Of a stretch of DNA of 64,000 nucleotides, positions 1 through 64,000 are shown in pieces (position 1 is the stretch's first letter; every line of letters starts with the position of its first letter). This stretch comes from Trichobilharzia regenti. Lineage: Eukaryota > Platyhelminthes > Trematoda > Strigeidida > Schistosomatidae. The translations under genes and the position numbers were made by a program. The notes beneath the pieces were generated by a model. It was given only the letters and a program-made list of their open reading frames with translations. It had not been told where the DNA came from and ran no database searches. Location: assembly GCA_944472135.2 (NCBI GenBank), contig OX235270.1:71557168-71621167 (forward strand), given 5' to 3'.

Positions 1-397
1 AAAACACATGAAGCTCCAAGTCTTACATTTATTTCACAACTACATCGATTTTATAAAATTTCACACTGTGGTGTCTATGTCAATGCTTATCAATATCGAT
101 AAAAGCTCCTAAAAAATAAATGTATACCAGTGGTTTACATGAATATTGGCGCAAACTCAAATCAAGTCGCAATGCTCACTAGTAAGATCGACGTAGTCCT
201 TGAAGCAGATAGCAGTTTCTTCCACCTGAGACGTATTGCGACATTGATGTGCATGAACCAACTATGTTTCTATAAATGAACCAGTTGAGATTAGCCATAT
301 TCTGACCGAATACATTGCAGAATTTCTTGAAAAGTACACATTTGTTTATTACTCCCTTCAGTTAAGAATCGAACATAGAGCTTCAACAATACATTCC

Positions 398-700
398 CAT
401 TTCATCATGTTCTCTGCAGTCCTATTTAGATAACTCCACAATTGCCCATAAGCGTTCACCTCCTCACACGATCTCCTTCTCCATGTCAACCTCCAACGCC
501 CAACACGTCGTACCACATTCAACTTCCATTCATTAGTCTAACGTGTGATGTTACTCGACAGTTTACTCAGAGTGTTCCCACCAATCTGCATATTCTTCGT
601 CATATTTGTTGGCCTATGGATCCTTGGTTAGTTAGTTTCCAAAGTTCCTTGTTGTTAATTCTTTTTGATAATTTGGTCTTCCGAGTGGAGGGATAGCAAA
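398..700 (-). mobile_element. SR2-like RTE 3' fragment
   Basis: It resembles the 3' end of the RTE copies at 10880, 12480 and 42843, with the CAACAATACA, GCCCATAA and GGATCCTTGG stretches at equivalent spacing. It is heavily diverged and truncated. Confidence 0.55.
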
Positions 701-1014
701 CTGATTATCATAGGTTTTTCATACAATAATGAGTTTTAAAATATCCACTTCAAAGCGGTTATTTCGCCGATGATTAATTGAAATCTTTAATTACCTGTCA
801 GGAAAGAAATACTTTGACCCCTTTCGTCATAAAACAATCTAACTCTGAGAAATACTCAAGATCAAAATTATAAGGAAAGAAAGAGGTTACTTAAAGACAC
901 GATGTACCATGTCCCTCCGTTGATTTCTGTCTAAAAAATGAGAAATCATTATTCAAAGGAAGAACAACAACAATAACAAAGAAGTATCATATCCAGGGTC
1001 ATGTATTTTTTTAT

Positions 1015-1190
1015 TACAGCTTGATTCCACACCATTTTTTTGCGTACAGGTATGGAATTTTCAGCACGCGATATCGGTAGCCCTAATTTCGCGGGCCGAC
1101 CATAGATATCAGGTGTGCGTCAGCAGGGGGTCGAACCCTGGACCATGTGCATGATCGGCGAGAGTCTTAACCGCTGTGCCACCGACGCAC
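1015..1190 (-). mobile_element. tRNA-derived SINE
   Basis: On the minus strand it begins GTGCGTCGGTGGCACAGCGG (box A-like), then has a box B-like GGTTCGACCC. It is followed by a body with ATATCTATGG and ends GTGGAATCAAGCTGTAA. The same unit occurs at 6551, 9285 and 36617, and as a head only at 44674. Confidence 0.8.
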
Positions 1191-1289
1191 AGAAAAACTA
1201 AACAAACACGTTTAATAAATTGCAGTTGAAGTGAGTAGTAGGATTGATTTTCAGTTATTAAAAATCGACGACACGAGAGCTGTTTAGTA

Positions 1290-1445
1290 AAAATGAAGAA
1301 CAAGATGGTTTTGAGCGAACAATTGTTTTCGATTAATTCTCCTATCAATATCGTAATGCTGTTAGTCATTAAAGGCATGTGGAAATTATATAAGAAACTG
1401 TATTAGGCTATATTCATATAATATGGAGTGATAGTTCGGTATTCA
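1290..1445 (+). repeat. Inverted partner of 3316-3460 (Penelope flank)
   Basis: The reverse complement of 3316-3460 matches this stretch at roughly 88% by eye. It contains the AACAATTGTTTTCGATTAAT core. With the partner it brackets an RTE fragment and the Penelope-like fragment; inverted terminal copies are a known feature of Penelope-like elements. Confidence 0.7.
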
Positions 1446-1729
1446 ATATTGTCAAATGAACGTGTATAACATGTGCACTCATTCAAAACATAAGATAAAG
1501 TGTGAATAGACGAAAGGGTGATATACTAATGTATTGTATTTGCAGTCAACAGAATGTAAGAGTGGCGGGTGAGTCATATCAAATGATTTGCAAGGCGAAT
1601 GACTGATTGTCAAAAAATACCGAAAACATGGGGAACATTGAATGTAAGTTCAAGCAAGGGCCGACAGATATCAAGTGTAGTGATGAAACAAAGAGGTTAA
1701 ATAATAAGCTGCTTAGGGTAAATTACAAA

Positions 1730-2330
1730 TCGTTTCAACTACAGGCCGACGGAACTGACGAGGATATCAAAGCAAGGATCGGAAAAGCAAGACAGGCTTT
1801 CAGCACTCTTAAGTCTGTGTGGAGGTCAACAGCCCCACTCTGCATCAAAAATAACATCCGGATTTTCAACTCCAATGTGAAGTCAGACAGTGCTACTATA
1901 CAGATCAGAGACTTGGCGAGTCATAAAGAGCATCTCAAACAAACTTCAGACCTTCATTAACAGTTGTCTCGCTCAATACTCAAGATCAGATGGCCAGAAA
2001 AGATCAGCAACAGGGATCTCTGTCAATGAGCGAACCAATCAGGAACCGATTGTTAAACAAATAGGCAGAAAGAAATGGAGATGGATTGGCCATAGTCTGA
2101 GGAAACCATCAAGTGACATCACTAGACAAGCCCTCGAGTGGAACCCGAAAGGGAAACGGCGAGTTGGTCATCCAAGGGTGACTTGGAGGAGTTCATGTGA
2201 GGAGGAGGTGAAAGCATGTGGGCAAACTTGGAGCGGGGTGAAAAAGTTGGCAGAAAACCGAACGCAATGGAGACTTGGGCGGCTGAAGCCCTATGTTCCT
2301 CTAGGAACTAAAGGATACAATAATAATAAT
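1730..2330 (+). mobile_element. SR2-like RTE 3' fragment
   Basis: It carries the C-terminal region of an RTE polyprotein: IGKARQAFSTLKSVW, then in another frame [30 protein letters not shown] and an AAT tail at 2321. A shift near 1900 moves it between two frames. The minus-strand piece at 22015-22470 is a close relative. Confidence 0.8.
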
Positions 2331-2589
2331 AAAGTGAACTAGGTGAAAAGGAATAAGAAGGCAGAATATAACATGAAAATTTGGATGATAATGCCCTTGT
2401 TGACCTTATAGTATTAGGCCAGGATGAACAAACAGGATGAATGTGCTTCTTTTGAAAACATAGGTCTGGCTTTTTCTTATTAATCTCTGCAGCTTCCGCT
2501 GTAGCTAAGAGACGTAATCGTGTGCCTTCAGGCAGATTAGTTTGGTACTCGATCTACAACCGTAAATGAATCACCTATTTTGATGTGGT

Positions 2590-3362
2590 GTTCACTGTCT
2601 ACAAGATGAGACAAAGTGGGGCTATTAATTCATTTGGAAGGAAGATGTTCACGAGCCCAAAGAGAAATATTCCTGAGTTCGACCTATATAATTAGCTCTA
2701 CATGAGTAGTTGAATTTGTATACACACATTGATGTGGTAATTTATCTTTGGCGCACTGTATCAGTACCAGTCTTGTTGAAAAACTGATGTGTAGTTCTGT
2801 GGAAGGGAAGGTCGTTTCAATCAATCTGCGGTTTAATATCTCACTACATATATCACCTTTGAACTGTATACTCAGATAAAGCTTTTTATTATTCGTCGTA
2901 TCACACTTAATTTTGTCAGTTCCTTTGGAAATATATTTCTTTACAAAATTAGTGAGATAACCATTTTGTAGTAGGGGATTTTTAAGATTTTCAATTTAGT
3001 CTTCAATACAATCTTCAGTGCATATGCATCTTATTCTATAACTAAGACAATGAATCAATTTCCGTTTATATTGTACGGGTATGAAACTATGGAAATGGAC
3101 ATATTGCCCATTCCACGTTGCTTTTCTGTAGATATTTTGCTTTAACACACCATCTGGTCTTTTGGTAAGAACATCCAAAAAGGAAAGGCTTCCTGGATGT
3201 TAATTTTGCAAGTGAATTTAATTGCGAGCTGCACATTATGAATGAGTTGCATCACATGTTGTTTATCCAAATTATTGTTACAAACAATGAATGTATCTTC
3301 GTTTGACAATAATGAATACCGAATTATCACTCCATATTATATGCATGTAGCCTAATACAGTT
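2590..3362 (-). mobile_element. Penelope-like element fragment (RT end and GIY-YIG region)
   Basis: Minus-strand frames read FLDVLTKRPDG, YRKATWNGQYVHFHS and YKRKLIHCLSYRIR, typical of the reverse transcriptase end of Penelope-like elements. They continue to a CRANYIGRT stretch that corresponds to the GIY-YIG endonuclease. Frame changes occur near 3150 and 2700, so it is dead. Inverted flanks lie at 3316-3460 and 1290-1445. Confidence 0.75.
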
Positions 3363-3524
3363 TCTGATATAATATTCACATCCCTTTATTGGCTAATTGC
3401 ATTACGATATTCATAGGAGAATTAATCGAAAACAATTGTTCGCTCAAAATCATCCTGTTGTGATTACACAATGCGGATTTTTAAATCACTGGAAGAAGTT
3501 ATAATTCACAAGCCATTGGACTGA

Positions 3525-3680
3525 CCTCCAGTAGCTAAATAGTTAGAATGCTTCACCATGTAATCTGGAGGTCATAGAGGTTTAATCCCCGAGTGTGTGA
3601 TAAGTGAGCACTGATGAAGAGACTCAGACTAGAACAAAACGGTCGGCAAATACCATCCAAGTTTTTAATGGTTTTCTCGT
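3525..3680 (+). mobile_element. Degenerate hammerhead-type SINE
   Basis: It has a tRNA-like head with a decayed box B (GGTTTAATCCCC). It is followed by CTGATGA (3611-3617), AGAGACTC and a decayed AACAAAAC where GAAA should be, then a tail related to the copy at 45217. The catalytic GAAA is lost. Confidence 0.55.
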
Positions 3681-3793
3681 TGAAATTAGTTAACGATCTA
3701 AATTTTATGATTTTACACATTTAACAGAAGTCCTCGGTGTGTAAAAACAAACACGATACAACTGGTAATAAAAATTCGTAATACAAAAATTAC

Positions 3794-4026
3794 CTCTGGA
3801 GTAAATCCAGGCAACCGATGTAGTTGTAAAATCATAGGATAAGTGATTTTGAATTTTGACACCAGATTGGTCTGTTTACCCAGTATTATACTCATTAAAG
3901 TAGATTCTGATGGTAGACCTGTAACTGACCTTACTGCTTTTTGCAAACTGCCAACAAGTATGATCACATTGCCTTTAGTATCTAGACCACGACGACCGGC
4001 ACGACCAGCCATTTGTGTGTATTCCG
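3794..4026 (-). CDS. SKIV2L: Helicase exon j (motif VI)
   Basis: 233 nt with acceptor TTCTAG|CGGAAT and donor CCAGAG|GTAATT. It encodes [15 protein letters not shown] (motif VI with arginine finger), then VIILVG and [13 protein letters not shown], the entry to the winged-helix region. The donor implies further exons at lower coordinates; I could not identify them in 1-3793. Confidence 0.95.
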
Positions 4027-7000
4027 CTAGAAAACAGACCAGATAACAAAAAGTAATTTCATACTCTTGTCTCGCAGTCGTTAAGTTTCATCGAAATTGA
4101 ATTTGTATGACGTAATCAACTTAAATCGTACTAATATACTGGCCCAACTATTTGATATCAAAAAGCAGTGTGAATAAGTAATGAACACAAAGGTATTCGG
4201 CAATGGAATTATTATAATTAGAAAATCGATGTACACGTACAGGCGAAATACGTCTACTATAAATTAAAATTACAACTTGCACATACTTTGTGTACTGTAA
4301 TTCTCCACCTTTTTTCTCATGTCTTCCATAAGAATCGTTCATTTCTTCTCTTAGCCATTAAAATCCATCTCTTTGCATTCACATATTCATGTAGATGAAA
4401 TACCTATTTATTACATCTACATCCATTTACTACTTATATAGCTTGTCAGTAGCACACGCCCCGTTAGTCGCAATTACAAATGATTTATATTTTTCAGCCA
4501 TGCAAACCCGAAAAGTCTGTAATCATTGAGTTCAACTAGAAGCGGTGAGATATACTTAATCAAGCCGTGATGCACACAATAACGCCAATACATTAGCCTA
4601 CCTGCAATTTTCTGTAAACAAGCAAAATAAATATTCCATTACTGAAACGAAATTAAAAACTTTGATGACCAGCTGGTAAATTGGAAAAACATCCGACTTC
4701 CAAATAAACTCATCAACATCCACCCCACGCTACCGTTGACTATGTCATTATTGTAAACCTTTTTAGAACTCTTATATTGATGTATATATTACCAAATTTT
4801 GGGGCGATTGTGACCACTAAACTGCATAGATTCAATGGTATAGCTTTCATTGTTCTCCTGGACAACAACTTCAGTGCTAACTTCGATGTGAAGTGATCTG
4901 TGAGCACTTTGCAAAGGTGAAATATTTGCCTGCCCCCGTGGAATCCACTCTGATTGGTTGTTAGCATAGTTATCCTTAGGACTGCATCAGCATTTGCTTG
5001 CATTGTCTCTCTTGTTGACTTTATATTCAACCTTTTGGAGACAACATTACACCACTTTTCGCAGTTCATACAGTGTCTTACAGATGACACTGGCTTTGTC
5101 TTCACTCACTATCAAATCTTTCCGCTTACACAGTAAGAAGTGATTATGCCCTGTTGCTTTGTGAGTGACAACTATTGTGAGAGTTTTTAACATTCAAGTG
5201 CCGTTTTGGAAAACATTTTGCACGTAGTGGTAGGATGGTTTTGTATTTGTCTCTTAAATTGATGACTGCTTCGAGAAAGCTCTTTTTCTAGGGAACACCC
5301 ATGAGTGTCTCTTCTTCCTACTTTTCAAGACAAACCTCCTAGTCGCAATCTGGTTCGGGCTTCACTATATCACAATATACTCAGAAAAGAAATTCAAAAT
5401 CCCTGAAACGAGAAAAACCTTTACAAACCAAAATAAATGAATATAAAATTCCCACGCAATATTGAGCATTCCTGTAAACGCATCCTTAGAATCAGCCAAC
5501 TAAAGTTTTACTTCCAGTAAAGCTTTACAGCAAACAAAATATCTGTAGGCAAAATTTTGAATTCAGGTCAACTTTTTGGAGAAAATAAGTCAAATTGCAC
5601 TTTGAAACCATTCATAGCGCCGATATGATAATGTCAAAAGTGCATCTGGATCATAATTGAACTGCATAATACTAATCGCTGTTCCATCAACAGATGTTGC
5701 CATGGTATGAGTGAATATTGTGGAGACCACTCCTCACTATTCAGCACACGTTATGGTTACCTCAAACTACCATGAATGAAAATGATGATTTCCTCACTCA
5801 TGTTGTCACAGTCAACAGAGAATGCGAGCGATTTTGACTCAGGTCTTTAACAGATGATCAGTTCAAAGCTCTGATTCTCATATTCAGTCTACAGTCTCCC
5901 CGTTCCACAGATATCCGAACACGACTGCTCAAACAGCTAGAACAAAATCCCAAGTTAACCTCAAATGATATAGCTGAAGAATATCATCGGGTGATTAATT
6001 TGCAGAAGGATACGCACCTGGTTGAAACGACAACTTCGTGAAACTCTGACATCCGTGGATTACGACAGAGCAAAAATCGTTCCTCACCATCCAGTCCTGA
6101 CCCATCTGCTCCTAATGCTTTGCGTAAAACTACATATCCTGGTTAAACCTCACGAAATATTTCAAAGAAGACCCCCACCACCACCATGGTGGGACTGTGT
6201 CCGTACAAACACCGTCGTTGCCACAAGTGTAACAAACTGCACACAAGAACATATAGAGCTTCAAAAGCTCCAGCCAATTGTAACTATGCCACTTTTACGG
6301 GCATTTACAAATTTAGCAATTCTTGTGGAGAAAACTATGCAGCACGAACCACTAGGCAACTATACAGAGTCACCGCTAAGCACTGCCCTTCAGGCTTTGA
6401 AAAATGTTAAACAAAATCAATAAAAAGCTCAATATTACATAATGACATTGACAGTGGTAATCAAGCGGACTGAAGAACCGTTAGCATGATTACCTATCCC
6501 ATTTCATCAAACCTGTCGAGAGGAATTTTATTTTACATTTTTAATTTTTGATTACAGCTTGATTCCACACTGTATTTTTGGTACAAGTATGAAATTTTCA
6601 GCATGGATATCGGTAGCCCAAATTTTCCAGGCCGACCATAGATATCAGGTGTGCGTCGGTGGGGGATCGAACCTCGGACCATGTGCATGGTCGATGAGAG
6701 TCCTAACCACCGACGCATCCGTCATAAAGACGGATTTTGTCAGCCACGCAAAACACAGATACCATAATCCAACGAAATCTCGACCTACTGTGCGTCCTAA
6801 GTCTTCTAGAAGATCAATAAGTCTACTGGCAACATGTCGAGTCACAAAGCTAGGTGTGCGGAAATATATTGATCTGCAGATAAATGGTCATGATACACGA
6901 TTGCAGTTAGATACCACCTCTGATATTACTGTCATATCAGAGAAACTTTGTGACGATATCGGCAGACCACCTACCAGAAACACTTCACGTCAGGCTGGAA

Positions 7001-10000
7001 AAAAACTAGTGGAGGTCAAACAAAAACATGGCCTCATCAGTCGATGAAATCCACAACACAGTTAGTCTAAGTCATGTAGGAAGGTATAGACCTCCTGGTT
7101 GGGGTCCTCGGGACGGTAAAAACCAATGCTTGGAAACAATTGATGATATGGCTCAAAATCGTTCTCAATGGCCGGCGCAGATGCATCCACTCCTTGTGAC
7201 TTATAATTTCCAATGAAACTGTTTTGTTCGTTACTGCTATTTCTTTGTCTCACACCTCTGTTTACTGTTTCTATTATGTTTTTCCACCTTCCACTTTTGC
7301 TTTGTGTGCTACATGGAGTGTGGTGACTTGAACTGCCGCACATATGTGCAAAGTTCTATGTCGAAAACAGGCAGACAGACAGACTTCACAAACTGCTGTC
7401 AGCGCCTGTGGTGGGCGCCTTAAACTAACTGGTGAACTTGAATGCGTTGTGTCTTTCCGTAATATCAAATTCATAGCGATTTGTTGTCACCCAGAATGAT
7501 TTAAATCATTTGGAACCCGATTGGTTCGAACGTCTGTATCTGACTGATGTCCAACTTAATTCTGTGCAACTACCCCTATACCGTGGCCACTAACAGAACA
7601 CCCTTGGTCCCAAATTCATATTGATTTTGCTGGTCCTATAAATGGTGTATCTTATTTAGTGGTGGTAGATGCTTTCTCTAAATGGACAGAAGTTATACCA
7701 ATCGTTTCACCGACAACTTCGCAGACTCTCATAGCTCTGAATGATGTATTCCTCCCACCATGGTCTACCAGAAACCATAGTTACAGACGACGGTTCACAG
7801 TTTACGTCTCATCGAATTCAGCAGTACTGTAGTCAAAATGCTATCAAGCACATGTTCTCACCCCCGTATCATCCTCAATCAAACGGTCAAGCAGAACGTT
7901 TTGTTGATACCTTGAAGGAAGCTCTGCTCGAAGCAGAGGGAGAGGGAACACCATTTGACGTCATCCAAAAAGTTTTGATGGTATATCGCACAACGGCAAA
8001 TGAGTCAACACCGAACAAACAATCGCCAGCAGAGGTTCTTTATGAACGCAAACTAAGGACGATTTACAGCTTCATGTTACCACCGGCACCCAGACGTGAC
8101 GACGCATCACTTAGAAATAAAAGAAAATTTGATGTTGGTGACGCTGTCTATGCCCGCGACAATCGAGCAGGGCATTAACTTTGGAATAAAGCAGCGCGAT
8201 GTGGTCGAGTTATTTACGACGTGAAAGTTGGTAGTGATTCATGGACCCGCCATTGCAATCGATTGCGTCCGAGAAGTGCAGATATCCTAACTGGTACAAA
8301 GTCAACTCTGCCTCTGGATATACTCCTAGATACATTTAACCTACCCAAAACTAACAGAACAGAAAAGCAAAATTACGCAGTTCAAACAACGCCTGAAAAA
8401 GCAGAAGCCGCAAACCTGACAAGCAGACGAAGCAATAGACGTCAACAGCAAACTCAACGTTCCCAGACAAACTCCAAGCAAGCACGCTACTAATCACCAA
8501 TCATCTCAAAAGGGGAGGTGATGTGTCATCACATGATGTCTTCCTTTTTTTCCAGTCTGATGCTTAAATGCTTTCACTGAAGTGGTACAGGTCATATATC
8601 GTTCTACTGTAGAAGAAAGGAAAAATATCTTGTTATGATAATGATGGGGAAATTAGGTGGTGTTCAAGATTCTAGACTCCACAGTCATTTCATAGCTCTG
8701 CTCTTTGATAAGTTTTAGAAACGGGCACACTTGCTTGCACTCAAAACTTGCATATTTCTTATCTTACAGACACCATTCGACTCCTTTAGTCGACTGGTGC
8801 TATGGCGATGTCTAGCTGTGGACAGTCAAAAAAAAAAAAAATAAAAAAATAAATAAAAACATGGGGACATTTGTCGTACTAATGAAAGCACTACAAGAAT
8901 TTGTGCAGCCGTATAACAGCTTATGCAGAATCTTAATCTGATGTGACGACATGCAAATGATGTCTCTCGGGGATCTATAATGTCTCCATTTCTAATTGAT
9001 TTCACTATAGATTGGTTATAGCGGTGACTCCTTGTCAAATTCGACGTCTCAGGAACACACTAGTTGCTGGGGTGGCGTCTCTTTGTCATTTTAGGTGAAT
9101 GTGCAGGCAAAATACAAAGTCTATTATGCTTGGTATGCAATTTTCCGCCTATCATTTGTAAAGTAATGTAGCAGAACTGACCTGCACCGACTTAATTGCA
9201 GTTTTATCTATGCAATTTCCATTTTCATCAAAGAAAACCTAGTCAAGTTTGTAATTGCTAATTCATTGCATTCCTGACTAGTCAGTGCGTCGGTGGCACA
9301 GTGGTTAGGACTCTCGCCGACCATCCACATGGTCCGGGGTTCGAGCCCACGCCGGCGCACACCTGATATCTATGGTCGGCCTGGAAAATTTGGGCTACCG
9401 ATATCCATGCTGAAAATTCCATACTTGTACCAAAAATACAGTGTGGAATCAAGCTGTAAATCAAAAATTAAATTAAATTTTAAAAAGAATGCTCCAACAG
9501 TTTTCGCCGCATTTATGCACCTGTATCTGTGATGAGAGCAGGCTAGCCAAAAATGGTAGACAGCATTTTACGTCAATGGATATGTCGCAAATATTGGTGG
9601 TGAGAAAATATGAACAAGACTGATTCAACAACCAATCATAGCAGACTTGGCGTATAGATTATCTGACATTCAAGAAACAGTCACAAAGAGGTGCAAAGTC
9701 AACTTTCTGTAAGAAACAACCAATCAGAAGACTGTGTTTGTTTGCTTGAATAAGCTATAATAATGTACATGAATTATATATAAATACGTGTTGATTTCCT
9801 TAATAAACGATGTGTTGTCTGACTCTTGTCTTTTGTCGTTACATATCGACTGTCTCCGATCAACATTTTACAAATTCTACTTTGTTTCCTCCAGCCAGAT
9901 AATTAACGGTTGACACAATCTAAGATGAGTGGAGAAAGTGCATTCACTCTGAACCACCGGATGTATAAATAACAAAACTGAGAACAGCAGAGTAGATTTT

Positions 10001-13000
10001 TAGCTTAAGTTGATGTTTTTTACGTGGTTACCTTCTCTCAGCTGTGCGATTTCGCTGTGAAGTTCCCATCATCCCTCTGATAAATATTTTCAGCGCTCAC
10101 ATTAATGTGACTTCTGTTTTAGGAGTTCTCCATGATTGATACATTGAAAAATTCGTATGAGTTTTTCCCGGGAATAAATGTCACGGAAACAGGAGTACTA
10201 AGTGCGGTAGGTCTTAGTTATTTGGGAGATTCTGGGTGTAGAATGGAATACCATGTAGCTGACTGAAAGAGTTCTTCAAGTCTTTCAAAGGAATCACTAT
10301 CCTAGTTTTCATTACAGCTACAATCGTTAAGCTGTATACATGTCTATTTGCAGTTAGATACCAATGTGTTTGGTGAAAAACAGAGACAAATAAGACTCAA
10401 CGGTAAGGTATATATGATTCAAAAATAAGTTAATAAAGCCGAAATAATTAACTCACTTGAAGTTAAAGGACGTACTGTTAAACCATCAAATTTACTTATT
10501 GATGTAAACACAACACTCTTTGCGGGCATATTTACCCCCATCGAAAATGTTTCTGTTGCGAAGAGAATTTTCACTAAACCCCGTTGGAAAAGCATTTCTA
10601 CAGCCTATTTTTGAAAATTGAATAAAGATAATTAAACAAAAGCAATCGGAAATGGAACAGTGACAAATGTAACAATGAAGAAATGAAAGAATGCACTAAA
10701 GGAAAAACCGAAAACTGATAACTCAAGGCATATTCACATGTCATGCAAAGAACATAAACACTGGAAATGATTGTGATAAGAATAAAGTGAAAGCCTGAAA
10801 TAGCTTGAATTCACAGAATCTCCATTGCAATGAATGTGTCTGCTCACTACTCAATTATTCAAACATAACACAATGTGTATACTATTGTTATTGGCTTTTG
10901 GGTTCCGAATGTAGCATAGGGCTTCAACAACACATCTACACTTTGTCCTATTACCTGCTGATCTCTTTAGCTGGGCCAACGATTATTCGTCATCTTTCAT
11001 CACTCCATCCTCGGACAAACGACTGGTCGTTTCCCGTTCGGATTCCACGAGATTGTCTTGCCTTGTTATATTCCTGTTTTTATTCCGAAGGCTTCTCTGA
11101 GTTTTCCATTGTGGATCACTTGACATGTGGAATACTCATATACTTGCTGAATTAGGTTGATGAAGATTCGAGAAAATTCGCCCTGTAGTTTTGAAGTAGT
11201 TTCCAACTTTGTTCACGGACAACACTATCGAAGTAGAGATGGAGATTTGATTGCCATTCTGTGGTATGTTCCATGATGTTGAGGTGGGATGCGCTTCGAT
11301 CTGCAGACGAATTGCGTTTCCTGGAACCACTGTGTTTCAGGGAGGGGTTCTGTATCCAGTGTATACTTTATTCTCTCGAGGATGGTGATAAGACTTAGTA
11401 TTTCACTTGACTTGGACAACAGCATGATTAAGGGGCAGTCTTATGTGAGGTATAAGTTTTCTTTCTTTGCAAGTGCCACAAGGTAGTTTTTCTTCCAATT
11501 CGTAGGTACCTTTTCTTCTATCCAAAACGTTTGCAATAGTGTTGTAAGCACATCCGCTGTGATCTCCCTTCTGTCTTCCATACTTTAGAGGGTATTCTGT
11601 CCCGTCCTGGTGCCTTCGCGAACTTTACTAGCTCGAGTGTATTGAAGACTCTTGCCTTCGTTAGATAATTGGTGTCCACAGACGGGAAAGTGATTTAAAT
11701 ATTTCTCTCCTAAACACATGTATTGGTGATTTGAAACGAAAATGGTCATGACTCCAGTTTACATCAATCCATATCACAGTAAGCTCCAGGATCTATATGC
11801 TGATAAGGAAAAAAATGCTGATGAAATGAACCATCTAGTTCACATTGTAGTTAATCGCTTGAAAATACAGGGATACTGGATATTAAACTTGTTCACTCCA
11901 GAAATGCTAAATGCACAAATTTACTAAAATCTGTCAGCAGTTCCAAATGCGTATTTCTGAGTAAATTTTTTATTTTCAGTAAACTAATTACTTTAACTTT
12001 TCTGATATTCACTAGATAGCATTCAGAGGTTTGAGTGGCTTAATAGCTTCAGTTGTTGTTGTTGTTGTTGTTTTGAGGCACACGGGAAGTGAACAGGTTT
12101 AGACAATCACCGCCTTCTCTAGGCCTAGCGCCTCAAAAGTCCGACTTTATTCTGCATCGTGTACTGTGACATAGAGACGATTTCAATTTTCTTAAAGATC
12201 TACCCATTGACTAGTTTGACCAGTAAGACAAAATTGTTTAAAAATGGAAGGTCTGTGACACCACCCTAATGACAAGAACTACACTTCCGAGCGCATCCAA
12301 TCAGGGTCCGTCGCAAGTGCATATTCTTCTTTGTTGTTGCTGTTCTTGTTGAAGTTACAGAAAAATACTCTTATCCCTATGTAATTAACACCACTGCTTG
12401 ACGAAGGACAAACCTCCATCAGCGTGATGTAATTGAGGTGATCAATAAAATGAATTTGGAGTATGTGTTCGAAATATTATTGTTATTGTTCTGTTGAGTT
12501 CCAAGTGGAACATGCGGCTTCAACAACACACCTCCACTTCCTGACATCTTCTTTAACTGGGTCTACAATCGCCCATAATCTCTCATCACATCTTCACACA
12601 ATCTCCTCCATATCATCCTCGGACAACCCACTCCTTTCTCTCCATTTGGATTCCACTCGAGCAATGGCCTGGCGAACGATGTCATTCGACAGTCTCCTCA
12701 ATGTGTGACGGATCCATCCATCCCCATTTTCTCCCATATATTTGGTGGACGATCGGTTCTTGGTTGGTTTGTTCCCAGAGTTTCTTTTTACTAATTCTTT
12801 CTGACTGACTGAATGGCTGGCTGGCGGGCCATTTCATCTTCAGTATGGAGCCAGCCAGCCAGTGAAGGAGGCAGCTCCTGGTGAAAGTTTGCAGCCTCTT
12901 GGAAATCCTTTTCGTCACTGACACGCAGTGCAAGTCTCTGATCCGTATAGAAGAACTGACCGACTTGATATTGGTGTTGAGAATCTGAATCTTGTTCCTC

Positions 13001-16000
13001 ATGCAGGCTCAATGAAGCAGAAGATTTCCGAATCGGTTTCAGGTTGATGAAGGCGTATCTTGCCTTACCGATTCCGGCTAGCTTTGACATCTCCATCTGT
13101 TCCGACTGTCTATGGTTGAAACGACGCTTCCTGGCTGGCTAGCTGGTTGGCTGGCTGGATAAGTGAAGGAGATGACCTCTGTTAAATCTGTCTTTGATAG
13201 TGACTGGTGCTGGTTGTTGTTGTTGTTGCTGTTCGTTGGTTATCTTCATCACTTCCGTCTTCTCTATGTTCAGCTGCAGTCGTGTCTTTGCTGCTTCAGC
13301 TTTTTCAGCCAGTTTTTGGGTTTTTGCTTGCAAGTGTTCGAGATTGTGTGACATTAGACATGCATCATCCACATTTGGAATCCAGATCTTCTAGAGTCTT
13401 GTCGTCTGTGGTCCAGTGTACTCCTGTCTCCTCGTCCCCCCCCCATAGTTTGAAGCATAATCCAGCTCGCCACGTTTGAGAATATCATCGGTGATAATAG
13501 GCAGGCCGCCTTATCTTACTCATGTATGCACTTAGGCCGCCTCGCTGAGTTTCCCGTTGTGGATCACCTGACTGACATGTGGCATTGTCATTTTGGTGTT
13601 TAATGAGGTTGGTAAAGACTTGGGCTCTGTACGCCGTAGTTTTCAAGTAGTTACCACATTACGTCTCGGTAAATGCTGTCGAAGGACTTCTCGAAGTCGA
13701 TGAAGTTGATGTAGGTAGAGGTTGGACTGCGATTCTATGCTTTGTTTTCTGTGATGATGATAAGTTGAGTTGCATTTTGATCTGCAGATGATTTGTCTTT
13801 CCTGAATCCGCTGTATTTCAGAGAGGGGTTCTTTATCCAGTGTATGCTTTATTCTCTCCAGGATGATGATGAGACTTAGTATTTCACTTCTCGTGGACAA
13901 CACCATGATTCCGCATCAGTTTCTCGAAGGTCTAAGTTTTCTATCTTCGGTAGTGTGACAAAGTAGCCTTTCTTCCGATTCGTAAGTACCTTTTCTTCCT
14001 TCCAAACATTTTGCAATAGTGGCAAAAGCACGTCCGCTGTGGTCTCCAGATCTGTCTTAAATACTTTGGAGGGTATTCTGTCTCGTCCTGCTACCTTCAC
14101 GGACTTTACTAGCTTGAGTACGTTGAAGACTTCTGCTTTTGTTAGAGAATTGGTGTCGAATGGCTGGGGGCTGTGTGCGTGCTGTTACCGGTGGTGGTTT
14201 TATTTTCGGACGAGCTGCAGGTGATCGTCGATTCAAGAGTCCTTTGAAGTTATCAGATCATCCGATTGTTTTATTTCTTCCTTCCACTTGGTAATCTGGA
14301 TTTCTTGAGCATCTTTTATTGGTTTCATCATCAGGGTTGATCTCTTCGCAAATAGAGACCTGATTATTTGATATAATGTCCTGAGGTCTGTTTTACCTGC
14401 AGTCTGCCTCTTCTGATTCCGTTGACAGTGTGTCGTAGAATTGTCTTTGGTCTTTCCTACCACTCTTCTTCACTTCTTTATTCTGGGTGTTGTAGATTGG
14501 ACTCAGCTTCTCGTTTTGTTGCCCATCTTTGCATTGAGTCATTTCCTGTCTCATCATCCTCCTCTCCTCCATTTCATTAGCTTCCAGATAGGTGTCCGTT
14601 GAGAGCCATTCTTTGTCTTGTCTCTTCCTTCTTCCTAGAGCAGCTGTACACAAACCCTTGAACATCACCAACAGAGAGTTAGTTCAGTGTTCTTCCACAC
14701 AGGCTTCCTCATTGATGCTACGTAGTGTCTTATAGTTTTGTCCTTCAGTTTCTAAATATTGAACTTGAATTACCGTGGCCTGTTTCCAGTTGTTCTGAAG
14801 GATTTCAGCTTCACTTTGAAGATTCCTAGAACTGGATGGTGGTCTGAGCCCTCCCACATCTGCTCCCCTTCCCGACTTTGTATCCAGTCGACTAGCTGTG
14901 TCAGCCTCCACTTCCTTGATCAGTATTGATATGAAATCTGTTTGATTTGTGGCATGTCCGTCAGGCGAAATCAATGTCGCTGGCTTTGTGTATATCCTTG
15001 TGTATGCACACACTCCCTCCGATCACCAAATCGTTGGGAGAGCAGAAGTCTGCGAATAGCTCTCCATTCTCATTCATTTCTCCAGGTGAGAGTCTCTTGA
15101 TCCATGATGAATCCTCTTCCAGTATTATCAGGTTTCAGTTTGTCGTTCATATCGCTCATGAGGATTTTGATGTCACCACTTGCGGTGTTGTCCATTACTG
15201 TTTGTAGTTGTCTGTAAAACTCTTCCCTTCTTGTCTTGTTCCGCGTTGTTTGTAGCACTGTGCGTAGCATTATTGCATGATAATTGTAACCTTCCTGCCT
15301 TCTTATGGAGTTGAATCTTGTTGTCATGATCCTGCAGGATGAGATTGGTTCCCACTGCATTCACTCACTGTCTTAGTGTGTCCGTGGTTGTCGTCTGGGT
15401 GACCAGACTGGAGTAGATTACTGACTCTCCAGTTGACAATGTTGTCAATCCACATCCATTCCATCTGCTTTCTGAGGTTCGCAGCACATGTATGCCATAT
15501 CTTCGCATTTCCTTGGCTACTTGGGAAGCCTTTCCAGCCAGTCTCGTAGATTGTACGGACATTCCACGTCCTCAATCTAACTCTTGCTCTCATCGAGAGA
15601 AGACACATCGGCTGGTTGACTGATCGGCTTCCCGGAGGCCAGCTTTCGCCAGTAAGTTGTGTCCTCTCGCCTCTCCGATTCGAGCGACGAATAAGATTGT
15701 TGTCATTTGAATATTTTGTATTTTCAATATATTTTCTGTGTGTTGAAGTTTCTCTGTCGGTTTGATAGGTTTAGTGGTGTAGAGTTTCTAGCCCTACATA
15801 CAACCCTCCCTCTTCACCCGGGCTTTGGACCGGGTAGAAAACAAGCGAGCTAGTTAACTAGGCGAGGTTATCCTCATACTAAACAGCACGAATTATGGAT
15901 CACAAAAGTTTTCTGTCATTTTTTCACACAGTGACTATTCTGCAAACACCCTAGGAGTAAAGGATAATCAAACTATTTAAGCTTTTGAGCACTAACGTCA

Positions 16001-19000
16001 GATGTGTTTCCAGTGGAAAGTTAAGATGAGTGTGCAAATCCAATAATAGCACACCGAAATAATGAGCTATTCGTTTGTCCCCAAAGTTACTGATCAAGTG
16101 AGGGGATTAGTTTGATATATATATATTAGGTAACAAAAGAGTGAACACTGCTTACCTCTTTCAACAAAGGCATAAGACCAGCATGATGAAACGCCAATCC
16201 TTTTGAAGCTAAATTTCGCATAAACCGAACTGAAGCAAGTCGACGATCGCATTTTCTTAAACGACCATCGACCACAGTCTTTAAGAATTGGTTAACCCGT
16301 TTTTTTTCGTCTGTAATACAATAGGTAAATCTAGTGAAATATACTTCATCACTTAGCTATAAGCAAAAAATAAATTGAATCACATGCAGTAGAATGTTTC
16401 GCATGAGGGCATGGCTATTACGGTTGTTCGGAATGTTCACAATGTAGTCAGTTTAACGGCAGCTTTACAAAATTATTTCGAAAAATCAGAGCGAAAAATA
16501 TAGCGAAACCATTTTTCCCAACATTATAAAATGATTTGATTTAGCATGACAAACTTCGGGAGCTTAAATTTATCATCGTAGTAAACACTGAAAGAAAATT
16601 ACAAAATTGCAGCACATTTCATTTCACCTTCAAATATCACGTGTCCCATCAACTGGCAGGTCCACCTATCCAAGGCTATCTCCCAGATAATGTCACACCA
16701 GTAATTTTTAAATATCTTCGCGCAACATATATATTATATGATGGATGGTCAAGTCAAAGAAAATGGCTACACGGGTTTCTTATGAACAAACAGATTGGAC
16801 TTGTTCGGATACATACCGATAGCCTCTGTTGTATATAAAAGTTATACACATATGGCAAGAAGACAGTTGAGTAAAAACTAAAACAACTTTAAAAGGCTTA
16901 TTTGAAATCCTGTATTGAAAAAATGAGTTAGTACTGAGCTATATGGAGCTTTATTAGGTTCTTTGTCTAAACAGACATCAGACAAGAGCCCCTACTAATT
17001 TTACTCGAATGTAACTAGCTTCATCGGAGCAGTTAATATGGTAAATGCACAAGGTAGAGGAGAAATTAGGTAATTTGTCTTTATTTCGTCAGATAATTAT
17101 TGGTTGACTAGTGAATAGACACTATTTAGAAGTCCTTCTGAAAGCTCTTCTCAAAGGTTTGTGATGGAATTTCACTATTAACATCCACAGTGAACTGTCG
17201 CTTAGGAATATTGATGTGGCCAACCTGGATTTGATGCTTGCTAAATATGCTGGTTTATTCATAAATGTCATTGGATATCTACCATTTCTAATTTGAAAAT
17301 CACGAATATTACCGAGTTATAAGAAAAGGCACAAACAGCGAAGAAAATTTTCTTTTCGACCGAGTTCTTCGTTAAGTTTTATGCCTGAACAGCTAGCTCT
17401 AGCACGATGGACTGAAAAAAGCTCAAAAGGTCAGTATTATGATCAGTTGATATAAGTTTACGGTGTAAGCTTCTACATATTGTTCCACTTACTGATTTTA
17501 TCATTAGAACATTCACAACCAAGACAGAACCATTTTGTTATTCCTCTTTGATAAAACTTATAACTGGATGAGCTTTATTCAACTGCTCAACTGTGCACCT
17601 CACCTCAGTTTCATTTCTTAAAATTATAGGTGCACTATCGAAATAACTAAAATAGAAATCCAGATGACATTTCTTACATCTTTCAGAGAGCGATTTTCAA
17701 GTTTCCATATGAAAAAATTCGCTACAATTGGTTCTAGTGGTGATAACATAGCAACACTATACTACTGCTGTCACCAATCTGAAACAAGGGAAAGCAGCGG
17801 AACATGGTGGAATGACTCCAGAGGTATTTAAGAACGGTGAAGACAGTTTACTGTCTGCGTTAACTGAGGTACTAGGAAGCGTCTGGGAATCAGAGGAAAT
17901 CCCGTCGACCTGGTGTAAGTCACTGATTATCCCGATATGCAAGAAGGGAGACAAGTCTTCCTTTGATAGTCACAGCAGGATTAGCTTGACTAATATGGTA
18001 TCTAAAGTTCTAGACTCAATAATACTGTGTAGACTAAGCAGTCCACGCAAGGCACAAACACGAGAAAGCCAGGCAGGCTTTAGACCAAGAAGAGGGTGTA
18101 TTGATTATATCTTCACCCTTCGACAGATTCTGGGACATAGCCACTCTTACTGTCGTCGAACAATCGTTATATTTCTTGACCTAAAGGCGGAATTCGATTC
18201 TGTCGACCGAGAGGTACTCTGGCGATGTTTGGCTGTAAAGGGAATCCTGAGAAAATACATTGCACTGATCAAGGAACTCATTCTACTCGAACTCACATAG
18301 TTAGCCAGGTGGGAGCTTACAGCGAGTTGTCATTTGATGTGGTGACAACTAGTGGTGTCCATCAAGGATGCCAATTATCCCCCTTCCTATTCAACTTCAT
18401 CATACATGTACTGATGGACTTAACCCTAACTCTCTTCAGAGACACAAGGATTGACCTGCTACCAGGGAATAATCTTGTTGACTTGGAATGTGCAGACAAT
18501 ATAGTCCTTCTAGGCGAAGGGGCTAACAAAATGCAGTCTTCTAAACACCTTGAGCTGCAATCTACGAATGTTTGGCATGCGATTCGCTCCCGCCAAATGC
18601 AAGATGATGTTACAGGAGTGGACTACACCGACCCGTGGATTAGAAATAGGAAGTGACGTGGTAGAGCACGTTGACTGCTTCATCTATTTGGGAAGTACCA
18701 TCAGCCAGCGCCAACGCATTGATCTCTGACGAAATCTCGGTACGAATACAGGGGCTAGTTTCGCATTTGCCAGTTTACGCCGTCTCTGGAGTAGACGTAA
18801 TACCCGACTATCGACCAAAAGGCGTGTGTACTGCTCATCAATTCACTCCGTCCTCCTTTATGGCGTGAGCGACACATGGTCAATGAGAGTGGAAGACATG
18901 AAAAGGTCGGCTAGCTATATTTGACCATAGGTGCCTGTGTTCTATTTCCCGTGTGAAGTGGTATAATAAGGTGAACAAAATTGAGGTTAGGCGTCGAGTG

Positions 19001-21763
19001 CTGGGTGAGGAGGGGAAATCAATCGACGAGGTTGTGAAGTTACATAGACTGAGATGGTTAGGACATGAGTTACGTATTCCTAGTCATCGCCTTCCTCGAC
19101 AACATACAATGTTAGCTGATATAGGGTCAGGCTGGAAAAGAGCTAGCGGCGGTCAAAACAAAACATGGCATCAGTCAATGAAATCTACGACAGTTAGTCT
19201 AAGCCTGTCACGTAGGAAGGTGTAGACTTCCAAGCTGGGGTCCTCGGGACGGTAAAAATCAATGGTTGGAAACAATTGGTGACATGGCTCAAAATGGTTC
19301 TCAGTGGCGCAGATGAATCCACTCCTTGTGACTTATGATTACCAATGAAACTGTTTTCTTCTTCGTTACTGCTATTTCTTTGTCTCGAACATCTGTTTAC
19401 TGTCTTTATTATGCATTCCTTCCACTTTCTTCTCTTGCTTTGTGTGCTACATTATTATTTTATTATTTAAACGCATAAAAAACTTGGTACAATATGGCAC
19501 CAAGAAAGATGCGCCACACAATAATAATAAAACAACATAGATCAAAAAAAAAGAAGGAAGGAAAAAAAAATATATATAAGTAGAGAACGGATAAAGAACT
19601 TCATCTGGAAGGAAAACAGTCATGCTTAACAAGTTCAAACAGTGTTCGTTAGCTATCATCGGGAAGGGAAGAAAGAAGGAAACACATTCGCCACTGATTA
19701 CGATTCTTGGCCATATCCGATAACGTTTCGAGCCATCGATTTGAGCTATCTCTCGGACCCCAACCAGGGAGTCGTGACACACCAACCGATGCTAATCTAG
19801 CACAAAAATCCTTCATCCCACGACGCCACGTCATGGACTGACCACCTCTCCGCCTTTTCCATCCCGTCCCAGGGCTAGCGAACAGAGACCTGTACGGAAG
19901 CCTCTGGGGTGACATTCGGAGCACATGTCCAAGCCACCGGAGCCGGTGTTTCCAGATGACGACATTCAATGAATGGTGATCTCCACTTTGTTCAAACACA
20001 CGCCGCCGAACCTCAGAATTACTCACGCGATGATGCCATCGAACGCAAGCAATCCTGCGGAGACAGCGGTGATCGAACACGCAGAGTCGCCGCACATCCT
20101 CAGCTCGGAGAGGCCAGGTTTCACAGGCGTAGAGCAGCGCAGCCCGCACCGAAGCATTGTATACCCGACCTTTGACAGCCAGGCTAACGTCGCGACGGCG
20201 CCAGAGGTGGCTCAAGTTGATGTATGCCACCCTAGCCTTCATTATACGGTTGGAAATCTCATCCGTCACCCCTCCGCCAGCACTCACACAACTACCCAGG
20301 TACACAAACTTATCAACAACTTCAAGCGGTTCACCCGCAAGAGTGAGTGCAGGTACAGGCTCCTGCCAATCTTGTAACAGTACTTTGCACTTAGACGGCG
20401 CAAAGCACATACCATACTTACAGACACTGATCGCCAACTGATTAAGTGCGATTTGGGCAGCCTGCATGCTATCGCACAGTAAGACGATATCGTCTGCATA
20501 CTCGAGGTCGAAAAGTCTATCTCCAGGTAGCAGATCTACACCTCCTTCAGAGCTGACTCCAGAATGTCATCGATGGCAAAGTTAAAGAGAAACGGAGAGA
20601 TTGGGCAACCCTGTCTAACCCCACTGTTGGTTGGGAACAGTGGTGATAGTTGGTTGTATGCCCTCACTCTACCTGAGGTGTTTCTGTATAGGGCTTTCAG
20701 GATGTTAACAAATTTCTCAGGTACACCTCTCTCTAACAGACAGTTCCAGAGCACAGTTCTGTCCAACGAATCGAAGGCAGCCCTAATATCAAGAAACACA
20801 ACGATCGTTGGCCTGCAATACGTGTGGCGGTGTTCCAACAACTGACGAAGGGTGAACACATGATCAATGCATCCACGACCTGAACGAAACCCAGCCTGCT
20901 CTTCGCGAATCAATCCTTCACGTATTTTGCACAGTCTGCGAAGCAAGACAGCAGCCAATATTTTAGACGCGACTGGTAACAGACTGATACCCCTATGATT
21001 GTCACACGAATTACGTCGACCCTTTTTAAAGATGGGGACGATAATGGCTTCGTTCCACATTGATGGTACACTCTCTGTCTCCCACACCTTCCTGAACAAC
21101 CCAGTTAGAGCCATTGTGAGAGTCTCGCCACCATCTTTAAAAAGAGCCGGGGGTAATTTGTCTGGGCCGGGCGCCTTATGGCGTTTCAGAACTTGGAGTT
21201 CCTTACGGACCTCCGCTTCGGTGGGTGGGTCGGTACTAACCGACCAAGGAGCACTCGGGCTAATGATAGTAGACACTGAAGCTGGTGGCCAGCTGAACTG
21301 CTTCCCGAAGTGCTCTGCCCAGCGTTCCAGGCGTCTTTTCAGGCTGGTAATTGGAGTGCCATCTGCCTCACAGACCGTCTCGCTGACACCTTGTTTCTTG
21401 CTGCCGGTGGCTCGTATGAGTTGGAACAGCTTCCGACTGTTGCCAGATGCAGCAGCTGACTCCATCTCACACGCACGTTCTGACCACCAGGCTTCGCGGT
21501 CCTTACGTAAACACTGTCTAATCTTGCGCGTGAGCGCCTTTCGCTGATTGTTGTATTCGCTGCCAGCCGGAATGGACCGGCGTTCATCCATGAGTTGCAA
21601 GGAACTCGCAGAAACCCAGTGGTTGTTAGCGGAGCATTCTTTCAAGCCGCAAGCGGCTACACTCGCCTTTTGCATGGCACCTTGCACATGAAGCCAATGT
21701 TCATCTATACTACTTAGGGGGTTGCTGGCAAGCATTGAATTTAAGTCATTCTGTTATATGTAT

Positions 21764-21802
<39 letters not shown>

Positions 21803-24800
21803 TCTCTCTTCTGTTGCTCGCTTAGTCTGTGACCATTTCATTTTGATGAACCTGTCTCCTTTAACAATATATATTCCCCTTACATTATATATAATATAAT
21901 ATGAGTGTTTGTTGACAGTCCGTTGCTTGGTGACATATATCCATATATGGTGGTTGTTGACATGTCTGCTATATTTTGCTATGTATATATGGATCGATTA
22001 TTTATTATTATTATTGTATCCTTTAGTTCCTAGAGGAACATAGGGCTTCAGCTGCGCACCTCCATTGCCTTCGGTTTTCTGACAACTTTTTCACCCCGCT
22101 CCAGGTCTGTCCACATGCTTTCATCTCCTCCTCGCATGATCTCCTCCAAGTCACCCTTGGACGACCAACTCGCCGCCTCCCTTCCGGGTTCCACTCGAGG
22201 GCTTGTCTAGTGATGTCACTTGATGGTTTCCTCAGACTATGGCCAATCCATCTCCATTTCTTTCTGCCTATTTGTTTCACAATCGGTTCCTGATTGGTTC
22301 GCTCATTGACAGAGATCCCTGTTGCTGATCTTTTCTGGCCATCTGATCTTGAGTATTGAGCGGAGACAGCTGTTAATGAAGGTTTGGAGTTTGTTTGAGA
22401 TGCTCTTTATGACTCGCCAAGTCTCTGATCTGTATAGTAGCACTGACTTCATGTTAAGACTGTCTATTGATTTGTTCACACCCTTGTCTGGACATTCATA
22501 TATATTTCGCTCTCACAATTTGTGTTACTTACTTTTGATGTGATACCACTTTCGCATTCTCCTTGTGTTTGGAAAATAGAAGTATCATCGCAAACCTAGT
22601 GGTCTTCTGATTTCCGCCTTCTTGCGTCAGGACTATTAAATTCTCGACCAGTACATAGCATAACTTGGCGACGAGTACATAACATTCTGATATTTCAAAG
22701 AAGCAGCAGGTGCTACTGGTTTGCTCACATCAGCGTTTAGACGACGGCTTTTACGAACCCCACCAAATCGCAAGACGAACTTGGCACCCACTAACGCATG
22801 ATCGGAGTACAGGCATGTGCTCCAGAAGGAGCGACAGTCTTGTATGCATCCTCGCCACCGGAAACTGACTGCAATATGATCAATCTGAGTCCAAGCTTGC
22901 TTCGCAGAGGGAGGACGCCAGGTAGCGCTACGGCGATGGCTGTGCCGGAAGTTGGTGCTGGCTAGAAATAGTTTGTGATCCGCGCAAAGCTGCGGAAGAC
23001 GGTCCCCATTATCTGTTCTGTGACCATATAGTCCCCACTGACCACCTAGACGATTCTCCTCTGAGCTTAGACGCCCAACCTGTGCATTCAAGTCCCAGCC
23101 CTCCGACCCGCCTGTTTCAAGAAATCGCCCAGTTGGTAGTAAAACTCATCCTTCACTGCATCCGGGCTGCAATCCGTCGGTGCACAGGCAGAGACAACAA
23201 ATAGACATCGCCTATCTGGTCTACTACTCCTTACTTTCGTATAACCTTCCAGCCTCACAGTACATAAACGACTGTTAATGGGAATCCAGTCGAGCAGTGC
23301 ATCTTCGGCTCTAGCGCTCAGTGCGACACAGACACCAGCTACGCCGGATGCCGACGCCACAGGGTCCCCGGATAAGCGCAGGTGGTACATACTACTAGAA
23401 CTTCCAGATGGAGAGGATCGTCGAAGCACTTCACTGGGATCTTGAATGCGGATCTCCGAAATGCAGCAGACATCGATAGCGAGGCTTTCCAAAGTTCTTG
23501 CCAACCCTGCATGTTGTCCGATTCGCATCAGCGTCCGAACATTGTAGGTAGCCAGCTTGAACGCGGTTTCAGGATATCTGTGCTAGATGTCACATTGGGA
23601 ACAACCATTTTGAGGACTACTGACTAACATCTCGAAACGACACGGATAGGCTGGGAATCTCGACAAAGGCGAAAGGCTGTCGAAAGTTAAAAAGCCAAGG
23701 TTAGCAAAGGTAGAATACAGGAAACTATGTATAAAAATAAAAGTAAGGTAGGAAGGAAATGAGTTGCTTGAGGGATCATTACTGCTTGAAATCATTTTTA
23801 CTAGCGCGCGCTGAGTTTCAGTGAGAGTTCGTTGCTTTAATTCATTAATTGTGTGTGCTACATGGAGTGTGGCGACTTGAACTGCAGCGCATATGTGCAA
23901 AGTTCTTTGTCGAAAACAGACAGATAGGCAGATTGCCAGTATATCTGTGCATTGAAAAGGAAATATAAGTTCATAGCGCATCTTTAAAATGAAGACACAG
24001 GAATACTGCACGTTTTATAATTGAATTTAGAAGTAATTTGAGCATTAAGTAACGAGTACATCATTTTAGACTGATTGTGAACGATATATTGCTAGGCTTT
24101 TCAAATGCGATAGTAAAAACATATCCAAATTCTGGTCCTATGTCTTTTGGATAAGTCACCAACATGCCAAATGACTTTAAACGACATGTTGTTAAGTCAT
24201 TCAAAAGACAGGAATATCAGCGGACCAGTATTTTGACATATTTATTCTGATGCATTTGGAAAGTCTAGCAAAATGCCGATTAATTTCAGTCCACTACTTT
24301 ACGCAGGATTACATGACAACAAGAAGTATTATCTCAATAATCTAAATTAACACCGTTCGTCAAACAGACAGTAACAGTAGTGTAGCTTTTGTTACTGACA
24401 TAGATTCTTATCTATTAGTTAAACTGTCAGCTCTGTATCTATTAAACATGCTACTTATTGGCCACTCATTCGCGATTCAGGATACATAGCCCCAATCTCG
24501 ATAGCTCCCACTAATTATAGCCTTTTGGAAGCGAAATAACATTTAACTGAATTTTTTCTTCTCCATCTTTCTGGGCAGTGCCTCCTCGGGTGTCCTGATA
24601 TGCCACATTCAAAGCACTGGTCTTCCTTGGCGCGCATTCACGCTTCAAACCTTCAATTTCCTGTTTCCACAGGTTCGATTTCGGTGGCTCTTTTGCGTCT
24701 ACCATTGTGCTCAACAGCTATATAGTCACCTTTGTTGGCTCACCAATATCCGTGGGTTGTGTAGCTGAGAAATGTGGTCTAGGACACTCTCGATGAACTT

Positions 24801-27800
24801 GGAAGTCAATAACTGCGCGACAAAGCAGATTCGTCAGGTTCACCGCCAACACTAACGGGTTTCCATCAGATGTAGCTTCGTGGCACGGAATTGTTGCATT
24901 GCCAGTTGTCTGTTCGTCGGGCTGTCAAACTCCGCCACCAGTCGTTCAATCACTACTTTCCAGGTCTTTTTATCACCTGACTGCTCCAAACTGTCATACG
25001 CCAACTCTGCCCGACCTCTCCATTAGCATCCCCAGAACAACCTCCTTCACTGGCAGATCCTTGGCATCCACCGACGCAGCGAAGTCCATTGTTTGAAGGT
25101 AGCGACACCAAATGTAACGGTAGAAGAAAAGAGACTTCATAATAGGAATGTTTATTTGCAATTGGACATGCCTTAAAGAAGAAATTATGTACACCATTAT
25201 ACGAAAATCGTCATTTACATAGATTTCCTGTGTCGTGACACTTTTGCCCTTCGTATTGTGTTCCTTTGTCTTCTTTTCGTGTCTCCCATGTTTTGCTGCA
25301 ACACTAGTTCATTTACTCACCTTGACGTCAAATCTATAACTCCGCTAGTTTATATTTTTATGCCAAAGAACGTCTCTCTATATACTAATAATAAATCTTA
25401 TCAGTAGCACACACCTCATTAGCAGTAAGCAGCAAAACTGTAGTACCAGAAGTACTGTGTGTAAATCGATAATATAGTTACTTTATTTATTCAGTCAGAC
25501 AATTACAGACATACAGCATCGACAAAAGTGCAACTATACATTATCAAACGAGAACAACCACTAGAATTAAAAATAAGGAATTAGGCCATCACGTGAACCT
25601 GAATATTGGATTAAAAACTAAGTAGACAAGTTGATATGACTCACATAGTCTGGATAACATATTAAATGTGCAAATATAAGTATCCATGACTTAGAACATG
25701 TATACTAACTAGTCAACATAACTTCATTTATCAGTTTGTCACATATATTGTAATCAACTGTTTTCATAAAAGGTGGCATTGTGGTGGTGTGATACAGACA
25801 ATGTGTTCGAACACTACTGCGATCAATTAGTGTCATTTTTTACACTGTAAAAACTTGTTTGGCTAAGTCGTTCGACAAGAACTATATAAAACCGCTACAC
25901 TACTAAAAAGAACATTATAATGTTTAATACAGAGTTCCGAATGGGTGGGCGACTGATAGTTACACATTTTTAATAACAATAATGCAAGTGGCAACTCGGA
26001 TACAATTGTGCAGCAGCACGCGCAGAGTAGTGAGTGTAATCTGATTGGTTGTTTGTCTGAATAATAAATGAATGGTCAAGTTTTGCACAACTTGAATCGT
26101 GATTGATCAACTATCGGGCAGACTCTATCTAACATTGCGCATATCACATAAAACGCCTACACCATATACATTTAAATTAAACAAACTGAGACGACTAGAT
26201 CTATAAAACCAGACTCTCATAGTAGTTACCAATTGAACGTATTTTTATCTGTGTGTTTGTGCATACGCGTGCGTGCCACAAAAACATTGTATACATGCGT
26301 AAATCGATGACAACGTCGAAATTGGTTCTACAAATACTAGTCAAGCTAGTGTATACAATATGCTGAGTCCCACAAGAGCTAAAAGTGGAAGGCAATCATC
26401 ATAAGTGAAACCAAAAAGTACTATACATAAAAACAACCCAAAGAGAAACGTATGTATACAGGTAACAGCAGATACCGAAGTCAAGAAGATCCACCGTAAG
26501 AACGTTGCCTGCCAATGTCTCTAGGGCTTTTCGAGAAAAACCGAATGCTATAACTGGCATCAAATCGCATTCTTTTAGCACACGAATAAAGCCGAGCCAT
26601 ATATTCTTATTAAGTTTATTGAAAAATTCATTTTTATTAGAATCTGAAAGAAAAAATGAAAAATGAAATGGTAGTATACGAAACTGAAATTTCGGCACAA
26701 TGGTAGAGTATAATCCCACTTTAGATAAGTTTATCTGATGTAGCACACACAGTGTTGCAATATCAATAGCTAGATGACGTTTCGATCACAATTTACTTCT
26801 CATAATCATATCAATGTATTCACAAAACTTCATAACTTGTTCAATGTAGCTTTATTCCGAATACTGATGATAATGACTGTTCTAATTCACTGAACTCGGA
26901 AAACATACGATCAGGTCGGATGTATGATTGTAAGGACAATTTTCCCCATAATATATATATATATATATACTTCCGACCTGGGTAGACTGCTCCGCAAAAT
27001 AATGTCCATTTTATGTATAAAGTGTACGTAGAAGCTGAAGACGTAACGCTGGTGCGGAATAGAATGACTGAAGCAAGATTTTCCCCTTGAATGGCGATCA
27101 ATAAGGCATCAATGCTGTCTAATTTAAGCATAATTATTACTAATAAATTAACCTGTTGAATATCACAATTACTGTATACCGTACATGATTAAAATTGAAG
27201 AAAGAGATGATGAACACTTACCTCGAAAAGGGACACTATGCATCTTTTGATTTCTATAAGATACAGTCGCTCGATTATAACCTGTGTAGATAAATAAAAA
27301 ACAGTAAGTTAGAGTTTAATTCTCTTTAAAGGAAGCATTTATTTGTTGTGCACAGTGAGCTTCAGCATAATTAACTGGTTAGGAGAACTATGCAGTGTAA
27401 TGCTAAATTGTGCTGGAAAAATTATCCCGTTCACGTAGGTAAAATTATTCATACAAAGAAATTTGCAGCTGCGTGAAAACCTACCTCCTTATAACATATT
27501 GACAACACATTAACACAACTATTTATTCCATGTGCTCTCTTCCTCAACAACATCGACTCGCCAATCGAAATATGTCACATTTTCACATTTGAATAACGGT
27601 ACAGCTCTCTCTTATTATTAAGTTGTTACCATCATCAAAGAAGCACAACTTTTCCCCAGAAATAAAGATGTATACGAATGGTAGTGATGAATACCATATG
27701 GAGGTGACATGTAATTGTGTACCCACTTTCTCTAGGTGCTTAAGAATAGTTCATTCATCATTGTAAGCAATTTTTAGCTTTAACTTGAAGAAAATAGAAG

Positions 27801-30800
27801 AATTTTAAGGGTCTTACGAATCTCCACCTTTCTCAACAAATAGACACTGTCATCAAAAGATGCACTATCAGACATTCTCTCCTTTATTTCGCTTTAATTT
27901 TCCAATAAGTTACAGTTTGCAAGTCTACGTCAAGACTGCATTCAGTTTGCAAGCTAGGTGTCCGAGAGAGAATTCTCGTGATACATACATCTTGATGATC
28001 TTAATTATTTCATACAAAATTTGAGACAAATCTTTCAACGGTTTATTACTTGACCATCCTTCTTACTCAAGGATAATAACCACAATGTTCATCTAGTTTG
28101 CTAAACCGCCTATCTTACAAATACGAAATTGGAGGGAACGGATGCCTGTTATAATCACTGGTGAACCTTGTTCACGAATTAATAGTAGGTAAACAGTTCC
28201 ATTAGAAAAAAAGACAGTCAGACTCCACAACACTTTTTTGTATGAGAAAAGAGGATAATTTATTATTTTACTAAATGGGGAATAGGCTTAGAGTAAAGAA
28301 AATCATTCAACATCTTACCGACAGTGTCAAAAGCATTTGTCTGACTGACAATACGATGCATAAGGTCTCCTGTTGCATATTCACTTGTGCCAGTGTATAG
28401 AAAATGTTCTAATGGAACTGGACGAGTTTCCGTCGCAACCACATGAATCTCACAACCACGAATTTGGCCTAACCATTCAGCAAGCTCTAGGTGATTAGGC
28501 ACTGAGGCGCTCAACATTACAAGTAGAACATGCTTGGGCAGCATTATCATAATTTGCTCCCAAACATAACCTCTCTCGGGGTCATTAATATAGTGAACCT
28601 GAACAAAAAGAGAAAAATTACAAACAATTAGTAAAGTAAACGGAGTTCAGAGGAAAGACATTCAGGGATCGACACCCGCCAGACCCTCCAAAAACTTATC
28701 TAACCTGCAGTGATTCCCGAAAAGTAGGAGAGAGAAAGTCGTCTTGTCACTGAGTCCGTTTTAGCTGACTCTACAGTGTTAAACTAACATTTTTTATAAG
28801 TTACACTACATAAAAGGGAAACATGTCTAAAAGAATATTTAGACAGCGTTATTGAAAGACGGAGTTCGCCTGCGAAGCCTACAGTTTATATCGTCCCAAA
28901 GGAAGATGTCTACACCAAATTATCCTACAACGAAGAAGTAAACAGTAATGATATAAGATGAAGATCAGATCCTGTCATCCGTAAATCTTACTGTGCAATC
29001 CGGCTTATAATTATCAAGAAAGTCAAAATGAGGCTATACCATAAGCCTCGATATTACACAAGTAATTATGTCACACCTCGTAATGTATACGAATATACGT
29101 GTGTTTGGGTGTGGTGGCAGACTACCGATCTCACCTACAGCAAAACAAAAACTGTCAGATGTTTCACGTTGGAATACCCTGGGATGATAGCTCTCCACTC
29201 CTGGCCCATCACCACTGTGTGTACAAAATTAATTTACTGTTGTTATTATTATTATTATCATTAACCTACCATAGTAATCCTTATGTGATTCTATTACCAA
29301 GACTGTCGTTACATACTATCCTTCCTTCATATGCTTAAATCTCTTATGATTTTGTTTATTTTAATTCGCCTTTGATTTCTATTTGTATTTCATATTTAAT
29401 ACATGTGAATGAATAAGTGATCCGACTGTTCGAAATGTAATGGCTCAAATACATCTCAGTTTCTTTTCCAGATGAACTACCTGTTCTAGTAATGCTATCC
29501 AAATCTATTAAAACGACTAGTTGTTTTGTTATATTTTCACTTCATGCGTATTTAGAAAGAGTTCTGCAACTAATTCTATTTGCAAATGGAGAAAAGTTTC
29601 TAAAATTTAAAAATAAAACTACACATAACATGAATCTTTCAAGATATACCTGTAAATTAATGTGAAAAAAATTAGTATTAAATAACGTCTCCACAGTGTT
29701 ATTTCACACTCTTTATCTCTGACTCAGAAATGCAAATAAACAATTGATCGCGAACTACTCTACCTATAATCAAAGCCATAAGGCACACGAGTGTGTCTGC
29801 TGATACTGATTAGTTTTTTTACCACTCCGTTATGCATAAAGTGTACGACGCTGATAATCCACGCCTAAGGTTTTGCGATAAATAAAAACAGGATACGATT
29901 TCACTTCATGAGTGTCCACGACAACTAGGTTGTCAGACACGCAAAATTCTACTTCTAAATTGTTCAGAGACTTAGCCCATCGCCGAAAACATTCCCAACA
30001 AGTTGCAGACTTTTTTCAACAGCTATTTTTGTTGGCTCCATAATGAAGATCAGATGGCTGGTCGGAAAGCATAACCAACAGAGAATCCCAGGATCCAACT
30101 AACTGGCAAGATTTTGCCTGACGAATATGCCAGGTCATCACTCAGGTGGCCCGTTAATGGGAAACCGCGAGTTGGATGTCCAAGAGTGACAGGATGGAGA
30201 GCGTGTGGGGAGAAGGAGACATGTTGCTGAAGCAATATGTTCCACCCCTAACCCAAGAAAACAATAATAATACACATCCCTAGCCGTCCTTTACTACTAT
30301 GCTGTTTGATGAATAAATGGAAAGCCATAAAGGACTACCACTTGCCCATAAAATTAATTACAAATAATCACAGGCATCTTAATAGCACTGCAAGCAAAGT
30401 TAAGAAGCTGAAAAACACGCTTTACTATTGAAAGGTAATTTAGCCTTGCCAATGATTACTTGAATGTTTTGCCACATTGAGAACGACACAGATAATGACT
30501 GGAAAAGAAAATAATTATTACTTCATTTCAAAGGCGCAACATGACTAGAAAATACACTTGATTATGCAGTTATTTCACATGAAAAAGTACTATGTTCTCA
30601 CTATAGCATGTAGCTATACAAATCCAATAATACGAATATTAGTCTGCGTTATGTTCAAATATTCTTATTTACAGAGCACGTATATAGACAGTTTTCATGA
30701 AATCAATAAACTCATTTATATAGTTTTAATATGTTATATAACAAAACTTCACCCGGTTAACGAGATCGCTAGTTTTCTACCCGGTCCGAGGCCCTCGTAA

Positions 30801-33800
30801 AGAGAGAGGGTTGTGTGTAGGGCTAGAAACTCTACACCACTAAACCTATCAAACCGACAGAGAAACCTCAACACACAGAAAATATATTCACAATATTCAA
30901 ATGACAACAATCTTATTCGTCGCTCGAATCGGAGAGGCGAGAGGACACGGCTTACTGGCGAAAGCTGGCCTCCGGGAAGCCAGTCAGTCAACCAGCCGAT
31001 GTGTCTTCTCTCGATGAGAGCAAGAGTTAGATTGAGGACGTGGAATGTCTGTACAATCTACGAGACTGGCTGGAAAGGCTTCCCAAGTAGCCAAGGAAAT
31101 GCGAAGATATGGCATACATATGCTGCGAACCTGAGAAAGCAGATGGAATGGATGTGGATTGACAACATTGTCAACTGGAGAGTCAGTAATCTACTCCAGT
31201 CTGGTCACCCAGACGACAACCACGGACACACTAAGACAGTGAGTGTCTATGATGATGTCGCCAGCGTCAGCCAAAGCTCTAATGCAATGGGAACCAATCT
31301 CATCCTGCAGGATCATGACAACAAGATTCAACTCCATAAGAAGGCAGGAAGGTTACAATTATCATGCAATAATGCTACGCACAGTGCTACAAACAACGCG
31401 GAACAAAACAAGAAGGGAAGAGTTTTACAGACAACTACAAACAGTAATGGACAACACCGCAAGTGGTAACATCAAAATCCTCATGAGCGATATGAACGAC
31501 AAACTGAAACCTGATAATACTCGAAGAGGATTCATCATGGATCAAGAGACTCTCACCTGGAGAAATGAATGAGAATGGAGAGCTATTTGCAGACTTCTGC
31601 TCTCCCAACGATTTGGTGATCGGAGGGAGTGTGTGCATACACAAGGATATACACAAAGCCAGCGACATTGATTTCGTCTGACGGACATGCCACAAATCAA
31701 ACAGATTTCATATCAATACTGATCAAGGAAGTGGAGGCTGACACAGCTAGTCGGCTGGATACAAAGTCGAGAAGGGAAGCAGATGTCGGAGGGCTCAGAC
31801 CACCATCCAGTTCTAGGAATCTTCAAAGTGAAGCTGAAATCCTTCAGAACAACTGGAAACAGGCCACCATAATTCAATTTCAATATTCAGGAACTGAAGG
31901 ACAAAACTATAACCCATGCTTTCATTACAGATATCAGATGAAAGCAAATTAGGAGACACTACGTAGCATCAATGAGGAAGCCTGTGTGGAAGAACACTGA
32001 ACTAACTCTCTGTTGGTGATGTTCAAGGGTTCGTGTACAGCTGCTCTAGGAAGAAGGAAGAGAAAAGACAAAGAATGGCTCTCAATGGACACCTATCTGG
32101 AAGCTAATGAAATGGAGGAGAGGAGGATGATGAGACAGGAAATGACTCAATGCAAAGATGGGCAACAAAACGAGAATCTGAGTCCAATCTACAACACCCA
32201 GAATAAAGAAGTGAAGAAGAGTGGTAGGAAAGACCAAAGACAATTCTACGACACACTGTCAACGGAATCAGAAGAGGCAGACTGCAGGTAAAACAGACCT
32301 CAGGACATTATATCAAATAACCAGGTCTCTATTTGCGAAGAGATCAACCCTGATGATGAAACCATAAAAGATGCTCAAGGAAACCAGATTACCGAGTAGG
32401 AGGAACAAATTAAACAATCGGATGATCTGATAACTTCAAAGGACTCTTGAATCAACAAACACCTACAATTCGCCGAGAAATGCCAAATGCGGATCCGGAG
32501 ACCGCAGCGGATATGCTTACGCCACCATTGCAAAACGCTTGGAAGGATGAATAGGTACCTAAGAATTGGAAGAAAGGCTATCTTGTGGCACTACCAAAGA
32601 AGGAAATCTAGGGCCTCATAAAAAACTGACGCGGAATCATGGTGTTGTCCACGACAGGTGAAATACTAAGTCTCATCATCATCCTGGAGAGAATAAAGCA
32701 TACACTGGATAAAGAACCCCTCTCTGAAACACAGCGGATTCAGGAAAGATTGAAATGCAACTCAACTTATCATCATCACAGAAAACAAAGCATAGAATCG
32801 CAGTCCAACCTCTACCTACATCAACTTCATCGACTTCGAGAAGTCCTTCGACAGCATTTACCGAGACGTAATGTGGTAACTACTTGAAAACTACGGCGTA
32901 CAGAGCCCAAGTCTATACCAACCTCATTAAACACCAAAATGACAATGCCACATGTCAGTCAGGTGATCCACAACGGGAAACTCAGCGAGGCGGCCTAAGT
33001 GCATACATGAGTAAGATAAGGCGGCCTGCCTATTATCACCGATGATATTCTCAAACGTGGCGAGCTGGATTATGCTTCAAACTATGGGGGGGGGACGAGG
33101 AGACAGGAGTACACTGGACCACAGACGACAAGACTCTAGAAGATCTGGATTCCAAATGTGGATGATGCATGTCTAATGTCACACAATCTCGAACACTTGC
33201 AAGCAAAAACCCAAAAACTGGCTGAAAAAGCTGAAGCAGCTAAGACACGACTGCAGCTGAACATAGAGAAGACGGAAGTGATGAAGATAACCAACGAACA
33301 GCAACAACAACAACAACCAGCACCAGTCACTATCAAAGACAGATTTAACAGAGGTCATCTCCTTCACTTATCCAGCCAGCCAACCAGCTAGCCAGCCAGG
33401 AAGCGTCGTTTCAACCATAGACAGTCGGAACAGATGGAGATGTCAAAGCTAGCCGGAATCGGTAAGGCAAGATACGCCTTCATCAACCTGAAACCGATTC
33501 GGAAATCTTCTGCTTCATTGAGCCTGCATGAGGAACAAGATTCAGATTCTCAACACCAATATCAAGTCGGTCAGTTCTTCTATACGGATCAGAGACTTGC
33601 ACTGCGTGTCAGTGACGAAAAGGATTTCCAAGAGGCTGCAAACTTTCACCAGGAGCTGCCTCCTTCACTGGCTGGCTGGCTGGCTGGCTCCATACTGAAG
33701 ATGAAATGGCCCGCCAGCCAGCCATTCAGTCAGTCAGAAAGAATTAGTAAAAAGAAACTCTGGGATCAAACCAACCAAGAACCGATCGTCCACCAAATAT

Positions 33801-36491
33801 ATGGGAGAAAATGGGGATGGATGGATCCGTCACACATTGAGGAGACTGTCGAATGACATCGTTCGCCAGGCCATTGCTCGAGTGGAATCCAAATGGAGAG
33901 AAAGGAGTGGGTTGTCCGAGGATGATATGGAGGAGATTGTGTGAAGATGTGATGAGAGATTATGGGCGATTGTAGACCCAGTTAAAGAAGATGTCAGGGA
34001 GTGAAGTGGAGGTGTGTTGTTGAAGCCGCATGTTCCACTTGGAACTCAACAGAACAATAGCAATAATATTTCGAACACATACTCCAAATTCATTTTATTG
34101 ATCACCTCAATTACATCACGCTGATGGAGGTTTGTCCTTCGTCAAGCAGTGGTGTTAATTACATAGGGATAAGAGTATTTTTCTGTAACTTCAACAAGAA
34201 CAGCAACAACAAAGAAGAATATGCACTTGCGACGGACCCTGATTGGATGCGCTCGGAAGTGTAGTTCTTGTCATTAGGGTGGTGTCACAGACCTTCCATT
34301 TTTAAACAATTTTGTCTTACTGGTCAAACTAGTCAATGGGTAGATCTTTAAGAAAATTGAAATCGTCTCTATGTCACAGTACACGATGCAGAATAAAGTC
34401 GGACTTTTGAGGCGCTAGGCCTAGAGAAGGCGGTGATTGTCTAAACCTGTTCACTTCCCGTGTGCCTCAAAACAACAACAACAACAACAACTGAAGCTAT
34501 TAAGCCACTCAAACCTCTGAATGCTATCTAGTGAATATCAGAAAAGTTAAAGTAATTAGTTTACTGAAAATAAAAAATTTACTCAGAAATACGCATTTGG
34601 AACTGCTGACAGATTTTAGTAAATTTGTGCATTTAGCATTTCTGGAGTGAACAAGTTTAATATCCAGTATCCCTGTATTTTCAAGCGATTAACTACAATG
34701 TGAACTAGATGGTTCATTTCATCAGCATTTTTTTCCTTATCAGCATATAGATCCTGGAGCTTACTGTGATATGGATTGATGTAAACTGGAGTCATGACCA
34801 TTTTCGTTTCAAATCACCAATACATGTGTTTAGGAGAGAAATATTTAAATCACTTTCAAATTTAGGGTTAAGAAACAACAGAAACAGCAACGAAATAAAT
34901 GGTCAGCAACTTCGCTGAATAAACGATTTTACTTACTTCATCCAAAACTACTATCTCGAGATCCTTGATCATTTCAGAGCTTGAACACAACATGTTGTGT
35001 AACACTTCAGTAGTCATAATCAGTAGTGGTGCCTCAGGGGCCAACCTTATATCACCGGTAACTAAACCAACGTTTCCATTAAATTTTTTCCTAGAGTGTA
35101 TTGAAAAATTTATAATAATAATAAAGGTTAGAATAGTTTATATGTTTATACATAACGAGTTTTAGTCTACCTTAAAATTCACGAGGAAATAAATTCCAAA
35201 GTCTTTCATGTTCAAATGTGTCTTAACAGCCATTCATGTTTTACATACACATAGGTATTAGCCTGTCAACCGAAAACTCTATATATGAAGTGGGCCTGGT
35301 GCGCAAGCACAACTATGGTGTTCTGAAGTTGAATGTTTGAACGGATGACCCATATATCATAACACATAACATAACACAACAAACTGAAAAGAGGATTTCA
35401 CACATACTTTGATGTTTTACTATGAATCACTCACATAATTCATTAGTTCATAGTCTACCGCTTAATACAGCCTTTTGTAATGCAGTGTTGTAGTTTCATA
35501 GACAGACTTGATATAATGTCCGATAAGATTGAAATTTAGAGTGTATTATACTCTATTCTAAGAACATGCAGTTATTCACTACCTGGTGTTAAAATACTTA
35601 ACTTACTGATTTGGCTGAATTATTCTACGTTTATAAGCCATTACACTGGTATGGAGCAAAGCTTCAGTACAGAATGTTACAACTAAACTGAATAAATGCA
35701 TAGATTTTATAGGAATCTTATAACTTTCTAGACAGTTATGCAATGAACCTCCTGTTTAATTGGTAAGCTGGTCACTCTCTGCCTACGGCTTGTTTCTACG
35801 GCTGATAATCTAACTGCTGCCACCTTTTTACAAAATCAAAATAAACTGAATGAATGAGTGTTATGCCTAGAGAAATTGGCAGATACCAGTGATTCAAGAT
35901 AAAAACCCATAAGCTGGACTACAGAGTTATGTCTGCTACTTCTATGTGAAAACAGATTCCAGTGACCAGGGTATTCGGATAATATTCGGTGGGATGGAAT
36001 TTGACACTATATGGTAGCAAAGTCTGTGAGACATTACAGTAGACAATAAGGATAGGTATATTTGTGTAAAATACACATATATATTAACTAACCGGAAATC
36101 GTAAAACTTTTGGTTTGATAAAGCCTTGACTGGGCTAGTGTAGATTACTCTTGACCCACGACGCAAACAAATAGCACATGCGTATTCTGCAATAGCAGTT
36201 TTACCAGATGACGTATGCGCTGCTACAAACACTGTTTGGTTGTTTTCAAGGCAAAGTATTGCACGTTTTTGAAATGTGTCCAGTTCAAATTCCCAATCTA
36301 ATGCTGGATTGAGTACTATTGTTTTCAATGGTGGAAGGCGGGTTACAGTATCCTCCTGAAGTAGCAATAATGATGATAATGGTTACTTAAAGAATAAAAT
36401 ATGCTGGATGAAATAAGAATTATTAGACGCTGACACAGACATATTTTAATACTAGTTCGAAATGTACACCATAAACAAAAGCAAGCGGATG

Positions 36492-36532
<41 letters not shown>

Positions 36533-39500
36533 TTGCTCGGTTTTAGTCTTTATGACGGATAAAAACCTGTCAAAAAAGCAAAAATACGTTAGTTCTTCAT
36601 CACATTTCCATAAAATGTGCGTCGGTGGCACAGCGGTTAGGACTCTCGCCGATCATGTACATGGTCCGGGGTTCGAGCCCACGCCGACTCACACCTGATA
36701 TCTATTGTCGACCTGCGAAATTTGGGCTATCGATATCCATGTTGAAAATTCCATTCTTGTACCAAAAATACGGTGTGGAATCAAACTATAATAAAAATTT
36801 AAAAAAATAAAAAATATTTTGAGGTCCCCATGATTATGTTGACTTTCCGTAAGTGGCATTGCAAAAGGCGTGTTTACTTGAACAAACTTTCTCTATATAC
36901 GCCATACGCTGTTATCATCTTTGTGTTACGAGTTACATCAAAAATTTAGACAGATTTTGCCGTCTGTTAAACTGATTATACTACTAATCTACAACTGGCT
37001 GGTTATTTTATCGATTAAATGAAATTAAACTGGTACTAACTAACCTATTAATAGTGTTAGCGGATATAGGGTCAGGCTGGAAAAAAGCTAGCGGCGGTCA
37101 AAACAAAACATGGCACCAGTCAATGAAATCTACAACAGTTAGTCTAAGCCTGTCACGTAGGAAGGTGTAGACTTCCAAGCTGGGGTCCTCGGGACGGTAA
37201 AAATCAATGGTTGGAAACAATTGGTGACATGGCTCAAAATGGTTCTCAGTGGCGCAGATGAATCCACTCCTTGTGACTTATGATTTCCAGTGAAACTGTT
37301 TTATTCTTCGTTATTACTCCTCCTTTGTCTCACACCTCTGTTTACTGCCCATATTATGCATTTCTTCTACTTTCTTCTCTTGCTTTGTGCACTACAAGGA
37401 GGGAGTGTGGCGACTTGAACTACCGCACATTTGTGCAAAGTTCTATGTCGAAAACAGACAGATAGACAGACAACCTATTAATAGCGCTAGTTAGTTAATA
37501 GTGTGGTCGAGTGATCAGAGCTTGAGGAAGAGCTGTATTCCTCGTGCAAGCTCTTTATGAATTGATATCAGAATAAAGAACAAGTATACACTTATACGTA
37601 TACTGTGAGAAATCCTGAATTTTTAACAAACAATAAGTTGTCATCTACGAACAAAAGTACGAACTAGGTAATTCAGAGATACACAATATTTAACAGATAA
37701 TAAAATGATTGACAAAGCATGTGTAATCCAAAAATGCCCATAAGGGACCAACAAATTCTTACAGATATAAATACATAAAACTGTGTTTCTTTATCTTAGG
37801 ATAAACTTGATTATGTGGTTTGTTGTTTTATAATGGGATATAATGTATGCAATCTATGTTCAATATGGTTCTTGTAAGCCATTGAAAATTTCGGAATCGA
37901 AACATCTACTTCCCTTATTTATGATACATGAAATGCACACTGCTAACCGATTTAAAACGAGTTATGTAATCAGACTGTTTAGTGAAGAAAATACAATCAT
38001 GTGAATACTTTCTAACTTTCTTGAACCAAACATGCACTATTGATGCTTATGAACACTATGAATAGAGATGTATTTCCTTACAGAAAAAACAACATTCAAA
38101 AATAAATTGACACATAATCAACACGAGAGAAAAAGAGGCAATCATTAGGATAGTGATTAGACTGATTTCATTTTTCGAGTCACATCACTGCACACAAGAC
38201 AATGTGTCCGCATATGACACACAACATTCTTCTGTCTAGAGAACTTGTCCACCAGAGCGGTTAGGTGAAATCTTTTTTCTCAGGCATTAACTATTCAGTT
38301 CTGTACATTGGTAGGGCAGGAAAAAAAGAGCAGCAAAAATCGATGGAATATGCTTTCGCCTACATTGTACAACTACAGAACCACGATTTATTAAATAATA
38401 ATAAGCAATAAATAATCAAAAGTTCAGTATTCCCCTAAAATCAAATACTAGGTGTAAAACAAATTACACCTTTCCTTGTAAAACAGACAATTTTCAGACG
38501 TGACGTAAATATTAGGTGACCAACTCTATGAAGAAAAGTAATGGCATTTATTTTCCGGAAACTTAATTGAATTAGTATGCGCTGGAGGTTCAGCGGTAGA
38601 ATGAAATGCTCACCAACCAACCGACTGCCGTAAAAGGAAGAATAACACCGCTGACACTTGAAGTTCAAAGATAAAAGCTTGAAGCCTTATGTTCCACTCC
38701 GAACATAAAAGAATAAAATTATAATAGTAATGAAATAATTGAATCAGTACTTTATCTACAATGACCTAAGTTACCTTAAAACTGTAATAAAACGGGTAAT
38801 TTTCATTGTGCACTTTGCAGTTGAGTAGATGTTCGACTATCAACCAAAGGGCGGGTGTACTGCTCATCAGTCCGCTCCGTCCTCCTTTATGGTTGTGAGA
38901 CCTGGCCACTGAGAGTGGAAGACATGAAAAGACAAGCTGCCTTTGATCATAGGTGCCTGCGTTCTATTTCCCGTGTAAAGTGGCATAATAAGGTGAGCAA
39001 CATGGAGGTTAGGCGTAGAGTTCTAGGTAAACAGGGGAAATCAATCGACGAAGTCGTGAAGCTACAAAGACTGAGATGGTTAGGACATGTGTTACGTATG
39101 CCAAGCCATCGCCTCCCTCGACGAGCAATGTTAGCGGATATAGGGTCAGGCTGGAAAAAAGCTAGCGGCGGTCAAACAAAAACTTGGCATCAGTCAATGA
39201 AATCCACAACAGTTGGTCTTAGCTACGTAGGAAGGTGTAGACTTCCAGGCTGGGGTCCTCGGGACGGTAAAAATCAATGGTTGGAAACAATTGGTGACAT
39301 GGCTCAAAATCGTTCTCAGTGGCGCAGATGCATCCACTCCCTGTGACTTATGATCTTCAATGAAACTGTTTTGTATTTCTTTATTACTCCTTTGTCTCAC
39401 ACCTCTGCTCACTGTCTCTATTATGCTTTACTTTGTTCTCTTGCTTCGCGTGCTACACGGAATGTGGCGACTTGAACTTCCGCACATTTGTGCAAAGTTC

Positions 39501-41444
39501 TATGTCGAAAACAGACAGACAGACAGTTGAGTAGATACCGACAAAATCAAATAGATAACTTTCCATCTGGTTTAGGTAGAGCTGCCAGATGTATATTTAA
39601 TCCTTCAAGGATGCGAATACATCTAAATTTGAAATGTATTATATGATATCCAGGGTGTGGTCCAACAGCAAAATGGAGTTCAGAATAACAGAAACAAAAC
39701 ACTAAATTGATGAAATATGCTGAAAGAGTTAGAAAATACGTTCACTGTTGTCAATTTTCGGTTCTTGAAAAGGAACTCCAGTATACACAAAGAATCCTGA
39801 TAGTTACCCTTTGGGGTTGATTTCACAATGAAGTAAAAGTCTACATATGACTTGGGTCAGTTTAACTTACTTTCGTATCTCATTGAGAATCACAAGACGG
39901 AAAATAGAGTTATGAGAGTTGCTGCAATTTCTTTTGAGGAGGATGTAAAAAGTGTTTCAATTAACACTATCAAGACTGGTTGTACCCTAAGTGATGATGG
40001 GAGCAGCACTCCGTCAGCTACATTCTTCTCACCAAGACATTAACAGAATGAAGGCAGATGCTCAGAACTGTTTCTTCATTAAATCTAGATGGAAAATTGG
40101 AATACACAGCCCACATTTGTAGCGAATATGCAGCAGATGCTAAGTTATCAACAACAGCGGAATAACAGTCAAAGTCGACCCAAGAAAGCGGATGGTCTCG
40201 GAATTCATATTCACTTGGGTGGTCCAATCCAAATAAAACAGTTCTTGATAGTGACAGATGCATTTCGCTCAATGGTTAGAAGTTCTTATCACAGAGAATA
40301 TTCCTTCAACAGCGGTTTTGAATTACTCGATCTGGTGGTGACTGATAATGTTACTCAGTTTACATCAAAACTTCTTCAACATTTCTGTCAGAACAACAAC
40401 ATCCGACATATCCTATGTCCATCCTATCATCCTCAGTTGAATGGTCAAGCTGAACGCTTCTTTAATACACTTAAAAGCACTGTCAAAGAAAGAGTGGGAG
40501 GGAGAATAACTCAAACGTTCCCTTTGGACTGTAAATCACCAGCGAATCCATTGAATATAAATCGACCATCACCCAGTGAAAATCTTTTCAGAGAAAATTT
40601 CGTACTATGCTGGATAATTTACTCTCAAAACGCAAAATCGAAACATCTATAAACACGAAGATGGAGGAGCAGTAAAATAAACGTTCACCGTTTTCGAACA
40701 GATAAAGCAAAATGGACCGCCAAGGTCATAGGAGAGAAGTGTGGGACAGTTACTGATTAAGCGAAAGCCAGAGAATCTCTAGAGTCAAGACGGATGAATC
40801 TGATCAGCAAACGACAAAGAGCTAGAGATATCATTTATCGACTTCAAGAAAATTTACCCATGAAAATGCTGTACAGAGGACCAAGTACGAAAAAACAAGT
40901 GAATAAATGTCAGAAGCACTACCAAGATCGCAGAGCGATTTCGAGGACACCCTTAATATCTTCAAATAGTTCTCTAATAGGAGACTCACTAATAAAAAGG
41001 TGTCAAGACATTCAGACACATGAATCATTCTTTACGTGACTAACATAATTCATTCCACTGAATAACAGACACAAAGCAAGTATGACAAATGTAGCAGGAA
41101 AACTTGAGTTCATTTTTATTACTTCATGGATTACTTTCAACAACCACCTACCTACGGCCTAACCATTAAATCTGGAATGATGTAGGTTGTTAAATTATTT
41201 GACGCATTGACTATTTACAAATTAATTAAGAGAATATTCATGAAAAGTAGGTCTAAGTTCAAAATTTCGGATGGAAATAAATCTTAACTAGAAACAGAAT
41301 ATCAGTGAAACATTTTTAATAAAATCGCTGAAGAGAGTACAGTGAGTGATTTTCGGATGGGAAAGTAAACTTCTTTATACAGAACAAAAAGTGCAGAAGA
41401 ATGCATGACGTAATAAAAGATTGTGTGACATTGTGTAAATTTAA

Positions 41445-41479
<35 letters not shown>

Positions 41480-44400
41480 TGCACAGATTTGGTTTTAACC
41501 ATCTGATGGTGGTTAATTCGGCAAAACGTATCAGGCTAGGTTTCTCTTACCAGTTGATTACTTTGAGTACCTTCGAATTATTCGCAATATGACCAGCGTC
41601 CAATGGATGACGCGTGATCTCCCTCTTTAACGCCTGTGAGCCTTTTCTTTACTAAATGTTCCGAAATGCAAACAATAAACCTTCTGTGTTCTCCTAAAAT
41701 TTTACCGTCTGCGTCAATTTATATACCATCGTCCAGAAAATGAAACTTAATCTTGTTTTTACACTACACTGTCAACTTTACATTAGGATAAGAATTATTC
41801 AGGAGGCTTCATGCTTCATATCATTCGAACAATCTAAAATGACCAATGTGTCACCGCTTCCCTTTGCGTAGAGGTCTTTGTGATTGACTTGTTTCCATCC
41901 AAAATTTTGAACTTAGACCTACTTTTCATGAATATTCTCTTAATTAATTTGTAAATAGTCAATGCGTCAAATAATTTAACAACCTACATCATTCCAGATT
42001 TAATGTCACCCATAAATCCTATAAATTATGATTTTTCAATGCGAGGAAAGTGCTTCCAACCCGTTCTTGTATTGGTTAGGCCGTAGGTAGGTGGTTGTTG
42101 AAAGTAATCCATGAAGTAATAAAAATGAACTCAAGTTTTCCTGCTACATTTGTCATACTTGCTTTGTGTCTGTTATTCAGTGGTGGAATCATAAGAAGTT
42201 CCGGCAACTCAGAGGACCACAAGGTAGTTAATTTCTCTGGTTTTCGTTTGCGTGTCGCAGCTATTGACCTGTTGTTGTTTTAACCTCTAACACAGTTCAC
42301 CCATGAATAATTACTTGCATCAAACTTGAATGTTTCTGACGGAACTCCTTTAAATCTGTTCAGTCGAAATCACTAAAAATGAAGATGTGGATAGGAAAAA
42401 AAAGCACCGATGAGTAGTCTATGAGCATCACATAAACTACAAAGCGTGATAATCTGAGAAATTCAGCTTATGGATATAACGTAATTCTGTGGTATGATAT
42501 ATGACAGAATTGCGATTGTCCTACTTCATCCCAGTCGAAATTTGTTCATTTACCCCACAACTTAATGGATAAATCGTAAAATCCATTTTTTAACTTGCAC
42601 TTAACATATTTTTCACCGGTATTTTAATCCACTTTACAACGATAATTAATCGTGCATACAGAATTATGTGATCTAAATAATTTCGCATAAAATAACAAAA
42701 CAATTGACATTATTATCAGCACATTACAGTTGTACTAGTTTTAGTTCCCTTAGTACGAAAGCGAGCAATAGCACTTCAATAGTTTTTATAGATAATGCAA
42801 GTGTACTATAATCTAGTTGTTTTTATGATTGTTTTTATATTAATTATTGTTCTGTTGAGTTCCAAGTGGAACATGCGGCTTCAACAACACATCTCCACTT
42901 CACTCTATTCCCTGACATCTTCTTTAACTGGGTCTACAATCGCCCATAATCTCTCATCACATCTTCACACAATCTCCTCCATATCATCCTCGGACAACCC
43001 ACTCCTTTCTCTCCATTTGGATTCCACTCGAGCAATGGCCTGGCGAACGATGTCATTCGACAGTCTCCTCAATGTGTGACGGATCCATCCATCCCCATTT
43101 TCTCCCATATATTTGGTGGACGATCGGTTCTTGGTTGGTTTGATCCCAGAGTTTCTTTTTACTAATTCTTTCTGACTGACTGAATGGCTGGCTGGCGGGC
43201 CATTTCATCTTCAGTATGGAGCCAGCCAGCCAGCCAGCCAGTGAAGGAGGCAGCTCCTGGTGAAAGTTTGCAGCCTCTTGGAAATCCTTTTCGTCACTGA
43301 CACGCAGTGCAAGTCTCTGATCCGTATAGAAGAACTGACCGACTTGATATTGGTGTTGAGAATCTGAATCTTGTTCCTCATGCAGGCTCAATGAAGCAGA
43401 AGATTTCCGAATCGGTTTCAGGTTGATGAAGGCGTATCTTGCCTTACCGATTCCGGCTAGCTTTGACATCTCCATCCGTTCCGACTGTCTATGGTTGAAA
43501 CGACGCTTCCTGGCTGGCTAGCTGGTTGGCTGGCTGGATAAGTGAAGGAGATGACCTCTGTTAAATCTGTCTTTGATAGTGACTGGTGCTGGTTGTTGTT
43601 GTTGTTGCTGTTCGTTGGTTATCTTCATCACTTCCGTCTTCTCTATGTTCAGCTGCAGTCGTGTCTTAGCTGCTTCAGCTTTTTCAGCCAGTTTTTGGGT
43701 TTTTGCTTGCAAGTGTTCGAGATTGTGTGACATTAGACATGCATCATCCACATTTGGAATCCAGATCTTCTAGAGTCTTGTCGTCTGTGGTCCAGTGTAC
43801 TCCTGTCTCCTCGTCCCCCCCCCCATAGTTTGAAGCATAATCCAGCTCGCCACGTTTGAGAATATCATCGGTGATAATAGGCAGGCCGCCTTATCTTACT
43901 CATGTATGCACTTAGGCCGCCTCGCTGAGTTTCCCGTTGTGGATCACCTGACTGACATGTGGCATTGTCATTTTGGTGTTTAATGAGGTTGGTAAAGACT
44001 TGGGCTCTGTACGCCGTAGTTTTCAAGTAGTTACCACATTACGTCTCGGTAAATGCTGTCGAAGGACTTCTAGAAGTCGATGAAGTTGATGTAGGTAGAG
44101 GTTGGACTGCGATTCTATGCTTTGTTTTCTGTGATGATGATAAGTTGAGTTGCATTTTGATCTGCAGATGATTTATCTTTCCTGAATCCGCTGTGTTTCA
44201 GAGAGGGGTTCTTTATCCAGTGTATGCTTTATTCTCTCCAGGATGATGATGAGACTTAGTATTTCACCTGTCGTGGACAAGAGCATAATTCCGCTTCAGT
44301 TCTTCAACAGGCGGTAGTAAGAGGATGCTTATTACTTGCTATGTGGCTATATTGTGTGAGTTAATTTCTTCAGAGAGAGCATTAATTTCGTGTGACAAAG

Positions 44401-47400
44401 AGACGAAAGAACAACTAACTGAGGCATCTAGGCAATTTCCTTCAATGGATGCTTGTTTCTATGCTCAACTGCCACCAAAAAGTATGACTAGAAAGTTTTG
44501 TTAACTTCCTATCACTGAAATTGTTTTCCTTCACGTTCCCAGTGGAACCTAGACCTTCAAGCTAGTGGCTTGAAGTTTTTGTAGCAGTGTTTAATTTTAC
44601 GGGATGGGGTTATTAGCCACATGCTCAACCTTTCCTCTTTACCAGCATTACTTCTGTTTAGCGAGGTAAAAGAGTGCGTCGACCGGGATCAAACCCCGGA
44701 CCATGTGCATGGTCGGCGAGCGTCCTAACCGCTTTACCACTGACGCATCACTGAAATGGATGAAAGACATACTGTTGATTTATATTTAAGATCAAGTTTA
44801 AGACCATACATTCAATTTTACCACAGTAAAGTCGATATTGTAGCTCACGTGGATCATTTTTATTCCACTGTATGATCTGAGCGATTGATTTAATTATGAA
44901 GCTCCTAACAACACCAGCAAAGGCTTTAATATAGAGTATAGAGTATATAGACGATTCTCCATGAATGGTATAACTGTATTTTCTACCAACCACTGTTGTG
45001 AGTTGTCAATTCACACCGATCATTTTTATTGACCTGGAGCTTTCATTTTCATGACATCAGATTCATTTTCACCAGTTGATAAATTTGATCTATAATAATG
45101 ACCAGTAGGGTACAGCAGGTTGAAGATGAGGCAGTAACTCATCGAAGAAGACATTGCGAAGTGGTCGCGCTATGTCGTGAATTGGCAGAAGTTAGAATTC
45201 AAGGACTATTGGATCGGGTCCCAGTGGCTCAATGGTCTACGAGCTCGCCTTGTAACCAGAAGGTCCTGGGTTCGAATCCCGGTGGGTGCGTACTGATGAA
45301 GAGTCCCAAACTAGGACGAAACAGCTGTCCAGTACTCCCAGGTTTTCCAGTGGTTCTCTAACTGATGTCAGCTCATGATTAAATCCTCCATGCAATCAAA
45401 CAAAATCCCTACAAAACCAATACTTGAAAAATAATATGTCAATCTCTTATTGGTCTGAATAACAGGCTCCCAAAAATTCCTAGGCGTTTCGGTGTTTTCC
45501 CTACTTAAAAATTTCACACTTTTCCAAACAAACTGCTGTCTGTGATTGTATACATGCATTGATATGAAAGATTATGCGTGTCTTTTTAAATCTAATTTAT
45601 GCTCTTGGTTTCTGATTCGAAGGGGACGTCCACTTACATCAATGCAAACTTCTTGAAGAATGGTACTCGAATGAGTCAGCAACTAATGAACACATTACCA
45701 CAACTAAAATGTAACCAATAAATCTCATTTAATAAAGAAGTGTAGATAAGTGCCAGAAAAGATAAAAGACAGTTATACGACATGCTATCAAGTTAAGCAC
45801 GACAGGCAGGCTACAGGTAAAAGAGACCTCAAGACATAAAATCAAATAACCAGGTCTCTATTTGCGAAGAGATCTACACATATGATGAAATCAATAAAAG
45901 ATGCTCAAGGAAACCAGATTACCGAGTAAGAGGAACAAATAAAGCAATCGGATGATCCGATAACTTCAAAGGACTCTTGAATCGGCCATCACCTACATGC
46001 AACTCACCCAGAAATACCACCACCAACAGAACGCACAGAGCCTCCCGCCAGTGGACACTAATCCTCCAACAAAATAAAAAGTCGTGAATGCACTCGAGCT
46101 AGTAAAGTCCGTGAAGGCAGCAGGACGGGACAGAATACCCCCTGAAGTACCGAAGACGGATCCGGAGACCACATCGGATTTACTTACGCCACTACTGCAA
46201 AAAGTGTGGAAAAAGGAAAGGTGGTTACTGATTGGAAGGCTACTTTGTCGCACTTCCAAAGACAGAAAACTTAGACCTCTGAAAAACTGACGCGGAATCA
46301 TGGTGTTTTCCACGAGAAGTGAAATACTGAGTCTCATTATCATCCTGGAGAGAATAAGGCATACACTGGGTGCAAAACTCCTCCCTGAAACACAGTCGAT
46401 TGAGGAAAAGCAAATCATCTGCAGATCAAAATTCAACTCAACTTATCATCATTATCATCGAACAAACCACAGAACGGCAATCAAATCTCCATCTCTACTT
46501 CGATAGTGTTGTCCATGAACAAAGTTGGGAACTACTTCAACACTACGGAGCAAAATAGACCGGATCTTCATCAACCTAATACAACAAGTATATAAGTATT
46601 CCACATATAAGCAAGAATACGGCAAAGCCAACAAATACCACCTATTATATTCCTAACTGTGGTTGACCGGATTATGTGGAACACTGTGTGAGCGAGAAGC
46701 GAAACGACAAGAATACGTTAGACCACCGTTCAGAAGACTTTAGAAGATCCAGATTACGTCGACGATTTATGTTTAGTCTAATATCACACAAACTTGAAGA
46801 CTTACAAGCGAAAGCCAACAAGTTGGCAGAAGAAGCAGGAAGCAAATACAGGACTTCAAGTGAGCACAGAAGTGATGTAGATGACCAGCCAACAACAAGC
46901 ATCACTATCCGTATCATGGGGCAAAATTCGAACGAGGTCACTTCCTTCACTTACCTAAACAGCACTGTTTCAATTACAGGTGGAACGGATGTAGCTGTCG
47001 AGTCCAAAATTATAAATGCAAGAAAGATATTCATCACCCTGAAATCCATTTGGAAACCCAATGCGCTCAGCATGAACAACAAAATTTGAATTTTAAATAC
47101 CAGTGTTGAGTGACTGCAGTAATATGGGTCAGAAACTTGGCATGCGTGACATCAAAAGCATTCTAGCGGGCTTTTATCAACAGGTGCCTCCACTGGCTTC
47201 ATAGCGAAGATCAAATGGTCAAAAAGAATCAGCAACCAGGCCATCACTCATGTGGAACCCTAATAGGAAACAATGAGTTGGGCGTCCAGTGGTGACACAG
47301 TGAAGTGAGAGACAATGGCCGATCACGGTCTCACTCAAAGAGGACCACAGAAAGTTGGAAGCAGTGATGTGCTGTTAAGGGCCTATATTTCACTTGGAAC

Positions 47401-48376
47401 CCCAAGGAAAAATATAAAAGTGATATAAGAAATCGTATCACAAGGAAGTCAAAACTCCAGGTCAATAAAAATGATCAGTGTAAATCGACAATAATAGCAT
47501 ACATGGAGAATCCTCTATATACTCTATGCCTTATATTAAAGCCTGCGCTAAAGATGTTGTCTAGGAGGACAACGACAGCTTCATAATTAAATCAACCAAC
47601 TCATTCCATACAATCATGTTAAAGTCGATAGTTTTGATTTTTATCCTATCCTGCTGGACATAATCAGCACCTATGAATTTGTGGAAAACGCAATGAATGT
47701 TTGTGTTTTATGTATTCTATACCTAGCTAAATCAGTAGTATACAATGAGATAACAATACCACATAATAGCAACTCACCTTCACAGCATAAGATTGTCTCG
47801 GTCTAGAAGCTCGAACGCGTCGTTTGAGGAGGGTTACTGTTTCCGCTTTCGGTAAAGAAAAACTTCCAGTTTTATCCAGCTGGGCAGTGCAGTCAGTAAA
47901 ATAACCTTTAGGGTAACACCACTTATGAAAAACATTATCCGCTGCTTTTTCCATTGTCCGACTTAGAATATTTTGAACAGACAATAAGTTTACTGACGAG
48001 CCATCTGAATTACTGTCAATGCAGTTTTGAAAAAGAAATCCTTTTTTAACAGAAAATAAAGATTGTTTGCTAATTTCTTCAATGGATTTTATTATACTCG
48101 ACTCAACCTACAAAGTAAAATGAATTAAAAGTACAAGGAAACCACTTTGTTTTCATTCAGTGCACCAGGGTATGTGACAGTGCTGCATGACCGTTTGAAA
48201 TTAATGTCAGGATTCATCAATTCTCCTGTCATACCATCTCTATACACCGGAATACTGTGATAAGGTATATGAACATGCTGATGGATCAAAACATCTTTCA
48301 GTGATTTCGGAAATAATTCTTCATCCTTCGGAAAGGAATGTTCGAGGAAAGCGTGCACTCTCAGTATCTCAGTCAT
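3794..48376 (-). CDS. SKIV2L: Ski2-like DExH RNA helicase (SKIV2L/SKIC2 family), 10 exons, 3' end outside window
   Basis: The Ski complex helicase threads RNA into the cytoplasmic exosome for 3'-5' decay. The exons I place, in transcript order, are 48376-48146, 48107-47778, 36355-36093, 35090-34937, 28598-28319, 27281-27222, 26643-26476, 16310-16156, 10604-10457 and 4026-3794. They have GT/AG borders and consistent phases and give 674 codons. Visible motifs are motif [10 protein letters not shown], motif Ib [14 protein letters not shown] and MTTEVL, motif II DEVH (across a splice junction), motif III as SAS rather than the usual [15 protein letters not shown], motif [14 protein letters not shown], and motif [21 protein letters not shown] favours Ski2 over Mtr4. 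The arch, winged-helix and C-terminal helical-bundle exons are not found, so the gene must continue below position 3794 or beyond the window. The first intron is about 38 nt while later ones reach 11 kb and are filled with transposons. Family assignment is very likely; the exact start and first donor are less certain. Confidence 0.9.
4740..5105 (-). pseudogene. Possible BEL/Pao-type protease remnant
   Basis: A 121-codon minus frame contains [10 protein letters not shown] and [23 protein letters not shown]. This looks like the zinc-knuckle to protease region of BEL/Pao pol (family pattern FH-CRVLLDS-S-FI-LA-KL). The active-site aspartate context is lost. Weak; it could be chance. Confidence 0.25.
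5760..6420 (+). pseudogene. Gypsy gag remnant
   Basis: Frames read [42 protein letters not shown] and, after stops and shifts, [14 protein letters not shown], which keeps part of a gag zinc-binding region. Several stops and shifts make it non-coding. Confidence 0.55.
6551..6718 (-). mobile_element. tRNA-derived SINE inside Gypsy
   Basis: Same family as 1015-1190 and 9285-9462. On the minus strand about 8 bases of box A (GGCACAG region) are missing, so this copy's internal promoter is damaged. Confidence 0.8.
6795..7500 (+). pseudogene. Gypsy protease segment split by an RTE insertion
   Basis: [28 protein letters not shown] carries the retropepsin DT(T/S) motif. The reading frame stops at the RTE insertion (6989-7382). 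It resumes after the second target-site copy as [19 protein letters not shown], the expected downstream protease region. This shows that the protease was whole before the RTE landed. Confidence 0.7.
6989..7382 (+). mobile_element. SR3-like RTE 3' end, 5'-truncated, with target-site duplication
   Basis: It encodes the terminal [16 protein letters not shown] and AQNRSQWP stretch, followed by the 3' UTR and a (CAGA)n tail. ACTTCAC occurs at 6982-6988 and 7383-7389, a 7-bp target-site duplication that splits the Gypsy protease. Confidence 0.85.
7590..8490 (+). pseudogene. Gypsy integrase
   Basis: The first part is in another frame: [25 protein letters not shown]. The 145-codon frame at 7741 reads [17 protein letters not shown], then [22 protein letters not shown], giving the second Asp and the Glu of the DDE triad. 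The C-terminal part continues after a stop at 8176 ([12 protein letters not shown]). It is broken but fairly recent. Confidence 0.8.
8520..9843 (+). repeat. 3' LTR of the Gypsy element, interrupted by a SINE
   Basis: It starts TGTGTCATCAC directly after the polypurine tract. Near its end it shows TATATAAATACG followed by AATAAACGATG and GTCGTTACA, matching TATA, polyadenylation and terminal CA signals of an LTR. The SINE at 9285-9462 and an A-rich tract near 8828 expand it. Confidence 0.55.
9285..9462 (+). mobile_element. tRNA-derived SINE (most complete copy)
   Basis: The head reads GTGCGTCGGTGGCACAGTGG and TTAGGACTC with box B GGTTCGAGCCC. The body follows with ATATCTATGGTCGGCC and ends ACAGTGTGGAATCAAGCTG before an A/T-rich tail. 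Confidence 0.85.
10457..10604 (-). CDS. SKIV2L: Helicase exon i (motif V)
   Basis: 148 nt with acceptor AATAG|GCTGTA and donor TCAA|GTGAGT. It encodes [31 protein letters not shown], which is motif V plus the following strand. Confidence 0.95.
10880..11687 (-). mobile_element. SR2-like RTE, 5'-truncated copy
   Basis: It resembles the 3' part of the 12480-15835 copy at clearly lower identity, with several frame breaks and an internal deletion. Its truncated end at 11687 coincides exactly with the start of the duplicated block at 11689. Confidence 0.75.
11689..15840. repeat. Arm 1 of a 4.1-kb inverted repeat (partner 30755-34858)
   Basis: It contains 790 bp of unique-looking flank (11689-12479) plus an SR2-like RTE. 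The flank matches the partner with almost no change and includes the same RTE 3' junction, so both arms come from one duplicated insertion. Identity stays high over most of the RTE but drops in 13930-14240 and beyond 15780. Indels of 8, 14, 36 and about 42 bp separate the arms. Confidence 0.9.
12480..15835 (-). mobile_element. SR2-like RTE (endonuclease to 3' end), decayed
   Basis: On the minus strand the frames are, in order: [14 protein letters not shown] (APE start), [21 protein letters not shown] linker, [11 protein letters not shown] (RT), [14 protein letters not shown] and finally [17 protein letters not shown]. Many stops and shifts are present. The 3' end at 12480 lies against the duplicated flank; the 5' end (near 15835) is diverged from the partner. 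Confidence 0.85.
16156..16310 (-). CDS. SKIV2L: Helicase exon h (FHHAGL region)
   Basis: 155 nt with acceptor TTACAG|ACGAAA and donor GAG|GTAAGC. It encodes [16 protein letters not shown], equivalent to GVHHSGILPILKE of Ski2 proteins. It is separated from exon g by 10.2 kb that holds nested RTE elements. The long inverted-repeat arm starts about 0.3 kb downstream of its donor. Confidence 0.95.
16320..17750. other. No feature seen
   Basis: AT-rich helicase intron upstream (transcript sense) of exon h; nothing recognised before the RTE at 17757. Confidence 0.5.
17757..19452 (+). mobile_element. SR3/Perere-3-like RTE, 5'-truncated, first part
   Basis: The RT region reads [53 protein letters not shown] and [14 protein letters not shown]. 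The catalytic box is decayed to ECADN. Later it reads [16 protein letters not shown] and [15 protein letters not shown] sequence. Its 3' UTR breaks off at TGTGTGCTACAT, where another RTE has inserted, and resumes at 23852. Confidence 0.85.
21755..22682. mobile_element. Insertion inside the RTE, flanked by CATTCTG
   Basis: CATTCTG occurs at 21748-21754 and 22683-22689, and the host RTE reading frame joins across it. The insert begins TTATATGTATCC and ends GAGTACATAA, which are partly inverted copies. It includes a (TA)n tract at 21767-21797 and an RTE 3' fragment at 22015-22470. A TTGGCGACGAG near its end resembles a primer-binding site, so a solo LTR is an alternative. Confidence 0.6.
22015..22470 (-). 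mobile_element. SR2-like RTE 3' fragment within the insertion
   Basis: On the minus strand it reads [22 protein letters not shown], then [20 protein letters not shown] and [13 protein letters not shown], with an (AAT)n tail at about 22003. It is closely related to 1730-2330. It makes a third level of nesting. Confidence 0.85.
23852..23935 (+). mobile_element. 3' tail of the interrupted SR3-like RTE
   Basis: It starts with the second copy of TGTGTGCTACAT, then has GGAGTGTGGCGACTTGAAC, CGAAAACAGACAGA and a tetranucleotide tail. It completes the element that begins at 17757. Confidence 0.85.
23940..24510. other. No feature seen
   Basis: AT-rich intron sequence between the RTE tail and the gag fragment; nothing recognised. 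Confidence 0.5.
24511..25130 (-). pseudogene. LTR-retrotransposon gag fragment with CCHC knuckle
   Basis: Minus-strand frames read [22 protein letters not shown] and [18 protein letters not shown], and further on [17 protein letters not shown], a complete C-X2-C-X4-H-X4-C zinc knuckle at about 24577-24619. Stops lie between the two parts. No protease or LTR was found nearby. The clade is uncertain. Confidence 0.65.
25131..26475. other. No feature seen
   Basis: AT-rich helicase intron (between exons h and g) without recognisable coding, repeat or RNA features. Confidence 0.5.
26476..26643 (-). CDS. SKIV2L: Helicase exon g (motif IV region)
   Basis: 168 nt with acceptor TTTCAG|ATTCTA and donor TTCG|GTATCT. 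It encodes LLPVIAFG-type sequence, here [15 protein letters not shown], matching the PVVVFTFSR motif IV of Ski2 helicases at the start of RecA domain 2. Confidence 0.9.
27222..27281 (-). CDS. SKIV2L: Helicase exon f (60 nt)
   Basis: A short exon with acceptor CACAG|GTTATA and donor CGAG|GTAAGT. It encodes a basic [14 protein letters not shown] stretch in the variable insert between motifs III and IV. Its phase (1 in, 1 out) matches exons e and g exactly, which is the main support. Confidence 0.8.
28319..28598 (-). CDS. SKIV2L: Helicase exon e (VH of DEVH, motif III)
   Basis: 280 nt with acceptor TTCAG|GTTCAC and donor GTCG|GTAAGA. It begins [10 protein letters not shown], completing motif II. 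It continues through motif III as [14 protein letters not shown] and the Ski2-type [14 protein letters not shown]. Motif III reads SAS where SAT is usual. Confidence 0.95.
28600..29989. other. No feature seen
   Basis: Helicase intron between exons d and e. It has a short (TTA)n tract at 29240-29262; no coding similarity recognised. Confidence 0.5.
29990..30262 (+). mobile_element. SR2-like RTE 3' fragment, degenerate
   Basis: It contains ATGAAGATCAGATGGC, GTTGGATGTCCAAGAGTGAC and a terminal AATATGTTCCACCCC followed by AATAATAATAC, corresponding to the end of the SR2-like copies. Confidence 0.65.
30755..34858. repeat. Arm 2 of the 4.1-kb inverted repeat (partner 11689-15840)
   Basis: It is inverted relative to arm 1 with a 14.9-kb spacer. 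The outer end at 34858 lies 78 bp from the donor of helicase exon d, and the inner end is 2.2 kb from exon e. The flank 34066-34858 includes an identical 61-codon open frame in both arms (starting [10 protein letters not shown]), of unknown meaning. Confidence 0.9.
30760..34065 (+). mobile_element. SR2-like RTE (inverted copy)
   Basis: Order and content match 12480-15835. It has its own differences: an extra 42 bp near 31910, a deletion of about 130 bp around 32470, a 14-bp deletion near 32750 and a longer GGCT repeat near 33676. Frames are broken throughout. Confidence 0.85.
34937..35090 (-). CDS. SKIV2L: Helicase exon d (TGD, MTTEVL, first half of DEVH)
   Basis: 154 nt with acceptor CTCTAG|GAAAAA and donor GAA|GTAAGT. 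It encodes [23 protein letters not shown] and ends in VVLDE, so the catalytic motif II DEVH is split exactly at the next junction. The donor is only 78 bp from the end of the long inverted-repeat arm at 34858. Confidence 0.95.
36093..36355 (-). CDS. SKIV2L: Helicase exon c (motifs Q-like, I, Ia/Ib)
   Basis: 263 nt with acceptor CTTCAG|GAG and donor TTCCG|GTTAGT. It encodes the start of RecA domain 1: [13 protein letters not shown] (Q-like region), [12 protein letters not shown] (Walker A, ATP binding), [20 protein letters not shown] and [12 protein letters not shown] (RNA contact motif). Confidence 0.95.
36493..36529. repeat. (TA)n microsatellite
   Basis: About 18 TA units in the helicase b-c intron. 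Shorter TA tracts occur at 21767-21797 and 26949-26968, and (CT)n at 41451-41476. Confidence 0.95.
36617..36790 (+). mobile_element. tRNA-derived SINE
   Basis: The head reads GTGCGTCGGTGGCACAGCGG with an intact box B GGTTCGAGCCC, and the body ends ACGGTGTGGAATCAAACTA followed by an A-rich tail. It is the same family as 9285-9462. Confidence 0.85.
37055..37471 (+). mobile_element. SR3-like RTE 3' end with 13-bp target-site duplication
   Basis: AACCTATTAATAG at 37042-37054 and 37472-37484 brackets a 417-bp 5'-truncated copy that ends in a CAGATAGACAGA tail. It is close to the copy at 17757-19452 in the shared part. Confidence 0.9.
38670..38740 (+). mobile_element. SR2-like RTE terminal scrap
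   Basis: TGAAGCCTTATGTTCCACTC followed by an AAT-rich tail is the very 3' end of the SR2-like family. Nothing else of the element is present. Confidence 0.5.
38831..39525 (+). mobile_element. SR3-like RTE 3' end with 11-bp target-site duplication
   Basis: GTTGAGTAGAT at 38820-38830 and 39526-39536 brackets it. The 163-codon frame (38855-39346) is open to its natural stop: [62 protein letters not shown] and [10 protein letters not shown]. It is the least decayed SR3-like 3' end here, followed by the 3' UTR and (CAGA)n. Confidence 0.9.
39990..41040 (+). pseudogene. Gypsy integrase fragment
   Basis: It starts with [15 protein letters not shown] (HHCC zinc-binding region). It continues in shifting frames to [25 protein letters not shown] and [20 protein letters not shown] (DDE Asp and Glu), followed by a C-terminal part. 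Stops and shifts make it non-functional. The left palindrome arm begins just after it. Confidence 0.75.
41012..41113 (-). pseudogene. Mirror copy of the signal-peptide exon
   Basis: On the minus strand the left palindrome arm repeats the first 59 coding bases of the signal exon at 42125 with no change ([10 protein letters not shown]...LLFSG). After CAGTGG the sequence differs and reads 14 more codons to a TGA. A CAC|GTAAAG donor is possible. It may be a second, head-to-head start exon or a dead duplicate. Confidence 0.4.
41055..42183. repeat. Palindrome: arms 41055-41284 and 41887-42183
   Basis: The arms are inverted copies and nearly identical. The right arm has 69 extra bases (42006-42074) between two blocks that otherwise match base for base. 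The outer ends read CCACTGAATAAC and its complement. The loop of about 600 bp has a CT tract. No target-site duplication is visible at the outer ends. Each arm carries an upstream region plus a signal-peptide start exon, so the exons point outward and are divergently transcribed. Confidence 0.85.
42125..42290 (+). CDS. Candidate small secreted peptide, two exons (MEG-like)
   Basis: The ATG at 42125 opens a 33-codon segment to 42223. It starts MNSSF, followed by the hydrophobic core [12 protein letters not shown] and GG, a good signal peptide, then a short polar tail ending EDHK. A donor AAG|GTAGTT follows, and 37 nt later TCGCAG provides an acceptor. Reading on gives about nine codons with CCC and a stop at 42290, i.e. 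a 42-residue secreted peptide. The signal exon plus a tiny following exon resembles schistosome micro-exon genes, but I cannot assign a MEG family and more micro-exons could follow instead. The first 59 bases of the exon lie in the arm of a palindrome. Confidence 0.4.
42843..44310 (-). mobile_element. SR2-like RTE, 5'-truncated third near-identical copy
   Basis: It matches the 3' half of 30760-34065 very closely (shared GATCCCAGAG and CACCTGTCGTGG variants, same GGCT count) and 12480-13900 slightly less. The flank of the two big arms is absent, so it is a separate insertion or a converted copy. It is inverted relative to 30760-34065. Confidence 0.85.
44674..44748 (-). mobile_element. SINE head or tRNA-like pseudogene
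   Basis: A 75-base tRNA-like unit. On the minus strand it has GCGTC and GACGC acceptor ends that pair, box A TGGTAAAGCGGTTAGG, and a T-arm CCGGG-GTTTGAT-CCCGG with five perfect pairs. The SINE body is absent. The central part does not form a normal anticodon arm, so I do not call a functional tRNA. Confidence 0.6.
44830..45050 (+). repeat. Inverted repeat arm (partner 47440-47640)
   Basis: The reverse complement of 47440-47640 aligns here at roughly 75-80% by eye. Shared blocks include TTGATTTAATTATGAAGCT, GGCTTTAATATA, GAGTATATAGA and CATTTTTATTGACCTGGAG. The arms enclose 2.4 kb with a hammerhead SINE and an RTE copy. Family unknown. Confidence 0.65.
45217..45362 (+). mobile_element. Hammerhead-containing tRNA-derived SINE (Sm-alpha-like)
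   Basis: The head has box A CAGTGGCTCAATGGTCTACG and box B GGTTCGAATCC. The ribozyme core follows, then CCCAGGTTTTCCAGTGGT. Sm-alpha SINEs of schistosomes are known to carry hammerhead ribozymes, which strongly supports the genus call. Confidence 0.85.
45280..45340 (+). ncRNA. Hammerhead ribozyme (type I-like)
   Basis: CTGATGA is at 45293-45299 and GAAA at 45318-45321. Stem II pairs GTCC (45303-45306) with GGAC (45314-45317), preceded by three extra bases AGA. Stem III is only CAG/CTG with no loop, before the GTC cleavage triplet (45327-45329). Stem I has TGGG pairing with CCCA. The short stem III suggests weak monomer activity, as reported for such SINE ribozymes. Confidence 0.7.
45745..47420 (+). 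mobile_element. SR2-like RTE, older diverged copy
   Basis: It is collinear with 32229-34050 but much more diverged. Recognisable frames are [34 protein letters not shown] and [22 protein letters not shown]. Its better-preserved codons retain about 130 bp that the 30760-34065 copy has lost. Confidence 0.8.
47440..47640 (-). repeat. Inverted repeat arm (partner 44830-45050)
   Basis: See partner arm. It ends about 140 bp from the donor of helicase exon b. Confidence 0.6.
47778..48107 (-). CDS. SKIV2L: Helicase exon b
   Basis: 110 codons, phase 0 at both ends. The acceptor is TTTGTAG|GTTGAG and the donor AAG|GTGAGT. It encodes the weakly conserved linker between the Ski2 N-terminus and the helicase core, including an [12 protein letters not shown] stretch. 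It is separated from exon a by an intron of about 38 nt and from exon c by 11.4 kb. Confidence 0.8.
48146..48376 (-). CDS. SKIV2L: Helicase exon a (putative first coding exon)
   Basis: 77 codons from the ATG at 48376. A TGA lies in frame three codons upstream, so this ATG is the first available unless an upstream intron exists. The segment ends with a [15 protein letters not shown] stretch that resembles the N-terminal TTGQILGYKEV region of Ski2 proteins. The donor is either AAA|GTGGTT (end 48146) or three bases later, GTG|GTTTCC (end 48143); both keep phase 0. A dispersed repeat lies directly upstream and may supply the promoter or 5' UTR. Confidence 0.65.
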
Positions 48377-48379
48377 CAG

Positions 48380-48660
48380 TGTTCATCAACTGAAATGCCG
48401 CTCTGATATAATGACCTTCGAAACACAAGTCTAGTATCCAATATCCAATATCCTGATGACGAGCTAGTATAAACCAGTGATTTCTTTGAGCTCGCTTCTT
48501 GATTGTGAGGTAGAGGTTCCAGATCTTCGGTGAGCTTCTGCGTAGTAAGTCCCGACACTCGACTGCTTTAGCTCTGGTAGACTCCAGGAGGAGTGGTGCG
48601 GGGATTGGTCGAGATGTGGTTTGTAGTATGCAGTATGTTAGGACTGTATTGCTGCCGTGA
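48380..48660 (-). repeat. Dispersed repeat directly upstream of the helicase start
   Basis: On the minus strand CAGAAGCTCACCGAAGATC, AAGAAGCGAGCTCAAAG, TATACTAGCTCG and TCGAAGGTCATTAT correspond to the stretch at 58020-58230. It lies immediately 5' of the helicase ATG and downstream of the CR1 3' end. Confidence 0.7.
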
Positions 48661-48871
48661 ATGGAGTTTGACCTAACTCCCCTTGGTCATTCGGTGTAGT
48701 CATAAAAGCAGAATAGTAATAATAATAATAATAGGTTGTAGTGTAGATAATATAGGTTGAGATAAGTGGAATAATAAAGGTGACCTAAGGAAAAGATAGA
48801 GTGAGAGAAGGCAGAATAGGTCGTGGGGATTTAGTTAGTACGCTTATTCATTGACAGTTTGGTTTCAAATT

Positions 48872-51706
48872 TTATGAGGATAAGCCATTGAGACACAAAC
48901 CTTGCATTTCTGCATGATTGTCTAGCTTCCGCTTAAAAATCTCCACAGATGGCGCTGTAGTCACGGCCGCCGGTAAAGCGTTCCAGAGACGGCAAACACG
49001 AAGCGAAAAGAAATGTGATCGCACTCGAGTCTTTGGTCTCTGGTGTGCTATCCTTAGCGGGTTACCTCGTGGAAGCCTATAATCGCTTAATGGCAGGATG
49101 CTTTTATTTGGGTGGGCCTGGTCATTTAGGATCTTGTAGACGGTGATGAGGTCTCCCCTGTGCCTACGGTAACTGAGTGTGAAAAGACCTAATTTCTTTA
49201 GTCTTTCCTCATATGATTTGTTGCGGAGGCCGATCACCCATTTTGTCGCTCGTCTCTGGACACTTTCTAGAATGTTAGCATCCCTTTTGAGTAGCGGAGG
49301 TGCAATGATATTATGCACCTCAAGGTGTGGCCTCACATATGCCTTGTATAGCCTTAAGAACAGTTCGGGAGTGAGAGCTCCCAGCTGCCTGTGCATAAAG
49401 TGTAATGTTGCGTAGGCTTTGGCGACGTCCCTCGAGTAATTTCCACTGGTGTCTAGCTTTTCTGTTAGAATAAGACCTAGATCACGCTCTGATGGAACAC
49501 AACTCAAGTTCTGGCCACCAAGGGTGTAATTTACACTCTGTGACCTGCCGGAATGAAGCTGCACTACTTTGCACTTCTTTAGATTGAAAGGCATTCCGTT
49601 AGCCAAAGCCCAATTTCCCAGAGTTTGCAGGTCAGCCTGCAATCTATCTGAGTCTTCCGATGAGTTTATTGCTCTCCAAATCTTTACGTCGTCAGCGTAA
49701 AGAAGCGCAGAGCAGTTTAGTTGGGGGGGCAGGTCATTGATAAAAATCAAAAACATCAACGGCCCTAGGATAGAACCCTGAGGAACCCCTGATGCCGAGG
49801 TGTGCCAAGATGATCGGATGCGGTTGACTTTGGTGCAGAATTCTCTCTCGCCTAAGTAATCTGTCAGCCATGCGAGAAGTGCTCCAGAAACTCCCGCCTT
49901 GCCTATTTTGTGAAGGAGCAGACCATGGTGAACTGTGTCGAATGCTTTCGCAAAGTCGAGAAAGATCACGTGGGCTGGTACCTTTTTGTCCCAGGATAGT
50001 GTCCAATCGTTCCAGGCTAGTAGAAGATTCGTCACGCAGGATCTTCCCCTCCTGAAACCGTGCTGTGCTTCGTGAAGAAGGTTAGTCCCATCGAAGTATT
50101 TTCTCATGTGGTCGTCAATGAGACTTTCCAATATCTTCGATACCACTGGAAGTAGAGCAACTGGTCTGTAACTGGTCACATTCTGCCGGTCACCACCCTT
50201 GAAGATAGGGGATAGGATTGCACGTTTCCATTCACATGGAAGTTTCCCTACATCAAGGGAGTGTTGGAACAGATCACTTAGGGGTTGACAGAGACTTTCT
50301 GAACACTGCTTCAGGACAGATGGTCTGATGCCATCACAACCTGGAGACTTTCCCGAAGCCAACCTTCCCAATTTTGCAAGTACCATAGCCGGGGTAATTT
50401 GAAATGTCCCCAGCAGGTTTTCGTGTGTTGGTTCTGCGATGTAATCTGGATGTTCTGTAGGGGTAATATCCTCGTTACTATTTAGTTGCCTGTGAAAGGC
50501 TAGGCTGAATGTCTCTGCCATTTCAAGACTAGTAAGAGATTTCCCATCAGAACCCACTAGATTGCATGCTCCCTGGTTGGTCGGTTTTCTTTCGGCCATA
50601 AACCTGTATAGGCTTTTGGGGTTCACGAGAAGCTTATTGGCGAGGTCTCCCTGAAATGTCCTTCTATCGCTCCGGACTCGTATGTTACATCGATTCCTGA
50701 GTTCAAGGTACACTTCATATTCGGGTTGACTCTTCGATCGTCGCCACGCGAACCAGGCTTTACGCTTTGCCTGCAGAAGGCGTTGTGTCCCTCTTTTCAG
50801 CCATGATCGTTGCTTCCTAGCTTTTGGTGAGACTAAAGGAACAGTGTCTGAGACCGCCTGGTGAATGATCTCCTTTACCACTCTCCAGTGTTCTTCTACT
50901 GTTAGCTCTGTCCATTTTTTAGGCCAGTTTGCTTCAGACAGAAGTCTTCGCATTTTGGTAAAGTTGGCTTTGTTATAACACAGATAGGGCTGTGTATTGT
51001 CCCACTGTAAGCGCTCGCGGAGGACTATGTCGAATACTATGACCGCGTGGTCACTACTACCTATGGGAGTCGTGATCTGAACGTTTTCCACTAGTAGCTG
51101 GTCACTAGTGAGCACGTAATCCAGTCTAGAAGACTTCCCATCAGGGCCCCATCTAGTATCCATCTTGACATTTTCAGTGAATCCAGCCTTCCTGATGGTA
51201 TGCAGCAGATTTCGATCAAATCTATCATGGGCTTTTCCCGACACCAAGTTAAGAGATGGGGCATTGAAGTCACCAGCTATGACAATTTGATCATAACCCA
51301 TGTCTTGAGTCGCTGAAATTGTATTTAGCAGTACCTGGTTGTGGTCTGCTCCACATGAAGGTGATCGATAAATGCTGCCCACTAGATATTTGCAGTACCC
51401 AACGGTGAAGTGGCACCATATGGAGTCAGGGAGCTCTGTGAGGGGAGGGTCCGTCGCGTGAACACATCTGAGCTGTTTGTCGACGTATATGGCGACTCCA
51501 CCTCCTTCTTTCAGGTCCCTATCTCGCCTGACTAGGACCATATCATTTATACTGACTTCGCTGTCTGCCACCGTAGGGGTTAGCCAGGTTTCCGTCAGTA
51601 TTATGATTTTGGAGTTTAGTTGTGATTGTAGGTGTCTAAGTTCAGCTATTTTGCCTCTTAGCCCTCTCACATTACTATACAGGCAACTGGTAGTCAGTCT
51701 CACCAC
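48872..51706 (-). CDS. CR1-clade LINE ORF2: APE endonuclease plus reverse transcriptase
   Basis: An uninterrupted 944-codon frame. The N-terminal APE-type endonuclease shows YSNVRGL, ILTETWL, IAGDFNAP, LDYVLTS and SSDHAVI. The reverse transcriptase shows SPIFKGGDR, SYRPVALLPV, QHGFRRGRSC, FLDFAKAFDTV, GVPQGSILGPLMFLIF and the catalytic YADD, followed by a thumb and C-terminal region. All active-site residues are present. The first listed codon is GTG. No ATG precedes the endonuclease, and the frame is open back into ORF1 in the -1 frame, so expression by frameshifting is likely (see findings). Confidence 0.9.
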   Translation of the reverse strand: MVRLTTSCLYSNVRGLRGKIAELRHLQSQLNSKIIILTETWLTPTVADSEVSINDMVLVRRDRDLKEGGGVAIYVDKQLRCVHATDPPLTELPDSIWCHFTVGYCKYLVGSIYRSPSCGADHNQVLLNTISATQDMGYDQIVIAGDFNAPSLNLVSGKAHDRFDRNLLHTIRKAGFTENVKMDTRWGPDGKSSRLDYVLTSDQLLVENVQITTPIGSSDHAVIVFDIVLRERLQWDNTQPYLCYNKANFTKMRRLLSEANWPKKWTELTVEEHWRVVKEIIHQAVSDTVPLVSPKARKQRSWLKRGTQRLLQAKRKAWFAWRRSKSQPEYEVYLELRNRCNIRVRSDRRTFQGDLANKLLVNPKSLYRFMAERKPTNQGACNLVGSDGKSLTSLEMAETFSLAFHRQLNSNEDITPTEHPDYIAEPTHENLLGTFQITPAMVLAKLGRLASGKSPGCDGIRPSVLKQCSESLCQPLSDLFQHSLDVGKLPCEWKRAILSPIFKGGDRQNVTSYRPVALLPVVSKILESLIDDHMRKYFDGTNLLHEAQHGFRRGRSCVTNLLLAWNDWTLSWDKKVPAHVIFLDFAKAFDTVHHGLLLHKIGKAGVSGALLAWLTDYLGEREFCTKVNRIRSSWHTSASGVPQGSILGPLMFLIFINDLPPQLNCSALLYADDVKIWRAINSSEDSDRLQADLQTLGNWALANGMPFNLKKCKVVQLHSGRSQSVNYTLGGQNLSCVPSERDLGLILTEKLDTSGNYSRDVAKAYATLHFMHRQLGALTPELFLRLYKAYVRPHLEVHNIIAPPLLKRDANILESVQRRATKWVIGLRNKSYEERLKKLGLFTLSYRRHRGDLITVYKILNDQAHPNKSILPLSDYRLPRGNPLRIAHQRPKTRVRSHFFSLRVCRLWNALPAAVTTAPSVEIFKRKLDNHAEMQGLCLNGLSS

Positions 51707-51768
51707 TTCCCCGTATTGGGGGGTAGTTGACTTGATATTGGCTATCGGTTGAGGAGTTATCCTACGAA

Positions 51769-53169
51769 CTAGTTGGCCGATTCCCCAGGAACCGGCCTGT
51801 TGGCGTTTTTTTCTTCTAGTTCAGTTGGAGCACTCGGATGACACTGGCTATCATCGTCCGTGCTGCACCGCTGTAGTGTGACTAGGGGTTGAGGATTTTC
51901 TTTTACTACGCTTTGTTCTCTCCTTTGAGTGCGAGGCCGGCTCTCGCAGCAGCGAATGTGTTTGCTGACCTTGTCCTTGGTCTCGTACCATCTATGGAGA
52001 GCGGTAGTCAACTGGTCTTGGGAGCTGAACTTGACAGCTAACAGACGTGGCGAGTTAATTGACATAAGATGAGTGGGTCGAGGCAGTCTATAAATAGAGA
52101 CAGCCCCTGAACTTCCCAGGGCCATCTGGGATGCTAACCATCTCCATTGTTGTACATCATGACAATGCTTTTCGCAGGCGTTCCCAGTTACCAGTTCGGG
52201 AATGCCATGCACAACCATGGAGGCAGAAGGAATGAGCTCTGGCGACTCCCTCGCCATTTGTCTTTCCTTCCACGGCCTGTCTGGCTTAACACGTATGTTA
52301 CAGGCCCTCCCTATAGAAAGGACTTGAGAAGCCAGTAACACTTTTTCAACATCCTCGGTAGAGCTCAATGTTACCCTCAGTGGGGATGGTTTGCCTTCAG
52401 GTGCAGCAGTGCCCCTATACAATCTGCATAGATTTACTGGTTGGATGTCCAAACCCAGTGTGCTACTTAAGATGGACCACTGTTCCTGATCAAATAGGGC
52501 CCTATCTTTCAGCAGACTACTGCTACAGTCTGGTACATTAAAGAGGATTACACAATTTGATCTGCTAACCGTGGGCTTGGGCTCGGTCCTCGCACGTTTG
52601 TGATCACCTTTAAGACCGTTTTGGTTTGGCTGGTGCGACTGGGTATTTTTATGTGTCTCAGTGCTAAAGCCAGCATTACTGGTAGACGGTTGGGGTCTTT
52701 TTCCAACGACGGAAACCCGTGGTTCTCCAGCCTCTGTGTCTGGAGCGGTTATGGCAAGAGTTACAAGTTTAACCGGTGAGGATTTTGGTATCCCCGGTTT
52801 ACTCGCGTTTGTACTAACTTCCGGATTGGTGGGGGTCGAGCTTTTCACCTTTTTCCCCGCTACTTCTGTGCCACCTTTAGTTTTCAAAGGACTACGCGAG
52901 GCTACATCAGGACGGCAACTCGGGCATATGTACCAGAACCATTGGCATGGGTTTTTACGCATAAAGTCATAATATGCTTTTGGTACCCCACTGTCGCATC
53001 TGCAATGCACCCATCGGTTGCAAAAGTTACATTCGAAGGCAGAGTCTGCTTGTTCGACAACAGAAGCACAGACCTTGCAGTCGTCTGTCTTCTTGGGGAG
53101 CGTTCTTGTCGTCTTGCGACGTCGTGAACGTTTCTTTTTGGCCTTCCTATTTGTTTCATGGTCTACCAT
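51769..53169 (-). CDS. CR1-clade LINE ORF1 with PHD-like zinc finger
   Basis: About 466 codons from the ATG at 53169; the frame is open upstream to 53253 without another ATG. After a basic stretch (KKKRSRRRKTTR) there is a C4HC3-like finger: CKVC, CNFC, WVHCRC, CPSC. PHD-like fingers occur in ORF1 proteins of CR1-type elements and are thought to bind nucleic acid or protein. The rest is Ser/Pro/Thr-rich with an RNA-recognition-like segment. The frame is uninterrupted, which points to a young copy. The stop is TAG at 51771-51769. Confidence 0.85.
   Translation of the reverse strand: MVDHETNRKAKKKRSRRRKTTRTLPKKTDDCKVCASVVEQADSAFECNFCNRWVHCRCDSGVPKAYYDFMRKNPCQWFWYICPSCRPDVASRSPLKTKGGTEVAGKKVKSSTPTNPEVSTNASKPGIPKSSPVKLVTLAITAPDTEAGEPRVSVVGKRPQPSTSNAGFSTETHKNTQSHQPNQNGLKGDHKRARTEPKPTVSRSNCVILFNVPDCSSSLLKDRALFDQEQWSILSSTLGLDIQPVNLCRLYRGTAAPEGKPSPLRVTLSSTEDVEKVLLASQVLSIGRACNIRVKPDRPWKERQMARESPELIPSASMVVHGIPELVTGNACEKHCHDVQQWRWLASQMALGSSGAVSIYRLPRPTHLMSINSPRLLAVKFSSQDQLTTALHRWYETKDKVSKHIRCCESRPRTQRREQSVVKENPQPLVTLQRCSTDDDSQCHPSAPTELEEKNANRPVPGESAN
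51775..51811 (-). promoter_or_regulatory. Candidate -1 ribosomal frameshift signal (heptamer plus hairpin)
   Basis: On the minus strand, ORF1 codons GAA AAA AAC contain the heptamer A AAA AAC in the X XXY YYZ register (51811-51805). A 7-nt spacer (GCCAACA) is followed by a 10-bp stem, GGCCGGTTCC with GGAATCGGCC, including one G-U pair and a TGG loop (51797-51775). The ORF1 stop comes just after. Slipping by -1 enters the ORF2 frame with no stop before the endonuclease domain. Confidence 0.7.
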
Positions 53170-53429
53170 GGGGATGGGTGTTATGAAGTTCTCACTTAGT
53201 GCAATTTTCCCACTCGGATCTGTTAACCTAGTCGTGTTAACAGTAGTAAACAAAACACTAAAACATTTTCAACACATCAAATTCAGATATTCTTTGGATA
53301 TTTATAATTATGACCACTTTATTTCAGATTCGTGATCTATGTTTAGTGGTCAACTGCACCTTCTAGACCTACAACCGCAACGACTTTGCAAGGGGAGTGA
53401 ATATGAGGGCTGGACTTATTCGTCACGTA

Positions 53430-54370
53430 CTCTAGAAGTTAAGTTTGGAATTTTTTTTGCCAATAATTTTTAATAAAATTGTATTATATGTTATCTAGAT
53501 TGAGGGAAATTCCCACTTTTTGGCTGGTTATGTTGGTGTCCGCCTCATGTGATCTGACTGCGACACACTTTTAGCATATTGGTTGCAATGATTAGTGTTT
53601 CAGATGGAATGTATCAAAATGTCGGTGTAATGAGGGAGATAGGATAGTTAGAGGGTAATGCCATTTACACCACTCATTTACTCCATGTAGAAGCTGCATC
53701 TTTCGGCATAGTATCATGCAATGAAGACTTCATGTCTCAGGATATCAGTACAGCCCATTTTCGTGTGAAGAACAGTCTTTTTTGACAAAATAATTCTCTC
53801 AATACTTGGAAATCACCTGCAAATGTTATCAGAATCGTTGGTGGGAACCTAAGTTGTCATTTAGATGTGCTTTTCACTTTATCTGTGGTAGGACAGGAAT
53901 TATGGTAAGTTGAAAGGTTATCTCTAAATGGATTTCATATATATTGGCACTGGTTGGTGCAGTGTGCTATGGGTTATGTTAATTAAATGTACAAAAATAT
54001 CTCAACTGTAATAATATTGGGCCATTGTCTACTTAGCTGATTGATAGGATAACAAACGAAGGTGGTTGTCACGATTATTGCAAGTACAGTGCAGTAAAGA
54101 AGGCAATTACTCGTTTAAGTTTCCTTGTTGTTCCAATTAATGCACTAAATCATTACACGTTATGATTATACGCATGAGTCGTGGTGATTACTAGAACTGA
54201 ATCTATTCAGCTTTATTATCATTAAAATGAATTTATTCTCTTTTACAATTTCCACTGACTGTATACTTAATGCTACAATATTTTTGATCACCAATAGTGG
54301 AGATGAATTTCTCCTGAGATTTCCATTTAGACAAAGCAGTACAGATGCTCTATGACGATTGAATTTTCTA
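53430..54370 (+). repeat. 0.9-kb dispersed repeat, copy 1
   Basis: Directly repeated at 58250-59149 with about 80% identity by eye (for example CATGTGATCTGACTGCGACAC, AGCATATTGGTTGCA, GATGAATTTCTCCTGA). No coding frame in either copy. Family unknown. Confidence 0.8.
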
Positions 54371-54379
54371 GTTTGCATT

Positions 54380-55780
54380 ATATGACATTATTATCCTCAT
54401 CAACACAACAGGTCTGTGTACTTTACAATAGTTGAAGTGTTTCACTATGTTGTTAGCACTGTGCATAGCTGTCTAGAGTTGAGGCATGTTCAGCTTATAT
54501 TTGATGCCTATAGTCTCCTAAATGTGAAAATGTGATTTCTGTAGGATTCACAAAACCTTGTGGACTAGACATTACTGAGATTGTGGATTAACTTCTAAGT
54601 TATACACTTGCAATACTTCATTTCATGTAAAAGTGTTTAGTGTGAAGTTGATCTGCAAGTAAGCTTGATGAGAGAATGACGCCTCAATAGTATGAATGTT
54701 TCGGAGATTGCCTTGAAATTTGCATATAGTCCTCAAATGCAGGAAAACATATGATGTATATTTATGTATACGGCGTCAACATAAATATCAGCTGTAGACT
54801 ACAAATACATTTATCTCCCTGAGATAATACTTAGTTTTAACAGAATGATTGTATTCATATTGTATGCTAATATGTAGAATTATCTCTTGTTAACTTCATG
54901 TTATGCTAGTTCTAACATGTACTTTATTTTTTCCAGGTATACGGAGGTTGTCGAATATGAAATCAGCGGAAACATCATTCGGTCAAACTAACTTTATTAC
55001 CCTTCATCAGAATTTTCTTTTGTAAATTAATCAAATGTTTAATATACTCTTGATTACTTCTTCCTGTAGACTTCTTCAATTCCTCGCTATACAATGTGCT
55101 TTTGTAATAAGTGAATTAGGAATAATAAACGCTAAGCTTAGTTAGTGGGATGGAAATTCACTGTAGTATTATGAGAATGTTACTTTAGTCATTAGTAGGA
55201 TTTCGTGTCTGTTTCTACACAATAGCACATTGTAAAAGCTAAGTGGGATTTAGCAAGTTGAATAATAATTCTGTACTGTTGGATACTCTAAAGTCGCCTT
55301 ATCTAACCAGTTGAAAGTCTGTTTACTGTTAAACGCCAAGTATGTAGTACAAGTAAATGTAGTAACTTAGGCTTGATATCTACTTCACTAATCCGTTAAT
55401 ATGCAGTGACATCATCAAATAGACTGTTCACTTGACGATCAGCTAAGAAACATTTTTTATTTATTTTAATATGCCGTTGAATCATAGGATGTTATCTAAT
55501 ATCCATCATTTCTATGATCAAAAACTGCGGTATTTGCATGTCTACTTTATAGATATTAAATAACCTACGCCTGTATGCAACTAATTACCTCCAGTGTTCC
55601 CTATTCATTTGGTGTGTGTAAACTAAACAAGTCTTTCATAAATTCTCCCAAAAATGCCAAACTTTCTAGTGTTACAAGCGTTAATAAGACCTGCTTCCTT
55701 TGTTTCACATCAAATAACGTATATACGAACTAAGGGAAAGTTACTCTTACTTAATCTTTAACCTTCACTCAGAGCCTTTA
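54380..55780. other. No feature seen
   Basis: AT-rich sequence between the 0.9-kb repeat and the LINE remnant. It could hold introns or further exons of the gene at 57147-57574, but no exon was recognised. Confidence 0.4.
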
Positions 55781-55784
55781 ACGA

Positions 55785-56950
55785 TCCCAAACAGTTCTCC
55801 TATAAACACAGTAGACGTACTTTAGATGCAGCTGCAGTCTTGCTTCACAACATTTTCTCCAGTATAGACAATGGGGCTAAATTCGCTGCACCTTCCTAGA
55901 TTACACATCTGCTTTCGACTCAGTACCTAGAGATATTCTGTTAGATAAGCTTGCTGAAACCCAAACTGAGTGTTGGATTGTTAGATGGCTTCATTGTTAT
56001 TTATCAGGGAGAAAGCAGTACACTGTAGGTCAGAGGGAAGTCGTCCATTACCAATTGTATTTTGTTTTACGAACTTAATGCACGAATGCATACGAAAAGA
56101 ACTTTTTCAAGCACGCGGACGATCTAACTACTTCAATGTCTGTTAACTGCCAGCTACACTGTACTAAGATGAACAGCTCTCTATTAGGAGTGAGAACATG
56201 CTCTTAAACTAAATCCTTCGAAATGTCAGACTGTTATTTTCAGTTTCCGATGTAAACGAAAGTTAGTTGAAGGTGTTAATTCCTATGACCGTTGCAAAAT
56301 TGATAATAGTGATATGGAAATGAAGTATCTCGGACTAATTCATCACAGCGTATTGGCCCTAAATGTATGCCACATGCAGGCATAATGTTTATGAGCTAGG
56401 TATGCAAATCAAGGTACACGCTTGTACGGTACATTCACTATTTATAAAACTAACTCGTACGTAAGAACTATGGTTTGATCAGTTATACAACGTTTAATAC
56501 ATTTAAACACAATTAACCTACGATGCCTATGACGCGTTACCTAAAACTACATTAATATAGTTTCCGCTGAAGGTAATCTCCTATAGCTACCACCTTAGTG
56601 GGCAACTTAGCGTTATCTTTGAATAACGAAAATTCTGAGAACTTTCTTGGTAAAAAGATCGTCCCTTACTCGAAAAAATTAAATATACCCTAGTCTCCCC
56701 AAAAACGTTCAGAGGTATTCATCCTATCACCTCAAACGACTCACTATTTGCAGTCATTTAAAAAGGAAAAATAAATTTACCGATGGCAGCGTGCTTATGA
56801 TTTCTAGGTATCATAATGTACCATGAAGGAAACACTATATCCATGCGGTTATAACAGCCAGATGCGCGAAATTAGTCCAAAACACGACAACCACGATTCT
56901 CAGTCACATAACATCTTACTTCGCTACCTAATCGTATAATCGTATCAACG
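55785..56950 (+). mobile_element. LINE RT remnant (SR1/CR1- or Jockey-like)
   Basis: The clearest block reads YKHSRRTLDAAAVLLHNIFSS and LDYTSAFDSVPRDILLDKLAE, then WIVRWLHCYLSGRKQYTV, the RT fingers/palm of a LINE unlike the RTE and CR1 copies here. It is full of stops and shifts and fades out by about 56950. Confidence 0.6.
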
Positions 56951-57146
56951 GATGTTTCGCCAAAGAAAAGAAGACTACTGGTTCAAGGAAAATTTATTTA
57001 GTTTTTTTTTAAGATCGTGAACATCTGTGTTTATAATCACGGAAAAATCACAACTTCGAGGAAACCACCGATCGTAGACTACAACCCGGAACGTTATTTT
57101 TCCTAATTAATGTCTTACCTTTAACTGGGATTGTTCGTACACTCAC

Positions 57147-57574
57147 CAGATCATCGTATTTTATCCGCTTTGAAAACCGTTTTGCAACCCATCGAATGGA
57201 TGTTAACACTGGCTCTATTACGGGTAGTCCTAGTTCATGTATTTGGATCTAGTACATCAAGCAATAATAAGCATAAGTAACACTTACCCTTAAGGATTCC
57301 AGGTTCTTTTAGTTCCCCCAAAATACACACAAGCACAACAGATTCATACTTTTCATGCGGCTCAACCTTATTTGACTTAGATTCTCTCACAATATATTTT
57401 TTTAAATGATAGCAGACACACGGATGGTATATTCACATTCTCAAAAAGCTTCAAAGCTTTTACAACTTCAACCCAGGTTCTAAATTTTCCAGGTCTAATT
57501 TGTTCTTCGAAAACTTTGCTAACATCAACTCTGATAGTGTTCCCTCTAACAGATTCACTCGCAGATTGTTGCAT
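57147..57574 (-). CDS. Unidentified host gene, first three coding exons (partial)
   Basis: Exons at 57574-57420, 57385-57288 and 57229-57147 join in frame with GT/AG introns of 34 and 58 nt. The last two donors are strong (G|GTAAGTG and CTG|GTGAGTG). They give about 112 codons starting MQQSASESVRGN. Later parts include GKFRTWVEVVKALKLF, ESVVLVCILGELKEPG and VLTSIRWVAKRFSKR. I recognise no family. The ATG at 57574 follows a TTTACAG, so an upstream non-coding or coding exon is possible. The short introns are typical of schistosome 5' gene ends. Exons downstream of 57147 were not found; the next 3.5 kb is AT-rich and includes a LINE remnant. Confidence 0.6.
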
Positions 57575-57860
57575 GCTGTAAACATAAACGAGATTGACAC
57601 CTTTTTTCACGATTTCTACATCTTAGGTTATTAAATGAGCCAACAAGAATAACGGCAACCAATAAATGGACTGAAAACAACTGCTTCGGCCAACCAAACG
57701 TATTCATGTGCATGATTTCCGAAACTTCTACACATTACCAATTCACTAACAGCTGAAAACCAACTAAAACACTGAAAGCCGCCTAAATACAAGGTATGAA
57801 ACAATTACACCGAAATGAATGCACTGACCTGGTAGTGAAAAGTTCCAAAACCAAAGGAAT

Positions 57861-58230
57861 AATTCATTTTAACAGCAACAGAAACAAAAAGTGAGGTGAA
57901 ACGCAACATTTGTGAACAATACGCAACAAGATAAGTCGTGTATAACGGCAGGATAAACGGAACAACAAACGCGTACACGAAGAGCTACGGAACTGCAATC
58001 CAACATGGCCGACTGATATGGACGAAAATGACCTTCGAGCGTCTCACTCCACCAATGACCTTGATAAGTTACGGATAATTTCAGCCGAATATGAGGCTGG
58101 ACTTTTCCAATACCCAATATAGTTTTTACGAGCTAGTATAAGCCAATTTGATTTCCTTGTGCTCGCCTCTTGTTTGTTAGGTATAGGTTCCTGATCTTCG
58201 GTAAACTTCTGCGTAGCTGGTCCCAATATA
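57861..58230 (-). repeat. Dispersed repeat upstream of the unidentified gene
   Basis: Minus-strand text runs CAGAAGTTTACCGAAGATC, AACAAGAGGCGAGCACAAG, TATACTAGCTCG, TCGAAGGTCATTTTCG, CGGCCATGTTGGATTGC. The first half matches 48380-48560. It lies about 300-650 bp 5' of the ATG at 57574, in the same orientation as the copy before the helicase. Confidence 0.7.
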
Positions 58231-58249
58231 TGTCATGTTTAGCTGAAAT

Positions 58250-59149
58250 TTCGCTTGGAAATTTTTGTCGATAAGTTTTAATAAAATTCTTGTTCTACGT
58301 TATCTGGATTTATGTGAATTCTCATTTCCTGAACAGTAATGTTGGTGTCTGCGTCATGTGATCCGACTGCGACACACTTAGCATATTGGTTGCATTGATT
58401 GGTGCTTCAGATGGACTGTGTCAAAATAGCGCTATACTGAGCAAGCTGTGATAGTTGGAGGGTAATGTCATCTACACAGATAGTCTTATTTATATAGAAG
58501 CTGCACCTTTCGGTATAGTATAATTAGATCAAGACTTTACCTCTCAGGATAATAATTCAGCCTATTTTCTTGCGAAGAACAGTCCTTTTTGACAAAAGAA
58601 TGGTACCAGTACTTGCAATTCACCTGTAAATGCTAGCAGAATCTTCTGTGGGAACCTAAGTTACCATGCAGATGTGCTTTTCACTGTATCTGTGGTTGGA
58701 TGAGAAAATTTATCTCTAAGTGGATTTAATATATAGTTGCATTGATTGGCACAGTGCAATATGGGCTGTGTGAATTCAGTGTATGAAAATATCTCAACTT
58801 TATCAATATTGTGCCATTGTCCGCTTAGCTGATTGACAGGGTAACAGATGTAGGTGGTTCTCATGATTGCTGCAAGTGCAGTGGAGAAGATAATTACTAG
58901 CTTAAATTTACTGACTGTTCCACTTGGCGCAGTACTTCAGTGCATAGTATTATTGTACGCATGGACTGTTTTGATTATGAGAACTTAATGAAGTCAGCTC
59001 TATTACTATCAATCTACTGTCTGTTATACCATTCTCACTGACACTGCAAACTTAATGCTGCAATGTTTTTGATCATCAGAAGTGAAGATGAATTTCTCCT
59101 GAAATTTCCATCTACATGAAGCAGTACAGATGCAGTGTTACGATTGAAT
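58250..59149 (+). repeat. 0.9-kb dispersed repeat, copy 2
   Basis: The partner of 53430-54370 in direct orientation. It ends where a Penelope-like C-terminus begins (59150), in a continuous run. This suggests that the repeat may be part of, or the target of, a Penelope-like element. Confidence 0.8.
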
Positions 59150-59392
59150 GTCGACTGGGACAACGTTCAAATATTATACAGAGGAATCAACAAGAATCCT
59201 GGAGAATTTTTAGAAGCTTGGCATTCCAGTGAACCATCAATCAATAGACACATGGAGGTAGACAAAATTTATCAAACGTTAAGAAAGAAACCTCACACAC
59301 AAAGGGTCAAAGTTCAAGTCAAAGAAACAATCAGTTCTAATACAGGTAACCTGGAAGGTGTGAAAACACACAAAACAACCAATCACGTCTAA
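59150..59392 (+). mobile_element. Penelope-like element C-terminal fragment
   Basis: The frame reads DWDNVQILYRGINKNPGEFLEAWHSS and SINRHMEVDKIYQTLR, the region after the GIY-YIG core of Penelope-like elements (pattern DWENV-IL-REP---RE-LEAW). It ends at a TAA. The reverse transcriptase is not present next to it. Confidence 0.65.
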
Positions 59393-59569
59393 GGGAACCA
59401 TTACATGTACATGTCACCCTTCTAAGGAAAACGTGAGTGCACCACGTCAGTTGTAGTGGGATGTTTGATGGTTGTTGCTGCTGGCGTGAAGGTGATATTT
59501 TTAGCTAATTTATATGTTGATCAAGTAGATGCTCGTAGTCAGCCGAATCACCTAGAACCTAGTAATCTG

Positions 59570-62040
59570 AGGTGAAAAACTCTCCTGGTAGCCTTAGTGT
59601 TGACCCATAGACTAAATCTGGAACGCAGCGCCCGATGTCCGTCTCTAAAGTTCCTCATATACTAAGCAGTACCAGTGGGAGTTTGCTTCACCGGTCGCCT
59701 TGGTCAGAGAGGCGGCAAGCGCAGTCTTAAGTTGGCAATTAAATCGTTCAACCATCCTATTTGAAATAGGGCGACACGAGGTCATTCGTGTTCTTTTAAT
59801 TCCCAATAACCCGTGAGCCATCGGAAAAGACGGCTGTGTACCTCTTTCTGTAGTAATAATGGACAGAAAACCAAAGTTTGCTTTCTAGTTTTCCACCGAG
59901 GCTTCAGCAACTGTCTCGGCGGATACGTCTGCTGGTGGAATCGCCACTGGCCAACGGACGAGTCTATCGATGCCAGTGAAAATGCGGCTGAAACCATTGG
60001 AAGGAGGCAGTGGACCAACGATATCTATATGTATGTGGTCAAACGACCTAATGGCGCACTGATGTGACGGTGAATCTTGACTTCTTGGCAAAACAAACGA
60101 CTTCGCATCCAAGACTTAGCATCGCAATTTTGCCTGGCCACATAAATCTTTCCCTCAGCAGCTTGGTAGTAGTAGTGACTCCCGTATGTGATAGATTATG
60201 AAGTTTCTCGAAAATCATGTCGCATAGCTGCTGAAGCAAAAGTTTGACATATACCAGTGTACCTGTCTCAGATTACTCTGGTTTTATCAAAGGCAACTTC
60301 GGTAAGTCTTAAGGATGTCATTTAAGAAGACATACACTTATTTAGTTCACCACCGTTCTTTTTAGGGCTTTGAGATGTTCGTAATCGATATCAGGACATA
60401 CAATATTGTCAATGTGCATACGTGACAGAGGGCCTGCAACTTCACTGTTTTAACCCTTTACGTGTCTAATGTCTGAAGGAAATCGGGATATAAATTCAAG
60501 ATGTCATGGTTCATGAGGCGAGTAGTCATCTTGTTTGTGTGTGAAAGCTTTCGTAAGAGCCCTATGATCGGCGAAGACGTTAAAAGCTGTACCTTCCAGC
60601 GTGTGTCTAAGGTGTTTAAGCGCCAGATAAACTGCTAGTTACTCACTGCCAAAGGCGGCATAGCGAAATTGAGTAGGATTCAGTCGTTTTGAAAAGAAGG
60701 CGAGGGGTCGCCGTGTACCTGTTGCTGTAGAACTACTCCATTGGCAACGCTCGAGGCGTCCGTCACCAGAGAAAGAGGAGCATCTGACTAGGGGCGTCTT
60801 TTCGTTTAACGTGTGCTGATTTAATAGCTTCGACTGGCAAGTGAATTGAATGGCTGTGTCCACGCAAATAGTCAGTTAGCGGCTGCAAAACTGCAGCACA
60901 GTCAGGAATGAAACAGTGATAAAAATTGAGGAGACCTAATCCGGTAGTGGATAATCCTTAATGGCTTTTACACCATCAAACACTGGTCTAGTTCCTTGGC
61001 TGTCTATCAAATGCCCGAGGCACTTCAATGAGTTCTCGCCGAATTCCCATTTGTTTATGTTGATGATCATTCCATTTTGGTGAAGTCTTTCGAATACAGA
61101 CTTCACATGTTTCAAACGTCCCGCTCCATCTGCACTCACAATGAGTAAGGCGTCAATGTATGCGTATACGAAGAGGAGACCACGGGGTACTTGATCAACT
61201 AAGCGTTGGAATGTCTGGGCTGCGTTCATTAGCCTAAAAGGCATGCGAATGAATTCGTATAAGCCGAATGGTGTGGTAATAGTCGCTTTCGGAACGTCTT
61301 CCGGATGAATGGAAATGTAATAGGCTCTTACAGATCAATCCTGGAGAAAACTTTAACATCCAGCAGATTGCTGATGCAATCGTGTATTTGTGAAAGTGGG
61401 TATCGTTTGCTTTCTCATAACTCGGTAATTGTCACAAGGCCTTATTTCCCCGGAAGACGTTTTAGGGACCATATGAATTGGTGAAGACCACGAGCTGCTA
61501 GAGAGTAGGATGATTCCAGCCTAAAGCATTCATTCAAATTCTGTCTTTGTGATAGGTAGTCGTTGTGGATCGAGGCATCGAGGCTTTGTGGAAACCGGTG
61601 GTCCTGTGGTTTTAATATGCTGAACCACATGATACTTCAGTTCGGTTTCTCCGAATGAAAGTTGAAGAAGATCGGGGAATTTGTTTACTAATTCAGTAAA
61701 TAGAGATACTGGCGTGCGTACGACCATCAGATTTAAAGACAATACTCGGCTGACTGTACCAGAAATGTACAGTTGGTTGTGTGAGTCGATAAATTCAGGG
61801 CTTATTGAGTCTATCAGCAATTTATTATAAAGCAAGAAATCGATGCCTTAGATGGGTGACGGGACGTCTGCGATGAAAATTGATCAAAAGTAGGTATTCT
61901 GTAGTCCAAAATCAGAATTCCTACGTTTGTGTCCGTAGCTTGCAATAGTGGGCTTGCTAGAAGCCTAAAGGATGACTGCTGGGTCAAGATGTTGACACTC
62001 CTGCGCGGACGGAGGGAAAACACTCTCCTCCGTTTCCGTG
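59570..62040 (-). mobile_element. Ty3/Gypsy pol (CsRn1/Gulliver type), decayed
   Basis: On the minus strand, protease-region frames end near 61530. The reverse transcriptase at 61244-60936 reads MPFRLMNAAQTFQR and FVYAYIDALLIV, with the catalytic YIDD changed to YIDA. RNase H follows near 60863-60639, and integrase pieces near 60112 (FDHIHIDIVGPLPPS, FTGIDRLVRWP) and 59700 (SNRMVERFNCQLKTAL). Each domain is in a different frame. Confidence 0.75.
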
Positions 62041-63133
62041 TAGACTAATAATGCAGTGCCAGTATTCCGATCTGCTGCACAAAATACGACTGCTGGACTG
62101 TAGAATACCGATGGCGGAATTCGTCAAAAATTCGGAAACATCTCTTATTTTTTTACTAAAAATTACACGGGGTGCGGCAACACTGTGCATTGCTTCCATA
62201 ATTACGGTGGCACCAACAAATACAAATAGTGTCGGGCAAGAATTAACTAACCTTTTTCATCTAGTAAATAAATAATTTCCTCTTTCCATCCTTATATATC
62301 TTTAAGTTTTACTTTTATTATTTCCATTATATTTATGATCCTGTTGCTTCTTTGTTCTACTTTCATAATTGCAAATACCAGTTTATCTCTATGACTGCTG
62401 TAATCTTTGTTTTTCCCCTCACCATATCATGTGAAGAGAACATTACATTCAATAATTTTAAACATGTTAGGATTTCTATACCGCATGGACAGTACTGTGT
62501 GAAACACACCCACGGTAATTTCACTTGTATTATTATTTTTACCTTAGCTGTTATCGTTATTTTTATTTCCATTATATGCTGCATTTTTTGGACGTTAACC
62601 CTATTGTAAATAGAGAAAATTTTCTTTGCGTTTGATTTTATTTATAATTCGGGGAAATTAGATGAAATATTGTAATTAATGCTGAAGTTTTCATTCTGTA
62701 TCACAGCCACTGTTTTTGGAATAAAGTGAACAATATAATTGTAGTTATTAAATAATATCATTTTCTCTGGCCATGATAAGTGACCTGCAACATGGATTAG
62801 CTGAGCTTCTAGAACAGGTCGTTCGTGGGCGTGTAGTCAGTTTTGTTAACTAGCATAGTATGGAATCAATATTATGTTCCAAAGTACTTATGCGGTGCTG
62901 ATTACCCAGTATTTGGTTGGTTGAGGTATTGACCTCTCGAACATGCAGTCAGCGACCATAACCAGTTTCTATATATAATGTCATCGTTCAAAAAACAAGG
63001 ACCTGCTCTATGTTAGAAGGAAGTCGCCCTAGACAGATTTGATAAAGGAGTTGTCAGCCACGTCTCCTAAACCGTTAATGCCCAGCTCTTGCTGCACTCG
63101 GGCTCACGCTGTTTCTTGAAGTTTCTCAGAAAC

Positions 63134-63400
63134 GCTTAGTAATAACGGACAAAAAAACCAAAACACCAATTAGCGACTCGAGGATTCTTTATTGTAACAC
63201 CAACATATAAACACTGTTACAAGTGAGGTCTGTGAACAAATATTACAATAATGAATCACAATATTACTTCTCACGGTTGTCTCCTGACTTCTTTCTGAAC
63301 AGCGACCGATGAGACGATGACTGTCGTATTGATGCCTCCGCGAAAATTGGGGAAGTTGGTTCTGAGCAAACAACCGTGAATTGATCGTTCAATCTTCAAC
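63134..63400 (-). repeat. Probable 5' LTR end of the Gypsy element
   Basis: On the minus strand TTACAATAAAGAATCCTCG followed by GGTTTTTTTGTCCGTTATTAC resembles the R-U5 end of the LTR at 8520-9843 (AATAAACG, TTTTGTCGTTACA). Upstream sequence to about 63550 may be U3. The outer end is not fixed. Confidence 0.45.
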
Positions 63401-64000
63401 TACATTTACAGGAGTCATCTATCAATTTCCTTACCAACCACGAGACTTTGCATATATCTCACGAGAAGGGACGTTGTTTTATCCCCTAACTCGACACTAC
63501 TTGAGAAGCGGTCTAGTGTTTGTCTATCGGAGAGAGGTATGCATCACAGTATTTCCCCTTTCAGTTTATCGTAAGAGGGACTCAGTGTTGGGAAGAACGA
63601 TGAATTCGCATGATTGCATTCCGATTTGTCCGGTATTACCGTACTCAATATACTATAATAATTAACATTCTAGCATTCACAACACAATATTCAGCGAAGA
63701 GACTCTTTTCAACGAATTTATTATCAAGCTGTACAATCGTATATATATGGTTTTTTACAGAAATTATATCCGGTGAGGGAATTAGGTCAAAGGTGTGAAT
63801 ACATGAAATAATAATAGTATGGAATGCAATTAAAATATTTGTGATAATCATAGTTTAATGTCAAATGGCAAAATAATTAATATCACATATAGAATAATAC
63901 ATAAGGCGTATAGATTTTGGAAAAGGGTAGATAACTATAGGATTAGTAGGCGAATATAAAGTGTTACATTACACGGTGTGAACTTTGATAAGATAGAATT

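Follow-up and report, generated by a model that had tools for sequence, protein, structure and literature searches.

The overlap of ORF1 and ORF2 in a CR1-like LINE of Trichobilharzia regenti is very probably a -1 programmed ribosomal frameshift cassette, a reading that draws on sequence comparison between families. The element lies on the minus strand of a 64,000-nucleotide stretch of contig OX235270.1, referred to here as the window. The anatomy of the junction, the absence of an ATG from the start of ORF2 and the conservation of the arrangement across families are directly observed. In the proposed mechanism, ribosomes translating ORF1 would pause at a hairpin while AAA-AAC is decoded, and some of them, with an efficiency that like the slippage itself we infer, would slip one base back on A AAA AAC and go on into ORF2. 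Slipped ribosomes would make a predicted ORF1-ORF2 fusion carrying the endonuclease and reverse transcriptase, and non-slipping ribosomes would end at the TAG and yield the ORF1 protein alone.

Anatomy of the element and its ORF1/ORF2 junction

The features of the window copy are as follows.

51769..53241, minus strand: ORF1, 5'-truncated, with an in-frame ATG at 53169 and a Cys/His-rich region near the N-terminus
51823-51821, minus strand: TGA closing the ORF2 frame upstream, 9 nt 5' of the heptamer
51811-51805, minus strand: slippery heptamer A AAA AAC (AAAAAAC), ORF1 register GAA AAA AAC, kept in the sister family
51804-51798, minus strand: spacer GCCAACA, 7 nt, its length and 4 of 7 letters kept in the sister family
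51797-51788, minus strand: 5' stem arm GGCCGGTTCC, 9 of 10 letters kept in the sister family, the single change still pairing
51787-51785, minus strand: loop TGG, 3 nt, none of its 3 letters kept in the sister family
51784-51775, minus strand: 3' stem arm GGAATCGGCC, 10 of 10 letters kept in the sister family
51771-51769, minus strand: ORF1 stop TAG, 3 nt 3' of the stem
48872..51820, minus strand: ORF2, endonuclease and reverse transcriptase, 982 codons, ATG-free before codon 94
51539..51541, minus strand: first ORF2-frame ATG (codon 94), inside the endonuclease domain
48435..48448, minus strand: 3'-terminal short tandem repeat (TTGGATA)n, end of the element

Coding content and 3' end place the element with the CR1-like LINEs. 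ORF2 matches PF03372, PF14529 and PF00078 above cut-off, giving the AP-type endonuclease and reverse transcriptase expected of the CR1 clade. CR1-clade elements end in short tandem repeats, not poly(A), and GGATATT-type repeats terminate the window copy and two of three other copies read; L148, the third, stops a little short of this, in a short repeat of related sequence. An AP endonuclease and reverse transcriptase in ORF2, a Cys/His-rich ORF1 and a short 3' tandem repeat are also shared with the CR1-like LINEs (Jockey superfamily) treated in the accessible part of PMC4120745. A Pfam scan of ORF1 returned no family at E 0.001; the window ORF1 (466 aa from its internal ATG) is 100% identical to a T. 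regenti UniRef protein named PHD-type, and the ORF1 of a relative, P0128, matches Pfam PHD slightly under cut-off. The first-pass annotation had called this copy intact, which is wrong: the window element is 5'-truncated, its homology to three fuller copies beginning at about 53243, and those copies carry extra 5' sequence and further ORF1 codons beyond this limit. The ORF1 frame spans 567 codons in 91 of 97 places scored and 499 in the window, flank included (counted by hand). Elsewhere in the window, at 58106-59149, stretches resembling 54364-53454 (76%) and the 3'UTR part 48553-48437 (82%) are found near each other and may represent a relative with a deletion or some other repeat.

The window ORF1 ends ...GAA GAA AAA AAC GCC AAC AGG CCG GTT CCT GGG GAA TCG GCC AAC TAG. 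A AAA AAC is the slippery heptamer of MMTV, and spacers at -1 frameshift sites usually measure 5-9 nt. Here the heptamer stands in the zero frame, and a hairpin, putatively stimulatory, follows 7 nt downstream; it has 10 pairs, one of them G-U, and a 3-nt loop, with the TAG 3 nt beyond, all as the first-pass annotation had described. Its further description of ORF2 also stands: the frame is at -1 relative to ORF1, is open across the heptamer and back into the ORF1 3' end, and has no AUG of its own before the endonuclease. The open frame starts at 51820, and its first ATG, at 51541, falls within the Pfam match to residues 49-258. Counting as heptamers all in-register X XXY YYZ with Y = A or T and a last base other than G, A AAA AAC is the sole instance among 466 window ORF1 codons. 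The 30-nt stretch holding the hairpin folds at -18 kcal/mol (z -4.2), and none of 200 shuffles is equally stable; within a 76-nt stretch z is just -2.1, and 5 of 200 shuffles are as stable.

Two established routes to ORF2 were considered and dropped. Stop-start is ruled out by the missing AUG at or after the ORF1 stop: no stop-start or AUG-reinitiation signature is present in the window copy, in which the first ORF2-frame ATG comes 228 nt past that stop. Translation starting there, at codon 94, would cut the endonuclease, as the Pfam match shows. A 2A StopGo is ruled out because ORF1 and ORF2 lie in different frames and the ORF1 C-terminus, RPVPGESAN, has no NPGP.

Conservation among three families of the same genome

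When the genome is searched with the anchors of a pattern fixed and its middle left free, 222 places come up for the family of the window copy (family A), and A AAA AAC is in register in 95 of the 100 listed (counted by hand). Family A copies are young, so this retention says little about selection. The heptamer or stem is broken in 5 of the 100 family A junctions listed, plus L085 and L088; altered junctions are those of L029, L039 (last base T), L054, L085 and L088. Family A ORF2 frames are often of a few discrete lengths (982, 700 and 398 codons), which suggests shared stop codons spread as subfamilies.

Sister family B, found via a distant endonuclease query (L040, L041), is 70-71% identical in DNA around the junction, which reads ATT GAA AAA AAC TAC AAC GGG CCG GTT CTA TCG GAA TCG GCC AAC TAG in L040, L041 and L069. 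Between families A and B, identity is 0.71 over 3,320 aligned positions and falls to 0.49 (ORF2) and 0.45 (ORF1) at third codon positions. The heptamer, stem arms and stop are nevertheless identical at 32 of 33 sites, a level reached by one of 3,276 mask offsets, the site itself; the heptamer and arms alone are identical at 26 of 27, which 7 of 3,276 offsets reach. No stretch of unbroken identity in 1,920 nt is longer than the one formed by the 3' arm and the stop. Dual coding in the overlap would alone raise conservation, and the spacer and loop, which lie in the same overlap, serve as the control: only 4 of their 10 letters are kept (Fisher p 2e-4). The family B hairpin again has 10 bp and a 3-nt loop, its innermost pair changed from C-G to U-G, and the spacer is again 7 nt. 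The comparative check that the first-pass annotation had proposed thus came out in its favour, with the heptamer and arms conserved well beyond neighbouring codons and a spacer of constant length and altered letters.

The annotation had also asked for compensatory changes in the stem. The hairpin keeps its shape, but such changes are scarce: one C-G pair became U-G between families, and in L074, a dead copy whose endonuclease is interrupted by a stop, one G-C became A-T. The arms vary so little that there is almost no covariation. The heptamer is in register in 14 of 17 family B junctions read and lost in L070, L078 and L080; in addition, the stem is broken in L071 and the spacer is longer in L081. 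Intact copies lacking the heptamer or stem had been named beforehand as evidence against a frameshift signal; the copies with a broken heptamer or stem that occur in both families look like decaying ones. No junction read in families A, B and C has ORF2 in another frame or an AUG just before the endonuclease; ORF2 is at -1, with its first ATG at codon 94, 91 and 47, respectively.

Family C was found in the same genome with another endonuclease query and is more distant than B, with an ORF2 of 951 codons. Its ORF1 end reads ...AAG GGT TTT CGG GTT GTC..., with the heptamer G GGT TTT in register, the lone such heptamer in 280 family C ORF1 codons examined, and with ORF2 at -1. The first ATG, codon 47, lies ~19 residues past the start of endonuclease homology. 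GGGTTTT is kept in all 14 family C junctions matching a fixed flank pattern, and in L140, outside that pattern, it is kept with a different downstream sequence. Local folding found no strong simple hairpin 3' of the family C heptamer; a downstream pseudoknot, considered by eye, was dropped because the local folds are weak. The family C ORF2 frame opens TAA GGG TTT T, with TAA directly 5' of the heptamer, and that of family B opens TGA AAA AAA CTA, where the stop likewise abuts it. In both families, therefore, the slip site is precisely where the ORF2 frame becomes open; the abutting stop of family C is lost in L135.

The history of family B bears on the main rival to -1 frameshifting. The 3' frame of its ORF1 spans exactly 366 codons in 105 of the 150 closest places and has other lengths in 45 (counted by hand); L040 and L069 share the frame break. 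A full ORF1 frame of 549-550 codons occurs in none of the best 150 family B places scored, and one copy read, L158, has a continuous 550-codon frame. In a separate set of 150 places, 117 have an ORF2 that stays open over 979 codons (counted by hand). Many family B copies therefore stem from a template without a full-length ORF1, and a full-length fusion cannot explain all of the amplification. Frameshifting and this history could be reconciled if translation began internally in what is left of the ORF1 frame and then shifted in the same way, or if help came in trans. Such spread would be easier if ORF2 needed no full translation of ORF1, as when ribosomes reinitiate, or initiate internally, on a non-AUG codon close to the junction, with the A-run and hairpin serving that process or merely coinciding with it. 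SART1-type stop-start and L1-type reinitiation are known models (accessible parts of PMC5972666, PMC2881922 and PMC5009743), and reinitiation or non-AUG initiation ranks as the main rival; we nevertheless consider it unlikely. There is no ORF2-frame ATG until codon 94 in the endonuclease and no stop-start overlap, and this explanation accounts neither for the conserved in-register heptamer and fixed 7-nt spacer nor for the stops abutting the heptamer in two families. For this family, these comparisons of heptamer, arms, spacer length and missing ATG support the earlier proposal of an ORF1-ORF2 fusion that would arise by -1 frameshifting.

Junctions in relatives from other animals and flukes

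A scan of prokaryote genome contigs found 42 loci that encode relatives and apparently stem from animal DNA contaminating metagenome-assembled genomes. The N-terminus was inspected at 24 of the 42: three have a -1 overlap (L091, L094, L122), ten an in-frame stop (L092, L093, L095, L096, L097, L099, L101, L109, L112, L113), and 11 an AUG or an ambiguous arrangement. L112 could be read with a 117-aa frame in a -1 layout lacking an in-register heptamer or with a 97-aa frame in a same-frame layout, and was grouped with its relative L109 (in-frame stop). Repeating the ORF1 protein search with an alignment returned the same 7 proteins, genome searches with the endonucleases and ORF1s of other families mostly returned families A and B, and a viral-contig scan with the ORF2 alignment gave 187 pattern matches and no relatives. 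For the repeat labelled family D (L133, L136, L151, L152), the stretch read shows no ORF1.

Among the -1 loci, L094 has a 445-codon ORF1 frame and an ORF2 at -1 that is ATG-free in the stretch checked; its only in-register heptamer, G GGA AAC, falls inside the 8-codon overlap, and the downstream sequence folds more weakly than most shuffles. The only in-register heptamer in 163 codons of L091 is T TTT TTA. A 9-bp hairpin follows it (z -2.1, 7 of 200 shuffles) at 11 nt, a spacer longer than the usual 5-9, and a later in-frame ATG could be used by ORF2. In L122, G GGT TTT is one of three in-register heptamers in 311 codons, and an ATG lies just before the endonuclease.

These junctions also bear on slippage of another kind, in which the A7 run would slip at transcription or reverse transcription and a subset of RNAs with one extra A would encode a single-frame fusion. 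The run does sit at the junction, and copies with a changed run exist: it is one A shorter in 3 of the 100 family A junctions listed and one A longer in none listed. We regard this explanation as very unlikely, since G GGT TTT of family C and G GGA AAC of L094 keep the same layout without a long homopolymer and the hairpin would have no role.

Recurrence of -1 overlaps was weighed against coincidence. Across families A and C, L091, L094 and L122, 5 of 7 in-register heptamers fall in the overlaps, which make up 86 of 1,665 codons (P 6e-6); with L122 left out on account of the ATG just before its endonuclease, the figures are 4 of 4 in 60 of 1,354 codons (P 3.5e-6). The -1 lineages are not monophyletic in a midpoint-rooted tree built in a single FastTree run from 56 ORF2 proteins, none of them a named CR1 reference. 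The probability of a heptamer in a 16-codon overlap is ~6% at the background rate counted; if this were coincidence, two frames would merely overlap, with a heptamer and stem there by accident and no recoding at all. Such a coincidence is scarcely credible in view of the single matching mask offset, the hairpin unequalled by shuffles and this recurrence in several lineages, and a -1 frameshift signal is the reading retained.

Lys-Asn, which is what AAA AAC encodes, occupies the heptamer position in the ORF1 C-termini of four distinct relatives, including one from Schistosoma turkestanicum. In P0124, P0127 (S. turkestanicum) and P0128 (30% identical) it follows a variable stretch and lies 9-13 residues short of the C-terminus; these fluke ORF1s are represented by their protein sequences.

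A different layout is seen in 'Plut' Poribacteria contigs, where a single UGA separates the ORF1 of LINEs (362-491 codons) from an ORF2 in the same frame. The UGA lies just before the endonuclease with no ATG between, as TGA CTA at L093:1474, L096:1522, L097:1437 and L101:1087, and TGA CTC separates same-frame ORF1 and ORF2 at L099:1227 (all positions 0-based); we take these five to be readthrough-type contexts. At L113:1643 (0-based), a 443-codon ORF1 frame and ORF2 share one frame and are parted by UAG CAA CUA, which fits a tobamovirus-type readthrough context. Zinc-knuckle-like ORF1 ends followed by an in-frame UAG G, with no ATG before the endonuclease, occur at L109:415 and L112:291 (0-based).

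Recoding in LINEs: precedents and meaning

The junction shares with canonical X XXY YYZ -1 sites, such as those of retroviral gag-pol, a zero-frame heptamer, a 5-9 nt spacer, a downstream hairpin, an enzyme ORF at -1 and an upstream ORF whose stop comes just after. It differs in lying between ORF1 and ORF2 of a non-LTR element, in having a short hairpin and no proven pseudoknot, and in being known from sequence alone. SART1, L1 and the trypanosome element L1Tc face the same problem of expressing an enzyme from a two-part RNA, and the accessible part of PMC5972666 gives UAAUG stop-start, reinitiation and 2A, respectively, as their solutions for ORF2. The first two require an AUG located at the ORF1 stop or beyond it and the third a 2A in one frame, both of which are absent here.

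Recoding as such is not a new idea for the non-LTR class. For Paramecium elements, the part of PMC5405496 available suggests +1 frameshifting or reinitiation for ORF2 in two groups and readthrough of the ORF1 stop in a third, and names no slippery heptamer or hairpin; these elements form a ciliate clade of their own, and their shift is +1, whereas that proposed here is -1. HeT-A, at Drosophila telomeres, is a non-LTR element whose protein needs a frameshift, according to the accessible part of PMC5009743, which judges novel initiation likelier for LINE ORF2. The HeT-A shift concerns a Gag-like protein in an element with no reverse transcriptase and, unlike the present case, is not a switch from ORF1 to reverse transcriptase. 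The word 'frameshift' is absent from the main text of PMC4120745, PMC4316615, PMC3905857 and PMC2881922, and likewise in that of PMC8392823, on trematode CR1; the accessible parts of PMC1925062, PMC7175516, PMC4465651, PMC6875170, PMC5408684, PMC4700185 and PMC5014426 contain no LINE ORF1/ORF2 -1 signal. Our search, which lay largely outside the subscription and older literature and does not establish absence from print, turned up no account of a LINE with a -1 cassette of heptamer and hairpin.

A broader proposition, which we hold to be possible and somewhat short of probable, is that Gag-Pol-style recoding is a common and repeatedly evolved route to ORF2 in CR1-like and related animal LINEs. 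Fusions would be made at a set ratio either by a -1 frameshift on one of several interchangeable heptamers (A AAA AAC, G GGT TTT, G GGA AAC, T TTT TTA) or by readthrough of a single stop (UGA CUA in four contigs, UGA CUC in a fifth, UAG CAA CUA in L113). LINEs need ORF2 protein in a suitably small amount, and the long-standing question of how they achieve this has mostly been answered with reinitiation. A conserved cassette would give CR1-like elements the retroviral answer, in which the ratio of ORF1 to ORF2 is set by a measurable signal, and would predict an ORF1-ORF2 fusion protein and offer an easy way of testing further LINE families by sequence.
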